Positions 1 to 64,000 of a stretch of 64,000 bases of DNA are shown here, in pieces. Origin of the DNA: Methanothermococcus thermolithotrophicus DSM 2095 (GTDB lineage Archaea; AGJL01; Methanococci; Methanococcales; Methanococcaceae); assembly GCF_946463545.1 (NCBI RefSeq), contig NZ_OX296583.1, forward strand, positions 310,001 to 374,000, in the 5' to 3' direction. The position numbers were made by a program, and so were the translations under genes. Positions within the stretch are counted from its first letter, which is position 1. Every line of letters starts with the position of its first letter. The notes under the pieces are model-generated. The model was not told where the DNA came from, did no database searches, and was given only the letters and a program-made list of their open reading frames with translations.

Positions 1-1136
1 AATACATAGTAAGAATCAGAAAAATTGAGGATGAGCTCGAGTCACTTAAGAACAAAAGGGATAAACTTGAAAATGAAATTAAAAGGGATGTTGTTCTTAT
101 TAAAGAGGTCCTGATACCTAAAATAAGTGAGTTAAACGAGAAAATAAAAGAACTAAATGAAAAAAAGAATATGCTTGAAAAAAATATCGGGTTTTACAAA
201 TCCAACATAGAAAAAAATACCGAAATACTCAGAAACAAACGAACAAAATACGAAGAACTTACAAAAGATTTAAAGGAATTAACAGAAAAAAAGGAAAACT
301 ATGAAAAGAAAATAGAGGAACTAAATAATAGAAAAAAAGAACTAACTGAAAAAATAAGCAATATTGACAAAGAAATAAACAATTTATCCATTGATAGGGC
401 AAAGTATGAAACAAAGTTAGAAGAAGAGGAGAGAAAACTCTATCTATGTGAAAATATTGAAGATATTGAAGACGACACAATAAATAAATTAAGTAGCATG
501 GATACAAACGACCTTGAGAGATACCTAATTGACCTTGAAAACGAGATTAAAAAACTTGAACCTGTGAATATGAGGGCCATTGAGGATTATGAGTTTATCG
601 TAGATAGATACAACGAACTCTTTGAGAAGAGAAATGAGTACGAAAAGGATGAGAAAAAGTACCTCCAATTAATTGAAGAAGTCGAAATGAGAAAGAAAGA
701 GGTATTCATGGACGTATTCAACAAGGTTGCAAAAAATTATGAGGAAATATACCGAGAAATTGGAGGAACTGGAAAATTAAGTTTGGAAAATCCTGACAAT
801 CCATTTGAAGGAGGATTATTGATAGATGCCTCTCCAATGAATAAACAGTTGCAGAGTTTGGATGTTATGAGTGGGGGAGAAAAATCCCTAACTGCATTGG
901 CGTTTTTATTCGCAATTCAAAGGTTAAATCCTGCACCATTCTATGTTCTGGATGAGGTTGATGCTGCACTTGATACAAAAAATGCTTCGTTGATTGGAGA
1001 GATGATAAAAAATGCATCTAAAGACTCTCAATTTATTGTAATCTCCCACAGAGAACAGATGATAAGTAAAGCCGATACACTTTATGGGGTTTGCATGGAA
1101 AACGGACTCAGTAAAATTGTTGGGGTTAAGTTATAA
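1..1136 (+). CDS. smc: Chromosome segregation protein SMC, C-terminal part (5' end outside window)
   Basis: The frame is open from base 3, so this is the 3' part of a longer gene. SMC is an ATPase that compacts and segregates the chromosome. The visible part begins in a long Lys/Glu-rich coiled coil (through about base 750) and ends in the C-terminal ATPase lobe: the ABC signature LDVMSGGEKS near 858-890 and the Walker B segment FYVLDEVDAALD near 938-975, followed by the switch histidine region VISHREQM. The tail ends normally at a TAA. A Rad50 is less likely because the signature and D-loop follow the SMC pattern and no zinc hook is seen in this part. The 5' end and hinge cannot be judged. 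Confidence 0.95.
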   Translation, partial: YIVRIRKIEDELESLKNKRDKLENEIKRDVVLIKEVLIPKISELNEKIKELNEKKNMLEKNIGFYKSNIEKNTEILRNKRTKYEELTKDLKELTEKKENYEKKIEELNNRKKELTEKISNIDKEINNLSIDRAKYETKLEEEERKLYLCENIEDIEDDTINKLSSMDTNDLERYLIDLENEIKKLEPVNMRAIEDYEFIVDRYNELFEKRNEYEKDEKKYLQLIEEVEMRKKEVFMDVFNKVAKNYEEIYREIGGTGKLSLENPDNPFEGGLLIDASPMNKQLQSLDVMSGGEKSLTALAFLFAIQRLNPAPFYVLDEVDAALDTKNASLIGEMIKNASKDSQFIVISHREQMISKADTLYGVCMENGLSKIVGVKL

Positions 1137-1175
1137 TTTTTATTTTTTAATTTAATTTTATTTTCCGGTGTTGGT

Positions 1176-1868
1176 ATGAATCTTACAGATTTAAAAAAAG
1201 AAATTTTAGAGTTGGCAGATGAAAAAAATGCAGAGCAGTACAAAAGATTTTTTAAAACTGGAAAAGGAGAATATGGGGAAAAGGATAAGTTTTTAGGAGT
1301 AAGAGTACCAAACCTAAGAAAAATTGCAAAAAAATATAAAAACATTGACTATGACAATATTTTAGAGTTGTTAAAATCCGAATTTCACGAAGAACGGCTC
1401 ACAGCACTTTTTATTTTAATTCACAAGTTTAAAAAAGATAGAGAAACGGTTTATAATATTTACATTAACAATTTGAAGTATGTCAATAATTGGGACCTTG
1501 TGGATACCACTGCACCGCACATTGTCGGAGCTCATCTGTTTGATAAGGATAAATCCATATTGTACAAACTTGCAAATTCAAAGATTTTGTGGGAAAGAAG
1601 GGTTGCTATCCTATCTACATTTTACTTTATAAAAAAGAATGAGTTTAAGGACACCATAGAGATTAGCAAAATTTTACTGAACGATAAAGAGGATTTAATC
1701 CATAAGGCAGTTGGCTGGATGTTAAGGGAAGTTGGTAAAAGAGATATAAACGTTTTAGAGGATTTTTTAAAAATGCACTATAAAAACATGCCCAGAACAA
1801 TGTTAAGGTATGCAATTGAGAAATTTCCCGAAGAAAAAAGAAAGAAGTATTTAAATGGGGAAATTTAA
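1176..1868 (+). CDS. DNA alkylation repair (AlkD-like) HEAT-repeat protein
   Basis: A 230-residue all-helical protein of the AlkD family, DNA glycosylases that remove positively charged N3- or N7-alkylpurines without flipping the base. Seen: the family-typical segments FLGVRVPNLRKIAKKY (about residues 36-51), NNWDLVDTTAPHIVG (about 105-119), LWERRVAILST (about 135-145) and GWMLREVGKR (about 179-188). The NWD, WERR and WMLREVGK motifs carry the Trp, Asp and Arg residues of the AlkD DNA-binding cleft. Length fits the family. Start chosen at the ATG preceded by CCGGTGTTGGT. It lies between smc and mcrBC; a link to the restriction pair is not shown. Enzymatic activity is inferred from family only. 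Confidence 0.88.
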   Translation: MNLTDLKKEILELADEKNAEQYKRFFKTGKGEYGEKDKFLGVRVPNLRKIAKKYKNIDYDNILELLKSEFHEERLTALFILIHKFKKDRETVYNIYINNLKYVNNWDLVDTTAPHIVGAHLFDKDKSILYKLANSKILWERRVAILSTFYFIKKNEFKDTIEISKILLNDKEDLIHKAVGWMLREVGKRDINVLEDFLKMHYKNMPRTMLRYAIEKFPEEKRKKYLNGEI

Positions 1869-1955
1869 CCCAATTAAGGAGAATATTACAAAAGTTGTGG
1901 AAATATGTTTTTATTGTTGAAATTTAGGTATGGGTATGAATTAAATGGGGGGATT

Positions 1956-3551
1956 ATGAACAATATATTAAAGAAAACTGGCGAAATTTTAGAAAGAAAA
2001 AAGCAAATGATTTTATATGGAGTTCCGGGGGTTGGGAAAACTCATTTTACCAATAAATTTAAAGAATATGTTAGAAAAGAAAATTGTAAATTTATAACAT
2101 TTCACCAATCTTTCGCCTACGAGGAATTTATTGAAGGATTAAGGCCCAAAAATGATGAAAATGGAAATATTGTTTATGAAATTGAAGATGGAATACTTAA
2201 GAAAATGTGCATTTTAGCAATTTGGGATGTTTTGAAAAGTAAAGAATGCGATGAAAATAATGTCGATATCGAGTTTAATGAATTAATTGAAAAGTTTAAA
2301 GAAAAATATCCGGTGGGTAGCAAATTAGAAACAATAACGGGTGGAAGATTTGAAATAACGAACTATAATGATAACAAAATTTGCATAATATTATCTTTTA
2401 AGCTAGGATATGGGGTGGGTAAAATAGTCAAAGATGAGGATGGCAAAATTACCACAATGCCCATAATCGGAAAAAGTTCCCATGTTTTTTTATATTCTAA
2501 TTTAGAAAGGCTTTGGAATGATGGAGGAAATGTAAACAATATTCAAGATATAATTACAGATGATATTCAAGATATAATAGGGATTTTGGGAAAAGATAAT
2601 GTAAAAATGGGATATTATTATTCAATTTATGATGAACTAAAAAGCTATTATTATTCAATTTACAAAGAGCTAAAACAAATTTATGATAAACTAAAAGAAT
2701 CGAAGGAGAATAAAGAAAATAACCAACATGTTGTTATTAAAATAAACAATATTGTTGATAAAAAACATGTTGTTATTAATATTGACAATACGCATGAAAA
2801 AACTTACAAAAAAGTTAAAGAAAAAGTTATGCAAGAACTCAAAGAATATAAAAAATCAAAAAACATATTTAAAAAAGAAGATTTTCAAAATGCACCAAAA
2901 TACTACTTAATAATCGACGAAATAAACAGAGGAAATATTTCAAACATTTTTGGGGAATTAATCACACTTTTAGAAAAGGATAAACGATTAGGAGAAGATA
3001 ACGAAATAATAACTGAGCTCCCATATTCAAAAGAGCCGTTTGCAGTCCCATCGAATTTATACATAATCGGAACTATGAATACAGCAGATAAAAGTATAGC
3101 GTTATTGGATGTTGCTTTGAGAAGGAGATTCGGATTTTTAGAAATAGAACCAAATTATGAGCTATTAAAAGATAAAAATATCAAAGGAATTAATTTATCA
3201 GAACTTCTAAAAACGATAAACACTAAAATAACTCTTTTAAAAGACAGAGACCACAGAATAGGGCATTCATACTTTTTAAATATTGAAGATATAGACGATT
3301 TAAAATTTGTTTGGTACAATGAAATAATACCATTGTTAATGGAATACTTCTACAACGATTGGGAATGTTTAAAGGAGATTTTAAAGGATTTTGTTAATGG
3401 GGAAAAACCTAAAATAAATATAAATTCCGATTTAATCGACGATGATTTAAAATTATACGAAATTAAGGAACTTACGGGGGCTGAATTTATAAATACATTA
3501 AATTCAGTAATTAATCCAAAATCAATAGGGGAAAATAATGGGGAGGAATAA
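1956..3551 (+). CDS. mcrB: McrB-like AAA+ GTPase of a type IV (McrBC) restriction system
   Basis: A motor subunit of a modification-dependent restriction system that would work with the McrC nuclease encoded next. Walker A GVPGVGKTH lies at about residues 22-30, Walker B YLIIDEINRGN near 310-320, and the McrB-type MNTADKS motif followed by LDVALRRRFGF (arginine finger region) near 370-390. The start at 1956 follows GGGGGATT; an upstream in-frame start at 1905 is less likely. Two oddities: there is no N-terminal DNA-recognition domain before Walker A as in Escherichia coli McrB, and about 230 residues lie between Walker A and Walker B. That insert contains three short tandem duplications. The stop overlaps mcrC by 14 bp, so the two are translated together. 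Cognate modification unknown. Confidence 0.9.
   Translation: MNNILKKTGEILERKKQMILYGVPGVGKTHFTNKFKEYVRKENCKFITFHQSFAYEEFIEGLRPKNDENGNIVYEIEDGILKKMCILAIWDVLKSKECDENNVDIEFNELIEKFKEKYPVGSKLETITGGRFEITNYNDNKICIILSFKLGYGVGKIVKDEDGKITTMPIIGKSSHVFLYSNLERLWNDGGNVNNIQDIITDDIQDIIGILGKDNVKMGYYYSIYDELKSYYYSIYKELKQIYDKLKESKENKENNQHVVIKINNIVDKKHVVINIDNTHEKTYKKVKEKVMQELKEYKKSKNIFKKEDFQNAPKYYLIIDEINRGNISNIFGELITLLEKDKRLGEDNEIITELPYSKEPFAVPSNLYIIGTMNTADKSIALLDVALRRRFGFLEIEPNYELLKDKNIKGINLSELLKTINTKITLLKDRDHRIGHSYFLNIEDIDDLKFVWYNEIIPLLMEYFYNDWECLKEILKDFVNGEKPKININSDLIDDDLKLYEIKELTGAEFINTLNSVINPKSIGENNGEE
2539..2779 (+). repeat. Three consecutive in-frame tandem duplications inside mcrB
   Basis: Three separate direct repeats follow each other. 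A 16-base unit at 2539-2554 recurs at 2563-2578 (offset 24). A 17-base unit at 2613-2629 recurs at 2646-2662 (offset 33). A 16-base unit at 2725-2740 recurs at 2764-2779 (offset 39). All offsets are multiples of three, so the reading frame is kept; the protein shows DIQDII twice, YYYSIYDELK / YYYSIYKELK and HVVIKINN / HVVINIDN. The duplicated zone sits in the insert between Walker A and Walker B. Confidence 0.9.
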
Positions 3552-4863
3552 AACCATTACCTTTTTTGAACATCAAAAGAAAACCTTTAAAGAACTGGAA
3601 AAAGAAGAACTATCAAAAAATGAAGTTAAAAAACTTATAAAACTAAACGATAAACTAAAAATTTTTGAAATCGGTTATAGCTCAGTAAATGCAAAACAGT
3701 TTGTAGGAGCTCTGAAAATCAAAAACAAAACCATTCAAATATTACCTAAGATATACAACAATGAAGAAAACAAAGAAAAAGAGGCCCTAACTAACCTTTT
3801 ATACATGCTTTCCTACACAAAAAAACTAAAAATAAGAGAAGATATTGCAAACCTAACAAAAAATAATGATTTATTTGAAATTTACATTTACCTTTTTGCA
3901 AAAAATCTGTTAAAGGAGATCGAAAAAGGATTTTATAAAGACTATAACAAAAAGGAAGAAAATTTAAACTTTTTAAAGGGAAAACTAAACACAACTAAAC
4001 AGATAAAACACAATATAATAAACAAACATAAACTCCACTGTACTTACAAAGAATTTTCAGAAAACAACCTAATAAATCAAATTCTAAAATATACTATTGA
4101 ACTATTGAAAAACATAACAAAAAGTTCAAAGAATAAAAAATTATTGGATAATTTGAGTTTTATTTTTGAGGACGTTGAATATAAAATCATAACACTAAAT
4201 GACTTTAAAAAAATCCACTTCAACAGAATGAGCGAGAGATTTAAATACTATGTCGAGATGGCGGAGCTCTTTATTTTAAATTCATCGATTAATTTAAATT
4301 CAAAAGATTTTCATACCTTTTCTTTAATTTTTGATATGAATACCTTGTTTGAAGAATTTATTGGAAATATTGTAAAGAACCATAAGGATGAGATTTTTGG
4401 AAATGAAAACTTGAATGTTCATTTGCAACATACTAAACATTATTTATTAAGAGCTGCGAAAATCGAAGACTCTCAAGGTACCGAAGATTCCTTTAATTTT
4501 TCCGTAGATAAAAATAATAGGGGTGCTTTTAGATTAATTCCAGATATTGCAGTGCTAAAGGAAAATGAACCTTATTTAATAATTGACACAAAATACAAAA
4601 AATTAGACCAAACTAAACCGTATAGTAATATCTCCCAGTCTGACATTTACCAGATGTTTGCCTATCTGAAGAAGTATGATTGTAAAAAAGGAATCCTATT
4701 GTATCCAAAATATAATGAAGAGATTAAAGAAACCTTTTACATAGACAATAAAACGATATTGCATATAGTGCAGATTGATTTAAAATATAACATGTTTACT
4801 GGAAGAACCCACTATATCAATAAAATCAAAAAAGAACTATCCAGACTAATGGACGAAATTTAA
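3538..4863 (+). CDS. mcrC: McrC-like nuclease subunit of the McrBC restriction system
   Basis: A 441-residue protein of the McrC family, which stimulates McrB GTPase and carries the PD-(D/E)xK nuclease. Seen: an N-terminal region with FVGALKIKNKTIQILPKIY (about residues 55-75), a middle family motif TLFEEFIGNIVK, and the C-terminal nuclease core with LIPDIAVLKENEPYLIIDTKYKKL (shown here only as a location, about residues 333-356), where the Asp and the DTK triad supply the metal-binding acids and Lys. The ATG follows GGGGAAAATA and overlaps the end of mcrB by 14 bp, a coupled arrangement. The gene looks intact and would cleave DNA with a modified base; which base is unknown. Confidence 0.9.
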   Translation: MGRNKTITFFEHQKKTFKELEKEELSKNEVKKLIKLNDKLKIFEIGYSSVNAKQFVGALKIKNKTIQILPKIYNNEENKEKEALTNLLYMLSYTKKLKIREDIANLTKNNDLFEIYIYLFAKNLLKEIEKGFYKDYNKKEENLNFLKGKLNTTKQIKHNIINKHKLHCTYKEFSENNLINQILKYTIELLKNITKSSKNKKLLDNLSFIFEDVEYKIITLNDFKKIHFNRMSERFKYYVEMAELFILNSSINLNSKDFHTFSLIFDMNTLFEEFIGNIVKNHKDEIFGNENLNVHLQHTKHYLLRAAKIEDSQGTEDSFNFSVDKNNRGAFRLIPDIAVLKENEPYLIIDTKYKKLDQTKPYSNISQSDIYQMFAYLKKYDCKKGILLYPKYNEEIKETFYIDNKTILHIVQIDLKYNMFTGRTHYINKIKKELSRLMDEI

Positions 4864-4924
4864 CGTGTTTTTTTGTAATTATGACACCGTTAAGTTTTTA
4901 TAGTGTGCTACAAAATTATTCATT

Positions 4925-5090
4925 ATGGGGCTTTTTAACATGTTTTTGGCTTATACTGTGTTATTGGTCTTTTTTTAGGTGCCGGATTTATTGGCACACT
5001 TTAGCACGACAACCGCATCAATCCCATCTTGATAGTGGTTATCTTGCTATTGCTCAAGGTCATAAATAGTGAACTAAAAGTCACTATTTT
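4925..5090 (+). ncRNA. Candidate structured RNA with four successive hairpins, upstream of ablA
   Basis: Seen directly: hairpin 1, GTGCC 4979-4983 with GGCAC 4993-4997; hairpin 2, AACC 5011-5014 with GGTT 5037-5040 and ATCAA 5017-5021 with TTGAT 5029-5033 (heptaloop); hairpin 3, ATCTTG 5041-5046 with CAAGGT 5055-5060; hairpin 4, nine perfect pairs 5064-5072 with 5081-5089, running into a short T stretch. A TATA-like TTTTTATA near 4895-4902 would place a start around 4925. The 5' end is a guess. It could be a free small RNA, or a remnant of a mobile element. Expression unknown. Confidence 0.45.
5064..5090 (+). terminator. Nine-pair hairpin followed by T-stretch
   Basis: AAATAGTGA at 5064-5072 pairs perfectly with TCACTATTT at 5081-5089 around an eight-base loop, and the 3' arm runs into TTTT. 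It could end the candidate RNA upstream of ablA. Archaeal termination depends mainly on U-tracts, so the hairpin may instead stabilise a 3' end. Confidence 0.4.
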
Positions 5091-5136
5091 AAGCAGGGGA
5101 TTTATCCAATGATTTTGATGTAAGGTTTTATTTGAT

Positions 5137-5144
5137 TTATATTT
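5137..5144 (+). promoter_or_regulatory. TATA-like box for ablAB
   Basis: TTTATATT about 72 bases before the ablA start, giving an expected transcription start near 5165. A homologous operon is salt-induced in methanogens, but no specific operator was recognised here. Confidence 0.4.
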
Positions 5145-5208
5145 GCCACATACTTTCCATAGGAACATGTGGATATAATAGCCCCGCAATTGATAAATAA
5201 GGAGGCAT

Positions 5209-6525
5209 ATGATGGAAAAAATATTTGATAAAAAGCATAAAGATTTTGCAGAAAGAATATCAGAAAACGTAAGCTTAGAAGAATGGTACGACTGGAAATG
5301 GCAGTTAAAAAATTCAATAAGAGATATAGAGACTTTTGAAGAAGTGTTGGGAATAAAATTCCCTGAAGATGAAAAGGCAGAATTGCAGAAGGCGGCAGAT
5401 GTATTTCCACTATCCATTACTCCATATTATGCATCTTTGATAGACGTAAAAAACTTTAGAGACGATCCTATTTTTAAGCAGGCTTTTGTTGGAGTGGAAG
5501 AATTAATAACAGAAAATTTTGAAATGGCTGACCCATTGGCTGAAGACAGCGATTCTCCAGTTCCAGGATTAACTCACCGTTATCCAGATAGGGTTTTACT
5601 CTATGTTAGCCATGCCTGTGCCGTATACTGTCGTCACTGTACACGTAAAAGGAAAGTTGGAGACGTAGATAGTATTCCGTCAAAAGAACAGATACAAAAA
5701 GGGCTGGACTATATCCGAGACAACCCACAAATAAGGGATGTTCTTTTATCAGGGGGAGATCCTTTACTACTATCTGACGATTATCTAGACTGGATTTTAA
5801 CTGAGCTCTGGGACATACCACATATCGAAGTTGTTAGAATCGGTACAAGAGTTCCTGTTGTCCTGCCTTATCGTATTACCGATGAATTGGTAAATATGTT
5901 GAAAAAACACCATCCCCTGTGGATAAATACACACTTCAACCATCCAAAAGAAATAACAAAATCTTCAAAAAATGCATTGAGAAGCTTGGCAGATGCAGGA
6001 ATTCCTTTAGGAAATCAAACTGTACTGTTACGAGGTGTCAATGACTGCCCATATGTTATTAAAAAACTCAATCAAAAACTGGCTGCAAATAGGGTAAGGC
6101 CTTACTATCTCTTCCAGTGTGATTTGTCAGAGGGGTTATCACACTTCCGTACATCCGTAAGAAGAGGTATTGAAATTATTGAAAGTTTAATTGGACATAC
6201 AAGTGGATTTGCAGTCCCAAGATATGTGGTGGATGCCCCAGGAGGGGGAGGAAAAATACCAGTCATGCCTAACTATGTAATTTCATGGGGAACTGATAGA
6301 GTTATTTTAAGAAACTATGAGGGAGTTATCACGACCTATAAAGAACCGGAACATGGTGGCAGCGATTGTAATAACGATTGTGTAAACTGTACGAGATGTT
6401 TGGATACTGAAGGGGAAGAACACGATTTAGTTGGAATAGAGAAATTGTTATCTAATTCAGATAAAACCATATCTCTAATCCCACAAGGAACCAGAAGAAT
6501 TGAAAAAAGGGAGAACGATGGATAA
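5209..6525 (+). CDS. ablA: Lysine 2,3-aminomutase
   Basis: Radical SAM enzyme converting L-lysine to beta-lysine, the first step to the osmolyte N-epsilon-acetyl-beta-lysine. The radical SAM cluster motif is C137-AVY-C141-RH-C144, and the pyridoxal phosphate lysine is K349 in PGGGGKIPV. Other family segments include [10 protein letters not shown] (about residues 181-190), [11 protein letters not shown] and VLLRGVND. At 438 residues it matches clostridial and methanogen homologues, with a Cys-rich C-terminal tail ([11 protein letters not shown]) near 386-396. The start ATG follows AAGGAGGCAT; a second ATG immediately after it is possible. The stop overlaps ablB by eight bases, so the two are one operon. 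Confidence 0.96.
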
Positions 6526-7354
6526 GATTGTAAAAATTTGTGGTTCAGTTGTCCAATTAGGGGAATTGAACAGCAGAATTTACCTAATGAAGTTGAACCA
6601 AAATAAAGTAGATGAATTATTACCAAAGTTGGATGATATTTGTATCAAAAATAAATATACTAAGATATTTGCTAAAGTACCAAGTCGTCTAAAGGAAGAA
6701 TTTGAAAATGCCGGTTATAGGGGAGAAGCATTCATAAAAGAATATTTTTTAGATGATGACGTTCTATTTATGTCAAAATACTTTAGCGACGATAGAAAAA
6801 CCAGTAAATATCCTGAAAAAGTTAGAGAAGTAATAGACGTTGCAAAGAGTAAGAAACCTGTTGAATCCATTAAATCCCCTAAATTGGATGATAGTTTCTC
6901 ATTAAATATTGCCTGTAAAGATGATGCAGAGGAATTGGCAAATCTATACAAAGAAGTATTTGAAACCTATCCATTCCCAATTTACGATCCAAAGTACATT
7001 CTTGAAACTATGGATTCCCATGTAATTTATTTTATAATTAAACATTCGGGTAAGATTGTGGCGGCATCATCATCTGAGATAGATAAAGAAAATAGATGTG
7101 TCGAAATGACAGATTTTGCAGTATTGCCTGAGTATCAAGGTTATGGATTGGCCCAAAACTTACTCTTTGCAATGGAAGATGAAATGAGAAAAAATGGAAT
7201 TAGGGTAGCATATACGATTGCAAGGGCGTTATCTTTTGGCATGAACATCACCTTTGCAAAACTTGGATATGAACATACTGGAACTCTTGTAAACAATACA
7301 AACATTTGTGGAAAGTTAGAGGACATGAATGTTTGGTATAAACCTCTAAAATAA
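6518..7354 (+). CDS. ablB: Beta-lysine N-epsilon-acetyltransferase
   Basis: GNAT-family acetyltransferase that uses acetyl-CoA to acetylate beta-lysine, giving N-epsilon-acetyl-beta-lysine, a compatible solute made by methanogens under high salt. The C-terminal GNAT core is visible: [22 protein letters not shown] (location about residues 193-214), with the acetyl-CoA loop QGYGLAQ, and [13 protein letters not shown] after it. The ATG at 6518 follows GGGAGAACG and overlaps the ablA stop; an upstream in-frame TTG at 6500 lacks a proper site. Position next to ablA makes the assignment firm. 278 residues. Confidence 0.93.
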
Positions 7355-7544
7355 TATTATACACGTTCGACCTTTGCTTATTTTTTTATTTTATTTATTT
7401 TAAATGCCAATTAGTTTTTAACTTTAAGTTTTATGGCGGTAGTTTTTTGTATTGTATATACACATACTTTTCTATATCTTTAATTTTTCAATCTAATTTA
7501 ACAAACTGACAGCATAATAAACATACATACAACGGGGTGAATTA

Positions 7545-8813
7545 ATGATCAGGACTGAGCTCATAGATGAATCTATAAAAATATCATCTGATTTAATTAA
7601 AATAAATTCAGTGAATCCTACATTTGGTGGAAATGGGGAAAAAGAAAAAGCAGAGTATGTATTGGGAAAATTAAACGAATACATAAAAAAATACAATATA
7701 AAAAACTGCGTTATAAAGGAGTACAACACGGTTGATAAAAACAATATAGAGAGGCCAAATATTGTTGCAAAGTTTGATTTTGGTAGGGAAAAGACCTTGC
7801 ATATAATATCTCATCTCGATACAGTTCCAGAAGGAGATTTAAGTTTATGGGAATCAAATCCTTACGAGCCAGTTGTAAAGGATGGAATGATATATGGGAG
7901 GGGGAGTGAAGACAACCATAAAGCCATTGTTTCGTCGTTCTTATTGTTAAAGATGATTTTTGAAGGTAATGCCCCTGAAAAACATGAGTTTCCAAAATAC
8001 AATTTAAATTTAATATTTGTATCTGATGAAGAGGATGGGAGCGAATACGGATTAAAATATTTAGTAGATAATTATGAAAATGAAATATTTAAGAAGGATG
8101 ATTTAATAATCGTTCCAGATTTTGGCACCCCTGATGGAAACTATATAGAAATAGCTGAAAAAAACATACTCTGGATTAAGTTTAAAATAAAAGGTAAACA
8201 GTGCCACGGTAGTACTCCAAACGACGGTATTAATGCAAATATAATTATGTTCAACTTTGGAAATGAATTGTATAGGCAATTATACCAAAGATACGACAAA
8301 AAGGACGAAATCTTTTCTCCAGCATGTTCTACTTTTGAGCCTACGGTAGTTGTAAATAACGTTGAAAATGTAAATACAATCCCAGGATATGTTGAAGTTT
8401 GTTTTGATTGTAGAATTTTACCTGATTACGATGTAGATGAGGTTTTAAAGTTTGTTGAAAAATATATCGATAACTTTAAGAGAAATATTAAAAACTATTT
8501 TGTTGTCTATGATACCAAAGAGGAAGATGAAATCGAAATTACTTACGAGATACTAAAAAAAGAAAAATCCCAAAGAACAAAAGAAAACTCCACATTGGTT
8601 TTAGAATTGAAAGATGCCATAAGAAATGCCCTAAATAAAGAGCCGCAACTCTGTGGAATGGGTGGAGGCACAGTTGCAGCATTCTTGAGAGAGAAAGGAT
8701 ACGATACAGTAGTTTGGGGCATTGGAGAGGAAACTGCCCACCAGCCAAATGAGCATATAAAAATTAAAGATTTAATAAAAATGGCAGAAGTCTATTTGGA
8801 GATTTTAAAGTAA
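7545..8813 (+). CDS. M20-family metallo-hydrolase (peptidase / deacylase)
   Basis: A 422-residue zinc hydrolase of the M20 family (ArgE / DapE / CPG2 group). Metal-site motifs are in order: LHIISHLDTVPEGD (His and catalytic Asp, about residues 84-97), GRGSEDNHKAI (bridging Asp, about 122-132), VSDEEDGSEYG (Glu pair, about 163-173), VPDFG, and the C-terminal ETAHQPNEHI (His, about 399-408). The dimerisation lid domain lies between about residues 195 and 330. The substrate cannot be told from sequence; annotation as succinyl-diaminopimelate desuccinylase in related genomes is unproven. As remembered for M. jannaschii, a homologue sits just before mfnE. The ATG follows GGGGTGAATTA. Confidence 0.88.
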   Translation: MIRTELIDESIKISSDLIKINSVNPTFGGNGEKEKAEYVLGKLNEYIKKYNIKNCVIKEYNTVDKNNIERPNIVAKFDFGREKTLHIISHLDTVPEGDLSLWESNPYEPVVKDGMIYGRGSEDNHKAIVSSFLLLKMIFEGNAPEKHEFPKYNLNLIFVSDEEDGSEYGLKYLVDNYENEIFKKDDLIIVPDFGTPDGNYIEIAEKNILWIKFKIKGKQCHGSTPNDGINANIIMFNFGNELYRQLYQRYDKKDEIFSPACSTFEPTVVVNNVENVNTIPGYVEVCFDCRILPDYDVDEVLKFVEKYIDNFKRNIKNYFVVYDTKEEDEIEITYEILKKEKSQRTKENSTLVLELKDAIRNALNKEPQLCGMGGGTVAAFLREKGYDTVVWGIGEETAHQPNEHIKIKDLIKMAEVYLEILK

Positions 8814-8959
8814 CATTAAATATACAAGAGCTACAATTAAATCACATTAAACATTTTTTGAAGAACTTAGATTAAATATTAAATTTAGAAACATTAATTA
8901 GTTATATCTTAATCTTCTAATGGTAATATGCCCAAAAACTTCAAAATAAATTGATTTCT

Positions 8960-9343
8960 ATGAAAACATTTAAAATATATCCGATAGGAAAAGTCGAACA
9001 ATTAAAAAACAGTACCGTACTAAACATCTTTGAAGAGTTTAAAGAAGGTTTAAACGGATTAAAAGAAGGAGAAAAGATTTTAATATTTTTGTGGTTTGAC
9101 AAAAGCGACACTCCAGATAAAAGAAAGATATTAAAAGTTCATCCAAAAGGAGACCCTGAAAATCCGATAAGGGGCGTATTTTCAACTAGGTCTCCAGTTA
9201 GGCCAAATCCAATAGGTGTTTATACAGTTAAAATCCTAAAAATAGATAATAATAAAATATTTGTTGATAAAATAGATGCCTTTGATGATACCCCAATAAT
9301 CGATATTAAAATATATAGCCGTTCTGCAATTAATGGCACTTAA
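8960..9343 (+). CDS. trmO: tRNA (N6-threonylcarbamoyladenosine37-N6)-methyltransferase, TrmO/TsaA family
   Basis: A 127-residue single-domain beta-barrel protein of the UPF0066/TsaA family. In bacteria TrmO methylates t6A37 in tRNA-Thr using S-adenosylmethionine. Family signature GVFSTRSPVRPNPIGVYTV lies at about residues 71-89, the YPIGKVE start at about 6-12 and the DAFDDTPIIDIKIY segment near the C-terminus. The start ATG at 8960 is preferred over an in-frame TTG at 8951, though no strong ribosome binding site is visible for either. Function in archaea is inferred from the family. Confidence 0.88.
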   Translation: MKTFKIYPIGKVEQLKNSTVLNIFEEFKEGLNGLKEGEKILIFLWFDKSDTPDKRKILKVHPKGDPENPIRGVFSTRSPVRPNPIGVYTVKILKIDNNKIFVDKIDAFDDTPIIDIKIYSRSAINGT

Positions 9344-9579
9344 AAATTTTTTAAATTTGAACAAAATCAAAAGTTTTGTGGCTCTTTGCTCACTTCGTTC
9401 GCTCCGATTAAATTAAAATCATGCTGAATATTTTAATTATAATTTAATGTAAATATTTATAATATCCATTCGCAGAACAACTATATTCCAAAGAATTGGA
9501 TAGCTGATTTTACCAGTTTTATTTTAATCGGTTAAATCATTAGTTTGAAGATATATCTAGAAAACTTTTGAGGTAGAAA
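9344..9579. other. Intergenic region with hairpin and a copy of a dispersed motif
   Basis: ACAAAA 9361-9366 pairs with TTTTGT 9374-9379. At 9389-9401 lies CTCACTTCGTTCG, whose reverse complement recurs exactly at 29662-29674. The remainder is AT-rich and should contain the mfnE promoter. Confidence 0.6.
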
Positions 9580-10209
9580 ATGCATCTAATAAAAATAGGT
9601 GGTAGCTTAACTTACTCGGTGAAAGAACTATTAAATGAGCTAAAAAATACAGATGAAGAGATAATAATTATCCCTGGCGGCGGGGATTTTGCCAATGTAG
9701 TTCGAAACCTTTATGAAAAAACTGAGTTAGATGAGACCGGAGCTCACAAAATTGCAACAGTATGCACAGACCTAATTGGAATGTATTTTTCCGAGGTATC
9801 GGGCATAAAAACAGCAGATAATCTGTTTGATGCAAAGAGAATTTTAAAGGATGAGGGAATTGTTATTGTTCTACCTTCAAAAATAGTTTTATCAACAGAT
9901 GAGCTCCCACATTCTTGGGATGTTACTTCTGACTCCATTGCTGCCTATGTCGCCAAGTTATTGAATTTAAACAGCTTGATTATAGCCACAGATGTTGATG
10001 GGATATATGATAGATATCCTGAAGGAAAACTATTAAATACTATAAATACAAAAGCCATTAAAGGTTTTACATCCGTAGATAAACACTTACCAAAACTTTT
10101 AATTAGATACAACATAGAATGTTTTGTGGTTAATGGGAAATATCCTGAAAGGATAAAAAATATCATGAGAAACATAGAAGATATATATACAAAAATAACT
10201 TTAGAATAA
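9580..10209 (+). CDS. mfnE: Amino acid kinase family protein, probable methanofuran biosynthesis kinase MfnE
   Basis: A 209-residue amino acid kinase-fold protein. MfnE of M. jannaschii (MJ0458) phosphorylates [5-(aminomethyl)furan-3-yl]methyl phosphate to the diphosphate, the activated furan joined to the tyramine part of methanofuran. Seen: the nucleotide-binding IKIGGSL at residues 5-11, IIIPGGGDFANVVR at about 29-42, HSWDVTSDSIAAYVA at about 112-126 (substrate/phosphate loop) and ATDVDGIYDRYP at about 138-149. Gene position just upstream of the zinc ribbon/EF-1beta pair matches the remembered M. jannaschii order, which supports the specific call over a generic uridylate or aspartate kinase. 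Confidence 0.82.
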   Translation: MHLIKIGGSLTYSVKELLNELKNTDEEIIIIPGGGDFANVVRNLYEKTELDETGAHKIATVCTDLIGMYFSEVSGIKTADNLFDAKRILKDEGIVIVLPSKIVLSTDELPHSWDVTSDSIAAYVAKLLNLNSLIIATDVDGIYDRYPEGKLLNTINTKAIKGFTSVDKHLPKLLIRYNIECFVVNGKYPERIKNIMRNIEDIYTKITLE

Positions 10210-10230
10210 TTAAAATTAGTCGGTGATAAA

Positions 10231-10395
10231 ATGAAATACAAATGTACATCATGCAGTGCCGAAATTGCTCCAAGAGAAAACGCTACTAGATTCCTGTGCC
10301 CAAACTGTGGGAAAGGAGAAATCGTAAGATGTGAAAAATGCAGAAAACTAAGCAACGTATACAAATGTCCTGTATGTGGATACGAAGGACCATAA
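10231..10395 (+). CDS. Small zinc ribbon protein (HVO_2753 type)
   Basis: A 54-residue protein with four CxxC pairs: CTSC, CPNC, CEKC and CPVC, all in short knuckles ([34 protein letters not shown]). This is the two-zinc-finger layout of the archaeal HVO_2753 family, usually encoded next to elongation factor 1-beta. The ATG follows GGTGATAAA and lies 21 bases after mfnE; EF-1beta follows 59 bases later. Proteins of this family affect growth and swarming in Haloferax, but a molecular role is not known, so none is assigned here beyond zinc binding. Confidence 0.9.
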
Positions 10396-10454
10396 ATAAT
10401 ATAATATATTCTAAGTAATTACTAATTCCAATAATCCCTATAGATGGTGATATA

Positions 10455-10724
10455 ATGGCAAAAGTTCTCGTTAAAATAAAAGTTATGCCTGTAAGTCCTG
10501 AAGTTGATAAAGAAGCATTAAAGGAAAAAGTAAAAGAAACCGTAGAAAAGATGGACACATTGTGCAGAGGAATAAATGATGAACCTTTAGCATTTGGTTT
10601 GTACTCAATAAACGTTATGGTAGAAATGGAAGAAAAAGAAGGCGGAACAGAACCTATCGAAAACGCTTTAAATGAATTAGAAGATGTAGAAAGTGCTGAA
10701 GTTCTAGAGGTTTCACTTGCTTAA
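10455..10724 (+). CDS. ef1b: Translation elongation factor aEF-1beta
   Basis: An 89-residue protein matching the archaeal EF-1beta guanine nucleotide exchange domain, which recharges EF-1alpha with GTP. It begins with MAKVLVKIKVMPVSPEVDKEAL and contains EPLAFGLYSINVMVEMEEKEGGTEPIE (given as location, about residues 37-63), both characteristic. The ATG follows GGTGATATA. Its stop codon is followed at once by a large inverted repeat (10725-10780). Confidence 0.95.
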   Translation: MAKVLVKIKVMPVSPEVDKEALKEKVKETVEKMDTLCRGINDEPLAFGLYSINVMVEMEEKEGGTEPIENALNELEDVESAEVLEVSLA

Positions 10725-10780
10725 TGAAGCTATCTCAGACTAAAGATAATTCAAATTATATGTTTTGAGATATAGCTTCA
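10725..10780 (+). terminator. Large inverted repeat directly after the EF-1beta stop
   Basis: TGAAGCTAT 10725-10733 pairs with ATAGCTTCA 10772-10780, and CTCA 10734-10737 with TGAG 10766-10769, separated by a two-base bulge and a 28-base loop. It starts on the base after the stop codon. Likely a 3' end or processing structure. Confidence 0.5.
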
Positions 10781-10897
10781 TAACAAACCTTCGTATTTTT
10801 TTATGTGAAACCTCCTCGTTAACATCTTATTCTAATATATGTATTATAACATAATAATTGCCTTGTTTTAAGCAGGATTCCGGTTTTGTGGGGTATT

Positions 10898-11107
10898 ATG
10901 ATAAACTATATAAATAAGGTTAAGCAAATAAAAAAGGCTATTGAATATATGGAAGATAGAGGATATTCTATCAATGTGCGCCATAAAAATAATCCAATTT
11001 TAGAAGTTGGAAAAGTAAAAACCAACCCCATAATTAAAAACACGATAGGAAACGTAAAAATTCACTATCTAAATACAATGAAGGTTCTGTTAAAACTGAG
11101 GTATTAA
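10898..11107 (+). CDS. Small hypothetical protein before rpl22
   Basis: A 69-codon frame giving a basic, hydrophilic protein with a helical N-terminus (INYINKVKQIKKAIEYMEDRGYS) and no membrane segment or cysteine. I do not recognise it. The ATG lies after GGGGTATT, a moderate site, and the frame ends 19 bases before rpl22. Lysine-rich content and lack of internal out-of-frame competition favour a real gene, but it could be chance. Confidence 0.5.
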   Translation: MINYINKVKQIKKAIEYMEDRGYSINVRHKNNPILEVGKVKTNPIIKNTIGNVKIHYLNTMKVLLKLRY

Positions 11108-11126
11108 CCTATTGAGGTGAATGTAG

Positions 11127-11588
11127 ATGGCTAAATTAAAATACAAAATAGAAGCTGACCCTAAAAAAACCGCAAATGCTATGGGCAGGTCATTGAGAAT
11201 CTCAAGAAAACATTCAATTGAAATCTGCAGAAAATTAAATGGAATGAAATTAGACGATGCTATTGCTTTTTTAAAGAGAGTTATTGACTTAAAAGAGCCT
11301 GTACCATTCAAAAGACACGATAAAGATGTTCCACACAGAAAAGGTAAACTTGGATGGCATGCAGGAAGATTCCCACAAAAAGCTTCTGAAGAAATATTGA
11401 AAGTTTTAGACAATGCAAAGAAAAACGCAGAATACAAAGGTTTAAACACTGAAAAGTTAAGAATAAAACATATCTCATCAAACAAAGGATTTACAATAAA
11501 AAGATACATGCCAAGAGCATTTGGTAGAGCATCACCTAAATTCCAAGAAACAGTACACATTCAAGTTATATTAGAAGAATACCACTAA
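11127..11588 (+). CDS. rpl22: 50S ribosomal protein L22 (uL22)
   Basis: 153 residues. uL22 lines the exit tunnel and binds 23S rRNA. Seen: ANAMGRSLRISRKHSIEICR near the N-terminus, VPFKRHDKDVPHRKGK, GRFPQKASEEILKVL and the C-terminal KRYMPRAFGRASPKFQETVHIQVIL hook (location about residues 122-146). Start ATG follows GAGGTGAATGTAG. The upstream S10-operon genes (L3, L4, L23, L2, S19) are absent here, as remembered for M. jannaschii. Confidence 0.96.
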   Translation: MAKLKYKIEADPKKTANAMGRSLRISRKHSIEICRKLNGMKLDDAIAFLKRVIDLKEPVPFKRHDKDVPHRKGKLGWHAGRFPQKASEEILKVLDNAKKNAEYKGLNTEKLRIKHISSNKGFTIKRYMPRAFGRASPKFQETVHIQVILEEYH

Positions 11589-11609
11589 AAAAATTCCAGA
11601 GAACTGACA

Positions 11610-11691
11610 AAACGAGATTGTAGTCCACGAGATGTAATAACCGTTTGTTACACAAGATACAAACTCGTTTGGAAGCTCTACTTCCTAAACG
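11610..11691 (+). promoter_or_regulatory. Folded leader between rpl22 and rps3
   Basis: AAACGAG 11610-11616 can pair with CTCGTTT 11664-11670 across an inner GTAA/TTAC hairpin. A competing local hairpin pairs CGTTT 11666-11670 with AAACG 11687-11691 and GGAAG 11671-11675 with CTTCC 11681-11685, with one bulged T. The two folds share bases and exclude each other. They end ten bases before the rps3 ribosome binding site. Confidence 0.4.
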
Positions 11692-11708
11692 TTCAAAAAG
11701 GTGAAATA

Positions 11709-12335
11709 ATGATTGAAAGAACATTTGTAAATGAAAATGTTATGGAAACATTAGTTAATGAATACTTCAAACTTAAATTGATAAGAGCTGGATACAGCCA
11801 TATGGATGTAAAGAAAACACCTGTAGGAACAAGAATCACAGTTTACGCTGAAAAACCAGGTTTCGTTATCGGAAGAAAAGGAAGAATGGTAAAAGAATTA
11901 ACAGAAACACTTGAAAAAGAGTACTGTGTAGAAAACCCGCAAATTGAAGTTAAACAGGTAGAAAACCCAGACTTAGATCCTGAAGTTGTTGCACACAAAA
12001 TAGCATCATCCCTTGAAAGAGGAATGCACTTTAGAAGAGTGGCTCACTCAGCAGTGAGAAGAGTTATGAACGCTGGTGCAAAAGGTGTCGTTGTAATTAT
12101 CTCTGGAAAATTGACTGGGGAAAGAGCAAGAGTGGAAAAATTCATGGCAGGATACATGAAACACTGTGGAGAACCATCTGAAGTGCTCGTTAAAAAAGCC
12201 CACCAATTAGCTAAATTAAAACTCGGTGTAACTGGTGTTACTGTAAAAATAATGCCTCCTGATGTAGTCTTACCTGATGAAATCGTCATAAAAGGAGACG
12301 AAATCAAAGAAGTTGACGAAGTATTAGAAGAATAA
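11709..12335 (+). CDS. rps3: 30S ribosomal protein S3 (uS3)
   Basis: 208 residues. uS3 sits at the mRNA entry of the small subunit. The KH domain is clear ([19 protein letters not shown], about residues 50-68), followed by the S3 C-terminal domain with [22 protein letters not shown] and [16 protein letters not shown]. The ATG follows GGTGAAATA. Next gene rpl29 starts ten bases after its stop. Confidence 0.97.
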
Positions 12336-12345
12336 GGTGATTAAA

Positions 12346-12564
12346 ATGGCTATCCTAAGGACAAGTGAAATTAGAGAGTTATCTGTTCAAGAAATGAAAG
12401 AAAAGCTTGTAGAATTAAAGAAAGAATTAATGAAAGAAAATGTAAATAAAGCTACCGGCGGAGCTCCTTCGAACCCTGGTAAGGTTAAAGAACTTAAAAG
12501 AACAATTGCAAGAATTTTAACAATAATGAACGAGAAGAAAAAAGAAGAAACAGTAAATGCCTAA
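12346..12564 (+). CDS. rpl29: 50S ribosomal protein L29 (uL29)
   Basis: 72 residues forming the usual two-helix hairpin at the tunnel exit, a docking point for SRP and chaperones. Recognised by [19 protein letters not shown] and the [23 protein letters not shown] segment (about residues 38-60). ATG at 12346 follows GGTGATTAAA; an upstream GTG at 12337 is part of that binding site. Confidence 0.96.
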
Positions 12565-12664
12565 CAAACCTAACAAAAATTTTAAATATCATAAAATGGC
12601 AAAGATATATCAATCTACTAAAAAAAGTATTTTGAAAAAGCCATATTAAGTGAGAGGTGCATTA

Positions 12665-12973
12665 ATGCCCGAAATTTGTCCAATATGTGGGTTACCAAAA
12701 GACCTGTGTGTATGTGAAGAAATTGCAAAAGAAGAGCAGAAAATAAAAGTATATGTTGCAAAAAGAAGATTTGGAAAATTGATGACCATAGTCGAAGGCT
12801 TTGATGCTGACTTAATCGATGTAAAAGATCTTGCTAAAAAATTAAAAGACATCTGTGCCTGTGGTGGAACTGTAAAGAAAGATTCAATTGAACTTCAGGG
12901 AGACCATAGAAGAAAAGTTGAAGAAACCTTGGTTAAAATGGGTTTCTCAAAAGATATGATTGACGTTAGATAA
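12665..12973 (+). CDS. Translation initiation factor aIF1 (SUI1 family)
   Basis: 102 residues. The SUI1 fold helps start codon selection and initiator tRNA positioning. The N-terminus carries a small CxxC-x4-CxC zinc element ([13 protein letters not shown]), typical of archaeal SUI1, then [39 protein letters not shown] (location about residues 55-74) and [17 protein letters not shown]. Start ATG follows GAGGTGCATTA. Encoded between rpl29 and the RNase P subunit gene, the usual place in Methanococcales. Confidence 0.93.
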
Positions 12974-13004
12974 TTTATTCATATTTTATTTAATTATAAA
13001 TATA

Positions 13005-13058
13005 GGGCTTGAGGATACCTGATGGTACACCCTCGTGCCCTTTGGGTAGGGGACACCC
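13005..13058 (+). promoter_or_regulatory. Strongly folded leader ending on the Rpp29 start codon
   Basis: Hairpin A: GGGC 13005-13008 with GCCC 13037-13040, GAGG 13011-13014 with CCTC 13031-13034, TACC 13016-13019 with GGTA 13024-13027, loop TGAT. Hairpin B: GGGT 13044-13047 with ACCC 13055-13058, the base before ATG. The only purine-rich ribosome binding candidate (AGGGGA, 13048-13053) lies in the loop of hairpin B. GTGCCC 13035-13040 could alternatively pair toward GGG..CAC in hairpin B. This GC-rich block is unlike the AT-rich spacers around it and suggests translational control. Confidence 0.5.
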
Positions 13059-13355
13059 ATGATAACACCACAAAATATAATAAGACATGAACTAATTGGG
13101 TTAGATGTTGAGATTGTAAAATCCACTAACCCAAGTTTAATCGGTACAAAGGGTAGAGTAATTGACGAAACTAGAAATACATTAGTTGTTGAAAAATCAA
13201 ACGGTAAAGAAATAGTAATTCCTAAAGATATTGCGACATTTAGATTTAAATTAAAAAATGATGAATTAATCAAAGTCGATGTCAACGGAAAACTCCTAAT
13301 TGGAAGACCTGAAGACAGGTTAAAAAGAAAGATAAAACAACTCTACCCATACTAA
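13059..13355 (+). CDS. rnp1: RNase P protein component 1 (Rpp29/POP4 family)
   Basis: 98 residues. Archaeal Rpp29 is an Sm-like beta-barrel that pairs with Rpp21 on the RNase P RNA, for 5' maturation of tRNA. Family segments: NIIRHELIGLDVEIVKSTNPSLIG (location about residues 6-29), GTKGRVIDETRNTLVVE, KDIATFRFKL and the end LIGRPEDRLKRKIK. Encoded between SUI1 and rps17. Its leader is highly structured. A HARP-type protein-only RNase P homologue is also encoded in this window at 61691. Confidence 0.94.
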   Translation: MITPQNIIRHELIGLDVEIVKSTNPSLIGTKGRVIDETRNTLVVEKSNGKEIVIPKDIATFRFKLKNDELIKVDVNGKLLIGRPEDRLKRKIKQLYPY

Positions 13356-13506
13356 CGATATAAAACTATTTTGAAGGTCCCCATAAAAAATAACAAATGG
13401 TCAATTAAATAGTTACCACCATGTCAAAAATATTATATACTTATGATTATTAATTAATCTGAAACTCTTTATAAAATATTCAACAGCTCATATTGGAGGT
13501 ATGGTT

Positions 13507-13854
13507 ATGAAAAACATAGGGATAGATGTAAAATCTCCTGAAAATGTTTGCGATGATGTTAACTGTCCTTTCCACGGTAAACTATCCGTAAGAGGACAGA
13601 CATTTGAAGGTATCGTAGCTAGCGACAAAGGACACAACACAGTTGTTATCAAAAGAGAAGTTGTAAGTTACATTCCAAAATATGAAAGATACGAAAAGAG
13701 AACAGCCACCATGGTTGCACACAACCCACCTTGTATAAATGCAAAGGTAGGTGACATAATAAAAATTATGGAATGTAGACCCATAAGTAAAACAAAATCA
13801 TTCGTTGTTGTTGAAAAATTAGGTCATGACGTATTTGCGGAAGAAGAACAATAA
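13507..13854 (+). CDS. rps17: 30S ribosomal protein S17 (uS17)
   Basis: 115 residues, an OB-fold protein binding 16S rRNA. Seen: CPFHGKLSVRGQTFEGIV, VVIKREVVSYIPKYERYEKRTATM and HNPPCINAKVGDIIKIMECRPISKTKSFVVVE (locations only). Start taken at the second ATG (13507), because GGAGGT at 13495-13500 directly abuts the first ATG (13501) and has normal spacing to the second. Confidence 0.96.
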   Translation: MKNIGIDVKSPENVCDDVNCPFHGKLSVRGQTFEGIVASDKGHNTVVIKREVVSYIPKYERYEKRTATMVAHNPPCINAKVGDIIKIMECRPISKTKSFVVVEKLGHDVFAEEEQ

Positions 13855-13875
13855 TTCCTTTAAAAGGTGAAATAT

Positions 13876-14274
13876 ATGAAAGGATTAGGCTCAAATGTTG
13901 TGAGATCACTACCTAACGGTGCAAGACTGTTTTGTGCTGACAACACAGGTGCAAAGGAATTAGAGATCATTGCAGTTAAAAACTACAAAGGAGTAGCAAG
14001 AAGATTACCTTCAGGTGGAGTCGGAGATATGGTCTTTGTTTCAGTTAAAAAAGGTACACCTGAAATGAGAAAACAAGTTTTACCTGCAATCATCATAAGA
14101 CAGAAGAAAGAATACAGAAGAGCTGACGGTTCAAGAGTTAAATTTGAAGATAACGCTGCAGTAATTGTAACACCGGATGGAAACCCAAAAGGTTCAGAAA
14201 TCAAAGGGCCAGTTTCAAAAGAAGCTGCTGAAAGATGGCCTGGTGTATCAAGATTAGCTAAAATAATTCACTAA
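13876..14274 (+). CDS. rpl14: 50S ribosomal protein L14 (uL14)
   Basis: 132 residues. uL14 lies at the subunit interface and in archaea binds aIF6. Seen: [55 protein letters not shown] (location about residues 50-85) and [20 protein letters not shown] follows AAAAGGTGAAATAT. Confidence 0.97.
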
Positions 14275-14311
14275 ATATTAAATTGAGATTTTAGTTTTCA
14301 AATTCTCACAA

Positions 14312-14332
14312 TAAAATCGCTCTGCGATTTTA
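14312..14332. repeat. Nine-pair hairpin between rpl14 and rpl24
   Basis: TAAAATCGC 14312-14320 pairs perfectly with GCGATTTTA 14324-14332 around a three-base loop. One of many short near-perfect hairpins scattered in spacers of this window. Confidence 0.6.
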
Positions 14333-14383
14333 AGTTTTATAGTGGGATTTCTAATTTCCTCATTAACACTTGAAGGTGAAATG

Positions 14384-14743
14384 ATGGTTTTGACAAAATC
14401 AAAACAACCAAGAAAACAAAGAAAGGCGCTTTATAATGCACCATTACACCTAAGAAACAGATTAATGTCCGCCATGTTATCAAAAGAATTGAAAGAAAAG
14501 TATAACAAAAACGCTCTCCCGGTTAGAAAAGGAGATGTGGTAAAAGTCCTAAGAGGAAGCTTCAAAGGTGTTGAAGGAGAAGTAACTAAAGTAATGTACA
14601 AATCATACAGAATATATGTTGAAGGAGTACTTAACAAAAAACAGGATGGAAAAGAAACCCCTTACCCAATTCATCCCTCAAATGTCATGATAGTAAAGTT
14701 GGATGAATCAGACGAAAAGAGGTTTAAAAACTTAAATAACTAA
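14384..14743 (+). CDS. rpl24: 50S ribosomal protein L24 (uL24)
   Basis: 119 residues, KOW-domain protein that starts large subunit assembly. Seen: [41 protein letters not shown] (KOW, about residues 46-67) and [12 protein letters not shown]. Two adjacent ATGs exist at 14381 and 14384; the second keeps the spacing to GGTGA seen in neighbouring genes. Confidence 0.95.
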
Positions 14744-14754
14744 GAGGTGTGAGC

Positions 14755-15489
14755 ATGGCAAATAAAGGACCTAGGAAACATCTAAAAAGATTAGCCGCTC
14801 CAGTAAACTGGCAACTTCCAAGAAAGGTTAAAAAATTCACTGTAAGACCATCAGCAGGTCCACACTCAATGGATAAATCATTACCATTATTATTGGTTGT
14901 TAGAGACATTTTGAAATATGCTGACAACGCAAGAGAAGCAAAAAAAATTATCAAAATGGGTAAAATATTAATCGATGGCAGAAAAAGAAAAGAATACAAA
15001 CACCCTACCGGTTTAATGGATGTTTTATCAATACCTGACACAGAAGAAAACTTTTTAGTTCTCTTAGATGAAAAAGGTAGAATCACATTAAAGAAAACCG
15101 ATAAAAATAATGTAAAATTGTGTAAAATAAACAATAAAACAGTAATCAAAGGAGGGCACATACAGCTAAACCTCCATGATGGAAGAAACCATATTGTAAA
15201 ATTAGCTGACGCTACAAAAGCTGAAGAAGATGTTTACAAAACTGGAGACAGTGTTTTAATCTCAATTCCAGAGCAAGACATAGTAGGCCATGTTTCTTTC
15301 GAAGAAGGAAAATTGGCATACATTACCGGTGGTAAACACGTCGGCGAATTTGCAAAAATCGTAGAAATAGAAAAGAGAAAATTATACCCAGACATTATAA
15401 CACTAGAAAACAAAGACGGAGAAAAATTCAAAACAGTTAGAGATCATGTCTTTGTGGTTGGTGATGACGAACCAGTTATCACAATGTAA
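14755..15489 (+). CDS. rps4e: 30S ribosomal protein S4e (eS4)
   Basis: 244 residues; archaeal/eukaryotic-specific small subunit protein. Seen: GPRKHLKRLAAPVNWQLPRK at the N-terminus, an S4 RNA-binding segment near residues 40-100 (KIIKMGKILIDGRKRKEYKHP) and the KOW-containing C-terminus ITGGKHVGEFAKI. ATG at 14755 follows GAGGTGTGAGC; an upstream GTG overlaps that site. Confidence 0.96.
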   Translation: MANKGPRKHLKRLAAPVNWQLPRKVKKFTVRPSAGPHSMDKSLPLLLVVRDILKYADNAREAKKIIKMGKILIDGRKRKEYKHPTGLMDVLSIPDTEENFLVLLDEKGRITLKKTDKNNVKLCKINNKTVIKGGHIQLNLHDGRNHIVKLADATKAEEDVYKTGDSVLISIPEQDIVGHVSFEEGKLAYITGGKHVGEFAKIVEIEKRKLYPDIITLENKDGEKFKTVRDHVFVVGDDEPVITM

Positions 15490-15519
15490 AAATCATAAAA
15501 TAATTTAGGAGGACGAAAC

Positions 15520-16062
15520 ATGTCATTCCAAGAAATCTGGGAAAAAGAACCCATGAAAAGGCCAAGAATAGAAAAAGTAACTGTTAACTTTGGAGTTGGC
15601 GAAGCTGGAGATAGATTAACAATTGGTGCTAAAGTTATCGAAGAAATCACAGGTCAAAAACCTGTTAGAACCTTGGCAAAACAGACAAACCCTGCATTTG
15701 GTATTAGAAAAAAATTACCAATTGGACTAAAAGTTACATTAAGAGGTAAAAAAGCTGAAGAATTCTTGAAAAATGCATTTATTGCATTTAAAGCTTCAGG
15801 AAAAACACTCTTTTCAAGATCATTCGATAACAGAGGAAACTTCTCATTTGGTGTTCCAGAACACATAGACTTCCCAGGACAAAAGTACGATCCTTCAGTT
15901 GGAGTTTACGGTATGGATATCTGCGTAACTTTAGACAAGCCAGGGTACAGGGTTAAAAGAAGAAAGCTAAAAAGAAGTAGATTACCTGGAAGACACTTAG
16001 TTACAAAAGAAGAAGCTATCGAGTATATAAAAACAAAATTCGAAGTTGATATTGAAGAATAA
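15520..16062 (+). CDS. rpl5: 50S ribosomal protein L5 (uL5)
   Basis: 180 residues, binds 5S rRNA in the central protuberance. Seen: RPRIEKVTVNFGVGEAGDRL, KQTNPAFGIRKKLPIGLKVTLRG, NFSFGVPEHIDFPGQKYDP and GMDICVTLDKPGYRVKRRK. ATG follows TAGGAGGACGAAAC, a strong site. Confidence 0.97.
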   Translation: MSFQEIWEKEPMKRPRIEKVTVNFGVGEAGDRLTIGAKVIEEITGQKPVRTLAKQTNPAFGIRKKLPIGLKVTLRGKKAEEFLKNAFIAFKASGKTLFSRSFDNRGNFSFGVPEHIDFPGQKYDPSVGVYGMDICVTLDKPGYRVKRRKLKRSRLPGRHLVTKEEAIEYIKTKFEVDIEE

Positions 16063-16134
16063 ACATCAACAGGATTCAAATTCCCAATATTTGGATTAAT
16101 AACTAAATAGGTTATTACACATAAAGGTGAAAAT

Positions 16135-16296
16135 ATGACAAAAGCACCATTTAAGAAAAAATACGGATACGGTTCTAAAGTATGCAAAAGATGCGGAAGA
16201 AAAGGACCGGGAATTATTAGAAAATACGGACTTAACTTATGCAGACAATGCTTTAGAGAATTAGCACCAAAATTAGGATTTAAAAAATACGATTAG
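16135..16296 (+). CDS. rps14: 30S ribosomal protein S14 (uS14), zinc-binding form
   Basis: 53 residues with four cysteines, VCKRCGRKG and LCRQCFRE, the zinc-ribbon form of uS14, which contacts the small-subunit head. Ends [14 protein letters not shown] as in other archaea. ATG follows AAAGGTGAAAAT; the stop overlaps the GGAGGT site of rps8. Confidence 0.96.
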
Positions 16297-16307
16297 GAGG
16301 TATCAGC

Positions 16308-16700
16308 ATGAGTTTAATGGACCCACTTGCAAACGCCTTAAACCATATATCCAACTGTGAAGGAGTGGGAAAAAGCGTGGCATATGTAAAGCCAGCTTCA
16401 AAGCTCATTGGTAGAGTATTAAATGTTATGCAAGACCACGGATATATTGGAAACTTTGAGTATATCGAAGATGGAAGAGCAGGGATTTACAAAGTAGAAC
16501 TAATTGGTCAAATAAACAAATGTGGAGCTGTTAAGCCAAGATACGCTGTTAAGAAACAAGAATTTGAAAAATTTGAAAAAAGATACTTACCTGCTAAAGG
16601 TTTCGGATTATTAATCGTAAGTACACCAAAAGGTTTAATGACACACGACGAAGCCAAGAATCAGGGATTAGGTGGAAGATTAATATCCTACGTATTCTAA
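16308..16700 (+). CDS. rps8: 30S ribosomal protein S8 (uS8)
   Basis: 130 residues; binds helix 21 of 16S rRNA. Seen: [39 protein letters not shown] and the C-terminal [18 protein letters not shown] with the uS8 signature. ATG follows TAGGAGGTATCAGC. Confidence 0.97.
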
Positions 16701-16729
16701 GGACCAAACACTTTTTGGAGGTATTAATT

Positions 16730-17278
16730 ATGCCAGTCGCAGCAATAATGAGGGAGGAAATTGATATCCCTGAAAATGTCTCTGTCGATATAAACGGCAG
16801 TGAAGTTGTTGTTAAATCAGGCGGAACAGAACTTAGAAGAGAACTTTCTTACCCAAACATTGTCATAAAAAAAGAAGAAAATAAAGTAGTTATAGAAAGT
16901 ACCTTCCCAAGAAAAAAACAGGCTGCCATGATAGGAACATACAGGGCACATATTCAAAACATGATCAAAGGAGTTACAGAAGGCTTTGAATACAAATTAA
17001 AAATAAGATATGCCCACTTCCCTATGAAAGTTAGTGTTAAAGGTAATGAAGTAATTATAGACAACTTCTTAGGGGAAAAATTCCCGAGAAAAGCAAAAGT
17101 CATGGAAGGAACCAAAGTCAAAGTCAGCGGTGAGGATGTTATTGTTACAGGGGCTGACAAAGAAAAAGTAGGGCAAACTGCTGCAAACATAGAACAGGCC
17201 ACAAAAGTCAAAGGAAGGGACATTAGAGTATTCCAGGACGGAATTTACATCGTAGAAAAAGCTGGAAAAGTATTGTAA
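16730..17278 (+). CDS. rpl6: 50S ribosomal protein L6 (uL6)
   Basis: 182 residues, two repeated domains near the factor-binding site. Seen: [38 protein letters not shown] and [20 protein letters not shown]. Start at the ATG after GGAGGTATTAATT; an in-frame upstream TTG at 16715 precedes that site and is unlikely. Confidence 0.97.
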
Positions 17279-17353
17279 GGATTTATAAATCGTAGATTTG
17301 TAAATCCCTAAATCCGAAGGATTTTGAAGGCCAGCAAATCCGAAGGATTTGCT
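17279..17353. repeat. Three back-to-back hairpins between rpl6 and rpl32e
   Basis: GGATTTA 17279-17285 with TAAATCC 17301-17307, continued by AAATC 17287-17291 with GATTT 17295-17299. Then AAATCC 17310-17315 with GGATTT 17319-17324, loop GAA. Then AGCAAATCC 17333-17341 with GGATTTGCT 17345-17353, loop GAA. The last, with its GAA loop, recurs nearly identically at 29682-29700 after the Sec61beta gene. The first begins on the base after the rpl6 stop. Confidence 0.75.
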
Positions 17354-17382
17354 TGGACCAGAAAAGAAAAAACGGTGGTCCT

Positions 17383-17790
17383 ATGAGTGAATTAAAAAGA
17401 TTATTAAAATTAAAGCTCAAAATGAAACAAAAAAGACCTGAATTCAAAAGACAAGACTGGTTCAAATGCAAAAGAATCGGTACAAGCTGGAGAAGACCTA
17501 AAGGGAAACACAGCGGAATGAGATTACAATTAGCACACAGACCTGCAATTGTTAAAATAGGTTACAGAGGACCTGCTCTTGTTAGAGGATTACACCCTTC
17601 AGGTTTAGAAGATGTACTCATTCACAATGTAAAAGAATTAGAAGCATTAAACCCTGAAACACAAGGGGCTAGAGTAGCTTCAACAGTAGGTAAAAGAAAA
17701 AGAGCAGAAATCGTAAAAAAAGCTCAGGAATTGGGAATAAGATTACTAAACATTTCCAAAGAAAAACAGGAAGAGCTCTTAAATCTATAA
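17383..17790 (+). CDS. rpl32e: 50S ribosomal protein L32e (eL32)
   Basis: 135 residues. Seen: KQKRPEFKRQDWFKCKRIGTSWRRPKG (location about residues 15-41), then HSGMRLQLAHRPAIVKIGYRGPA and LHPSGLEDVLIHN, all diagnostic for eL32. ATG follows GGTGGTCCT. A 30-base upstream in-frame extension from a TTG has no binding site. Confidence 0.96.
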   Translation: MSELKRLLKLKLKMKQKRPEFKRQDWFKCKRIGTSWRRPKGKHSGMRLQLAHRPAIVKIGYRGPALVRGLHPSGLEDVLIHNVKELEALNPETQGARVASTVGKRKRAEIVKKAQELGIRLLNISKEKQEELLNL

Positions 17791-18017
17791 TTCCATTAAT
17801 TAATTATTAGGCTTACAATCCAAATAATGTGAAATCCTAGCGAATTTCACCAAATGATTCTTAAATATATTTCCATTAGTGCAGTCTGGAAATTTAAAAA
17901 ACTTCAATATTCTGGTTTCTCGTTTCACTTGAAACTGAAAAACCATTTCATATTCTGATTTCCTTACCATATTCGGAAATTGTAAAAGCCCTTCGGGTTT
18001 TCAGAAAAGGTGATATT
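17791..18017. repeat. Spacer with several hairpins before rpl19e
   Basis: GTGAAAT 17829-17835 pairs with ATTTCAC 17844-17850. TGGTTT 17913-17918 pairs with AAACCA 17940-17945 and, inside it, GTTTCA 17922-17927 with TGAAAC 17930-17935. AAAGCCC followed by TTC and GGGTTTT near 17985-18001 forms another. No gene is seen in this 227-base stretch. Confidence 0.65.
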
Positions 18018-18467
18018 ATGGATGTATCTACCCAGAGAAGAATAGCCGCAGATGTTTTAAATTGCGGTATTGATAGGGTTTGGGTTGATCCTGAAAACTT
18101 AGACAGAGTTAAAATGGCAATAACCAAAGATGACATCAGGTTATTAATAAAAGATGGAATAATTGTAAAAAAACAAGAAAAAGGTATAAGTAGCGGTAGA
18201 AAGAAAAAAGCACTTGAACAGAAAAGAAAAGGTAAAAGAAAAGGCCCTGGTTCAAGAAGAGGTGCTAAAGGAGCTAGAACTCCTAAGAAAGAAAGATGGA
18301 TAAACACCATAAGACCGCTAAGAAGAATGTTAAAAGAATTAAGGGAAGAAAATAAATTAGAAAGATCAACATACAGAAAGTTATACAGAATGGCAAAAGG
18401 TGGAGCATTTAGAAGTAAAAACCACATGAAGCTGTACATGAAAGACCACGGGATGTTGGTAGAATAA
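18018..18467 (+). CDS. rpl19e: 50S ribosomal protein L19e (eL19)
   Basis: 149 residues, very basic. Seen: STQRRIAADVLNCGIDRVWVDP, DDIRLLIKDGIIVKK, the basic stretch KGKRKGPGSRRGAKGAR and WINTIRPLRRMLKELREE. ATG follows AAAAGGTGATATT. Confidence 0.97.
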   Translation: MDVSTQRRIAADVLNCGIDRVWVDPENLDRVKMAITKDDIRLLIKDGIIVKKQEKGISSGRKKKALEQKRKGKRKGPGSRRGAKGARTPKKERWINTIRPLRRMLKELREENKLERSTYRKLYRMAKGGAFRSKNHMKLYMKDHGMLVE

Positions 18468-18490
18468 TCAATCAATAAGGAGGTATGATT

Positions 18491-19075
18491 ATGGCACACG
18501 GTGCTAAATATAGAGTCCCTTTTAGAAGAAGAAGGGAAGGGAAAACAGATTTCAGACAAAGATTAGGTTTATTATTGTCTGGAAAACCAAGATTGGTTGC
18601 AAGAAAAACACTAAACAACAATATCGCACAGCTCATAAGCTATGATGAAAAAGGAGATGTTGTATTAGTTTCTGCCCACTCAAAAGAGCTCGTAAAGATA
18701 GGATACAAAGGACATTGTGGAAATATCCCTGCAGCATACTTAACAGGTTTATTGTTAGGTAAAAAAGCAGTTAAAGAAGGATATGAAGAAGCAGTTTTAG
18801 ATATAGGTCTACAAAGAGCTACAAAAGGAGCTGCAATCTTCGCTATATTAAAAGGTGCACTTGATGCTGGCATGGATATTCCTTACAGTGAAGATGTAAT
18901 AGCCGATGAAGAAAGATTAAACGGAACACACATCAAAAACTACGCTGAGCTCTTAAAAGAGGAAGACGAAGAAGCATACAAAAGACAATTCTCAAAATAC
19001 TTGGAAAAAGGATTAAACCCTGAAGACTTGCCAGAGCACTTTGAGGAAATAAAGGAGAAAATCCTTAATTTATAA
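18491..19075 (+). CDS. rpl18: 50S ribosomal protein L18 (uL18)
   Basis: 194 residues, the long archaeal/eukaryotic form that binds 5S rRNA. Seen: [51 protein letters not shown] and [18 protein letters not shown]. Start at the second ATG (18491), since GGAGGT abuts the first (18485), the same layout as rps17. Ends ten bases before rps5. Confidence 0.97.
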
Positions 19076-19085
19076 GGTGATATAA

Positions 19086-19754
19086 ATGGCTAAATCCGAA
19101 AGAAGATTTAATGTTGAGGCTTGGGAGCCAAAAACTCAAGTCGGTAAGATGGTTAAAGAAGGGACAATTACAGACATTGACTACATTTTAGACAATGGTC
19201 TCCCATTGTTAGAACCTGAAATTGTAGATGCCCTTTTACCAGATCTAGAGGAACAAGTATTAGATGTTAAGCTTGTTCAAAGAATGCACAAATCAGGAAG
19301 AAGAGCAAGATTTAGAGCTACAGTTGTTGTAGGAAACAAAAATGGTTATGTTGGAGTAGGGATGGGCAAAGCTAAAGAAGTTGGTCCTGCAATTAGAAAA
19401 GCCATTGCTCAGGCAAAATTATCATTAATTAGGGTTAGAATCGGTTGCGGTTCTTGGGAATGCGGTTGTGGAACACCACACTCAATTCCGTTCAAAGTTA
19501 AAGGTAAATGTGGAAGTGTTAAAATCGAATTATATCCTGCACCAAGAGGAGTAGGTTTAGTTGCAGGTAATGTTGCAAAGGCAGTTTTAGGTCTTGCAGG
19601 AGTTAAAGACGCATGGACAAAATCCTTCGGAGACACCAGAACAACATTCAACTTTGCTGTTGCTGCATTTGAAGCTCTCAAAAACTTGAACTTCGTAAGA
19701 TGCTTGCCAGAACAGAAAGAGAAATTAGGTCTTACAGAAGGTAGAGTACTTTAA
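19086..19754 (+). CDS. rps5: 30S ribosomal protein S5 (uS5)
   Basis: 222 residues. The double-stranded RNA-binding and S5 C-terminal domains are clear: [28 protein letters not shown] (location about residues 76-103), [22 protein letters not shown], and [25 protein letters not shown] follows AAGGTGATATAA, overlapping the rpl18 stop region. Confidence 0.97.
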
Positions 19755-19783
19755 TTCTATTTACTTTTAATGTATAGACCCTA

Positions 19784-19908
19784 TGAAAATCTTGCTGATT
19801 TTCAACTTCTTCACTTTCGAGACAAATTCTTTAGAATTTGTCGAGTTAAATTAAAAATCAATTATTAGACAAGCATGAAATGTTTGTAGCCCACAATCCT
19901 TATTGTGG
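19784..19908. repeat. Four successive hairpins between rps5 and rpl30
   Basis: TGAAAATC 19784-19791 with GATTTTCA 19797-19804; GACAAATTC 19821-19829 with GAATTTGTC 19834-19842; ACAAGCA near 19869 with TGTTTGT near 19887 (one G-T pair); CCACAAT 19891-19897 with ATTGTGG 19902-19908. All have three- to five-base loops and lie in one 125-base spacer within the ribosomal run. Confidence 0.75.
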
Positions 19909-19938
19909 TTTTTCAATCCATGGAAAGGTGATGAAAAC

Positions 19939-20400
19939 ATGGCTTACGCAGTTGTAAGAGTGAGAGGTAGCGTAGGTGTAAGGAGAGATATAGCCGACAC
20001 ACTTAAAATGTTAAGATTACACAGGGTAAACCACTGTGTTGTAGTGCCAGAAGAAAAATTCAAAGGAATGATACAGAAAGCAAAAGACTATGTAACCTAC
20101 GGAGAAATAAACAAAGAAACGCTTATAAAGTTAATATTGAAGAGAGGCAGACTCCCTGGAAACAAAAGAGTGGATGAAGAAAAAATCAAAGAATTAATGG
20201 ATTTGTCAGTAGAAGAACTCTCCGAAAAAATATTAAATGGAGAAATAAAATTAAAAGATACTCCATTAAAACCAGTATTCAGATTACACCCTCCAAGAAA
20301 GGGATACGACAAAGCAGGTATTAAGAAACCATTTTCAGTTGGAGGAGCTTTAGGTTACAGGGGAGAAAAAATAAACGACCTACTGGAAAAAATGATGTAA
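19939..20400 (+). CDS. rpl30: 50S ribosomal protein L30 (uL30)
   Basis: 153 residues, the long archaeal form. Seen: [31 protein letters not shown] (location about residues 3-33), [21 protein letters not shown] and the C-terminal [29 protein letters not shown] follows AAAGGTGATGAAAAC; the in-frame upstream frame from 19903 crosses the last hairpin and is not likely to be translated. Confidence 0.96.
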
Positions 20401-20415
20401 TCTAAAGGTGATTAA

Positions 20416-20847
20416 ATGATAAGAAAAAGTAAAAAAATCACAAAAATGAGAGGTAGTAGAACCTGTGGTTACGGTGAAGCTAAAAAACACAGGGGAGCTG
20501 GTCACAGAGGTGGTAGAGGTAAAGCTGGAGGCCATAAACATAAATGGTTACGTACCGTCAAGTTTATGCCTAATTACTTTGGAAAATACGGATTCAAAAG
20601 ACACCCTACCTTAGTTAAAAGCCTTAAAACTGTTAACGTAGGAGAAATAGAAGAATTCGTATTAAAAAACAAAGATTTATTTGAAGTTGAAGATGGAAAA
20701 ATTGTAGTTGATGTTACAGAATTCGGATACGAAAAAGTCCTTGGAAAAGGTAAAGTATCAACTGCAATGATTTTAAAAGCAGTAGAATTCTCTGAAGGGG
20801 CAAAAGAAAAAATAAGTGCTGCTGGTGGAGAAGTTGTTGAATTATAG
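20416..20847 (+). CDS. rpl15: 50S ribosomal protein L15 (uL15)
   Basis: 143 residues. Seen: KITKMRGSRTCGYGEAKKHRGAGHRGGRGKAGGHKHKW (location about residues 7-44), TVNVGEIEEFV and the C-terminal GKGKVSTAMILKAVEFSEGAKEKI. ATG follows AAAGGTGATTAA. Last ribosomal gene before secY. Confidence 0.97.
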   Translation: MIRKSKKITKMRGSRTCGYGEAKKHRGAGHRGGRGKAGGHKHKWLRTVKFMPNYFGKYGFKRHPTLVKSLKTVNVGEIEEFVLKNKDLFEVEDGKIVVDVTEFGYEKVLGKGKVSTAMILKAVEFSEGAKEKISAAGGEVVEL

Positions 20848-21236
20848 ATATATTAAAAACCATTTTAATATAATACTTTTACTTTTTCTCGTTTTTAATA
20901 TAGATAATAAAGGAAATTTTAATAATTTCGAAATATCCAAATATAATAATATTTTTTTAAATAATATTCATAATTTCTTAAAAATACCTACATTATTAAT
21001 TTTTAACTGTTTTTCATTGTTGTTATTATTTTTGTTATTAACCGCCCTAATTATGATTGTTCCACGAGTAATCAATTAAAATTTTAATACTCGTTGTAAA
21101 ACAAAAAAAGAGAGATTTACCTCGAATACGGCATACAATATATCGGGAACGACCATATCAAAGATAAATTAATATAGGTGTGAGGGGTAATCCCTTTTGA
21201 TAAACTTTATCGTTTATAATGTTGCAAGGTGGTATC
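20848..21236. other. 389-base gap between rpl15 and secY
   Basis: First ~220 bases are extremely AT-rich and hold only a low-complexity open frame (20816-21079) that I reject. The last ~120 bases are richer in G+C and fold locally: ATAT(c)GG with CCATAT near 21139-21157, AGGG/CCCT near 21184-21196, and GATAAA/TTTAT near 21199-21217. This part is probably the secY leader; a promoter is expected but no single TATA box stands out. Confidence 0.5.
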
Positions 21237-22568
21237 TTGGAAGCTTTTCTACATAAAATAAAACCATTACTTGAATATATACCAGAAGTAAAAAGACCTG
21301 AAAGAGACGTTTCATTTAAAGAAAAATTACAGTGGACAGGATTGGTATTGATATTGTACTTTATACTAGGTACGATCGATGTATATACTGGGGGAGCTCA
21401 GATACCTTCAATTTTCGATTTCTGGCAAACTGTTACAGCATCTAAAATGGGGACTCTGATTACCCTAGGTATTGGACCAATTGTTACTGCAGGTATTATA
21501 ATGCAGTTACTCGTAGGTTCCGAACTTATAAAATTGGATCTATCAAACCCGGTGAACAGGGGGCTATTCCAAGGATTACAAAAACTATTTGCAATAGTGC
21601 TCTGTTTTGTAGAGGCGTTAATGTTCGTTGGTGCTGGAGCATTTGGGGCGATAGGATCACTGTCATTAGTGATAATACTCGTCCTACAGTTGGCGTTAGG
21701 TGCGGTACTATTGATATATCTTGACGAAATAGTTTCAAGATACGGTATTGGATCAGGTATTGGGTTGTTTATTGCAGCAGGGGTTTCACAAACAATATTT
21801 GTAGGAGCTCTAGGACCTCAAGGTTATCTCTGGAAATTCTTCAGTGCATTAACAATGGGAAGTTTATGGACTGCATTTGAATATATTTTACCAATACTCG
21901 GTACTATAGCAGTATTTTTTATCGTAGTTTATGCAGAGAGTTTAAGGGTGGAAATTCCTTTGGCACATGGAAGAATAAAAGGGGCAGTTGGAAAGTACCC
22001 TATAAAATTCATTTATGTATCCAACTTACCAGTGATACTGGCTGTAGCATTATTTGCAAATATCCAATTATGGGGAATGTTCTTAGAAAAAATGGGACTA
22101 CCATTATTGGGACACTATGTAAATGGAAGAGCAGTTGATGGTATAGCATATTATTTCTCAACACCTTATGGGATATCAAGCATAATATCTGATCCATTAC
22201 ATGCCGTATTCTATACCTTAGCCATGGTGGTATTCTGTATATTATTTGGTATGTTCTGGGTTGAAACCTCGGGGTTAGATGCAAAATCTATGGCTAAAAA
22301 ATTAGGTAACTTAGACATGGCAATTAAAGGCTTCAGAAAAAGTACAAAGTCCATAGAACAAAGATTAAGAAGATACATAAAACCTATTACGGTGATGAGC
22401 TCAGCATTTGTTGGATTCTTAGCAGCAGTGGCAGACTTCACAGGTGCCTTAGGTGGAGGTACTGGGGTTTTACTTACAGTTTCTATAGTTTATAGATTGT
22501 ATGAACAGATTGTACAGGAACAAATCTCAGAGTTGCACCCTGCAATTGCCAAATTAATTAAAAAATAA
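21237..22568 (+). CDS. secY: Preprotein translocase subunit SecY (Sec61alpha)
   Basis: Ten-helix channel of the archaeal Sec translocon. Strong matches through the whole length: IPEVKRPERDVSFKEKLQWTGLV at the N-terminus, GIGPIVTAGIIMQLLVGSELI (plug region, near residues 80-100), YGIGSGIGLFIAAGVSQTIFVGALGP, EIPLAHGRIKGAVGKYPIKF and the C-terminal LHPAIAKLIKK. Start chosen at the TTG at 21237 after AAGGTGGTATC; an in-frame ATG at 21219 precedes that site and would add six residues. The same TATCTTG context begins the Sec61beta gene. Confidence 0.95.
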   Translation: MEAFLHKIKPLLEYIPEVKRPERDVSFKEKLQWTGLVLILYFILGTIDVYTGGAQIPSIFDFWQTVTASKMGTLITLGIGPIVTAGIIMQLLVGSELIKLDLSNPVNRGLFQGLQKLFAIVLCFVEALMFVGAGAFGAIGSLSLVIILVLQLALGAVLLIYLDEIVSRYGIGSGIGLFIAAGVSQTIFVGALGPQGYLWKFFSALTMGSLWTAFEYILPILGTIAVFFIVVYAESLRVEIPLAHGRIKGAVGKYPIKFIYVSNLPVILAVALFANIQLWGMFLEKMGLPLLGHYVNGRAVDGIAYYFSTPYGISSIISDPLHAVFYTLAMVVFCILFGMFWVETSGLDAKSMAKKLGNLDMAIKGFRKSTKSIEQRLRRYIKPITVMSSAFVGFLAAVADFTGALGGGTGVLLTVSIVYRLYEQIVQEQISELHPAIAKLIKK

Positions 22569-22642
22569 AAAATACTTTTTTACTTTTTTATTAGATATTA
22601 TTATTTTATTATTTTTGGAATTAAATTATATATCCACGTCGA

Positions 22643-23536
22643 TTATATACACCGTAGCTGTGTTGTTGTATAAATTAAACTCAGAATTCCAAAAAAGGCA
22701 GATATGCTCCATAAAACCCATACTATCTCGTACTCCTTCATTGGCTTCTTTTTTAATATTAATCTGGGCAAAGATAGATAACCCCCTTCAACATAGAGTT
22801 TTCCGTTTTTTAAAGTAGTAGGTTTATGGTCTTCTCTTTTTGTAACTCCTGCAGTATAATATTTTAAAAATGCATCCAACAAGTAGGGTGTAAGTACTAT
22901 AACTAGTTGGGGAATTATATCCTTCCAAACAGCAATTGTGGCTAAAAATGCTCCAATTGGGAGAGTTCCAACATCTCCTGGAAATACTTTTGCAGGATAT
23001 TTATTAAGCATGAAAAAACCCAAATAGGATGCGGTAAATACCATAACTATTTGAAAGCCTGAAAAATCCCCCTTTAGGAGTAGAACCAACCCTATAAAAA
23101 ATGAAGATATTATTCCCAAACCTATCTCCAAACCATTAAATCCTGCCAACATATTGGTCAAATTTGAAACTATTGATATTCCAAGAATCAGTGAAATTAT
23201 TTTAATTAAATTAAAATCCAATAACAATCCTGCAGGGATACCTATTAAACCAAGTAGTATAAGTTTTTGCCATGGTGAGAGTTTAGCGATATCATCTACA
23301 ATTCCAACGATTCCAGAAAGGGCCATAACGATTGATACTGCAGGATTTAAAATAGATAGAACTCCAATATTTACAGATACTGGTGCAATACCCCCCATTT
23401 CAGCAACCTTTGTTTTTTCTTTCTTATGCAGGTCAATACCATATTTTACATTAATCATTTTTTTCATAATAGAGCTAGTGAGTATATATGATGATATAAA
23501 TGAGATAAACAGCAATCCAACATAATATAGATCCAT
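22643..23536 (-). CDS. GPT-type glycosyltransferase, probable UDP-GlcNAc:dolichyl-phosphate transferase (AglH-like)
   Basis: A 297-residue polytopic membrane enzyme of glycosyltransferase family 4 (MraY/WecA/Alg7 superfamily). Motifs: EMGGIAPVSV (about residues 46-55), GIVGIVDDIAKLSPWQK (DD pair, about 76-92), NLTNMLAGFNGLEIG (NxxNxxDG-like, about 125-139), FPGDVGTLPIGAFLA (about 185-199) and REDHKPTTL cytoplasmic loop (about 236-244). It would load the first sugar phosphate onto dolichyl phosphate for N-glycan assembly. It is divergently encoded from aglB, the oligosaccharyltransferase. In Methanococcus voltae AglH has this role, so that name is likely but not certain. The ATG follows GGTGATTTT. 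Confidence 0.85.
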   Translation of the reverse strand: MDLYYVGLLFISFISSYILTSSIMKKMINVKYGIDLHKKEKTKVAEMGGIAPVSVNIGVLSILNPAVSIVMALSGIVGIVDDIAKLSPWQKLILLGLIGIPAGLLLDFNLIKIISLILGISIVSNLTNMLAGFNGLEIGLGIISSFFIGLVLLLKGDFSGFQIVMVFTASYLGFFMLNKYPAKVFPGDVGTLPIGAFLATIAVWKDIIPQLVIVLTPYLLDAFLKYYTAGVTKREDHKPTTLKNGKLYVEGGYLSLPRLILKKKPMKEYEIVWVLWSISAFFGILSLIYTTTQLRCI

Positions 23537-23628
23537 AAAATCACCAGTTGTTTTTCATCCATAGTACGTGCTTTTGATATAATTTAAAGACACTTTTATT
23601 AAATTTTATCAAAACACCATAATAAGTT

Positions 23629-23640
23629 ATTTATATATAT
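23629..23640 (+). promoter_or_regulatory. TATA-like box for aglB
   Basis: ATTTATATATAT about 45 bases before the aglB ATG, in the 145-base divergent spacer between the GPT gene and aglB. Expected transcription start near 23662. Confidence 0.5.
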
Positions 23641-23681
23641 GTTATTTATTAATCTTTTAGTAAAATCTTAGGAGGAAAAAT

Positions 23682-26264
23682 ATGGGGGAATTCCTGAACA
23701 AATTTTCCGAATTTTTTAAGCGACGTGAAAATATAAAAGTATTTCTCATAATCCTAGTACTGGGGTTGGTAAGCTTTCAGCTTAGAGCTCAGCCTGCAGA
23801 CATGGGATTTACAAACGATGTACAGTTAAAAAATATGTTTGCAGATGAAAATGGAAGAATGTATTTGATAGCACTTGACCCTTACTGGTATCTTAGATTA
23901 ACAGAAAACTACCATGATCATGGACATCTTGGAGAAACATTAAAAGAAGTAGATGGAAAACTTGTTCCATATGATACTATTCAGTATGCACCACCGGGGC
24001 ATCCGGCACCAGATAAAGTTCCTATATTATCGTTGGTTACATTAGGCATATATTCAATATGGCACTCCTTTGATTCAACTGTAACTTTGATGAATGCTGC
24101 ATTTTGGGTACCTGCATTAATGGGTATGCTACTTGGGATACCAATATTCTTTATGATTAGAAGAAGTACTTCGAGTAATGTAGGTGGGGTTGTAGGGGCG
24201 TTGATTATTGCATCCAGCCCAGCATTACTTTACAAAACTTCAGCAGGATTTGCAGACACTCCAATATTTGAAGTTCTGCCGATATTGTTTATTGCATGGT
24301 TTATAATGGAGGCGATACATTACCAAAACAACCTAAAAAAATCCATAATATTTACCGCATTGGCAACCTTATTAATTGCACTTTATCCAAGAATGTGGGC
24401 TGGTTGGTGGTATGCCTACAATATTGTGACAGGTTTCTTAATTATCTATTTAGCATATCTATGTGTCGTTAAAAAATCACATGAATCTGACAATTTCAAA
24501 AACCTTCTTTCAATCACCGGTTTGTTTGTACTTGGAGGAGGGTTACTGGTTTCAGTATTCTATGGGATAAATAGCTTTATAAATGGGGTTTTATCTCCAG
24601 TAGGGTTTACAACAATAAAGGTAGTATCTCATGCAACAGGATGGCCAAATGTCTATACTACAGTTTCCGAGTTATCTGCCACATCATTTAACAGTATTGT
24701 AAATAATTCGGTAGGTAGTATATGGCTATTTATAGTTGGAATATTGGGTGTAATTTCATCATTCATATCATTGAGACATGGTAAAAAAGAATTTGATGTG
24801 AAATATGGTCTACTTTTAATATTATGGCTTGCTGCCACAGGTTATGCTGCCACAAAAGGTGTTAGATTCATAGGATTAATGACACCTCCACTGGCCATTG
24901 GTATAGGCATACTTGCGGGGCAGTTGGAGAATATAGTTAAAATAAGCAAGAGTAATTTAATTAAATACTCGTTGTACCCAGTAGTAGGTATTGTATCATT
25001 GCTATTTATTGCAACTAACGCCGGTAAAATCCCGGAAATAATTTTGCCGTCAACATATGTCCCTATTGCAGCATATGGGTTAATTTCACTGGTTGTAGTG
25101 CTTCTACTGTACAAGATAGCAGATATAATATCTTCAGATAGGGAAAATAAGTTTAAAAAATTATTCAGTGTATTATTGGGTATTGCATTAGTTCTTCCAT
25201 CTTTAGCCAGTGCTGTTCCATTATATACTGCACCTACGTTTAACGATGGATGGAAAGAAAGTTTGGATTGGATAAAAACAGAAACTCCAAACAACTCTGT
25301 TATAACCTGCTGGTGGGACAATGGGCATATTTATACCTGGGCTACAAGAAAAATGGTAACATTTGATGGAGGAAGCCAGAACTCTCCAAGAGCTTATTGG
25401 GTAGGAAAGGCATATTCAACATCAAATGAAAACCTCTCAGTTGGAATACTTAGAATGCTTGCCACAAGTGGTGATAAAGCATTTGAGAAAGATGGAATTT
25501 TAATGAACAAAACAAACAACAGTGTTGGAGAAACTGTAAAAATACTCAATGAAATACTGCCAGTTAGTAAGTCCAAAGCTTATAATATTTTGGTAAATAA
25601 ATACAACCTAACAGAAAAAGAAGCACTCGAAGTATTGAATGCAACACACCCAGAAAATCCAAATCCCGACTACCTTATAACATACAATAGGATGACAGAT
25701 ATTGCACCTGTTTGGAGTATGTTTGGAAACTGGGATTTCAGTATGCCACCAAATACACCAAATGAAGAAAGGGAAAGTGGATACTACACCAAATTAAGGG
25801 GAGAAGGTGTCCTAAACAATGGAACATTATTTATAAGAGTGCCAATACAAAAAACACAGAATTACGCTGTAATGAACGTCATACTAATACAAAATTCAAG
25901 TATTGCAAGTTATGATCTAACATACAATACAAATACTGGAACTGTAATGAGTGAGAAAACCACAGGATTCCACAAAGTCATTGTGAAGAATGGAAATAAT
26001 GTTTATGAAAAAGAATTCAACAAAAATGGAACCATTAGTGAAATAGTTAGACTGGTACCTGTAGGAAATAACCAATATTATACATATGTTTGGATTGCAT
26101 CAAGAAACCTTGAAGATAGTATCTATACAAGACTTCACTTCCTTGATGGATATGGTTTAAAACATATAAAATTAGTTAAAGAATCCCAAGATCCTACAAA
26201 CTATGGAATTCAGCCAGGATTTAAGGTTTATGAAGTTGATTATGGAATAGATTATCTTAACTAA
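23682..26264 (+). CDS. aglB: Dolichyl-phosphooligosaccharide-protein glycotransferase (oligosaccharyltransferase) AglB
   Basis: 860 residues, the STT3-type enzyme that moves the lipid-linked glycan to Asn-X-Ser/Thr sites of exported proteins such as archaellins and S-layer. The N-terminal half has about a dozen membrane segments; the first external loop carries MYLIALDPYWYLRLTENY with the DP/catalytic acid (about residues 62-79). The signature W544-W545-D546-N547-G548 (CWWDNGH) starts the soluble C-terminal domain. The ATG follows TAGGAGGAAAAAT. Full length compared with methanococcal homologues. Confidence 0.97.
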   Translation: MGEFLNKFSEFFKRRENIKVFLIILVLGLVSFQLRAQPADMGFTNDVQLKNMFADENGRMYLIALDPYWYLRLTENYHDHGHLGETLKEVDGKLVPYDTIQYAPPGHPAPDKVPILSLVTLGIYSIWHSFDSTVTLMNAAFWVPALMGMLLGIPIFFMIRRSTSSNVGGVVGALIIASSPALLYKTSAGFADTPIFEVLPILFIAWFIMEAIHYQNNLKKSIIFTALATLLIALYPRMWAGWWYAYNIVTGFLIIYLAYLCVVKKSHESDNFKNLLSITGLFVLGGGLLVSVFYGINSFINGVLSPVGFTTIKVVSHATGWPNVYTTVSELSATSFNSIVNNSVGSIWLFIVGILGVISSFISLRHGKKEFDVKYGLLLILWLAATGYAATKGVRFIGLMTPPLAIGIGILAGQLENIVKISKSNLIKYSLYPVVGIVSLLFIATNAGKIPEIILPSTYVPIAAYGLISLVVVLLLYKIADIISSDRENKFKKLFSVLLGIALVLPSLASAVPLYTAPTFNDGWKESLDWIKTETPNNSVITCWWDNGHIYTWATRKMVTFDGGSQNSPRAYWVGKAYSTSNENLSVGILRMLATSGDKAFEKDGILMNKTNNSVGETVKILNEILPVSKSKAYNILVNKYNLTEKEALEVLNATHPENPNPDYLITYNRMTDIAPVWSMFGNWDFSMPPNTPNEERESGYYTKLRGEGVLNNGTLFIRVPIQKTQNYAVMNVILIQNSSIASYDLTYNTNTGTVMSEKTTGFHKVIVKNGNNVYEKEFNKNGTISEIVRLVPVGNNQYYTYVWIASRNLEDSIYTRLHFLDGYGLKHIKLVKESQDPTNYGIQPGFKVYEVDYGIDYLN

Positions 26265-26534
26265 CCATCTAAAAATTCTTTTTTATTTTATATTTAATCG
26301 AGGACTAATTTTATAGCCATAGTCGTTTACGGAATTTATGTTAGTATTCAACCACGATAAAATTTAAGTTGAGAACATATATTATTTAAATTTACTAAAC
26401 ACCCTCCTACTTTAAATTTATACAGTATGTACTACACATTTGAAATAACCATTAACCATAAAATCGATTTAAAACAAAAACTCAAAAACAAAGTTCAGAA
26501 TATATGCATAAATTTAAAATTTTTAGGTGATTGA

Positions 26535-27077
26535 ATGAATGTTGAAATTTTAAGGCTTGGGCACAGAGGTGAACGGGATAAGAGAATCTCGACCCATGTT
26601 GCATTGACTGCAAGGGCATTAGGTGCCAGTAAAATAATATTCAGTACGGAAGATTCCCATGTTAGAGAGAGTGTAAACAGGATTGTAGAAAGCTGGGGTG
26701 GGAACTTTAAATTTGAAGTTGTGAGCTCTTGGAGGTCATATATTAAAAAATTTAAAGATAACAACGGACTAGTTGTTCATCTAACAATGTATGGTGAAAA
26801 TGTCAACGAAGCCATGGATAAGATAAAAAACGAGATGAAGCAAGAAAAACATAGGTTGATTGTAATCATAGGGGCAGAAAAAGTTCCAAGAGAAGCTTAT
26901 GATCTTGCAGACTACAATGTTTCTATAGGGAATCAGCCACATTCAGAGGTTGCAGCTTTGGCTATCTTTTTAGATAGATTGTTTGAGGGAAAAACACTAT
27001 ATAAAGAATACGAGGATGCAAAAATTAAAGTAAATCCTTCAGAAAAGGAAAAATCAGTTGTTATACAGAAGGACTAA
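26535..27077 (+). CDS. trm56: tRNA (cytidine(56)-2'-O)-methyltransferase aTrm56
   Basis: 180 residues, SPOUT-class enzyme that 2'-O-methylates C56 in the tRNA T-loop, an archaeal modification. Seen: VEILRLGHRGERDKRISTHVALTARALGA (location about residues 3-31), VHLTMYGENVNEA, LIVIIGAEKVPREAYDLADYNVSIGNQPHSEVAALA (location, about 116-152) with the SPOUT knot near GAEKVP and GNQPHSEVA. ATG follows TTTAGGTGATTGA. Preceded by a 270-base spacer in which I see no gene. Confidence 0.95.
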   Translation: MNVEILRLGHRGERDKRISTHVALTARALGASKIIFSTEDSHVRESVNRIVESWGGNFKFEVVSSWRSYIKKFKDNNGLVVHLTMYGENVNEAMDKIKNEMKQEKHRLIVIIGAEKVPREAYDLADYNVSIGNQPHSEVAALAIFLDRLFEGKTLYKEYEDAKIKVNPSEKEKSVVIQKD

Positions 27078-27206
27078 CCTACATCTTTAAATTATTTATT
27101 TCCATAATTACTTAGTTAAATTTAAATTATTTTGATGGTATTGTAATAATGGTGATTGCAAACGATGATTACATTAATTAATTTGTAATTATGGACGGAT
27201 CATGTT

Positions 27207-27348
27207 GCTCAGAGATCGGACAATCCTAACGGTTTATAACTCTCTTCGTTTCGCTCAGAGATAAATAAAAATCGGAGATTTTCATAGCCCGTTAAGGGTG
27301 TTGAAAACCGTTAGGTTTTCATAGGATCTCTTCGCTTTGCTCAGAGAT
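27207..27348. repeat. Cluster of hairpins and direct repeats before dcd
   Basis: GCTCAGAGAT occurs three times (near 27207, 27254 and 27340). Hairpins: TCTCT 27241-27245 with AGAGA 27257-27261; AAAATC 27268-27273 with GATTTT 27277-27282; GAAAACC 27303-27309 with GGTTTTC 27314-27320; ATCTCT 27326-27331 with AGAGAT 27343-27348. The last repeat copy runs into the dcd ribosome binding site (GGTGA). Confidence 0.7.
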
Positions 27349-27357
27349 GGTGAAATA

Positions 27358-27981
27358 ATGATGTTAAGTGATAAAGACATATTAGATTACATTAATTCAG
27401 AAAGAATTGTTATTGAACCTTTTAATCCAGACTTTGTTGGACCGTGTTCTTATGACGTCACATTAGGGGATGAATTTATAATTTACACAGATGAAGTCTA
27501 TGATTTAAAGAAAAAACGAGGGTACAGGAAATTTAAAATAGACAACTCGATAATGGTGTGCCCATTGTACCATCACTTAGATGAAAAAATAATAGAAACA
27601 TATAAAGAAAAGTATGATGTTGATTATGTTATAAGTGGAGGCTTATTGGGAACTACCAATGAATACATAGAACTACCAAATGATGTATGCGCGCAATATC
27701 AGGGTAGAAGTAGCTTTGGTAGGGTCTTTTTACAATCACATCAAACTGCTGGTTGGATAGATTCTGGATTTAAGGGTAAGATCACCCTTGAAATTGTGGC
27801 CTACGATAAACCAGTCATACTGTATAAAAACCAAAGAATAGGGCAACTAATATTTAGTAAAACACTATCCCCTGCAGATATTGGATATTCTGAAAGAAAG
27901 GCTTCAAAGTATGCTGGCCAGAACTCTGTAATGCCATCATTAATACATACTGAAACTATCCAAAAACCGGATAAATTTTAA
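27358..27981 (+). CDS. dcd: Bifunctional dCTP deaminase / dUTP diphosphatase
   Basis: 207 residues. The M. jannaschii homologue turns dCTP directly into dUMP, supplying thymidylate synthesis and keeping dUTP low. Motifs: NPDFVGPCSYDVTLGDEF (about residues 22-39), GLLGTTNEYIELPNDVCAQYQGRSSFGR (location; GRSSFGR nucleotide loop about 115-121), QTAGWIDSGFKGKITLEI (catalytic region, about 127-144) and YKNQRIGQLIFSK. The ATG at 27358 after GATGGTGAAATA gives an N-terminus (MMLSDKDI) matching the remembered M. jannaschii one. Its leader is built from repeats. Confidence 0.95.
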   Translation: MMLSDKDILDYINSERIVIEPFNPDFVGPCSYDVTLGDEFIIYTDEVYDLKKKRGYRKFKIDNSIMVCPLYHHLDEKIIETYKEKYDVDYVISGGLLGTTNEYIELPNDVCAQYQGRSSFGRVFLQSHQTAGWIDSGFKGKITLEIVAYDKPVILYKNQRIGQLIFSKTLSPADIGYSERKASKYAGQNSVMPSLIHTETIQKPDKF

Positions 27982-27999
27982 TCAATAGAGGTGAGAAAA

Positions 28000-29376
28000 A
28001 TGTACGTTCCTGAAGAAATTGTTGAAACTATTAAAATGATCGAATATGAAAATTTGGATATTAGAACTACAACATTGGGTGTTAACTTAAAAGATTGTAT
28101 AGATAAGGACATAGACACACTGAAAGAAAATATATACAACAAGATCACATCACTTGCAGATAATCTCGTTGAAACTGCAGAAGTGGTATCTCAGAAATAC
28201 GGGATACCTATTGTAAATAAGAGACTGTCTGTAACTCCAATAGGACTCATTGTTGGAAGTGCATTAAAGGATATGGATAGGGAAGAGGGAATAAAGGCTT
28301 GTGTAGAGGTCGGTGAAACACTTGATAAGGTGGCAAAAAAGGTAAATGTGGATTTTATTGGAGGATACACTGCATTAGTCCATAAAAGCATAACAAGAGA
28401 AGAATCCATACTTATAGACTCCATACCGTATATGATGGAAAAAACAGAAAAGGTATGCTCTTCAGTTAATGTTGGAACTACAAAATCTGGAATAAACATG
28501 GATGCCGTTAAAAGAATGGGAGAGATTATCAAAGAAACTTCCTTAATAACAAAAGACGGTATAGGGTGTGCAAAACTCGTTGTATTCACAAACGTTCCTG
28601 AAGATAATCCTTTCATGGCAGGTGCATTCCACGGAGTTGGAGAAGGAGATGCCACCCTAAATGTTGGGGTTTCTGGTCCAGGTGTTGTGAGGGCCGTTGT
28701 TGAAAAACTCAAAGGTAAGGATATTGGTACAATAAGCAATGAAATAAAGAAGACTGCATTTAAAATTACAAGAGTTGGAGAGTTAGTTGGAAGAGAAGTT
28801 GCAAAGGAATTAAATGTGGAATTTGGAATTATTGATCTTTCATTGGCACCTACACCGGCACCTGGAGATAGTATTGCCAATATATTGGAAGCTATGGGAC
28901 TTGAAAAATGTGGAACCCATGGAACTACAGCAGCTCTTGCACTTTTGAATGATGCAGTTAAAAAAGGAGGAGCCATGGCTTCAAGTTATGTAGGTGGATT
29001 AAGTGGTGCATTTATACCAGTTAGTGAAGATGCAGGCATGATAGAAGCTGTTGAAGCAGGTTCGTTGAATTTAGAAAAACTCGAAGCAATGACTTGTGTA
29101 TGTTCCGTAGGTTTGGATATGATTGCAATCCCTGGAAAAACTCCTGCTTCAACAATATCTGCAATAATAGCTGATGAGATGGCCATAGGAATGGTAAATA
29201 GAAAAACAACTGCAGTTAGGATAATTCCGGTTCCAGGAAAAGATGTAGGAGATTGTGTAGAATACGGCGGTTTACTTGGAAGAGCTCCGATAATGCCTGT
29301 GAATGAATATTCATCAGAGGAGTTTATAAACAGAGGAGGAAGGATACCTGCCCCTATTCACTCATTAACCAACTAA
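28000..29376 (+). CDS. PFL-like family protein (UPF0210 / DUF711)
   Basis: 458 residues, soluble. Long conserved protein of the UPF0210 family, structurally related to pyruvate formate-lyase and anaerobic ribonucleotide reductase barrels but without known enzyme activity. Seen: [17 protein letters not shown] (about residues 11-27), [64 protein letters not shown] (location about 286-316) and [15 protein letters not shown] at 28000 follows AGAGGTGAGAAAA. It often sits beside an ACT-domain UPF0237 gene; none is seen here. Function unknown. Confidence 0.9.
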
Positions 29377-29484
29377 AAATATTTTCAATCACATTTTGAA
29401 GTTATATGTGTATGCCTATTCACTTAACTATAGGAAAGGTTTATAATGAATAATTAAAAAAGTATATATTGTTAAGGTGATATC

Positions 29485-29652
29485 TTGGCAAGGAAAAAAA
29501 ATGATGATGCAGGGCTCAGTACAAGCGCAGGGCTTGTAAGATATATGGATCAAGATGTTTCAAAAATAAAAATAGAGCCTGAAAAGGTCATAGGAATTAC
29601 ATTTGCGATAATTGTACTGGAAGCCATTTTAAACTATGGAATTTTTATATAA
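29485..29652 (+). CDS. secG: Preprotein translocase subunit Sec61beta (SecG-type)
   Basis: A 55-residue tail-anchored protein: short basic start ARKKNDDAGLSTSAGLVRYMD and one C-terminal membrane segment VIGITFAIIVLEAILNYGIF. The GLxTSAGLxRYMD and KVIG segments are typical of archaeal Sec61beta, the peripheral third subunit of the Sec channel. The start is TTG, preceded by AAGGTGATATC. Confidence 0.93.
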   Translation: MARKKNDDAGLSTSAGLVRYMDQDVSKIKIEPEKVIGITFAIIVLEAILNYGIFI

Positions 29653-29883
29653 TCCTTTTTACGAACGAAGTGAGTAAATCAGCAAATCCGAAGGATTTGT
29701 GCAATTAAATTAACTTTTTTAAAATTTTAAGACTAATTTTATACTACAATAATACTATAAAAAATAAATGTTGAGTATAGTGGTTTGCAGTTTTAATTAA
29801 CTATTCCATATTAGTTAAAACTAAATTAAGCAGAATTACTTTATTTTTAATTATTAGTTCAATAAGTAATGCACACCACTATA
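29653..29883. repeat. Spacer after Sec61beta with two dispersed motifs
   Basis: CGAACGAAGTGAG at 29662-29674 is the exact reverse complement of 9389-9401. GCAAATCC 29682-29689 with GGATTTGT 29693-29700 around GAA nearly copies the hairpin at 17333-17353. The rest is AT-rich and no gene is seen. Confidence 0.7.
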
Positions 29884-30201
29884 TTAGTCGTATTCTCTCC
29901 AGGTGTGTCCACATTTTTTACACTTGTAAAATCTTGTTTCAGGTTCATCTGCACATCTTGTTTGTTGCAACCACCAGGAAGCTTCCATGTTTCCACATGA
30001 AGGACATTCTATTCTTGTTGTTGGTAGTGTATCAACATCTTCAATTACTGTTACTTCCTGTTTTTTAGCTTCTATCTTTTCCTTTAATTCGTATTCTTCT
30101 GTTCTGTTTCCTAACTCTTCTTCAAAACCGCAAACTGTACATTTCAACCTTCCATTTTTTGGTAACATTATATTGTTACATTTTGGACAAAATTCCACCA
30201 T
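29884..30201 (-). CDS. tfs: Transcription factor S (TFS, archaeal TFIIS-like)
   Basis: 105 residues with two zinc ribbons: CPKCNNIMLPKNGRLKCTVCG (location, residues 5-25) and CPSCG..CKKCG at the C-terminus. The hairpin QQTRCADEPETRFYKC carries the acidic DE pair that reactivates backtracked RNA polymerase by transcript cleavage. That pair marks it as TFS rather than the RpoM/Rpa12-like subunit. Four bases separate it from the Nudix gene upstream, so they form an operon. Confidence 0.94.
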   Translation of the reverse strand: MVEFCPKCNNIMLPKNGRLKCTVCGFEEELGNRTEEYELKEKIEAKKQEVTVIEDVDTLPTTRIECPSCGNMEASWWLQQTRCADEPETRFYKCKKCGHTWREYD

Positions 30202-30205
30202 TATC

Positions 30206-30628
30206 TCACCTTTTTAAATTAATCGTTTTAAGATAATCATCTATTATTTTTTGATGATCAAATGCAATTTTCAGTTTTTTGATTTCATCAATATCAAATA
30301 ATTTTGCATCTTTTGCATCATCGGCACCCTTTAGGGTACCTCCAACAGGATCTAAAACATAAACTATTGAAACTGTATGCCCCCTGGGATCTCTATCTGG
30401 GTCAGAGTAAACACCCAGTAGTTTTTTTACCGTAGTTTCTAGATTAGTCTCTTCTTTAATCTCCCTTACAACGGCATTTTCTACGGTTTCGCCATACTCA
30501 ACAAAACCCCCTGGAAGTGCCCAGAAATCCTTAAATGGAGGATTCTTCCTTTTTATTAAAACTATTTTATTATCAACATCAATAATCCCATCAACAGTTA
30601 ATAATGGCGATTTATGTTTAGTAATCAT
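30206..30628 (-). CDS. Nudix hydrolase, probable ADP-ribose pyrophosphatase
   Basis: 140 residues. The complete Nudix box GGFVEYGETVENAVVREIKEETNLE (location about residues 41-65) with the REIKEE metal-binding glutamates is present. The M. jannaschii homologue (MJ1149) hydrolyses ADP-ribose to AMP and ribose 5-phosphate; the substrate here is inferred from that. It directly precedes tfs on the same strand. Confidence 0.9.
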   Translation of the reverse strand: MITKHKSPLLTVDGIIDVDNKIVLIKRKNPPFKDFWALPGGFVEYGETVENAVVREIKEETNLETTVKKLLGVYSDPDRDPRGHTVSIVYVLDPVGGTLKGADDAKDAKLFDIDEIKKLKIAFDHQKIIDDYLKTINLKR

Positions 30629-30829
30629 AATATTTCCCTCGTATCGAATGAAGTGAGGAAGACGTAAACTAAGGTTATAAGTTTCTCACTTCCGACATTC
30701 GAAAAGCTACAAATCGTTAGGTTTTTTACTCAATAATGTGAATAAAAACTAGTTTACAAAGAAAATATAAATTTTGAATTAAAGAGACGGTATTATATTA
30801 TTTATAACTTTCGGAATGGTTTAAGGTTA
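30629..30829. repeat. Spacer with a copy of the dispersed GAAGTGAG motif
   Basis: CGAATGAAGTGAG at 30645-30657 differs in one base from the 13-mer at 29662-29674, and CCTC just before it can pair with its GAGG. The region is upstream of the minus-strand Nudix-tfs pair and downstream of trkH. No gene seen. Confidence 0.6.
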
Positions 30830-32263
30830 TCAATTCTCATTTTGTTCAAAATTTCTTGTTTTAATATCTTTGATTTTCAATATAGTAGGTAATATAATAA
30901 GTACATAAATAGGTATTATTTCCAACCTACCAACCCACATAAAGAAAATCCCAATTAACTTTGCAAATGGATGTAGCTCATGATTTACTATATTCACAGA
31001 TAGTCCTATGTTTGCCACCAGTGAAACCGATTCAAAAATAGATCTATATGGATCATAACCTAAAGAGATAAGCACAAGAGCTCCGACTAAATAATGAAAA
31101 ACGTATGCAAAAGCTATTATAAATGAGTCTATAATAAGATTTGAACTCAGCGGATTATCTCCAAGTTTTTTGTGTATTACAGTATTTTGTGGAAATACGG
31201 CTTCTTTTAACCTATAATAGAAGCTCTTGAACATTATTACAAGCCTTATTAATTTTATACCTCCAGTAGTTGTACCAGTGGAGCCACCTATGGCCATGAT
31301 AAAAATCAATAGTGCAAGTGAAGTATTACTTAAATCCGAAATATTCACTGTAGAGTACCCGGTACTCGTCATTGCAGAAACCACGGTAAAAACAGCATCT
31401 AACGGACCTACTCCCGATGATATCACAAGAACAGATGCTACAAACAATATTAAGGGGATCGAAACTTTTGTTTGAATATCATTTATCCATCTACCGGTCA
31501 ATATCTTATGATGAACGGCAAAGGAAACGATACCTCCAATGAACATTATTAATATCATTATAACCTTTGAAAGACTATTGTAGGGAAAACTATCATTACT
31601 AATACTCATCCCGCCAGTGGATATACCACACATGCATATGTTTATAGATTCCCACAGTGTTAGACCGCTTAAATAAAGTAGGGTTATTCCTAAAGAAGTG
31701 TATAACAAATAAATTTGCCATATCTTCCTAACTGTACTACCGGTACTTGGTAATATTTTTTCTTCCCTGGCTTCGGCTCTATAATATGCCGAAGCTCCGG
31801 CTTTGGAAAGTATGGTAATAACCATTACAAGAACTCCTACACCACCTACCCACTGTTCCATGCTCCTCCAAATCTGTAATGTACGGGGTAAACTTTCAAC
31901 ATCATTTATTAAACTAAATCCGGTAGTTGTCCATGCAGACATGCTTTCAAAAACAGAATCCAAATAACTAAAATTTTCCAATCCTAAACTAAAAGGTATA
32001 GCACCAACCAAAGACGCCATTAACCAGGACAATGCTGAAATTACCATGGCGTGTTTTAACATAATATTTACTGGTTTGGTGAATGTTTTAATTATAAGTC
32101 CTGTAATTATTGCAAACATTGCGGGATATACGAAGTAAAAAATTGTTTCTCCATAGTATAATCCAACAAGGATAGGGATTACCATTATAAGTCCAATAAA
32201 TGATAATAAAACACCTAACTCATGTAAGATTCCAATAATATCCTTCTTTTTAAATACCCGCAT
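30830..32263 (-). CDS. trkH: TrkH-family potassium uptake channel subunit
   Basis: 477 residues, four repeated M1-P-M2 units in the membrane. The four pore loops are visible: SAWTTTGFSLI (about residues 100-110), GISTGGMSI (about 213-221), SAMTSTGYSTV (about 312-322) and SLVANIGLSVNI (about 430-441), each with the filter glycine. It moves K+ and needs a cytosolic TrkA/KtrA partner, which is not in this window. The start (complement of 32263) follows GGGGGTATTT; an eight-residue upstream extension is possible. Located 39 bases after the 2-phosphoglycerate kinase gene on the same strand; K+ is the usual counter-ion of cyclic diphosphoglycerate. Confidence 0.92.
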   Translation of the reverse strand: MRVFKKKDIIGILHELGVLLSFIGLIMVIPILVGLYYGETIFYFVYPAMFAIITGLIIKTFTKPVNIMLKHAMVISALSWLMASLVGAIPFSLGLENFSYLDSVFESMSAWTTTGFSLINDVESLPRTLQIWRSMEQWVGGVGVLVMVITILSKAGASAYYRAEAREEKILPSTGSTVRKIWQIYLLYTSLGITLLYLSGLTLWESINICMCGISTGGMSISNDSFPYNSLSKVIMILIMFIGGIVSFAVHHKILTGRWINDIQTKVSIPLILFVASVLVISSGVGPLDAVFTVVSAMTSTGYSTVNISDLSNTSLALLIFIMAIGGSTGTTTGGIKLIRLVIMFKSFYYRLKEAVFPQNTVIHKKLGDNPLSSNLIIDSFIIAFAYVFHYLVGALVLISLGYDPYRSIFESVSLVANIGLSVNIVNHELHPFAKLIGIFFMWVGRLEIIPIYVLIILPTILKIKDIKTRNFEQNEN

Positions 32264-32302
32264 AAATACCCCCAAAAAATAAAACATTAAATCATATTGG
32301 TG

Positions 32303-33244
32303 TTAATAGAGCTCCCTATCATCACCATTTTCATCTAAATCATTGAACTTCTCAGTTATAATCTCCAGGCATTCACTTACCGTATCACTTATTGAAACGT
32401 TTTCTATTACTGGGACATTATTTTCCTCTGCCCTGGCCACAATGTAGTTATTTATTTTTCTTATAATTTCAAAGTGCCTTAGGTATCTTTCCATTGGCCT
32501 ATCACTAACTTTTGCCCTTGCAGCAAACCTTTTTTTATGTATCTCCTCAGAGCTCAGGGTTAGAACCAACGATATTACATTTGGCATTGATCTGTATTTT
32601 TCACCTATTAAACCTGGAACTATGTGGGTACCTTCAATAATAACACTCGAACCTTCAGTCAAGCTTCTATCAATAATACTTTCAATACCTATTAAAACAG
32701 GTTCCACATGCCTTTCAAAACCTAATATATGTTTATCATATCCGCACCCTTCTTCTTCCGAAATTGAGGTCCTAAGTGCTTTCCAGGCAGTATATGATGA
32801 CTCATAAAGCATAGGTACTAAATCTCTGGATATACTCCTTCTCATAACCTCTCTTATAGAATCGGTACCTATAACACTCGGTATTCCTAACCTTGAAGCC
32901 AATTCAAACGCTATTGTAGAAGTTCCTGCACCACTGGCCCCCCCAATAAGTATAATGATTGAATGTTTACTTAATATTCTTCTCCATAGTAGATACTTTT
33001 CAGCGATGTGCTCATAGTCTTTAGTTATAAGCGTGTAATAGATCCTCTTTCTAAGTTCGTCCTTTGTTATAGTCTTTAACCCTTCTTCCTTTAGATTTTT
33101 TTCTATTTCTTTTGCTAACATATAGGCTTCACTAGGTCGCATACCTGCAGCTGTTAAAGATCTAGCTAAAAGACCCTTTGAAAATGGCATCTCGTAATTC
33201 TTATCTATCACCAATATTTTATTGGTTATCTTCTCAAATTCCAT
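32303..33244 (-). CDS. pgk2: 2-phosphoglycerate kinase (cyclic 2,3-diphosphoglycerate pathway)
   Basis: 313 residues. An N-terminal ATP-cone-like domain (about residues 5-90) is followed by a P-loop kinase domain with [25 protein letters not shown] (location about 97-121; [10 protein letters not shown] is the P-loop), [12 protein letters not shown] and [12 protein letters not shown]. It phosphorylates 2-phosphoglycerate to 2,3-diphosphoglycerate, then cyclised to a solute and phosphate store in methanogens. Neighbour trkH fits a salt or solute theme, as an inference. The cyclase gene is not in the window. Confidence 0.9.
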
Positions 33245-33397
33245 TACTATCCCTTATTAAGATTAATATTTAAAAATACAATAAATCAACGTAATTTAAA
33301 AATGATAAAAATAGTTATAATTTTTTGATATTAAAATATATATGTAGGGTATTACAAATCTATATATTTACAATTAAACGATCATATTGGATATATT

Positions 33398-34411
33398 TTA
33401 CTCCCTAAGATCAATTGTCTGGTGAAGCTCCGGACCTGTGGAGATGACTGTAACTGATACGCCCACTTTTTCTTCAATTTCTTTTATGAATTCTTTGGCT
33501 TTTTCAGTTAAATCTTCATAGTTTGTAACACCATAGCATTTATCATCGTATTTATCCAAACATGTAAGAGCTATCTGTGTAGCTCCATTTAACCTACATA
33601 CCTTTTTAGCCAGTTCAAAATCAAAATGGCCGACCCTTCTTCTTCTACCTGTAACAGTACCGTACTCAACAATTCCTAGTTTTTCTGCCTCTTCCACTGA
33701 CATTTCAGTTGGGAACGGACCCTCTCCAACTCTTGTAGGGTATGATTTAAACACTACAATAACTTGGTCAATTTTTGTAGGGCCTACTCCAACATCAGCT
33801 GCAAAAGATGATGCAGTGGTATCCTTTGAAGTAACGTAAGGATAGTTCCCATAGTACAACGAAAGTAAGGAGCCTTGGGTACCTTCAATTAAAACATTCT
33901 TTCCAGCATCCAATGCATCGTTTACCTCTTCAGAAACATCTCCTAAAAAGTCCTTTAGAGCTTCAACATCTTTTCCCTGTTTTAAAGTTCTCATTGCCCT
34001 ATCTACATTTGCAGGACCGCATCCAGTTCCTGTGGAACCAATTTCTTTTGAAAGATGGACGTTTGATCTATCCATTTCCTTATGTTTAGGTTCGATAATT
34101 CCGCATCTGTAGTCTACAATCAATCTCTCTCTAACATTGAATTTCTCGAGCATTTCTACTTCCTTTAAGAGAACCTCAGGGTCCGTTAAAACCCCCGCAC
34201 CAATTGCAAGTTTGGATTTTTTGTTTGGAAATCCTGTGGGAATCATTCTTATTCCGTACTTTTCTCCATCAACCTCAACGGTATGTCCTGCATTTGGACC
34301 TACTCCTCCTCTTGCAATTATTGCAGGATTATCCTTTTCACAAAGGTAACTAACTATTTTTCCTTTTCCTTCATCGCCCCACTGGCCACCTACTATTATA
34401 GTGCATGTCAT
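33398..34411 (-). CDS. purA: Adenylosuccinate synthetase
   Basis: 337 residues, the short archaeal form. It joins IMP and aspartate using GTP on the way to AMP. Motifs: [19 protein letters not shown] at the N-terminus (GDEGKGK P-loop), [11 protein letters not shown] (about residues 35-45, catalytic His), [46 protein letters not shown] (location) and [13 protein letters not shown]. The ATG follows AAGGAGGTCTTTAG. Confidence 0.97.
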
Positions 34412-34647
34412 CTAAAGACCTCCTTGAATTAACCCTTATCTAATCTATCAATAAATTATTTAAAGATTTTGTATTACAAGTCGTTTAACTTCTTACAGAT
34501 ATACAACATATGACGCCGCATATGTGGTAGATACTCGTCTTTTGGTTCAAGGTATTGTGAACACGCCTCGGAAATTTTTAGTTTTATTTTTGTAATGAAT
34601 CTAAATGAATAAATATATTGGGACAAAAAATAAAAAAATATAATTAT

Positions 34648-35130
34648 TTATTCGTTGAAGTAGCTGTCGAATTCTCCAGCATCAATTAATTTTTGTACTT
34701 CTTTTGGATCTTTTCCTTCTACATTAACACCTAATGAAACACAGGTTCCTATAACTTCTTTTGTAGCATTTTTTAAGTCAAAAGAAAGCATTGCATCTTT
34801 TTTCATTTTTGCTACTTTTACAGCTTGTTCCATTGACAAGTTCCCTACTATTTGGTGTTTTGGTTCTTGTGAACCTTTTTCTAATCCCAATTCTTTTTTT
34901 ATCAAAGCAGTTGCTGGTGGAATACCAACTTCTACTTCAAATGATCTTTTTTCAGTATCAACAATAACTTTAACAGGTACGTTCATTCCTTCGTAGTCTT
35001 TTGTTTTACTGTTGATTTCATTAACTACTTGCATTATGTTTACACCTAATGGACCGATTGCTGGCCCTAATGGTGGCCCTGCAGTAGCTTTTCCACCTGT
35101 CACAAGTATTTCTACAACTTCTGTGGCCAT
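34648..35130 (-). CDS. rpl11: 50S ribosomal protein L11 (uL11)
   Basis: 160 residues. uL11 forms the base of the stalk at the GTPase centre. Seen: [23 protein letters not shown] (location about residues 10-32), [21 protein letters not shown] and [23 protein letters not shown] follows GAGGTGATGAC. Downstream in the ftsZ-secE-spt5 direction of transcription; L1, L10 and L12 are not here. Confidence 0.97.
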
Positions 35131-35270
35131 GTCATCACCTCAATATAAAATCGTGTTTAATACCACGCTATACTAATCATTAAACTTCTTAATCTTATTT
35201 ATAAATATTATATTTAAAACTTACTACTTTATATTGTGTTGTTCAGTATTATGTACTATTGTATATCTTA

Positions 35271-35714
35271 TTAATGGTCTGTTTTGGATACTATTCTTAC
35301 CTGTTCTATTCCAACAGTTATTGGAATTGGAACCGCTGCATCCATCAACTCTAATGTTATCTCTTCTTTGTTTTTATCTACTCTTGTAACTCTTGCCTTT
35401 TCCCCTTTGAATGGTCCAGCAATGAGCTCGATAACATCTCCCTTATCTATGTTTTCGATTATCTTAGTTGGCGTTAAAAGGTGTTCAAGTTCGTTTACTG
35501 AAGATTCTCCAGGGACGATGCCCTTTACTTTGAATGTTTTTCTTACGAGCTCTTCCACCGCACCTCTGTTAGATGCTTCGACAAGTATGTATCCTTTTAA
35601 GTCTTCTGTAGCAAGTATTGAAAAAATTTCCAGTCCTTCTTTTTCAGCTTTTGAAGCCAAGGACTCTGCAACGTTTCTTTCCTGACCTGTTGTAGTTCTT
35701 ACAGCAAAAATCAT
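35271..35714 (-). CDS. spt5: Transcription elongation factor Spt5 (NusG homologue)
   Basis: 147 residues: an NGN domain (IFAVRTTTGQERNVAESL, about residues 2-19; LKGYILVEASNRGAVEEL) that binds the RNA polymerase clamp, then a KOW domain (IDKGDVIELIAGPFKGEKARVTRVD, location about 91-115). It makes polymerase processive with Spt4, which is not in this window. Conserved order secE - spt5 - rpl11. Confidence 0.96.
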   Translation of the reverse strand: MIFAVRTTTGQERNVAESLASKAEKEGLEIFSILATEDLKGYILVEASNRGAVEELVRKTFKVKGIVPGESSVNELEHLLTPTKIIENIDKGDVIELIAGPFKGEKARVTRVDKNKEEITLELMDAAVPIPITVGIEQVRIVSKTDH

Positions 35715-35912
35715 AATATCACCAAAATTAGAAATTATATAAATGAAACCATTTAAAAACGTATTTTATTAATCCCATTAAGTTTTTAAATGGTTTCAAA
35801 GTTTTCACTATATATCAATCAAAGATATAATTTAGATCAAAATAAATCATTAAGTAAAAAAGAATTATGAGTTAACCTACAATAGGTCGTCCTTTATAGT
35901 ATTTATAATTTA

Positions 35913-36152
35913 TTAGGGTTTTATTAACCCTTTTATATAGGTTATAGGTACATGGATTATAAACCCAAGAGCTCCTAGGACACAAATTCCAAGACCTGTA
36001 ACTTTTGATATGGTTAGAAACTCCTCTCTTGTAGGTTTTCTAGAAACCATTAACACTCTTTTACATTGTTGAAGAAAATCTTTTAATTCATTGACTTTGG
36101 AATCCAAATCCATATTAGGTTTTTTAACACTCGTTTTTTTTACTGCAGCCAA
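35913..36152 (-). CDS. secE: Preprotein translocase subunit SecE (Sec61gamma)
   Basis: 79 residues: basic N-terminus, amphipathic helix VNELKDFLQQCKRVLMVSRKPTREEF (location about residues 19-44) and one membrane helix ISKVTGLGICVLGALGFIIHV. RKPTREEF is typical of Sec61gamma. It clamps SecY. Lies between ftsZ and spt5, the usual archaeal place. Confidence 0.94.
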   Translation of the reverse strand: MAAVKKTSVKKPNMDLDSKVNELKDFLQQCKRVLMVSRKPTREEFLTISKVTGLGICVLGALGFIIHVPITYIKGLIKP

Positions 36153-36181
36153 GTTTATCCCCTACTAACTATTAAAAACTA

Positions 36182-37264
36182 TTAGATTTTTGGAATATCC
36201 ACAAGGTACTTTTTCTTAGTAACGTCTATTGTGTATGTTCCCTCTGATTTCGTACCGGTAATAATCAATAATACTCTTAAAGAGTTTTCAATTGACTCAT
36301 CAATTGTGGTACCCCAAATAATAATAGCATTCTCATCCAATCTTTCTGAAACTGTTGACACTATTTCTTTTGTTTCTTCTAAGCTCATATCTTCTGGACC
36401 GGTGATATGAATAAGAGCTCCTGTAGCACCATCCACATCTACACAAAGTAATGGGCTGTTCAATGCTTCGTTTATTGCTTCTTTTGCTCTCTTCTCTGAG
36501 TCACTTTCACCAATACCCATCATTGCTATTCCGCCGTTACTCATAACTGCCCTTACATCAGCGAAATCTACGTGAATATCTCCAGCGTTTTGTACTAATT
36601 CAACCATTCCTTTAACAGAGTTTATTAAAACTTCATCAGCTACTTTAAAGGCAGTTCTCAAAGGCATGTTTGGAACAATTTCCAATAATTTATCATTTGG
36701 AATGATAACTATGGTGTCTGCAACTTCTTTTAATTTGTTTAAACCAGCTAAGGCGTTATTCATTCTAATCTTACCTTCCATTGAAAAAGGTAGTGTGACT
36801 ACAGCAACAGTTAGAGCTCCTAATTTTTTAGATATTTCTGCAACAACTGGTGCACTACCTGTACCAGTACCGCCACCAAGACCACAGGTTATAAATACTA
36901 AATCAGAATCTTGGAGCGCTTTTTTAACGTCATCAGCATTTTCTTTCGCAGATTCTTCACCTTTTGCAGGGTCTCCACCTGCACCCAATCCTCTTGTCAG
37001 GTTCTTACCAATTAGAACCTTCTCATCAGTCTTAGTTTTTATTAAATGCTGAGCATCTGTATTTATAGCTACAGTCTTTGCCCCATCTATCCCTTCAATT
37101 GTTAATCTATGTATGGCATTATTTCCTGCACCACCACAACCTACTACAGTTATTCTAGCTTTGGCATCTTCTATTAATGCCAATAATTCCTTATCAACAT
37201 CTGAGAGCTCTTGAGGTGAGTCTTCCAAGAACTCTTCTTCAGCAAAATTTTTTAAAAATTTCAA
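36182..37264 (-). CDS. ftsZ: Cell division GTPase FtsZ
   Basis: 360 residues. Tubulin-like GTPase forming the division ring. Motifs: ITVVGCGGAGNNAIHRL (about residues 38-54), GLGAGGDPAKGEESAKEN, the tubulin signature GLGGGTGTGSAPVVAEI (about 128-144) and the T7 region GGIAMMGIGESDSEKRAKEA. The ATG follows TTTGAGGAGGTAATACC (complement), a strong site. The N-terminal 35 residues are acidic, as in other euryarchaeal FtsZ1. Confidence 0.97.
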   Translation of the reverse strand: MKFLKNFAEEEFLEDSPQELSDVDKELLALIEDAKARITVVGCGGAGNNAIHRLTIEGIDGAKTVAINTDAQHLIKTKTDEKVLIGKNLTRGLGAGGDPAKGEESAKENADDVKKALQDSDLVFITCGLGGGTGTGSAPVVAEISKKLGALTVAVVTLPFSMEGKIRMNNALAGLNKLKEVADTIVIIPNDKLLEIVPNMPLRTAFKVADEVLINSVKGMVELVQNAGDIHVDFADVRAVMSNGGIAMMGIGESDSEKRAKEAINEALNSPLLCVDVDGATGALIHITGPEDMSLEETKEIVSTVSERLDENAIIIWGTTIDESIENSLRVLLIITGTKSEGTYTIDVTKKKYLVDIPKI

Positions 37265-37552
37265 GGTATTACCTCCTCAAAAGTAGTGTGTATGTTTGAT
37301 CAATATTTTGTAATCTTGTAGGTTTTAAATATGATGGAATTATATATCTGACATGATTTAAATTTTTGTGTCTAGGTATTAATTATATATTATATTCAAT
37401 CGTCAATATTTAAAATGGATATGTTATAATACTAATATGAGAATTTAATGATTTTAATAGTTATGGTATATGGTAGATAAATGTATTTTAAGTTGGTTAT
37501 AATTAATATACCAAGTATGTTATTTCTATTAAAAACTTACGGTGAGATATAT
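37265..37552. promoter_or_regulatory. Divergent promoter region between ftsZ and top6A
   Basis: 288 AT-rich bases without a supported gene. TATA-like runs occur near 37341-37348 (AATTATATAT) and 37380-37396 (AATTATATATTATATT), one set for each direction; assignment to a strand is uncertain. Confidence 0.4.
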
Positions 37553-38650
37553 ATGATATCATCAGCAGCGAGAGAAGAAGCCAAGAAAAAGATAATAAAT
37601 CTTGCAAATGACATGTACGAAAGCATTATCAAAGGTAGCAGACCTAAGATAAAATTTCCAGTTAGAAGTTTAACTAATGCGAGATTTGATGCTGAAAAGG
37701 GTACTTTCACACTTATTGGAAAGGAAAAAGTGAGAACATTAACCGTCAATCAGGCAAAAATATTTGCTCAGACAATTAAAATGATGGAGTTTTCAAAAGA
37801 ATTACTGGATACAAATGATTTTTCCACACTAAGGGAAGCATATTATGTTTCTAAAAACTGGGGAGAAGCTAGATTTGACGATCAGCAGCCTTCAAACAGT
37901 GTTATAGAAGACCTTGAAGCTGCTTTAGACTTTTTAAGGGAAGAACTTGGATTCATACCTGAAGAAGATGGTTCATCTGTTGTAGGGCATTTGAAGGTTA
38001 TAGATAAAACCCCTGAAGGAGAAGAAATAAATGTCGACTGTACAAAATTAGGTAGTGGGGCATACAATATTCCAAATGACGTTACAAAATTAGAGTTTGA
38101 AACAGATGCAGATTTTATTTTGGCTATCGAAACGGCAGGTATGTTCGCAAGGTTAAATGCTGAAAAGTTCTGGAAAAAACACAACTGTATTCTAGCGTCC
38201 CTAAAAGGTGTTCCGGCAAGGGCTACAAGAAGATTTATAAAAAGATTAAATGAAGAACATGATCTTCCAGTTCTCGTATTCACCGACGGTGACCCTTATG
38301 GGTACTTGAACATATATAGGACTTTAAAAGTAGGAAGTGGTAAAGCAGTTCATTTGGCAGGTAAACTTGCAATTCCAGATGCAAGATTAATAGGGGTTAC
38401 CCCTCAAGATATAGTAGATTACGACTTACCTACCCACCCATTAAAAGAACATGACATTAAAAGATTAAAAGATGGTTTGAAAAACGATGATTTCATAAAG
38501 ACATTCCCAGAATGGCAAAATGCATTAAATCAAATGCTTGAAATGAAGGTAAGGGCAGAACAACAGTCTTTGGCAAAATATGGTTTAAAGTATGTTGTTG
38601 AAGAATACTTGCCAGCAAAAATAGAGGACGAAAAAACATGGTTACCTTAA
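37553..38650 (+). CDS. top6A: DNA topoisomerase VI subunit A
   Basis: 365 residues, Spo11-like strand-cutting subunit of topoisomerase VI. The winged-helix domain carries the active-site tyrosine in STLREAYYVSKNWGEARFDDQ (location about residues 89-109). The Toprim domain has the metal-binding FVFTDGDPYGYLNIYRTLK-like segment (here VLVFTDGDPYGYLNIYR, about 238-254). The ATG at 37553 follows GGTGAGATATAT; an in-frame upstream start would add 24 hydrophobic residues and is unlikely. Subunit B is not adjacent, unlike many archaea. Confidence 0.95.
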   Translation: MISSAAREEAKKKIINLANDMYESIIKGSRPKIKFPVRSLTNARFDAEKGTFTLIGKEKVRTLTVNQAKIFAQTIKMMEFSKELLDTNDFSTLREAYYVSKNWGEARFDDQQPSNSVIEDLEAALDFLREELGFIPEEDGSSVVGHLKVIDKTPEGEEINVDCTKLGSGAYNIPNDVTKLEFETDADFILAIETAGMFARLNAEKFWKKHNCILASLKGVPARATRRFIKRLNEEHDLPVLVFTDGDPYGYLNIYRTLKVGSGKAVHLAGKLAIPDARLIGVTPQDIVDYDLPTHPLKEHDIKRLKDGLKNDDFIKTFPEWQNALNQMLEMKVRAEQQSLAKYGLKYVVEEYLPAKIEDEKTWLP

Positions 38651-38709
38651 TCCATAAAATCTTTTTTATTTTTTTATAGTGCCTGACATAACAAACTTAA
38701 TTTTGGATT

Positions 38710-38733
38710 CAAAACCTTTTTTAAAAGGTTTTG
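38710..38733. terminator. Perfect palindrome after top6A
   Basis: CAAAACCTTTT and AAAAGGTTTTG form an uninterrupted 24-base palindrome about 60 bases after the top6A stop, in a 296-base spacer without genes before apgM. A T-rich tract (TTTTTTATTTTTTTA) lies just after the stop and may be the actual terminator. Confidence 0.45.
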
Positions 38734-38946
38734 TCTTTGACTATAGTTTCATACTCAATCTCTTAAATGATACATTATCAATAGAAGTTTATATTTTAAA
38801 GAAAGTATTAAAGTTATTTTTATTAAATTAACCTAAAATCTAAAGTTTTTAATGTTATTAGATAGAAAATTGAAGATAACCAAAAAATATTAATAAAAAC
38901 AAGAATATAGCAAATTCAATTTTATGATCTAAAATAGGTGAAACAT

Positions 38947-40167
38947 ATGAAAGCTGTTATTATGGTTATTGATGGTTTAGGTGATAGACCAAACGAAAAT
39001 GGCAATACTCCTTTAAAAGAGGCAAAAACTCCAACAATGGATAGGATAGCAAAGGAAGGTATTTGTGGAATTATGAACGCGGTAGATGTTGGAGTTAGAC
39101 CTGGGAGCGATACGGCACACTTATCAATATTGGGTTATGACCCTTACACCACCTACACTGGAAGAGGCCCATTTGAAGCTGCTGGAGTGGGAGTTAAAGT
39201 AAAACCTGGAGACATTGCATTTAGATGTAATTTCGCCACGATAGATGACAACTTTATAGTTTTAGATAGAAGGGCAGGTAGAATAGCAAACACTGAAGAA
39301 CTGGAAAAAGAACTGGATGGTTTGGAAATTGACGGTGTTAAGGTAATATTTAAACAATCTGGGGGATACAGGGCTACTTTAGTTTTAAGGGGGGAAGGAC
39401 TGAGTGACAAGATAACAGATGCCGATCCAAAAAAAGAAGGAAAAAAAGTTAAAGAGATTAAACCACTGGATGGTTCAGAAGAGGCTATAAGAACTGCAGA
39501 GATTTTAAACAAAATAATCAGAATATCCTATGAAAAATTTAATAATCACCCAGTAAATGAAGAAAGAAGAAAGGAAGGGCTTCCTGTAGCAAACGTAATA
39601 CTACCAAGGGGTGTAGGTAAAGTTCCACAGATACAGCCATTTAATGAGAAATATGGCCTAAAAGGTGCATGTATTGCAGGCACGGGATTGATAAAAGGAA
39701 TTGCCAAAATGCTAAATTTAGATGTTATAGAAGTAGAAGGTGCCACAGGAACTCCTGAAACGGCATTTATGAACAAGGCAAAAGCTCTTGTGGAAGCTTT
39801 AAACAATTATGATTTCGTTATAATAAACGTTAAAGGAGCTGACGAAGCTGGACATGATGGTAACTACGAACTTAAAAAAGAAGTTATCGAAAAAATCGAT
39901 GGAATGTTGGACTACATTATGAAAAATATCGATAAAAAAGAAGTTTACTTTGTACTTACTGGAGACCACTCAACTCCAATAGAGGAAAAAGACCATTCTG
40001 CAGACCCAATCCCAATAGTAATTTGGGGAAAAAGTGTAAGAATTGATGACGTTGAAAAATTTGATGAATTTTCAACATACAAGGGCGGTTTAGGAAGGAT
40101 AAAAGGCACCCATATAATGCCCATATTAATGGATTTAATGGGATTGGCTAAGAAGTATGGGGCATAA
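38947..40167 (+). CDS. apgM: 2,3-bisphosphoglycerate-independent phosphoglycerate mutase, archaeal type
   Basis: 406 residues of the alkaline phosphatase superfamily, interconverting 3- and 2-phosphoglycerate with two metal ions. Seen: VIMVIDGLGDRPNENGNTPL at the start (metal Asp), VRPGSDTAHLSILGYDPYTTYTGRGPFEAAG (location; catalytic Ser in GSDTAHLS about residues 57-64), NVKGADEAGHDGNYELK (metal Asp/His about 298-314) and LTGDHSTPIEEKDHSADP (metal Asp/His about 340-357). The ATG follows AATAGGTGAAACAT. Its product 2-phosphoglycerate is the substrate of the kinase encoded at 32303. Confidence 0.95.
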   Translation: MKAVIMVIDGLGDRPNENGNTPLKEAKTPTMDRIAKEGICGIMNAVDVGVRPGSDTAHLSILGYDPYTTYTGRGPFEAAGVGVKVKPGDIAFRCNFATIDDNFIVLDRRAGRIANTEELEKELDGLEIDGVKVIFKQSGGYRATLVLRGEGLSDKITDADPKKEGKKVKEIKPLDGSEEAIRTAEILNKIIRISYEKFNNHPVNEERRKEGLPVANVILPRGVGKVPQIQPFNEKYGLKGACIAGTGLIKGIAKMLNLDVIEVEGATGTPETAFMNKAKALVEALNNYDFVIINVKGADEAGHDGNYELKKEVIEKIDGMLDYIMKNIDKKEVYFVLTGDHSTPIEEKDHSADPIPIVIWGKSVRIDDVEKFDEFSTYKGGLGRIKGTHIMPILMDLMGLAKKYGA

Positions 40168-40207
40168 TGATAATAAACATCCCCTAGTGCAATAAAATCT
40201 ATTTATT

Positions 40208-41152
40208 TTAGAATTTCAATTTCGGATCTATCTTTCTATTTTTATTTGTTAATAGAACCACCCTACTGTCAAAGGAATCATCTTCAAGCTTGAATATGCT
40301 GTTTTCTTCAACTGTTTTAGCAATATCTAGTATTTCTTCATGTTTAAGCATGTCATCTAAATTCAATCTTTTTCTAGAATAACCCACATTCATGTAGGAT
40401 TTTATCTCTATAAAGTTAGTATTCGCCATTTCATAGAGCTCTAAAAACTTCAAAATATCATCATTCAAATTCCTTATTACTGTAGTTCTCAAGCATGTTC
40501 GCTTCTTATCTTGAAGAATATCGAGGGTTTCAAGAATTCTATTCCAATCAGATTCTTTTCCACCACATATTCTTTTATAGCTTTCTAAATCATAGGCATC
40601 CAATGAAACATAAAGTTGAGTAGGCTCTATTTCTTCTATAACTTCAGTTAATATTCCATTCGAAACTACAAATGTTGTTAAACCTCTTTTATGGAAAATT
40701 TCAATCAATTCTTTTAGATATGGATAAATGGTAGGTTCTCCAGATAGGGATAGGGCAACGTGTTTAGGATTTAAAGCCTCATTAAACTTTTCTTCACCTA
40801 TTCTATCTAAAATTCCTTTGTACCCCATTATAACTGTTCTATGCATTTTTAAAATTTGTTCCACGACTTCTTCAGGGTCCTTCCACTGTGGGTTTTTGTA
40901 GCCCTCCTGATTTTCTTCTTTTAAATCTGTAGGAAGTACCCTCCAGCAAAATATGCAGTTCTGCTGACACCAGATTGCTGAAGGAGTACATTGTATGCAT
41001 CTATGGGCATTTATGCCATAAAATTTAGACTTATAACAACTTTTATTCTCCAAAAAGCATTTTCTAACCCAGCCACATAATTTAACAGCACTGTGGTCAG
41101 TTATTTGATAGTGTTGTTTTCTTAAAATTTTATAGATATACTCGGGAATCAA
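40208..41152 (-). CDS. taw1: 4-demethylwyosine synthase Taw1 (TYW1 family)
   Basis: 314 residues. Radical SAM enzyme that condenses N1-methylguanosine 37 of tRNA-Phe with pyruvate, the tricyclic step to wyosine bases. The radical SAM motif is WCQQNCIFCWR (C-x3-C-x2-C, about residues 62-72). Upstream cysteines (CGWVRKCFLENKSC and HRCIQC) probably bind the second cluster. HVALSLSGEPTIYPYL and YVSLDAYDLESYKRICGG are typical. The start is TTG preceded by GGTGATATT. Convergent with apgM. Confidence 0.95.
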   Translation of the reverse strand: MIPEYIYKILRKQHYQITDHSAVKLCGWVRKCFLENKSCYKSKFYGINAHRCIQCTPSAIWCQQNCIFCWRVLPTDLKEENQEGYKNPQWKDPEEVVEQILKMHRTVIMGYKGILDRIGEEKFNEALNPKHVALSLSGEPTIYPYLKELIEIFHKRGLTTFVVSNGILTEVIEEIEPTQLYVSLDAYDLESYKRICGGKESDWNRILETLDILQDKKRTCLRTTVIRNLNDDILKFLELYEMANTNFIEIKSYMNVGYSRKRLNLDDMLKHEEILDIAKTVEENSIFKLEDDSFDSRVVLLTNKNRKIDPKLKF

Positions 41153-41380
41153 AATATCACCGTTTTAAATGATGGTAAAATAGATGTAAGTTACTCTCTT
41201 TTATTTATAACGAAATCTACGACATACTATAAATCTACGCATGCTACTTAAGTACCACAATATTATCAATGTCATATATAATGTATGGAGATAAACTTAA
41301 CTAGTATTATCATTACCAAGTGTTTTGTTAGGATAACCTACATTAGAGAATAATAACCTATCAATTAATGGAGGAATACT

Positions 41381-41824
41381 ATGGCACAAATTCCATTGGA
41401 TACTTTAAAGAATGCAGATAGACCAATATTAGGCAACGACATAGATATAACTTTATTTAGAATCATTAGATTTGCAGATTTGGAGAAATACCTGGGTGCT
41501 GGGGCAAATGCAGTACTTTACGCTTCTGGAAAAAAATTTGGGGAATCATTAGGCCTAAAATCTGTAGATGACATAATTGAATTCTGCAGGGATAATAAAA
41601 TTGGTATTGTCGAGGTAGTAAACGAAGATCCACTACAAATAAGGGTAAATGAGTGTATAACATGTGCAGGAATGCCTAAAATGGATAAGATATTGTGTCA
41701 TTTTGAAGGGGGATTTATTGCAGGTTGTTTGGGAAATATACTGGAGAAAAAAATTCATATAAAGGAAACCCACTGTGCAGGGTTGGGCGATGATTTCTGC
41801 CAGTTTGAAGTTAAGATATTATAA
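41381..41824 (+). CDS. V4R domain protein
   Basis: 147 residues, almost wholly a V4R (4-vinyl reductase-like) ligand-binding domain. Seen: Cys-rich strand RVNECITCAGMPKMDK (about residues 87-102), FEGGFIAGCLGNIL (about 107-120) and the C-terminal ETHCAGLGDDFCQFEVKI (about 129-146), which together have the conserved V4R cysteines. Such proteins in methanogens are thought to be small-molecule or redox sensors or carriers; the ligand is unknown. ATG follows TGGAGGAATACT. Stands alone, with spacers of about 230-270 bases on each side. Confidence 0.85.
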   Translation: MAQIPLDTLKNADRPILGNDIDITLFRIIRFADLEKYLGAGANAVLYASGKKFGESLGLKSVDDIIEFCRDNKIGIVEVVNEDPLQIRVNECITCAGMPKMDKILCHFEGGFIAGCLGNILEKKIHIKETHCAGLGDDFCQFEVKIL

Positions 41825-42090
41825 ATAATAAATTTTTTATAAATCTATTTTATAGTGTGTGCAATTTTAATTAACATATACATACATCTAACATTAAAAA
41901 TAAACTTTATTTATTATTTATATCCTTTAATACATACTACTATAATTCGCTGCATCATTTTAGTTTTTTAAGATAACAACACTACATCCTACTTCCAACC
42001 ATATAGGAGCTCTACGAATGTGGGGCCCCATAACTATTAAATAATAACATTTAAATATATTAAACATTTTATATAATATTGAGTGATACT

Positions 42091-42780
42091 ATGAGAGTAA
42101 TAGGGATAATCGGATTAAAAGATACTGGAAAAACAAATTTGATATGTGATATTCTAAAGAATCTTAAAGATATGGATGTCGCAACTGTAAAAAACACTTA
42201 TAAAGACATATATATAGATAAAGAGGGTACAGATTCCTACAAACATAAACAATATTCAAATGTTGCAGTTTTTTCAACAAACAAACAAACAGCATTTTTT
42301 TACGATAGATTATCTCTTGAGGAAATTCTATCCAAACTTGATAATGAATTGGTAATAATAGAAGGTTTTAAAGAACAACTTAAAGATTTAAATATACCAA
42401 AAATACTTATAGTTAAGGACGATAATGGTTTGGACTTAGAAGACTCCCAAACCATTATGGTAATCAAAGATTATAAATATGATATCGATGAAGTTGTTAA
42501 GAATGTTCTTGAAAAAGCCGTAGTTCCTACATACAATTTAAATTGTGGCCATTGTGGCCATAACTGCAAAATATTTGTGGAAAAAGTTGTGAATGAGGAA
42601 CTAAGATGGGATCGATGTGTTCTATCAAACGGGATAAAAATCACAGTTAATGGAAAAACGATCCCTGCAAATCCTTTTGTCTCAAAAATTATAAAAAATG
42701 CCATTAAAGGAATAGTAAGCTCTTTAAAAGGGGCAGACGATCCAAAAAGTATTTCGATAAGAATAGAAAACGAAAAATAG
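42091..42780 (+). CDS. mobB: MobB-like GTP-binding protein (molybdopterin-guanine dinucleotide biosynthesis)
   Basis: 229 residues. The N-terminal half is a MobB/MeaB-like P-loop domain: IGIIGLKDTGKTNLICDIL (P-loop GLKDTGKT about residues 7-14), TVKNTYKDIYIDKEGTDSYKH (the MobB-like switch with DS-x-H) and VIIEGFKEQ (about 90-98). The C-terminal part has CGHCGHNCKIF and a further Cys, resembling an iron-sulfur or zinc element found in methanogen MobB homologues. It may insert or carry the molybdenum/tungsten pterin cofactor used by formylmethanofuran and formate dehydrogenases. The ATG at 42091 follows GAGTGATACT. Confidence 0.82.
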   Translation: MRVIGIIGLKDTGKTNLICDILKNLKDMDVATVKNTYKDIYIDKEGTDSYKHKQYSNVAVFSTNKQTAFFYDRLSLEEILSKLDNELVIIEGFKEQLKDLNIPKILIVKDDNGLDLEDSQTIMVIKDYKYDIDEVVKNVLEKAVVPTYNLNCGHCGHNCKIFVEKVVNEELRWDRCVLSNGIKITVNGKTIPANPFVSKIIKNAIKGIVSSLKGADDPKSISIRIENEK

Positions 42781-43116
42781 TTTTATAGTTGTTTGACAAA
42801 AAAGTTCATATATAATTTTAAGTAATAGCTGGTGAATTAAAAAATTGTATAAATCTTTCGGACTATCTATCCAACATAGTTGGGTAGATCAACAGCCTAA
42901 AAAAACCACTGTGTCCGATGTGATTTCCCACCAACATTCAAATTATAAAAAATATTTTATACACACCTTTTAAAGGGCCATTGTGTCAATTAAGTGTCTA
43001 ACGACTATTAGACACTCGGCGAACCAAAGTCGATTCACAAACCGCTTGTTATAAACCCTGATTATTTCAAAATATTTAAATGTTAGAATAAACATTATTA
43101 GTATGTGGGTGATACC
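42781..43116. other. 336-base gap between mobB and an ArsR regulator, with two long hairpins
   Basis: ATCTATCCAAC 42865-42875 pairs with GTTGGGTAGAT 42879-42889 (eleven pairs, one G-T, three-base loop). AGTGTCTAA 42993-43001 pairs with TTAGACACT 43008-43016 (nine perfect pairs, six-base loop). The second lies about 100 bases before the ArsR-type gene. No gene is seen. The tail (AAAATATTTAAATG, about 43069-43082) is TATA-like. Confidence 0.6.
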
Positions 43117-43404
43117 ATGGATATTAATGAATCTAAATATGAATATATGGCAGAAGTCTTTAAAGCATTTGCTGATCCTACAAGATTAATGATATTAACA
43201 TTGCTAAGTGAAAACGAAAGTATGTGTGTTTGTAAAATCATTGATGAATTGAAAAAACCGCAGCCAACAATATCCCACCATTTAAACATTCTAAAAAAAT
43301 CTGGTATTATAAAGGCTAGAAAAGAAGGCACTTGGAATCACTACTATATTGTAAACCCAAAAGTTAAAGAAATAATGCAAATCATGGATAATGTTGTTGA
43401 ATAA
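43117..43404 (+). CDS. ArsR/SmtB-family winged-helix transcription regulator
   Basis: 95 residues. FKAFADPTRLMILTLLSENESMCVCKIID (location about residues 13-41) is the classic ArsR start, including the metal-site ELCVCDL-like segment (here SMCVCKII), followed by the recognition helix QPTISHHLNILKKSGIIKARKEG (location about 50-72) and wing WNHYYIVN. The CVC pair suggests metal or metalloid sensing, but the ligand is not known and no metal transporter is adjacent. ATG follows GGGTGATACC. Confidence 0.9.
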   Translation: MDINESKYEYMAEVFKAFADPTRLMILTLLSENESMCVCKIIDELKKPQPTISHHLNILKKSGIIKARKEGTWNHYYIVNPKVKEIMQIMDNVVE

Positions 43405-43620
43405 CATACCTCCCAACTAACAAACAATACGCCAGTAGGTTAATTTTATATATGGTCGGTTACTAGGGCTAATCAATATTATTGCATATTTATTGCATGT
43501 TTGAGAATTTAGGATAAATATTAGCAATTAATTTACTCCTTTTTTTAATTAAAATTTAAATATTTTTTATTATTTTGGAAATCTCGATGAATTTATAATT
43601 TTTTTAAATTTGGTGAAACT

Positions 43621-44721
43621 ATGGGGATTCAAGAGGAAATAAATAGATTAGAGGAAGAAATTAAAAACACACAGTATAACAAAGCCACTCAAAAGCATAT
43701 AGGTAGATTAAAGGCAAAGCTGGCAAAATTAAGAGATGAGCAGCAGAAGCCCAAAACCGGGGGATCAGGATACTCCTATGCAGTTAGAAAAACCGGGGAT
43801 GCCACCGTAGCGTTTGTTGGTTTTCCATCAGTTGGTAAATCCACACTATTGAATAAACTCACAAACGCAAATTCAGAAGTTGGAGCATATGCATTTACCA
43901 CATTAACAATAATTCCAGGGGTTTTAGAACACAAGGGGGCCAAAATACAAGTACTGGATGCTCCAGGTATTATATCAGGAGCTTCCTTTGGTAGAGGTAG
44001 GGGAAGTGAAGTTCTTTCAGCAGTTAGAAACGTAGATTTGGTCATGCTTGTTGTAGATGTATTTTCACCAGAACATATTCCAGTTATTGAAAAGGAGTTA
44101 TACAATGTGGGCATAAGATTGGATCAAAGACCTCCAGACGTTAAAATTGTAAAAAAGGACAGGGGCGGTATTTCAGTAAACACAACACTTCCTCTAACAA
44201 AAATAGATGAAGAAACTATTGTAGCAGTTTTAAATGAGCATAAGATACACAATGCAGATATTGTAGTAAGGGACGATATAACAGTGGATCAACTTATTGA
44301 TGTGGTTATGGACAACAGAGTTTATGTTCCATCCTTGGTTGTAGTCAACAAAATAGATTTAGCTGATAAGGAACAGATAGACAGAATGAAAGAAGTTTTA
44401 AAAGATAGACCACACATTTTTGTGTCAGGATATAAGGAAATCAACCTTGAGGAATTAAAGGATAAAATCTTCGAAACCCTGGGATTTATAAAACTATACA
44501 TGAAACCGCAGGGTAAAAAACCTGATTTGGACGAGCCTTTAATTATTTTAAAGGGCTCCACCGTAGAAGACGTATGTAATAAATTACACAGAGATTTTGT
44601 CAAAAATTTCAGGTACGCCCAAGTTTGGGGAAAATCCGCAAAGCATCCAGGTCAAAGGGTTGGACTTGACCATGTTTTAGAGGATGAAGATATTCTAACA
44701 ATTGTTATAAAGAGGACTTAA
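43621..44721 (+). CDS. DRG/Obg-family GTPase with TGS domain
   Basis: 366 residues. A coiled N-terminus (residues 1-50) precedes the G domain: VAFVGFPSVGKSTLLNKLT (G1, about 62-80), FTTLTIIPG (G2), LDAPGIISGASFGRGRG (G3), VVNKIDLA (G4) and VSGYKE (G5), then a C-terminal TGS domain ending LEDEDILTIVIK. This is the archaeal orthologue of eukaryotic DRG1/2, GTPases linked to translating ribosomes. Length and order are complete. Followed 61 bases later by map. Confidence 0.94.
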   Translation: MGIQEEINRLEEEIKNTQYNKATQKHIGRLKAKLAKLRDEQQKPKTGGSGYSYAVRKTGDATVAFVGFPSVGKSTLLNKLTNANSEVGAYAFTTLTIIPGVLEHKGAKIQVLDAPGIISGASFGRGRGSEVLSAVRNVDLVMLVVDVFSPEHIPVIEKELYNVGIRLDQRPPDVKIVKKDRGGISVNTTLPLTKIDEETIVAVLNEHKIHNADIVVRDDITVDQLIDVVMDNRVYVPSLVVVNKIDLADKEQIDRMKEVLKDRPHIFVSGYKEINLEELKDKIFETLGFIKLYMKPQGKKPDLDEPLIILKGSTVEDVCNKLHRDFVKNFRYAQVWGKSAKHPGQRVGLDHVLEDEDILTIVIKRT

Positions 44722-44782
44722 AACAATTTAACACTAAAACGGAAAACTAAAACTAAAAGCTTAAAAGTATTAGAGGGCAAAT

Positions 44783-45718
44783 ATGTCGGAAAATATGAAC
44801 AAATCTCAATCTCAAATTTCATTACCTTCATTATCGCCAGAAGTATACGAAAAAATAATAAAAGCTGGAGAAATAGTTTCTAAAGTAAGGGAAGAAACTG
44901 TAAAAAAAATAAAACCAGGGGTTAAACTTTACGACATAGCAGAGTTTGTTGAAAATAGAATCAGAGAGCTCGGTGGAGAAGTGGCTTTCCCATGTAATAT
45001 TTCAATAAATGATATTGCTGCCCATTATACCCCGTACTATGGAGACGAAAAAGTCTTTTCTGAAAATGACATTGTAAAATTAGATTTGGGAGCTCATATA
45101 GACGGATACATTGGAGATTCAGCAATAACTGTTGATTTATCCGGTTCATACAATGACCTAAAAAAAGCCTCTGAAGATGCGCTTCATACGGTAATAAAAG
45201 AAATAAACCCTCCGATGAATGTTGGAGAAATGGGTGCAATAATACAGGAAGTTATAGAAAGTTATGGATACAAACCTATTTCAAATCTTTCAGGTCATGT
45301 AATGCACCAGTATGTTCTACATTCAGGAGTGAGCGTCCCCAATATTAAAGAAAATACCAGAGACTATATCGATGTTGGAGATGTTGTAGCCATAGAACCA
45401 TTTGCCACAGATGGCTTTGGACAGGTTAAAGATAGAAGTGAAAGATACATATTCAAATACCTAACTTCAAGACCAGTTAGATTACCTGTTGCAAGAAAAG
45501 TACTAAAAATTATAGAAAACAAATATGCATATTTACCTTTTGCAGAGAGATGGTTATCAAGTGAGGATCCTAAATACAAAGGTGCCATAAGAAACCTCAT
45601 GAGCTCAGGGTGTTTGTATGGTTACCCTACATTAATAGAGAAAAATCACGGGATGGTTACTCAGACAGAACATACAATTGTAATTACTGAGAATGGAGTT
45701 GAGGTTACAACTAAATAG
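44783..45718 (+). CDS. map: Methionine aminopeptidase, type II
   Basis: 311 residues. Removes initiator methionine. Metal and substrate residues are recognisable: NDIAAHYTP (His), VKLDLGAHIDGYIGDSA (Asp pair), LSGHVMHQYVLHSG (His), AIEPFATDG (Glu) and the last Glu/Thr region in TQTEHTIVITENG. The roughly 60-residue insert (about residues 205-270) before the last motifs makes it type II. The first 18 residues (Ser/Asn/Gln-rich) lie before the usual beginning. Starts after AGAGGGCAAAT; the next gene begins nine bases after its stop. Confidence 0.95.
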   Translation: MSENMNKSQSQISLPSLSPEVYEKIIKAGEIVSKVREETVKKIKPGVKLYDIAEFVENRIRELGGEVAFPCNISINDIAAHYTPYYGDEKVFSENDIVKLDLGAHIDGYIGDSAITVDLSGSYNDLKKASEDALHTVIKEINPPMNVGEMGAIIQEVIESYGYKPISNLSGHVMHQYVLHSGVSVPNIKENTRDYIDVGDVVAIEPFATDGFGQVKDRSERYIFKYLTSRPVRLPVARKVLKIIENKYAYLPFAERWLSSEDPKYKGAIRNLMSSGCLYGYPTLIEKNHGMVTQTEHTIVITENGVEVTTK

Positions 45719-45726
45719 GTGATCTT

Positions 45727-46293
45727 ATGATAGTTATATTAAACAACGGCGGACAATACGTTCACAGAATCCATAGGAGTTTAAAATACATAGGAGTACC
45801 TTCAAAAATAATTCCAAACTCCACGCCACTAAAAGAAATCGAAGAAAATGAAGAAGTAAAAGGCATAATATTAAGTGGTGGTCCAGACATCGAAAAGGCA
45901 GAAAACTGCATAGATATTGCGTTAAATGCAAAACTTCCAGTACTTGGAATTTGTTTAGGTCATCAGTTGATATCAAAAGCCTACGGCGGAGAAGTTTCCA
46001 GAGCTGAATCAGAAGAATACGCAAATACAAAAATATATGTGAAGAAGGAAAACGACTTATTCAAAGGAGTGCCTGAAGAATTTACAGCATGGGCATCCCA
46101 CAAAGACGAAGTTAAAAAAGTTCCAGAATGCTTTGAAATCCTTGCATACTCAGATATATGTGAAATTGAAGCAATAAAACATAAGGAAAAACCAGTTTAT
46201 GGCGTACAGTTCCACCCAGAAGTTTCCCATACTGAGTACGGTTCAGAAATTTTAAAGAATTTCTGTAAAGTATGTGGATTGATTAACGAATAA
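45727..46293 (+). CDS. guaAA: GMP synthase subunit A (glutamine amidotransferase)
   Basis: 188 residues, class I glutaminase supplying ammonia to the separate archaeal ATP-pyrophosphatase subunit B, which is not in this window. The catalytic cysteine is in PVLGICLGHQLI (about residues 72-83) and the His-Glu pair in VYGVQFHPEVSHTEYG (about 158-173). IILSGGPDIEKA is the oxyanion region. ATG follows TAGGTGATCTT and overlaps closely with map, so the two are co-transcribed. Confidence 0.95.
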   Translation: MIVILNNGGQYVHRIHRSLKYIGVPSKIIPNSTPLKEIEENEEVKGIILSGGPDIEKAENCIDIALNAKLPVLGICLGHQLISKAYGGEVSRAESEEYANTKIYVKKENDLFKGVPEEFTAWASHKDEVKKVPECFEILAYSDICEIEAIKHKEKPVYGVQFHPEVSHTEYGSEILKNFCKVCGLINE

Positions 46294-46404
46294 TATGAAT
46301 TTTAAAATTATTTAATATTTAAATATATTTTTAAAATAAAATAATAAAAATAATAAATTAAAAAATAAAAATATTCTTCTTTATCAAATTACTTCGTATT
46401 TTAC

Positions 46405-47007
46405 TCAATTTTCTTCCACTTTTTTAACTGCATCCTTATCGATAATAAGTACATTTCCTTTTAATTTTTCAACTTCCTCATCTGTTAATAATTCTTCTTT
46501 TACCCCATCCCCTATAATTGCACTGTGTCCAAGCGGATCTTCAATTATCAATGTTACAGATTCTTTTCCTTCCTTTACCTTTTCAATTCTTTCAAATAAT
46601 TCTTCAGCTTTGCTTTTTTCGTTTTCATCCTCTAACCAAGAGATTAAGGTTTCTAATGCACTTTCTAAACGGTTTAAGACCCCCTCCACATTTGAAACAT
46701 AGCCTTCTGAAACAGGTCCTGGAGAAACTTCAAATCCAAGTTCAGGTATTGTTACATATCCTGTAGCAGCTCTTATAACTCTCTTATTTAAATCATCTTC
46801 ACTCTGAATTTTTAGAATATATCTCTTAGGTTCCTTAACTTCTGTAGGAAATATGTCGCTTTTTTTGTACTTGCAACTATCACAAATCATTGTAGTTTCA
46901 ACAACATTTCCGAAATAAGGGATCTCGAGCTCATTGGTGATTATCCTCATAGAATTTTTAGATCCGCAGATCGGACAGTCCAGTACACCAGTCATTTTTT
47001 GCTCCAT
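46405..47007 (-). CDS. ZPR1-related zinc finger protein
   Basis: 200 residues. N-terminal zinc finger LDCPICGSKNSMRI..MICDSCKYKKSDI (CPxC and CxxC, about residues 9-48), then a ZPR1 beta-domain (RYILKIQSEDDLNKRVIRAATGYVTIPELGFEV, location) and an acidic helical region, ending in the double-psi-like VTLIIEDPLGHSAI. Archaeal ZPR1 proteins are single-module relatives of eukaryotic ZPR1, which chaperones EF-1A; a similar role here is inference. ATG follows GGTGAGAGACT. Confidence 0.9.
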   Translation of the reverse strand: MEQKMTGVLDCPICGSKNSMRIITNELEIPYFGNVVETTMICDSCKYKKSDIFPTEVKEPKRYILKIQSEDDLNKRVIRAATGYVTIPELGFEVSPGPVSEGYVSNVEGVLNRLESALETLISWLEDENEKSKAEELFERIEKVKEGKESVTLIIEDPLGHSAIIGDGVKEELLTDEEVEKLKGNVLIIDKDAVKKVEEN

Positions 47008-47303
47008 AGTCTCTCACCATTTACGTTTTATACATATGTTGTTATCGTACGCCATTTTTTGAAAGCATAAATAACCCGATCTAAACAACTATTTTTCCAT
47101 ATATTATATTATAACCATCCATTTTAAATTGATTATCTATTGAGAATGGAAAAATTAAGAATTTTTTATTGATATATATACTTTATGATCGTTAAGTATA
47201 GAAAAATTATATATACAACATCCTATATGAATAATATTATTCTCATGAAATAATTAATTATTGAATATGATAAATCACGGAAATACACTTCCGATGTGGT
47301 GTT
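47008..47303. promoter_or_regulatory. Divergent regulatory region before the eha regulator
   Basis: 296 bases without a gene. A BRE/TATA-like GAAAAATTATATATA occupies 47201-47215, about 90 bases before the XRE gene, giving a predicted start near 47240. TGATATATATAC at 47170-47181 is a second candidate. No clear palindromic operator was seen. Confidence 0.45.
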
Positions 47304-47942
47304 ATGTACGAAAAATTGGAAACCATAGAACGGGCCATTTTATTAAATCCAAAGTATATACAAGTATTTCGTGAAAAACTAAAAATAACGCAGTCTAAAC
47401 TTGCAGAAGAAAGTGGAGTCAGTCAATCACATCTCAGTATGCTTGAAAAAGGAAAAAGGGCAGCTACAGAGGCTCATGCAGCTGCAATAACATTAGGTTT
47501 GTTAAAATGTAGTGATATATGGGATAAAGATGACCCTATCTTATACCTTCTAGATGTTTTATCACTAACCAAACTTGAAACCTCAATAGTTGAGTTCATT
47601 ACAGAATTAACTTCAAAAGAAAATATCTTTTGTAAGAGATATATTGAAGGTTTTCCGGTTTTTATTGTGGACAAAAAATACTTTACTGAAGAGATTAGAA
47701 ATAGGGTCAATGTAATTAATATTAAGCATATCGATTTCTTTAGAGGAAGGATGAATATTAGAGGGATGTATTCAGATAACAAAGAGATCGATGTTCATTT
47801 GGATTGTTCCGACATTAGGAGATTGGAAGAAAAGGTTTCCAAAGCCCTTGATAAAAAAACAATAATTCAGATATTCCCAAAAGAAGAAATACCTCCAATT
47901 TATTCAATTAAAAAAGATTGTATGATAATACATTGCTGGTGA
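47304..47942 (+). CDS. XRE-family helix-turn-helix regulator at the head of the eha operon
   Basis: 212 residues. The helix-turn-helix is at about residues 18-72: VFREKLKITQSKLAEESGVSQSHLSMLEKGKRAATEAHAA (location), with the Q-x3-A-x4-G-V-x5-S pattern. The remaining ~140 residues are a mixed alpha/beta domain I do not recognise, possibly for ligand or partner binding, ending MIIHCW. It stops 12 bases before ehaA on the same strand, so it may be co-transcribed with and control the hydrogenase; this is inferred from position only. ATG follows GATGTGGTGTT. Confidence 0.85.
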   Translation: MYEKLETIERAILLNPKYIQVFREKLKITQSKLAEESGVSQSHLSMLEKGKRAATEAHAAAITLGLLKCSDIWDKDDPILYLLDVLSLTKLETSIVEFITELTSKENIFCKRYIEGFPVFIVDKKYFTEEIRNRVNVINIKHIDFFRGRMNIRGMYSDNKEIDVHLDCSDIRRLEEKVSKALDKKTIIQIFPKEEIPPIYSIKKDCMIIHCW

Positions 47943-47954
47943 CGGTGATTGGAT

Positions 47955-48221
47955 ATGGATACAATTATATATTATAGTATTTCAGTGGTTTCGTCACTTA
48001 TTTTCGCATTATTATTTAGAATGCCATTACTTCCAAACATGGACTCATTTGAGACGTATGTTTTATTCCCAACTCCCTTTGTAGCATTGGGATTAACCGG
48101 GATTTTAAAACTTTTATTTGGCTTAGATGTAGTCATTTGTGTGGTAGTAGGTATTGTTTCAGCTCTTTTCTCAAAATATGCGAATAGAATATTCCCGGGT
48201 GTTAGTTATGGTGCTGACTGA
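47955..48221 (+). CDS. ehaA: Energy-converting hydrogenase A subunit A
   Basis: 88 residues, three hydrophobic segments ([47 protein letters not shown]). Small membrane subunit at the start of the eha operon; not conserved in other hydrogenases. Named by its position, size and the order of following genes. ATG after GGTGATTGGAT; the end overlaps ehaB by 14 bases. Confidence 0.85.
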
Positions 48222-48690
48222 ATTTGTTAAGATAATAGCTGCATTTATAATTTGCTGGATAAACTTCGTTGTTGTAGATACATACTTTGGATTACCAAAG
48301 AAACCAGGAGTTTTAGGTGCTGGGGTAATTGGGGAAAAAATAAAAGAAATTGGAGGAAATATCAACGGAGGATACTTCATGGGAAACATTGTATGTTCCC
48401 CAGACGCCTCTGCAGGTACTTTGATGGCCTCAATATTTTACTACCTACTTGGTTTTGAGGGAGGGCTTATTGCAGCATTCTTGATTTACATTGGAAATAG
48501 GTTATGTAACGATCCAGGATACGCTGGAACCATTGGAACAATAACTGCCACGATATTGATATATTTATTCAGTGGATTCATAAGTCCAGAATACTTCATT
48601 GCAGGTATGGTATTGGCCATATTCTCAATTCAAGGGTTTAATCACATAACAGCATCAAAAATTCTTGGTGAAATATATCGAAAACTATAG
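48208..48690 (+). CDS. ehaB: Energy-converting hydrogenase A subunit B
   Basis: 160 residues with four or five membrane segments ([77 protein letters not shown]; locations only). The start at 48208 follows CCGGGTGTTAGTT and overlaps ehaA, which points to coupled translation; a frame extended upstream to 48154 lies inside ehaA. Membrane subunit of unknown detailed role. Confidence 0.85.
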
Positions 48691-48715
48691 ATCTACATAT
48701 AATGAGGATGATATA

Positions 48716-48970
48716 ATGGAACTATCCATCGTAACAATAACAATCGGGATCGTTGGACTTATCTCAAGCTTAAGGGTTTTTTTAACTAAAAGTAGGGCTT
48801 TAAAATTACCATTGCTTTGCTGTCTAAATTTTTGTATTGCAGCACTTATAGCCCTCTATGTAAAAAGTCCAATGGGTGCTATTGCTGCCATAATTTATCT
48901 TGTATCTTCCACAGTATCAAGTAATGCAATAGCCCATACACTTGGAGAAATTAGTAAATTGGAGAAGTAA
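48716..48970 (+). CDS. ehaC: Energy-converting hydrogenase A subunit C
   Basis: 84 residues, about three membrane segments (SIVTITIGIVGLISSL; LPLLCCLNFCIAALIALYV; MGAIAAIIYLVSSTVSSNAIA). The C-terminal half resembles MnhC/NuoK-sized antiporter subunits in layout. ATG at 48716 follows GAGGATGATATA. Confidence 0.83.
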   Translation: MELSIVTITIGIVGLISSLRVFLTKSRALKLPLLCCLNFCIAALIALYVKSPMGAIAAIIYLVSSTVSSNAIAHTLGEISKLEK

Positions 48971-49017
48971 ATAATAACCAATTTCTGAGCTCAAGATAAG
49001 GTGATTAAGGTGATTGA

Positions 49018-49296
49018 ATGGAAATTTTGCCAATATTATCCATAATTTGCTGTGTTCTTGGAGGCATGGGTGTTATACTCCACACAAACTACATAAATAA
49101 GATAATAATGTTTGCATTCTTGGAAAGTGGACTGATAGGGTTAATAGTTTCATTCTATTATTTGGATGTTGCAATGGTTTCGTCCATATTGGAGCCCATT
49201 GGTACCATAATACTTCTATTGGGGACTTTAAAATATGAATATATTAGAAGAAATAAGAAAAAATACAGTACAGAAGTCCCAGTACTTACAAAATAA
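49018..49296 (+). CDS. ehaD: Energy-converting hydrogenase A subunit D
   Basis: 92 residues, three membrane segments (LPILSIICCVLGGMGVIL; IIMFAFLESGLIGLIVSFYYL; MVSSILEPIGTIILLLGTL). The tail is basic. ATG follows two GGTGATT-like sites in tandem (AAGGTGATTAAGGTGATTGA). Named by order within the operon. Confidence 0.83.
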   Translation: MEILPILSIICCVLGGMGVILHTNYINKIIMFAFLESGLIGLIVSFYYLDVAMVSSILEPIGTIILLLGTLKYEYIRRNKKKYSTEVPVLTK

Positions 49297-49382
49297 GGGA
49301 GTTACTCCCCCAATCTCATATAATCTTGCTCATTTGTTTATGATACCAATACCAAATGGAGGAACATCAGTGGAGGAATAAC

Positions 49383-49637
49383 ATGGATTTAATCGGTCTA
49401 ACAACCTACGGGGGTTATTTCCTATTGATAATAGGAACGTTAGGGGCAATATTTGGTCCTATGACGGACGATCCCCTTAGGAGATTTTTAAATATTGAAG
49501 TTCCATCAATGGGAGTTTTACTCATATTCCTGGCTTACAACGAAACTTTGGCACTTATGACATACCTTGGTGTGAATACCATACTCATGTTGGTGCTTGT
49601 TAGGGCTATTCTAAAAAACGAGGAGTTGGAGGAATAA
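49383..49637 (+). CDS. ehaE: Energy-converting hydrogenase A subunit E
   Basis: 84 residues, two or three membrane segments ([48 protein letters not shown], location). Includes the charged loop [19 protein letters not shown] at 49383 after GGAGGAATAAC; the stop is one base before ehaF. Confidence 0.83.
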
Positions 49638-49638
49638 A

Positions 49639-50112
49639 ATGAAAAAGCTTAGCAGGGCTTGGAACTATCTTTCAAGACCGCATGTGGTTTCCAGATTATT
49701 CGCTGGATTCTTGTGCTTAACTCTATTAGTGGGAATTCTAATGCCTGCTTCTTTCACTGAAAACCAGCTTTATCCAAAGGATGTCCCTCAAGGACAGGTT
49801 TTAAAAACACCTTTGGCGCCTTACGACAGAGGAGGAGTTCCACTTAAAGAGGCTGCAGATATTAAAACCCAATATCCTGAATTAGAGCCTATTAGAGGAC
49901 AAATAACTGCATATTTAACACCAGTTGCAATTTGGATAAGTGAAAAAACTCCGTACTTTGGGACAACAATTGTTTCAACACCCGGCGGTATTCTGGACGA
50001 AATACTCTACTATACAAGAGGTTCCGACACGGTGCTTGAATCTTTGACTTTATTGCTTTCATTTATAATATTCAGTTGGATTTTCCTGGACAGAAATGAT
50101 CAGGTGGAATAA
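49639..50112 (+). CDS. ehaF: Energy-converting hydrogenase A subunit F
   Basis: 157 residues with a membrane segment near the start ([17 protein letters not shown]) and one at the end ([18 protein letters not shown]), and an extramembrane loop of about 80 residues between them ([10 protein letters not shown] to [11 protein letters not shown]). A soluble loop held by two helices suggests a scaffold role. The stop overlaps the ehaG start by one base (TAATG). Confidence 0.83.
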
Positions 50113-50804
50113 TGGATATAATAAGCTTATTATTTAACAAAACAGTTATGGTAGGGCTTGTGATGGGAATCCTTTCACTATATGCAATATCACGTGAAAA
50201 ATCGGACCTACACGTTCTTTTATTTAGTGATATTGTAGAGTATGCCATGCTCGTTATAATTGCCGCAGTTGGAACAGATCTTGCTGAAGCTCTGATACTC
50301 CCAGGTTTAGTCGTAGGAATGGCTGAACTTTTAGCAGTTTCTGAAATATTAACGGCAAGAAATGAACTAAGGAAAAATGAATCTAACCTAAAGAAAAGGT
50401 CAAAACTTTTCGAAGAATTCACAATTAAAGAAAGTCCAAAGATAGATATACAGTTTAATAAAATGGAGGTCCTTTCAGCAGCCCCAAAATTCCTGTCATT
50501 TATTTTAATTATTTATGGGGCAATACTGACCGGATTTACTGGTGGAGCAATAATGGCAAGTGGACTGTTGTTCTACATATTCTCACAGAGAGCTCTTGAT
50601 AACAAAATACTACCTAAAGATTTAAAAATATATTGGGAAGGAATTTCAGGATTCTCAGGGATTACCTGGGTTCTCTGGATTTTTGGCTTTATGGGATTCT
50701 TTATATTCCCTGAAAAATGGATTTATTTCACATTATTGGCAGGGTTTGCCCTTACTTTAAAGGTAGGTTCAAAATTAGGATTGATTGGGGAGATATTCGA
50801 ATGA
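50112..50804 (+). CDS. ehaG: Energy-converting hydrogenase A subunit G
   Basis: 230 residues, about six membrane segments in two groups divided by a charged cytosolic stretch ([25 protein letters not shown], location about residues 80-105). The N-terminal half has MrpC/NuoK-like hydrophobic helices ([24 protein letters not shown]). Membrane subunit of the complex. Followed by a 151-base spacer, unusually long for this operon. Confidence 0.83.
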
Positions 50805-50955
50805 AATTCAAAGAATTTTATCATATTGCCTAATTTCTTATTTCCTACTTTACGTTATAAAACACAGTGTGATTAAAATTCTCCAATCGTAGATTAGACT
50901 GAACTAAAATCTTCGGGGTTATTAAGCGTCCGAAACTCCACTATTAGGTGATGTT
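50805..50955. other. 151-base spacer inside the eha operon
   Basis: Much longer than the other eha junctions. Contains AGATT/AATCT and CGG/CCG short pairs around 50889-50933 and no supported gene. It could hold an internal promoter or RNA processing site; no TATA box is obvious. Confidence 0.4.
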
Positions 50956-51618
50956 ATGTTTGTAAGTAATATTGTAGGGAATTTCTACGGGTACATTCCC
51001 CTTGGAGATATTGTGTTCTACATGACGGACTTCTCACTTATTGGCTTTATTGTTGCACTATTATTTACTGTCATAGTACTTATTACCAAGCCTGAAAAAC
51101 AATTAGAAGCCCAGTTGCATGACTTTGGGGATAAATTTAACACAGTAACCTTAAAAGAACTAAAAGTTAGGAGATTGATGGCCGTTATCTGTGGAATAAC
51201 TACTGCATTTAGTATGCTAACTGGAGATTTGTTTAATTTTGCCTTATTCTTGGCAGTAATTGGAATTTCAAATATAGGTATCGTCTCTGCAGTAAAAAAA
51301 GAATGGGTATTGAATGCAGCATACAATTATGGAATTATAGCTATAATATCATCACTTCCATTGTTTGGAGCTGCAGGACTAATATTGGCAAAAACTGGGA
51401 CTTTATCCATATTTGAGCTATCAAAGACTAGTCATGATATATTATATGAAAAAATGATTTATGCCGTGGGGATGATTGGTGAAACTGGTGTTGCTCCATT
51501 CTATGCTGCAAAAGCTGAAATGTTTAGAGCTCCGGGGGCACCATATATTTTAATGATACATCTTTCATCACTACTTGTAATTGTTAGAACCGTGGAGATT
51601 TTACTAAACATACGTTAA
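50956..51618 (+). CDS. ehaH: Energy-converting hydrogenase A subunit H (antiporter-like membrane subunit)
   Basis: 220 residues, about six membrane segments. One of the two membrane proteins conserved across group 4 hydrogenases; it resembles a part of the NuoL/M/N and Mrp antiporter family: RRLMAVICGITTAFSMLTGDLFNFALFLAVIGIS (location about residues 73-106), YNYGIIAIISSLPLFGAAGLIL and GMIGETGVAPFYAAKAEMFRAPGAP (location), with the conserved Lys of the APFYAAKAEM motif. It likely forms part of the ion path. ATG follows TTAGGTGATGTT. Confidence 0.85.
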   Translation: MFVSNIVGNFYGYIPLGDIVFYMTDFSLIGFIVALLFTVIVLITKPEKQLEAQLHDFGDKFNTVTLKELKVRRLMAVICGITTAFSMLTGDLFNFALFLAVIGISNIGIVSAVKKEWVLNAAYNYGIIAIISSLPLFGAAGLILAKTGTLSIFELSKTSHDILYEKMIYAVGMIGETGVAPFYAAKAEMFRAPGAPYILMIHLSSLLVIVRTVEILLNIR

Positions 51619-51650
51619 CAAAAAAGAAGTTTCCAATATAAGGTGAAAAA

Positions 51651-51860
51651 ATGACCCCTGAAGAAAAAAGCGGGTTTATCTCATTATTGATAGGAATTTT
51701 AGGATTTATACTTGTTATTACATTGAATCCGGAAAATGTAATGCTGATTTATATGGCTACTGCACTTCTAACTCCATTTCTAATTTATGGTGTTGGAATA
51801 TCTCTAAATCCAAAAACCAGAAGAAAGAAAATCGGAAGGATACCTTTCAGAGGGTGGTAG
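51651..51860 (+). CDS. ehaI: Energy-converting hydrogenase A subunit I
   Basis: 69 residues, two membrane segments (GFISLLIGILGFILVITL; VMLIYMATALLTPFLIYGVGISL) and a basic tail (KTRRKKIGRIPFRGW). ATG follows AAGGTGAAAAA. The stop lies two bases before the ehaJ ATG. Confidence 0.82.
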   Translation: MTPEEKSGFISLLIGILGFILVITLNPENVMLIYMATALLTPFLIYGVGISLNPKTRRKKIGRIPFRGW

Positions 51861-51862
51861 AT

Positions 51863-52741
51863 ATGAATACATTAACCTCATTAATACATGCACTCTCATA
51901 TGGACTTTATGCATTTCTACTCGGTGGATTATTGTTGGGATTACACAGGAAAATAATGGCAAGAATACAGGGAAGACCTGGCCCACCTGTAATTCAATAC
52001 ATAATTCACACACTTAAATTCTACTTCAAGGAGATAACATTCCCAATTTCAGCAGGAAATCCCCTTTATGTATTCGTGGCTCTAATGGGTATTATGGTAT
52101 GGATGGGAGCTCTGTTCCTTGGGCCCGTATTTGAATCCTCGTTATTGATACTCATAGGACTTTACACACTTCAAAAAATAGTTGAACACGGATGTGGTCT
52201 AAGTAGTGGTTCACCTTATGGAAAAATAGGCGGTGTTAGAAGTGTGTTCTCAGCTGCTGCCGAGGTACCACTATTTGCAGCTGCAGGAATAATCTATGTT
52301 GCAACTAACTCACTGATTATAGGTGATATTTTAAACTATCAATCGGTACACGGACCATTATTGTTCCAACTTCCACTGGGAGCTCTTGCATTTTTCATAC
52401 TCGTAGTTTCAAAGGCACCGTTTAGTCCGTTTTCAATGGTAAAAGGGAAGGATATTGTAAGTGGGTACTTAACTGAACACTACGGACTGCTTGAGTCCAT
52501 AATAATGATAGGAGATGCAATAGCTTGGTTTGTGTTACTCTGGCTATTTATGGCGTTATTCATAGGCCCAATCATAATTTCAAATCCAATTCTAACACTT
52601 GGTGGGATGATAATACTTACAGTCATAATTTCATTCATATGTGCTTTGACACCGTTACTGGCCCCAAACCATTCAGTTATGCTGCAGATAACAATAGCTT
52701 CACTTACACTAATTGACCTGGCATATAGGATTATCCATTAA
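51863..52741 (+). CDS. ehaJ: Energy-converting hydrogenase A subunit J (NuoH/HycD-like)
   Basis: 292 residues, about eight membrane segments. It belongs to the NuoH/Nqo8 family that links the hydrogenase module to the membrane arm. Seen: LGLHRKIMARIQGRPGPPVIQYI (the NuoH first-loop RxQGRPGP motif, about residues 31-53), GCGLSSGSPYGKIGGVRSVFSAAAEVPLF (location about 113-141, conserved acidic/Arg pair) and KAPFSPFSMVKGKDIVSGYLTEHYG (location). It is one of the two conserved membrane subunits. ATG follows GGGTGGTAGAT. Confidence 0.93.
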   Translation: MNTLTSLIHALSYGLYAFLLGGLLLGLHRKIMARIQGRPGPPVIQYIIHTLKFYFKEITFPISAGNPLYVFVALMGIMVWMGALFLGPVFESSLLILIGLYTLQKIVEHGCGLSSGSPYGKIGGVRSVFSAAAEVPLFAAAGIIYVATNSLIIGDILNYQSVHGPLLFQLPLGALAFFILVVSKAPFSPFSMVKGKDIVSGYLTEHYGLLESIIMIGDAIAWFVLLWLFMALFIGPIIISNPILTLGGMIILTVIISFICALTPLLAPNHSVMLQITIASLTLIDLAYRIIH

Positions 52742-52817
52742 ATACTGAGCTCATGCTTACTTCGAGCTTAATAACCTATTTATTAGGTTATAAGACGGTT
52801 CGGAAAAAGGTGGTATT

Positions 52818-53081
52818 ATGAAAAATTACATCAATCTACTGACAATCGCCTGCCTAACAATTATAGGGCTTCTAATCCTTGTAAATATGTTTCAATACAG
52901 TATAACTGCCCTACTTATGATATTCGCAGTAATTCTGATTGGAATACTGTCTCTATATCTGAAAAGTGAGAAGGTATCCCATTTGATGGAAAATTTAGAA
53001 CATTTATTTATGATCCTACTATTCATCGGTATTCTTTATTTGGGGTACACCATGTACTTTAAGGGGTGGTTTTATGGGTGA
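52818..53081 (+). CDS. ehaK: Energy-converting hydrogenase A subunit K
   Basis: 87 residues, three membrane segments (LLTIACLTIIGLLILVNM; ALLMIFAVILIGILSLYL; LFMILLFIGILYLGYTMYF). ATG follows AAAGGTGGTATT; its end overlaps ehaL by eight bases. Confidence 0.82.
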   Translation: MKNYINLLTIACLTIIGLLILVNMFQYSITALLMIFAVILIGILSLYLKSEKVSHLMENLEHLFMILLFIGILYLGYTMYFKGWFYG

Positions 53082-53370
53082 AGTACCTTATATGTTACTT
53101 TACAGCCTTATAACACTTGTTATAGGAGGTTTTTTAGGACTTTCATATAGTTATAAAAAATATACAAAACCGTATGTGGAAAAAAAGTTGGACCCGGTTG
53201 CATTAGCTTGTTCTATAATTGGGGGGTTAATCTTCCCGATAAACCTTCCGTTATCTCTCCTATTTCTAGGCTTTCCATTTGGAATGAGACCTGGTTACGG
53301 ACAGGCCGAACTAAGCTTAGGCATAATTTTAGCATTTATAAGCTACATATTGATAGCCTTTCAAAACTAA
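53074..53370 (+). CDS. ehaL: Energy-converting hydrogenase A subunit L
   Basis: 98 residues, three membrane segments (YMLLYSLITLVIGGFLGLSY; ALACSIIGGLIFPINLPLSLLFLGF; LSLGIILAFISYILIAF) with a basic loop (YKKYTKPYVEKK). Start overlaps ehaK; GGGTGGTTTT is the binding site. Confidence 0.82.
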   Translation: MGEVPYMLLYSLITLVIGGFLGLSYSYKKYTKPYVEKKLDPVALACSIIGGLIFPINLPLSLLFLGFPFGMRPGYGQAELSLGIILAFISYILIAFQN

Positions 53371-53421
53371 AAAGATAGATTTAATTTATTTTCCACTAAA
53401 AAAAAATATGAAGGTGGATTT

Positions 53422-53832
53422 ATGTTAGAAGAAATTGACAAAAATTATCATAAAGGAAGTTTGGATCAAAAATACAACATAATAAAAAACAATAGGTTCA
53501 TTATGGAGGAAGCCATTATCCCAATATCAAAGGCATTAAAACTCCCAATTGATGATGTCATAGAAATATTTGTAGAAAAATATGATGGAGCTTCATTGTA
53601 TGAAACTCATGCTTATGTTGAACAGGCGAAAATGGGATGTTTAGGAAGAAAAGTCGATATAGATTTGGGATTATGTTGGATTTCAGACTTTTTTGGATTA
53701 ATATCAAAAAAAGAAGCGGACTTAATAAGAAAAAAAGTTGTTGAAGATACAGTACTTAACAACAAGCCTTACGAAGAAGCCTTGAAGAAAGGTAGAGAAC
53801 TGGTTGTGAAACTCCTAAAAGGCGAGTATTAA
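53422..53832 (+). CDS. ehaM: Energy-converting hydrogenase A subunit M
   Basis: 136 residues, soluble, helical and charged, no cysteine cluster (contains [21 protein letters not shown] near residues 73-94). It is a hydrophilic subunit particular to Eha with no known fold or role. ATG follows GAAGGTGGATTT. Position just before the small subunit supports the letter. Confidence 0.8.
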
Positions 53833-53850
53833 CTATTGGAGGAGATTGTA

Positions 53851-54321
53851 GTGATAAAAGAATTCCTAAGAAAAAGATCCATTCATGTCTGTGTAGTAAA
53901 TACTGGAGGATGTAATGGATGTGATATTGAAATAGTCTCAACTCTCGCTCCAAGATATGATATTGAACAGTATGGAATTTATGTGCATAACAATCCAAGG
54001 GAAGCTGATGTTTTAGTTATAACTGGCCCGGTAACACTCCCTTGGGAAAAAAGATTAGTTGAAATTTATGAAAAAACACCAGAACCAAAAATAGTTATTG
54101 CAGTTGGTGCCTGTGCCCTTAGCTGCGGTATATTCAAAGAAGGGCACGTTTGTGGTCCAGTAGATAAAATAATCCCGGTGGATGCAAAACTTCCAGGATG
54201 TCCACCAAGACCTTCCGAGATAATTGAGGCTATTCTAAAAGTTGCCCCAGATGCATTAGCTGCAAAAGAAAAACTATTGAAAGAAAAAACAAAATCATTG
54301 TCAGTTGAAGAAGAAGCTTAA
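53851..54321 (+). CDS. ehaN: Energy-converting hydrogenase A subunit N ([NiFe] small subunit, NuoB-like)
   Basis: 156 residues. Holds the proximal [4Fe-4S] cluster that passes electrons from the nickel-iron site. Cysteine pattern: [13 protein letters not shown] (about residues 17-29), [12 protein letters not shown] (about 86-97) and [11 protein letters not shown] (about 116-126), as in NuoB and other group 4 small subunits. The start is GTG at 53851 preceded by TTGGAGGAGATTGTA; an upstream TTG inside this site is unlikely. Confidence 0.93.
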
Positions 54322-54335
54322 TTTTGAGTGATATT

Positions 54336-55463
54336 ATGAATGTAGTACCAATAGGTCCTATTCACCCAGTACTAAAAGAACCACTAAGAATAAAACTTTT
54401 AGTTGAAGGAGAGAATGTTGTAGGGGCAGAACTAGATATGGGATACGTGCATAGGGGGATAGAAAAGATAATGGAAGGAAAACACTACCTAAAATGTATT
54501 CACCTTGCTGAAAGAGTCTGTGGTATCTGTTCCTATATACATACTCAGACATTTGCGGAATGTATAGAAAATATATCCAAAATAGAAGTCCCCGACAAAG
54601 CAAGATATTTAAGAGTTATAACCTGCGAGTTAGAAAGGATCCACAGTCATTTAATAGCCGCAGCAGTATATGACCTCGCAATTGAACATGAAACACTTGC
54701 AATGTGGATTTTAAATGCAAGGGAGCATATAATGGATATCTTAGAGTCGATAACAGGTAACAGAGTAAATATGGGATTTAACGTAGTTGGTGGAGTTAGG
54801 ACAGACCTTAATAAAGAACTCTTGGATAATATTTACAAAAAACTCGATGAATTCAAAGAAGATATTAAGAATATAATTGAAGCATTTGAGACCGGTCCAA
54901 TGATAGCCCTAAGAGGTAAAGGTATAGGAGTACTAGGTTATAAGGAAATAATGAAAACTAGAGCGGTAGGGCCTATAGCAAGGGCTTCCGGACTTCCTGA
55001 AAGTGATTGGAGATTAAGGCATCCAATTTACAAAGAATTAGGCTTTAAACCTGTTTGGAGAAATGAAGGGGACAACTTTGCAAGAATGATGGTAAGGCAT
55101 GAGGAGATTATAACAAGTTTAGACTTGATAATGAAAGCCCTTGAACTCTATGAAGAATGTACTGGTCCTGTTAGAAACAAAGCCGATATCAAAGGAGGAG
55201 AAGGAGGGTGGAAGAATGAAGCCCATAGAGGTGAAGTATTATACAAAATAGCAATTACGGATGGGGGACTAATAAAAAGAATACTAATTAGAACTCCAAC
55301 AGTCATGAACCTTGAAGCCTACAAGTACATGTTAAAAACCTGTCCCACTATCTCGGATGCAGTTGCCACATATACCTCAATTGATCCATGTGTATCATGT
55401 ACGGAAAGAACAATAGTTATTAAGGATAAAAAAACTGGAAAAGAACGTGGATACAAATTCTAA
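54336..55463 (+). CDS. ehaO: Energy-converting hydrogenase A subunit O ([NiFe] large subunit)
   Basis: 375 residues, catalytic subunit. Nickel ligands are in [16 protein letters not shown] (about residues 60-75, C-x2-C) and near the C-terminus in [15 protein letters not shown] (about 347-361, C-x2-C), so both L1 and L2 motifs are intact. Only 12 residues follow the last motif, with no long tail after the usual protease site; group 4 enzymes vary in this. The N-terminus [15 protein letters not shown] and GYVHRGIEK are typical of NuoD-like large subunits. ATG at 54336 follows TTGAGTGATATT. Confidence 0.95.
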
Positions 55464-55495
55464 GCTTTAAAATTATAATTTATTGGGTGATTTTT

Positions 55496-56665
55496 ATGTC
55501 CTCATCCATTTGGTACCTTTATGAATTCATGAGGAAAAAATGGCTTAAAAAATTTGCCGATGCAAAAACGTGTGAAGAAAGCGCCATTGCACCTAAACGA
55601 TACAGGAAAATCCCGGTTGTAGTTGAATTTCCTGAAAAATGTATAAGTTGTGGTGCATGTAGGGATTCGTGTCCCCCAGATGCCATAGTTTTACAATACG
55701 ACACCGAATATAAAAAGGAACTTCCAATAATTGATGATGGTGCTTGTATATCCTGTGGAAACTGTGTGGAATCCTGCCCAACAGGGGTTTTGGATATAGG
55801 CAGCATAAGAGAAGATACTGACGGACTCCCATGGAACGTTCCAAAAGTTGTAAACTTAATCATAGACGAAGAGCTCTGTGTAAAATGTGGCTCCTGTGAA
55901 ATTGCATGTCCCGTAAATGTCATACACTATGAGCATGGACTATATTCTATAGATGAAAACGGATGTATCGGATGCAAGAAATGTATTGAAGCCTGCCCGG
56001 TAGTGGATGCCATAAGAACCTATGATGAAGATACATTGGCGGAGAAAATCGATAGAGCTCAGAGAATAAAATTTGATAGGGCAGTAAGGGAAGGTGAACT
56101 GGAAGAGGAAAAGGATAAAATTGCAGAAGTCCCTAGAATAGTTAAAAGTCTCTGCATAAGATGTGGAAACTGTGTAGATGTCTGCCCAGGATCAATCGAC
56201 TTAGAGAATTTTGAAGTTGTTGAATGCATAAAATCAGGCCATTGTTTAGAAGTATGCCCAACAACGGCAATAAGGATTGGAGAACCTCAAAAAATAAAGA
56301 AAATAAAAGAACAATGCTACACTATTGATGAAGACAGATGTATTGGCTGTAGGATATGTTATAGAATCTGTAACGTAGATAATGCAATTTCGATATCTCA
56401 GGAAACCAAACTACCATTCATAAACCCAGAACTCTGTGTGCGATGTGGATTGTGTTATAGAGAGTGTCCTGTTAATGCAATAGACTATACAGATACAGAA
56501 AAGGCAGATGAAAAGTACGTATTACGTAAAGTAAGGGATGAATTCCAAGATATGATTATGAAAGATTTAGAAGAATTCTCCAAAGGTTATGTTCTTGCAA
56601 AAGGGGACATAAGAGAACTTGGCGAAAATATGGCCATTCAACAATTAAATGACGATACTCGATAA
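55496..56665 (+). CDS. ehaP: Polyferredoxin of the Eha hydrogenase, eight cluster motifs (one incomplete)
   Basis: 389 residues. Eight CxxCxxCxxxC-type motifs: CISCGACRDSCP, CISCGNCVESCP, CVKCGSCEIACP, CIGCKKCIEACP, CIRCGNCVDVCP, CIKSGHCLEVCP, CIGCRICYRICN and CVRCGLCYRECP. The sixth has Ser in place of the second Cys (TCA at 56234-56236), so that site could hold a three-iron cluster or none. It wires electrons between the hydrogenase and ferredoxin-dependent enzymes. ATG follows GGGTGATTTTT. The first ~45 residues are basic and hold an isolated Cys. Letter P is assigned by order; the motif number differs from that reported for the M. thermautotrophicus EhaP. Confidence 0.88.
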   Translation: MSSSIWYLYEFMRKKWLKKFADAKTCEESAIAPKRYRKIPVVVEFPEKCISCGACRDSCPPDAIVLQYDTEYKKELPIIDDGACISCGNCVESCPTGVLDIGSIREDTDGLPWNVPKVVNLIIDEELCVKCGSCEIACPVNVIHYEHGLYSIDENGCIGCKKCIEACPVVDAIRTYDEDTLAEKIDRAQRIKFDRAVREGELEEEKDKIAEVPRIVKSLCIRCGNCVDVCPGSIDLENFEVVECIKSGHCLEVCPTTAIRIGEPQKIKKIKEQCYTIDEDRCIGCRICYRICNVDNAISISQETKLPFINPELCVRCGLCYRECPVNAIDYTDTEKADEKYVLRKVRDEFQDMIMKDLEEFSKGYVLAKGDIRELGENMAIQQLNDDTR

Positions 56666-56708
56666 AATTGAAGAGCTCTAAAGAATAGAAAACAAAAAGA
56701 TGATTAAT

Positions 56709-57188
56709 ATGGTGGCAGAAATACTAAAGAAATATTTTAAAGACTTGGATGTTGAGTTGAATCTCGATAAGGAGCATACTCGCAAAAAAATCGAGATAAA
56801 CGATGAAGAATGTGTTTCATGTAACAGGTGTGTTGAAGTCTGCCCTGTTGATGCCATAAGCCCAAATCAACCATTTGCCCCAAATATAAGTGAAAAATGC
56901 GTTTACTGTGGAGCCTGTGTAGAAATCTGCCCTGTTGATGCAATAAAGATAACTAAAGCAAAGATCAAGGTATCGGGGGGCGAACTAAAGGTAGAGAAAA
57001 ATCATGAAAAAAACAAAAAATTAATCTACACCAGAAATAAGTGTGTTTTATGTTTAGTCTGCTTAAAAAACTGTCCATTTGATGCGATATTTGAATCAAA
57101 CAAAGGATTAGAATTTGATCCTAAAAAATGTGTTCTTTGCGGCCATTGTGGTGATGTATGTCCAGCAGATGCAATAGAATTTGAATAG
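56709..57188 (+). CDS. Polyferredoxin of the Eha hydrogenase, four cluster motifs
   Basis: 159 residues with four complete motifs: CVSCNRCVEVCP, CVYCGACVEICP, CVLCLVCLKNCP and CVLCGHCGDVCP. The start is either ATG 56700 or 56709; the second has GATGAT at a workable distance. With the next gene's six motifs it totals ten, the number reported for the single EhaQ polyferredoxin of M. thermautotrophicus, so these two genes may be a split EhaQ. Electron carrier within the complex. Confidence 0.85.
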   Translation: MVAEILKKYFKDLDVELNLDKEHTRKKIEINDEECVSCNRCVEVCPVDAISPNQPFAPNISEKCVYCGACVEICPVDAIKITKAKIKVSGGELKVEKNHEKNKKLIYTRNKCVLCLVCLKNCPFDAIFESNKGLEFDPKKCVLCGHCGDVCPADAIEFE

Positions 57189-57215
57189 CCCCAATTGTTA
57201 AGTAGGTGGTTTTTG

Positions 57216-58064
57216 ATGACTTTTGAACAAAGTGAGGATAATCACAAAAACGAAAGTTTTTGTTCAACCGGAGTGAGCGAAGAGTCACAAACACGAAGTG
57301 CTTGCTCAATAAAAATAAAAAAACCTCTTAAAAAAGTGATATCAGATATTTCAAATAATTTGAATATCGAAGAAGAAAAAATCAGATCGTTACTAAAAGA
57401 CACGGGTATTTTAAATGAAAAAAACCTGTATATCGATCCTAAAAGATGTGTTAGATGCAGTTTGTGTTATGAAGAATGTCCGGTTGATGCAATTTCAAAA
57501 CCAAGTGTTAAGAATCCTGCAGAAATAATCCCTGAAAAATGTGTAAAATGTGAAATATGTGCTAAAACCTGTCCAGTCGGGGCTATTGATGTTTTAGAAG
57601 GAGAAGCACATTTAGAAGGAGACGATATAGTTTACATACTTAAAGAGATTCAGGTCCCCCATAGAAAGGTAAGATTAAAGAAATATGAATTAGACAAAGA
57701 AAAATGTATAAAATGTGGTATATGTGAAAGGTTCTGCCCTACAAAAGCTATAAATGTTGAAAAGAGGAAAAATATCGAGGTAAACCTAAATCTATGTATG
57801 GGATGTACTGCATGTGAAAAAGTCTGTCCAAAAGATGCCATTAAAGTATATAACGAACTAGGGGACATAGTATTTAATAAAGATATTACTCTGGATAACA
57901 CTACCTGTGTAACTTGCTTGGCATGTGTTGACCAGTGTCCTGTTGGTGCAATATCTGAAACTGAAGAGGGGGTTAAGATCAACAAAAACGAATGTATATT
58001 CTGCGGTAGATGTGAAAAAATATGTCCAGTTAGTGCTATAGAAATTAAACCGAAGTATGAATAG
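57216..58064 (+). CDS. Polyferredoxin of the Eha hydrogenase, six cluster motifs, unusual N-terminus
   Basis: 282 residues with six motifs: CVRCSLCYEECP, CVKCEICAKTCP, CIKCGICERFCP, CMGCTACEKVCP, CVTCLACVDQCP and CIFCGRCEKICP. The first ~33 residues are Ser/Glu/Asn-rich with two stray cysteines and do not resemble the rest; the DNA under them (57223-57310) has the same palindromic pieces as the spacer repeats of this window. The start at 57216 follows TAGGTGGTTTTTG. The element-free protein would begin near KKPLKKVISDISNN. Electron carrier. Confidence 0.85.
   Translation: MTFEQSEDNHKNESFCSTGVSEESQTRSACSIKIKKPLKKVISDISNNLNIEEEKIRSLLKDTGILNEKNLYIDPKRCVRCSLCYEECPVDAISKPSVKNPAEIIPEKCVKCEICAKTCPVGAIDVLEGEAHLEGDDIVYILKEIQVPHRKVRLKKYELDKEKCIKCGICERFCPTKAINVEKRKNIEVNLNLCMGCTACEKVCPKDAIKVYNELGDIVFNKDITLDNTTCVTCLACVDQCPVGAISETEEGVKINKNECIFCGRCEKICPVSAIEIKPKYE
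57223..57310. repeat. Palindromic element in the 5' coding part of the six-motif polyferredoxin
   Basis: ACAAAAAC 57244-57251 pairs with GTTTTTGT 57256-57263 around GAAA, TTGAACA near 57223 can pair with TGTTCAA 57261-57267, and CAC/GTG around GAA lies at 57292-57300. GAACAAAGTGAG 57225-57236 differs by one base from part of the spacer motif at 29662-29674. The stretch is translated in frame without stops. Confidence 0.6.
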
Positions 58065-58093
58065 AATTAATCTAACAAGAGTGGGTGGTATCT

Positions 58094-58738
58094 ATGAAAG
58101 TAAAGGAACTCATGGACAATAAATTTTTAAAAATTTATCCTGATTATACTATTGAAAAAACTGCACAGTTAATGTACAAAAAGAAAAGGTACAGCTCACC
58201 TGTTGTAGATGATCAAGATAATTTAATAGGGTGGGTAAATTCCATAGATTTAATAGTGGTTAAAAATCGAGATGATAAAATAGAAAGCGTTATGCACCCG
58301 GTTGATAAAATTATCATTTTAAATGAGAACGATCCAGCAAAAGATGCCGTTACAAAAATAGTAAAATACAAAGTCGTAAGTATTCCTGTTGTAAACAATG
58401 AAGGTAAAATAGTGGGGATTGTAAGGAACTGCGATATAACAAAAACCCTTGCAAAATTGTATGATATTCCAGTTTATAGATTGTTTAAAACATTACAAGA
58501 ACAGTTGAGAGGAATATCCTGGGAGGAACTTATGGAAGCCTCTGCAATTGTAACCAAACAAACTACTGGAGAAGAAATAACCGGAGAAGAATATGAAAAA
58601 AGAATAAAAAACTCAACATTTGGTCAGGCCATTTGGGCATGCGGCGGTTTAGAAAAATTCTTTGCAGGATTAATTAGAATCGGAGAAGTTGCAATTGCAA
58701 GAAAAGTGGCAACAAAGGCAGGGAAAAAAACAAAATAA
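58094..58738 (+). CDS. CBS-domain pair protein at the end of the eha operon
   Basis: 214 residues. Two CBS motifs (KVKELMDNKFLKIYPDYTIEKTAQLM.. and VMHPVDKIIILNENDPAKDAVTKI.., locations about residues 1-55 and 60-120) forming one Bateman module that usually binds adenine nucleotides, followed by a ~90-residue helical domain (GISWEELMEASAIVTKQTTGEE; FGQAIWACGGLEKFFAGL) that I do not recognise. It lies 29 bases after the polyferredoxin gene with a normal binding site (GGGTGGTATCT), so it is probably part of the same transcript and may adjust hydrogenase activity to energy state. That role is inference. Confidence 0.85.
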   Translation: MKVKELMDNKFLKIYPDYTIEKTAQLMYKKKRYSSPVVDDQDNLIGWVNSIDLIVVKNRDDKIESVMHPVDKIIILNENDPAKDAVTKIVKYKVVSIPVVNNEGKIVGIVRNCDITKTLAKLYDIPVYRLFKTLQEQLRGISWEELMEASAIVTKQTTGEEITGEEYEKRIKNSTFGQAIWACGGLEKFFAGLIRIGEVAIARKVATKAGKKTK

Positions 58739-58830
58739 CATTATATGTGCATATTCTCCACAATATCTAATACCTTATTATTCTATCTGGAACTAGGGTC
58801 ATGCATTTCATCTTAATATAGGTGCATATA

Positions 58831-59235
58831 ATGATCGAAAGACTAAAATCACTAGAACACAATAGAAACTTTGAATTTTGGACTTTCTTGGAAAAAGCCT
58901 ATGAAAAAAACCTAAAACTTGATTTAGGACATTTCAAATTATTAAGTGTTTTATTAAATGTCAGTGAAATTTACAAGGAGCTCAGTGATGAACTAGGAAA
59001 AAAAGATGCTAGAAAGATGCTAGAAAAAGAAGGAATGTTTACCAAAAACTCTGAATATGTTTCAGGAGAATATCTAAAGAAGTACATTGAAAGAGATAGT
59101 AGGGTGGCAGTGCATAATAGGATAAATGACCTTAGAAAGTTAGATTTTATTATTGAAACCAAACCAGGACCATTAGGTGGTTATAAACTACTCAAAACTC
59201 CAGAATGGTTTGAAAACTTAGAAGCGTCGATGTGA
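58831..59235 (+). CDS. Small unknown protein, possible winged-helix
   Basis: 134 residues, charged and helical, no cysteines or membrane segments. The C-terminal part (RVAVHNRINDLRKLDFIIETKPGPLGGYKLLK, location about residues 90-120) resembles a winged-helix DNA-binding domain with a recognition helix and a glycine-rich wing. I do not recognise a family. The ATG follows TAGGTGCATATA. It lies 92 bases after the CBS gene, possibly in the same transcript, and is convergent with the EhbA-like gene. Confidence 0.7.
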   Translation: MIERLKSLEHNRNFEFWTFLEKAYEKNLKLDLGHFKLLSVLLNVSEIYKELSDELGKKDARKMLEKEGMFTKNSEYVSGEYLKKYIERDSRVAVHNRINDLRKLDFIIETKPGPLGGYKLLKTPEWFENLEASM

Positions 59236-59271
59236 AATTGAAAATATGTTATTGACCCTTTTCCAAAGCCA

Positions 59272-59574
59272 TTACTTAAAAATCTTCTTTATATATGGCT
59301 CAAAAGGAACTATTTCATCCCTTTTTCTTGGACTTATTGTAGCTACTTTGAGAATTCCTTTTTCAGGGATTAAATCAATAGTCAAGGTTCCAGGAGTTAA
59401 GGTAATACTACAAGCTAGCAAGACCTGCCCTACAAGGTTTTCTATGTTTGTTTCTATCTCAACAATTTTTGGATCTATTTCTCCAGTTATACTCCTTTTT
59501 ACAACGTCAAGCCAAGCTTCTCCCAAGGCCTTTAATAATACAAAAATATAACCAACAACTCCAAATAGACTCAT
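59272..59574 (-). CDS. ehbA: MnhE-like membrane protein, probable Ehb hydrogenase subunit A
   Basis: 100 residues: short N-terminal membrane segment ([18 protein letters not shown]), then the MnhE/MrpE core [18 protein letters not shown] (about residues 52-69) with the conserved SITLTPGT motif and a C-terminal strand ([22 protein letters not shown]). In methanogens such a subunit begins the Ehb hydrogenase operon; in Methanococcus the ehb genes are known to be scattered. No Mrp antiporter genes lie nearby, so EhbA is the best call; an isolated MnhE is the alternative. Confidence 0.7.
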
Positions 59575-59684
59575 ACTCTCTACCTATTATACATAATTTT
59601 TAATTATTAATAATGATAAATAAATATATATAACTATCGTAAGTATATCATTATAGATCAAATAAACATGTTGATGGTGAAACA

Positions 59685-60125
59685 ATGAATAAAGAGGAAA
59701 TTCAGAAGGAGTTAATGACATTGGAAATGTACGGCGAACAGATTAAAAAACTTCAGGAAGAAATGGGAAAGATTGAAGTAATGAAGCTGGAACTATTAAA
59801 ATCCATAGAATCAATGGAGGGATTAAAAACTTCAAAAGAACTTTTAATCCCATTGGGTGCTGGAGCATTTTTAAAGGCTGAAGCACCAGATAATGGAAAA
59901 GTTATTGTTGGTATTGGGGCAGATAATTTTATTGAAAAGAATGTTGACGAAGTTATTGAAGAATTTAGAAAGAGCGTTGAAGATTTAGAAAATGCTGAAA
60001 ACATGATCAAACAGCAGGTAGCAAAAACGTCAGCTGAAATGAATAGAATGCAGAAAGAATTGGAAAAAAAACTAAAAGCTATTGAAAAACAGGAACAAAT
60101 GCAACAAATACCTACTGCACAATAA
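59685..60125 (+). CDS. pfdA: Prefoldin alpha subunit
   Basis: 146 residues with two long coiled-coil helices (about 1-50 and 90-140) joined by a beta hairpin region (ELLIPLGAGAFLKAEAPDNGKVIVGIGADNFIEKN, location about 51-85), the typical alpha prefoldin pattern with LIPLGAGAFLKA. It binds unfolded proteins and passes them to the thermosome. ATG follows GATGGTGAAACA. Met/Gln-rich C-terminus. Confidence 0.94.
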   Translation: MNKEEIQKELMTLEMYGEQIKKLQEEMGKIEVMKLELLKSIESMEGLKTSKELLIPLGAGAFLKAEAPDNGKVIVGIGADNFIEKNVDEVIEEFRKSVEDLENAENMIKQQVAKTSAEMNRMQKELEKKLKAIEKQEQMQQIPTAQ

Positions 60126-60191
60126 AAATATTTTAAATTTTATTATAATTTTTATTATCTTATTTTGTTAAAATTATTTCTTCAAAAATTT

Positions 60192-60216
60192 CATCATTGC
60201 CGAGCTGAGCATGATG
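60192..60216. terminator. Hairpin after pfdA
   Basis: CATCAT 60192-60197 pairs with ATGATG 60211-60216 and GC 60199-60200 with GC 60209-60210, with one bulged T and an eight-base loop. It sits between the convergent pfdA and tRNA-Val genes. Confidence 0.4.
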
Positions 60217-60320
60217 CCAAAGTAGTACAAAAGTCAAAAATTCGCAAATTAATAATACTTAAAATAATAAAAATTTAATCACATATTTAAATTTATAAAT
60301 ATTACTGTCTAAAATAAAAA

Positions 60321-60397
60321 TGGTGGGCCCAGCCGGATTCGAACCGGCGACCCTCGCCTTGTAAGGGCGATGTCATAGCCAACTAGACCATGGGCCC
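60321..60397 (-). tRNA. tRNA-Val (anticodon UAC)
   Basis: Read on the minus strand: acceptor GGGCCCA pairs with TGGGCCC, discriminator A, and CCA is encoded (60321-60323). Anticodon stem CGCC(C)/(A)GGCG carries loop CTTACAA, so the anticodon is UAC (valine, codon GUA). The T arm CGCCGGTTCGAATCCGGC... has the standard GGTTCGAATCC. The D arm is TCTAGTTGGCTATGA. No intron. 77 bases including CCA. Confidence 0.97.
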
Positions 60398-60463
60398 ATT
60401 TAACTCGCGTCTTCCTTCTAATTCGTCCTGTTTCTTGGGGACAACATAACAAATGCATTTATA

Positions 60464-60474
60464 GTATATAAACT
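60464..60474 (-). promoter_or_regulatory. BRE/TATA box for tRNA-Val
   Basis: The complement reads AAGTTTATATAC, a good methanococcal BRE/TATA box, about 70 bases before the tRNA 5' end. Start expected around 60440, leaving a leader of about 40 bases for RNase P to remove. Confidence 0.55.
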
Positions 60475-60585
60475 TAACTGATTAGTGTATAAAAAATACA
60501 CAATCATATTTTAATCAAGGCATATGTCATATAATCCAATAAAACGAATAGTTACATATGGGGAAAAATATCCATAGTGATACTC

Positions 60586-61650
60586 ATGAACGAGAAAAAG
60601 ATGTTAAAAAACTTCTTAAAAGACAGGGACGAGGTATTAAGGAACTCAAAAAGCGGGAATAAAAACAAAAACAGTTTTAAAGAATTTCAGAAAATAGTTG
60701 AAAAACTCAAGGAACAGAAGGAATCAGATAATGTAGTTGTAGATTTCACAGAATACAACCCACTTCATAAGGGCCATAAATATTGTTTAGACATAGGTAA
60801 AAAACATGGAGGGGTTTTCATCAGTGTAATTCCGGGACCACTTGAAAGAAGTGGAAGAGGAATCCCATACCTCATTAACAGACACATAAGGGCAGAGATG
60901 GCCATAAAAGCGGGAGCTGATATCGTAGTGGAAGGTCCCCCCATGGGAATAATGGGTTCAGGTCAGTATATGCAGTGTCTGATAAAAATGTTCTACAGTG
61001 TAGGTGGCGACATAATACCAAGGGGATATATTGAAGAAGAAACTATGAAAAAAGTTATAGATTGCATAAACAAAGGTTACCACATAAAGGTAAAACCGTA
61101 TAGGATTTCTTGCATTGAAACTCAAGAAGTTCTTGGAGAAAAGTTAGAAATAGACAACTACGTCATTGCTTCAATGTCATATACAATCCACAAATTAAGG
61201 GAACAGTTGAAAAACTGGAATCCAAAGTTTATTTTTATTAAAAGGATTGAAGGAATTAGTGGGACTAAAATCAGGGAAAGTATCTTAAATGGAGATTTTG
61301 ATAGTATAAAACATATGCTTCCAGAATCTACCTTAAAAATTCTTAAAAAATATTATGAAGAAGGAATATCCAACATTATACTGAATAGGTTTGAAGACCG
61401 AATAATAGAAACCGCTAATGAATTTGAGCTGAAAGAATATTTACCCGAAAATTTAGCTGAAAAAATAGAAAAAAACCGACCATATAATAGTTTAGAAGAA
61501 CTTAAAGATTCAATACCTTATGGATTCTCGAAAAATTACAAGGAGAGAATCATATCAAAACTGGAAGCTCGGATAGAGAAAGAAGTTATATCCGAATACA
61601 TTAAAAACTATCCATCAGAAATAAAGGTTTTAATGAAAAAAGATGATTAA
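60586..61650 (+). CDS. TmcAL-like nucleotidyltransferase family protein (UPF0348 type)
   Basis: 354 residues. The Rossmann core of the HIGH nucleotidyltransferase superfamily is plain: [23 protein letters not shown] (location about residues 50-72; PLHKGH is the HxGH motif) and the closing [12 protein letters not shown] (ISxTxxR motif, about 225-236). Bacterial TmcAL forms acetyl-AMP and acetylates the wobble cytidine of tRNA-Met; archaeal UPF0348 proteins are relatives of unknown activity. A C-terminal ~110-residue helical domain follows. ATG at 60586 after GTGATACTC; an upstream GTG is possible. Neighbours are tRNA and RNase P-related, which fits a tRNA role. Confidence 0.78.
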
Positions 61651-61690
61651 ATGCTTGTTTAAGAGTTAAAAAATAACAAAAGGCGATATT

Positions 61691-62368
61691 TTGCAGAAGC
61701 AAAGATTCTGTCTAGATACAACTGCAATTACAGATAGTGAAGTTAGAAAATCCCTTGGAGCAAAAACCATATCTGAATCAGCGGAGATTATCCTTGATCT
61801 AATAGCAAAAGCAAGGGTTCATCTGGATATCTCCTGCCATATCCCATACAAATCAGTATATAATGAATTGGTGGGATTCTTACAGAGAGAAGAATGTCCA
61901 CGTGAAATATTGATAAAGGTGGATACCTGGCTTGTGAAAAAAACCCCAAATAGGTATGAAATAAAAATCCCAGCTGAAATATTTTATGAATACATTAGTG
62001 ACTTAAGGGAAAGAATAAATAAAGGTATGAGAATAAGTGAAAGTGCAATGTATGAAACTGCATCAGAGGCCTACATATATTCACAGGCAAATGAGAAAAA
62101 CAGGCAGGATGTAATTAATGAGGTACTGTCAAAATCAGTAAATAGTTTTAGAAATAAATATAGAGGTGCCTTAAGGACAGGCACTTTAGACAGTGCCCCC
62201 GATTTAGACGTTCTTCTGCTTGCAAAGGAATTAGATGCAGCAGTAGTTGCAAGTGACGAAGGAATTGAAAAATGGGCTCAAAGGTTAGGGTTGAGATTTG
62301 TTAATGCAAAGGATTTCCCATTCATACTTAAAGAATATCTTAACATGTGGGAAGTAAAAAATAAATAG
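61691..62368 (+). CDS. HARP-family protein-only RNase P homologue (UPF0278, RNA ligase partner)
   Basis: 225 residues. A PIN-like nuclease of the family that includes Aquifex RNase P (HARP). Metal-binding acids appear in FCLDTTAITDSEVR (Asp, about residues 6-19), and in the C-terminal PDLDVLLLAKELDAAVVASDEGIEKWAQRLGLRF (location about 174-208, DxD and SDEG). A spike-helix region (about 60-145) lies between. HARPs cut 5' leaders of pre-tRNA in vitro, and archaea with one usually also have the RNA-based enzyme, as the Rpp29 gene in this window indicates. Start is TTG after GGCGATATT. Function in vivo is uncertain. Confidence 0.88.
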   Translation: MQKQRFCLDTTAITDSEVRKSLGAKTISESAEIILDLIAKARVHLDISCHIPYKSVYNELVGFLQREECPREILIKVDTWLVKKTPNRYEIKIPAEIFYEYISDLRERINKGMRISESAMYETASEAYIYSQANEKNRQDVINEVLSKSVNSFRNKYRGALRTGTLDSAPDLDVLLLAKELDAAVVASDEGIEKWAQRLGLRFVNAKDFPFILKEYLNMWEVKNK

Positions 62369-62414
62369 ATTAAAACATTTTAATTACAGTAAAATTAAAC
62401 ACGGTGAAAGAAGG

Positions 62415-62828
62415 ATGGTATTGCTAATGATAAGGGGAGACAGCTATGAAAAAATTAAAAATGCTCTAGCTGATGTCCACAGGCATGCAAAATTAACAAT
62501 ATCTGGAAAGCCAAGAATAATGGTTCCAGAAGCTGCTGACGAAATTTTAAGGCATATTGTAGGAGAAATCAAAAAACCTTGTAAAAAAGCCTGTATTGTA
62601 AAGGTAGAAGAAAATGCACCACAGGCAATAGATAGAATAAGAAAAATACACCCTCCGGCACATATCGTAATAATAAGCGAAAGGCACGAACCTTATTTCT
62701 ATTTACTGGATGACTTTCCAAAGATGCCAACATTAAAAGGTTACTACAAGAGTAAAAATGAAGTTGCTGAAGAAAATGAAAAACAGGAAAAGCTAAAAAA
62801 AAGAAAAATAGCAAATAAAACCAAATAG
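62415..62828 (+). CDS. DUF356-like conserved methanogen protein
   Basis: 137 residues. Core segments: LMIRGDSYEKIKNALADVHRHAKLTISGKPRIMVP (location about residues 4-38), KKPCKKACIVKV and IHPPAHIVIISERHEPYFYLLDDFP (location about 78-102), then a Lys-rich tail. I believe this is the DUF356 family found in methanogens, with modest certainty; no function is known. ATG follows GGTGAAAGAAGG. Sits between the HARP gene and ileS. Confidence 0.7.
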   Translation: MVLLMIRGDSYEKIKNALADVHRHAKLTISGKPRIMVPEAADEILRHIVGEIKKPCKKACIVKVEENAPQAIDRIRKIHPPAHIVIISERHEPYFYLLDDFPKMPTLKGYYKSKNEVAEENEKQEKLKKRKIANKTK

Positions 62829-62904
62829 AATTCCTCCGAATGTTATATTTTATTTTCATAATATTTTGGTTTAGGATATATTATTATTTACACGGGGTGA
62901 CGTA

Positions 62905-64000
62905 ATGAAACATGTTGATACTGTAAATTTCAGAGAGTTGGATAGAAAGATAAAAGAGTTCTGGAACGAAAATAAGGTTTATCAAAATGTAAAAAGCTTA
63001 AACGAGCAGGGGCCAGATTATTATTTTGTTGATGGACCACCTTACTGTTCTGGTGCGATACACCTTGGAACCGCATGGAACAAAATAATAAAAGATACTG
63101 TTTTAAGATTTAAAAGAATGCAAGGCTACAATGTTTTAGATAAAGCTGGATGGGACATGCATGGATTACCTATCGAGGTAAAGGTTGAAAATGAATTTAA
63201 AATAAAATCAAAAAAAGATATTGAGTCAAAAATCGGTACAATGGAGTTTATCGAAAAATGTAAAGAATTTGCACTTAAAAACAAGGAAGTCATGGAAAAA
63301 CAGTTTAAAAATCTCGGTGTTTGGCTAGACTGGGAAAACGCATATATGCCAATTACAAAAGAGTACATGGAAATAGGTTGGTGGACACTTAAAAAAGCCC
63401 ATGAAAAAGAGCTCCTTACAAAAGATTTAAGGGTTGGATACTGGTGTCCTAGATGTGAAACTGCATTAGCTGAACACGAAGTCAGGGGAGAATATAAAGA
63501 GGTATTGGACCCGTCTGTATATGTAAAATTCAAAGTTAAAGATAGTAATAGCGATGATAACGAAAACGGCAACGAATACTTGATAATTTGGACAACAACA
63601 CCTTGGACACTGCCATCAAACCTCTTAGTTGCAGTTCATCCAGAGTACGACTATGCATATGTTGAAGTTGAATTTGAAGATAAAAAAGAAACATGGATTA
63701 TTGCTGAAAAATTAGTAGAAAGTGTGATGCACCAGGCACAAAAGCAGAATGCTATAAAATCCTACAAAGTCACAAAATTAGTTAAAGGAACAGAATTAGA
63801 AGGAATAAAGTACGTCCACCCATTGCTGGAAGAAAATGAAACACAGCAAGAATTTGAAAAATTAGAAAATGTTCATAAGGTAGTACTTGGAGAACACGTA
63901 ACATTGGAAGGAGGTACTGGTTTAGTCCATACTGCTCCAGGATTTGGTGAAGAAGACTTTGAAATTGGTAAAGAACACGGTGCACCAATATACTCTCCAA
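62905..64000 (+). CDS. ileS: Isoleucyl-tRNA synthetase, N-terminal part (runs off the window)
   Basis: 365 codons are in the window with an open frame to the last base. Class I synthetase charging tRNA-Ile. Seen: FVDGPPYCSGAIHLGTAWNKIIKD (location about residues 40-63) with HLGT as the HIGH motif, VLDKAGWDMHGLPIEVKVE (about 79-97), GWWTLKKAHEKELLTKDLRVGYWCPRCETALAEHEV (location, CPxC zinc element), and the editing domain with TTTPWTLPSNL (about 230-240) and VHTAPGFGEEDFEIGKEHG. ATG follows GGGGTGACGTA. KMSKS and the C-terminus lie beyond. Confidence 0.96.
   Translation, partial: MKHVDTVNFRELDRKIKEFWNENKVYQNVKSLNEQGPDYYFVDGPPYCSGAIHLGTAWNKIIKDTVLRFKRMQGYNVLDKAGWDMHGLPIEVKVENEFKIKSKKDIESKIGTMEFIEKCKEFALKNKEVMEKQFKNLGVWLDWENAYMPITKEYMEIGWWTLKKAHEKELLTKDLRVGYWCPRCETALAEHEVRGEYKEVLDPSVYVKFKVKDSNSDDNENGNEYLIIWTTTPWTLPSNLLVAVHPEYDYAYVEVEFEDKKETWIIAEKLVESVMHQAQKQNAIKSYKVTKLVKGTELEGIKYVHPLLEENETQQEFEKLENVHKVVLGEHVTLEGGTGLVHTAPGFGEEDFEIGKEHGAPIYSP

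What the first reader, a model, noticed from the sequence alone, without database searches (positions are those of the whole stretch)
4925..5092. Chain of four hairpins upstream of ablA: possible new structured RNA
Within about 110 bases four stem-loops follow each other without gap (4979-4997, 5011-5040, 5041-5060, 5064-5089), the last with nine perfect pairs ending in T's. The block is richer in G+C than its surroundings, a known mark of structured RNA in AT-rich archaeal genomes. No gene explains it. A TATA-like box precedes it (about 4895) and a separate one for ablA follows (5137), so it reads as its own small RNA between a restriction system and an osmolyte operon. A relic of a mobile element is the main alternative.
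Basis: partly seen in the sequence, partly recalled or inferred. Interest (0 to 1): 0.68.

Follow-up and report, generated by a model that had tools for sequence, protein, structure and literature searches.

The report
Possible RNA switch before osmolyte gene
In a methanogen, the folded stretch in front of the salt-protection gene ablA looks less like a separate small RNA than like the folded start of ablA's own message, whose first bases appear to decide whether the ribosome site is open; this is a computer prediction from two genomes and has not been tested in cells.

Summary
The block is single-copy, matches no Rfam or protein family and nothing useful in plasmids, phages or viral contigs. 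It is not conserved: the only close relative with the same ablA upstream region (G009) has a diverged, weakly folded middle. An independent conserved small RNA is therefore not supported.

What is conserved lies on either side. A core promoter (4887-4902) and presumed start (AUGGGG, 4925) are shared with G009, flanked by two 14-bp direct repeats. In both genomes the predicted RNA from that start to ablA is closed by a helix between its 5' G-run (4926-4932) and a C-run before the ribosome site (5180-5186), with one compensatory pair change. The same C-run otherwise covers ablA's Shine-Dalgarno. Removing the first 12 bases lowers predicted site openness at 60 C from 0.97 to 0.31 (G000) and 0.90 to 0.39 (G009); shuffles match this 0/400 and 2/400 times.

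Best reading: the hairpins are the body of a structured ablA 5' leader that may control translation. Two genomes, a post hoc test and no expression data limit this.

The parts
4859..4872 (+). First copy of a 14-bp direct repeat (TTTAACGTGTTTTT), upstream of the core promoter; possible operator
   Evidence: 13/14 identical to the second copy; conserved in G009 at spacing 70; shuffles 5/2000 and 4/2000
4887..4902 (+). Conserved core promoter (CCGTTAAG plus TATA box TTTTTATA)
   Evidence: Within the 61-bp, 80% match to G009, E 3e-9
4925..4932 (+). Presumed transcription start (A4925, inferred from box spacing, same 30 bases in G009) and 5' strand UGGGGCU (4926-4932) of the leader's closing helix
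   Evidence: no transcript data
4934..4947 (+). Second copy of the 14-bp repeat (TTTAACATGTTTTT)
4979..4997 (+). Hairpin 1 of the leader body (7 bp)
   Evidence: not conserved in G009
5002..5049 (+). Hairpin 2, long and imperfect, about 18 bp
   Evidence: 5000-5052: z -5.3 on +, -4.4 on -
5050..5123 (+). Stem-loop 3: outer stem 5050-5063/5109-5123, tip hairpin 5064-5089 with 9 perfect pairs
5136..5142 (+). Possible proximal TATA box (TTTATAT); would give a start near 5163 without the 5' G-run
   Evidence: Sequence; less well kept in G009
5146..5172 (+). Hairpin 4 (CCACAT/ATGTGG and TTCC/GGAA); 5' arm sequence conserved in G009, which also forms a hairpin here in another register
5180..5186 (+). 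C-run AGCCCCG: pairs with the 5' end (closing helix) or with the Shine-Dalgarno (sequestor)
5199..5205 (+). Shine-Dalgarno AAGGAGG of ablA
   Evidence: Sequence; accessibility
5212..6525 (+). ablA, lysine 2,3-aminomutase (start MEKIF as in G009; an ATG at 5209 precedes it)

Best explanation
The hairpin chain is the body of a roughly 287-nt structured 5' leader of the ablA (N-epsilon-acetyl-beta-lysine osmolyte) mRNA, not a free-standing RNA. Transcription starts near 4925 from the conserved promoter at 4887-4902. The first nucleotides (UGGGGCU) pair with the C-run AGCCCCG at 5180-5186 and close the leader into one domain, which leaves the Shine-Dalgarno (5199-5205) open. When that helix is absent (5' end bound, processed or not yet paired, or a shorter transcript from a proximal start near 5163), the same C-run pairs with the Shine-Dalgarno and covers it. 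The leader would thus be a two-state translational switch, possibly coupled to a regulator that binds the paired 14-bp repeats around the promoter. Shown: fold strength, promoter conservation, repeats, and the alternative pairings computed in two genomes. Inferred: the transcription start, that the RNA is made, that the switch works, and its signal (salt or intracellular ions would fit the gene).
For: Promoter and presumed 5' end conserved in G009. The same closing helix in independent folds of both leaders, with one both-sides change (C4931-G5181 versus G2360-C2617); pairing 0.98-1.0 from 37 to 65 C; shuffles 6/400 and 1/400. The C-run pairs with the Shine-Dalgarno when the 5' end is removed or GGGG is changed to AAAA, in both genomes. 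Openness 0.97 to 0.31 and 0.90 to 0.39 at 60 C, shuffles 0/400 and 2/400. Only 1 of 624 comparable deletions at 52 other gene starts reaches 0.5; robust to the start position. Whole window leader more stable than shuffles at 65 C (z -3.6, 0/300).
Against: Only two genomes and one strictly compensatory pair. The test was designed after seeing the folds. The 5' end and the Shine-Dalgarno are both G-rich, so one C-run can pair with either without being selected for it. The hairpin body is not conserved and the G009 leader is only mildly structured (z -1.6 at 37 C, -2.3 at 65 C). At 37 C the effect is weak (11/300 and 22/300). Methanococcus ablA leaders do not show it. No transcript data; ablA might use the proximal promoter only.
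Confidence: 0.45

Rival explanations
1. A regulated promoter with incidental RNA structure: the paired 14-bp repeats and the core promoter are the functional element (a DNA-binding regulator of ablA), and the hairpins and the closing helix are neutral by-products in unconstrained leader DNA.
For: Repeats and promoter are the best conserved part; the hairpin body is diverged and its fold is not kept in G009.
Against: The block is the strongest fully intergenic fold in the window; the closing helix and the Shine-Dalgarno effect recur in both genomes.
Confidence: 0.3
2. Independent small RNA: transcribed from the box at 4895, ending after the 5064-5089 hairpin, with ablA using the separate proximal promoter at 5137.
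For: Strong fold, own conserved promoter, a second TATA-like box before ablA.
Against: No homologue of the block in 35 other genomes; fold not conserved in G009; the 9-bp hairpin continues into a longer stem up to 5123; the closing helix ties the 5' end to the ablA ribosome site.
Confidence: 0.15
3. Relic of a mobile element or of a degraded gene.
For: Slightly higher G+C; imperfect inverted repeats with both strands folding; a restriction system next door.
Against: Single copy in its genome; nothing useful in plasmids, phages or viral contigs (the one plasmid hit is 33 bp in the promoter, E 0.3); no family for any frame; no significant translated match. The block lies inside an interval whose two ends align with G009 and whose length is about the same, and the mcrC end lies outside it.
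Confidence: 0.05

Closest known systems
Na+-I riboswitch (DUF1646 motif, Rfam RF03071), found in tandem with a c-di-AMP riboswitch upstream of ablA in Dehalobacter sp. CF (PMC9337991)
   Same: Structured RNA in front of the same gene, lysine 2,3-aminomutase, with osmolyte supply as the output
   Different: No match to the Rfam model at this locus; bacterial, acts on a transcription terminator; here the predicted effect is on the ribosome site and the body is not conserved
Translational riboswitches and leaders that sequester the Shine-Dalgarno (general kind, own knowledge)
   Same: Two mutually exclusive helices share one strand; one hides and one frees the Shine-Dalgarno
   Different: No conserved aptamer; the freeing strand is the extreme 5' end of the RNA, about 250 nt away; not shown by experiment
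Structured 5' UTRs of Methanococcus maripaludis unfolded by the RNA chaperone TRAM0076 (PMC6705878)
   Same: Hairpins in 5' UTRs affecting expression in a member of the order Methanococcales
   Different: The 5' UTRs highlighted there are 20-60 nt; this leader would be about 287 nt with long-range closure

Membership tests
Na+-I riboswitch (RF03071) | Match to the Rfam covariance model at the locus | tested here: not met
   No Rfam match at E <= 10 in 4860-5215; targeted search over 36 genomes gives no hit over the cut-off and none at G000:C1:314925-315208
c-di-AMP, lysine or any other Rfam riboswitch | Match to an Rfam model | tested here: not met
   All 4227 families, E <= 10, no match; also none in relatives' ablA regions at E <= 1
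Independent small RNA | Own promoter | tested here: inconclusive
   A conserved promoter precedes it, but it may be that of ablA
Independent small RNA | Conserved sequence or structure with compensatory changes in homologues | tested here: not met
   No homologue of the block; fold not conserved in G009
Independent small RNA | Discrete transcript | not testable with these tools
   No RNA data available
Translational leader switch (Shine-Dalgarno sequestor / anti-sequestor) | Mutually exclusive helices that expose or cover the Shine-Dalgarno | tested here: met
   Computed only, in two genomes
Translational leader switch (Shine-Dalgarno sequestor / anti-sequestor) | Covariation of both helices across several genomes | tested here: inconclusive
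   Two genomes; one both-sides change and compatible one-sided changes
Translational leader switch (Shine-Dalgarno sequestor / anti-sequestor) | Response of translation to a signal | not testable with these tools
   Needs reporter assays
Mobile element relic / MITE | Several copies, or similarity to a transposase or to mobile DNA | tested here: not met
   Single copy; no family or similar DNA

The most novel reading that the evidence does not exclude
A new archaeal class of leader that controls osmolyte synthesis: the extreme 5' end of the ablA mRNA reaches across about 250 nt of fast-evolving hairpins to hold the ribosome site open, so that loss or capture of the 5' end, or use of a second, shorter start, shuts translation, with salt or ions as the likely signal.
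Probability: 0.25. Interest if true: 0.75.

Novelty: new variant of a known kind. Interest (0 to 1): 0.48.

Why it matters
The abl operon is salt-dependent in Methanosarcina mazei, and M. maripaludis needs it to grow at high salt (work reviewed in PMC1224877). I found no described mechanism for how an archaeon senses salt at this gene in the papers I could search. Bacteria put Na+ and c-di-AMP riboswitches in front of the same gene (PMC9337991). A structured leader at archaeal ablA that exposes or hides the ribosome site would be a parallel solution by unrelated RNA, and it makes sharp predictions that a reporter assay can test.

Tried and rejected
Rfam at gathering threshold and at E <= 10: nothing but a tRNA elsewhere in the window. 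DNA similarity in plasmids, phages and viral contigs: nothing useful. Coding remnant: a frame reading HVFGLYCVIGLFLGAGFIGTL looked protein-like, but it has no family and only chance-level matches. Tiny ORF at the presumed start (MGLFNMFLAYTVLLVFF* in the window, MGVLNMFFSTDLSLLIFL* in G009): too short and T-rich to judge, and not kept in Methanococcus. Covariance model of the block: no true homologue. Regulon search with the repeat motif: most other hits lie inside genes, none clearly a promoter site. Bacterial-type promoter and terminator scan: not informative for an archaeon. Methanococcus ablA leaders: conserved among themselves but without this switch.

Full report
Setting. The window is G000:C1:310001-374000 of a 1.71-Mb single-contig genome, the only one held for its genus, in a family of 22 held genomes. 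The finding lies between mcrC (ends 4863; Pfam McrBC) and ablA (lysine 2,3-aminomutase; Pfam LAM_C, Radical_SAM); an acetyltransferase in the place of ablB follows. The organism is probably Methanothermococcus thermolithotrophicus or a near relative (inference from genome size, kinship and gene content, not shown). That species switches to N-epsilon-acetyl-beta-lysine at NaCl above about 1 M (PMC1224877). The growth temperature used below (about 60 C) rests on that inference.

The observation. The block 4979-5092 folds far better than dinucleotide shuffles (z -4.7, 0/200; 0/300 at 37 and at 65 C). By GC-corrected energy it is 4th of 8520 windows scanned on both strands of the 64 kb and the strongest fully intergenic one. 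The proposed hairpin 5041-5060 competes with 5002-5049 and is not in the best fold. The minus strand folds nearly as well, and the G+C excess is modest (0.39 against 0.33 for the window).

Is the block conserved? No. As DNA it has no relative in 35 other Methanococcales genomes, and nothing useful in plasmids, phages or viral contigs; it is single-copy. A covariance model made from it alone finds only itself plus weak hits; the hit at the homologous place in G009 (E 0.035 for its genome) comes from the 5' 25 bases, with most stem pairs deleted or broken. Rfam has no match. No reading frame matches a protein family, and a translated search gave only weak scores.

What is conserved. G009 has an 89%-identical ablA with a different upstream neighbour. 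Its upstream region aligns with the window from just before the mcrC stop codon to ablA. The best part is 61 bp (80%, E 3e-9): a BRE-like CCGTTAAG and a TATA box (4887-4902) and, exactly 30 bases after the start of the box in both genomes, ATGGGG. Given usual archaeal spacing (established knowledge), transcription should start near this ATG (4925). Two 14-bp direct repeats, TTTAAC(A/G)TGTTTTT in the window and the same with one change in G009, flank the core promoter at spacing 75 and 70; shuffles give as good a pair 5/2000 and 4/2000 times. The lengths from presumed start to ablA are similar (287 and 303 bases), so the block looks like diverged leader sequence rather than a recent insertion.

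A shared closing helix. Folding each whole leader separately gives the same outermost helix: window U4926-GGGGC-U4932 with A5180-GCCCC-G5186, and G009 (L137) U2355-GGGGGU-U2362 with G2615-ACCUCC-A2622. Pair by pair (window/G009): U-G/U-A, G-C/G-C, G-C/G-C, G-C/G-U, G-C/G-C, C-G/G-C (both sides changed), U-A/U-A. The pairing probability is 0.98-1.0 from 37 to 65 C; with the 5' 25 nt kept and the rest shuffled, 6/400 and 1/400 reach the observed value at 37 C.

A predicted switch. Without the 5' end, the same C-run pairs with the Shine-Dalgarno: GCCCC 5181-5185 with GGAGGC 5201-5206 in the window, ACCUC 2616-2620 with GAGGU 2647-2651 in G009. The predicted openness of the Shine-Dalgarno falls from 0.97 to 0.31 and from 0.90 to 0.39 at 60 C when the first 12 nt are removed; shuffles that keep the 5' end and the ribosome site reach this 0/400 and 2/400 times. 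At 37 C the effect is weaker (11/300 and 22/300). On 52 gene starts of the window, 1 of 624 comparable deletions reached a difference of 0.5. The result holds for starts from 8 nt upstream to 1 nt downstream of 4925. Starts further upstream, at or before 4907, lower the openness of the full RNA to about 0.6-0.7, and deletions that begin after the G-run have almost no further effect.

Limits. Only two genomes carry the element, one pair is strictly compensatory, and the test was formed after looking at the folds. Both the 5' end and the Shine-Dalgarno are G-rich, so a single C-run can pair with either; the shuffles control for this only in part. The middle of the leader is not conserved, which speaks against a classical aptamer. 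Methanococcus ablA genes also have a conserved stretch between a TATA box and the gene, but it is different in sequence and shows no such switch. No transcript data were available.

Comparison with the known. Bacteria place Na+-I and c-di-AMP riboswitches before ablA (Dehalobacter, PMC9337991). The locus is not a member of the Na+ family, and the predicted mechanism (ribosome site, not terminator) differs. In M. maripaludis, structured 5' UTRs and a chaperone that unfolds them are described (PMC6705878), so leader-level control is plausible in this order.

Verdict. The hairpins are real and unusual; a separate conserved small RNA is not supported; a mobile relic is unlikely. The best reading is a structured ablA 5' leader closed by its own 5' end, with predicted control of the ribosome site, at about 0.45 confidence. 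The main rival is a regulated promoter with incidental RNA structure.

Noticed in passing
L138, L139, L140, L141 (G001-G004), about 150 bases upstream of ablA: Methanococcus ablA genes have a different but well conserved stretch of about 80 bases after a TATA box (AAAAAAAGGATGTATAAGCCTTTTTAAATTTTGAAACC...GGTTTTTC...GGGATACCCC), with an inverted repeat at the presumed start; function unknown.
   Followed up: partly
window 17278-17355: Strongest GC-corrected fold of the window: tandem palindromic hairpins with repeated AAATCCGAAGGATTT.
   Followed up: no
window 35744-35798: A 17-bp perfect inverted repeat (GAAACCATTTAAAAAC...GTTTTTAAATGGTTTC) with a 21-base loop, mostly intergenic.
   Followed up: no
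window 5209-5214: Two ATGs in a row; comparison with G009 (MEKIF) and Shine-Dalgarno spacing favour 5212, not 5209, as the ablA start.
   Followed up: yes
window 4925-4978 and L137:2354-2410: Hydrophobic mini-ORFs of 17 and 18 codons begin exactly at the presumed transcription start in both genomes and end at a T7 tract; possibly a leader peptide, more likely a by-product of T-rich DNA.
   Followed up: partly
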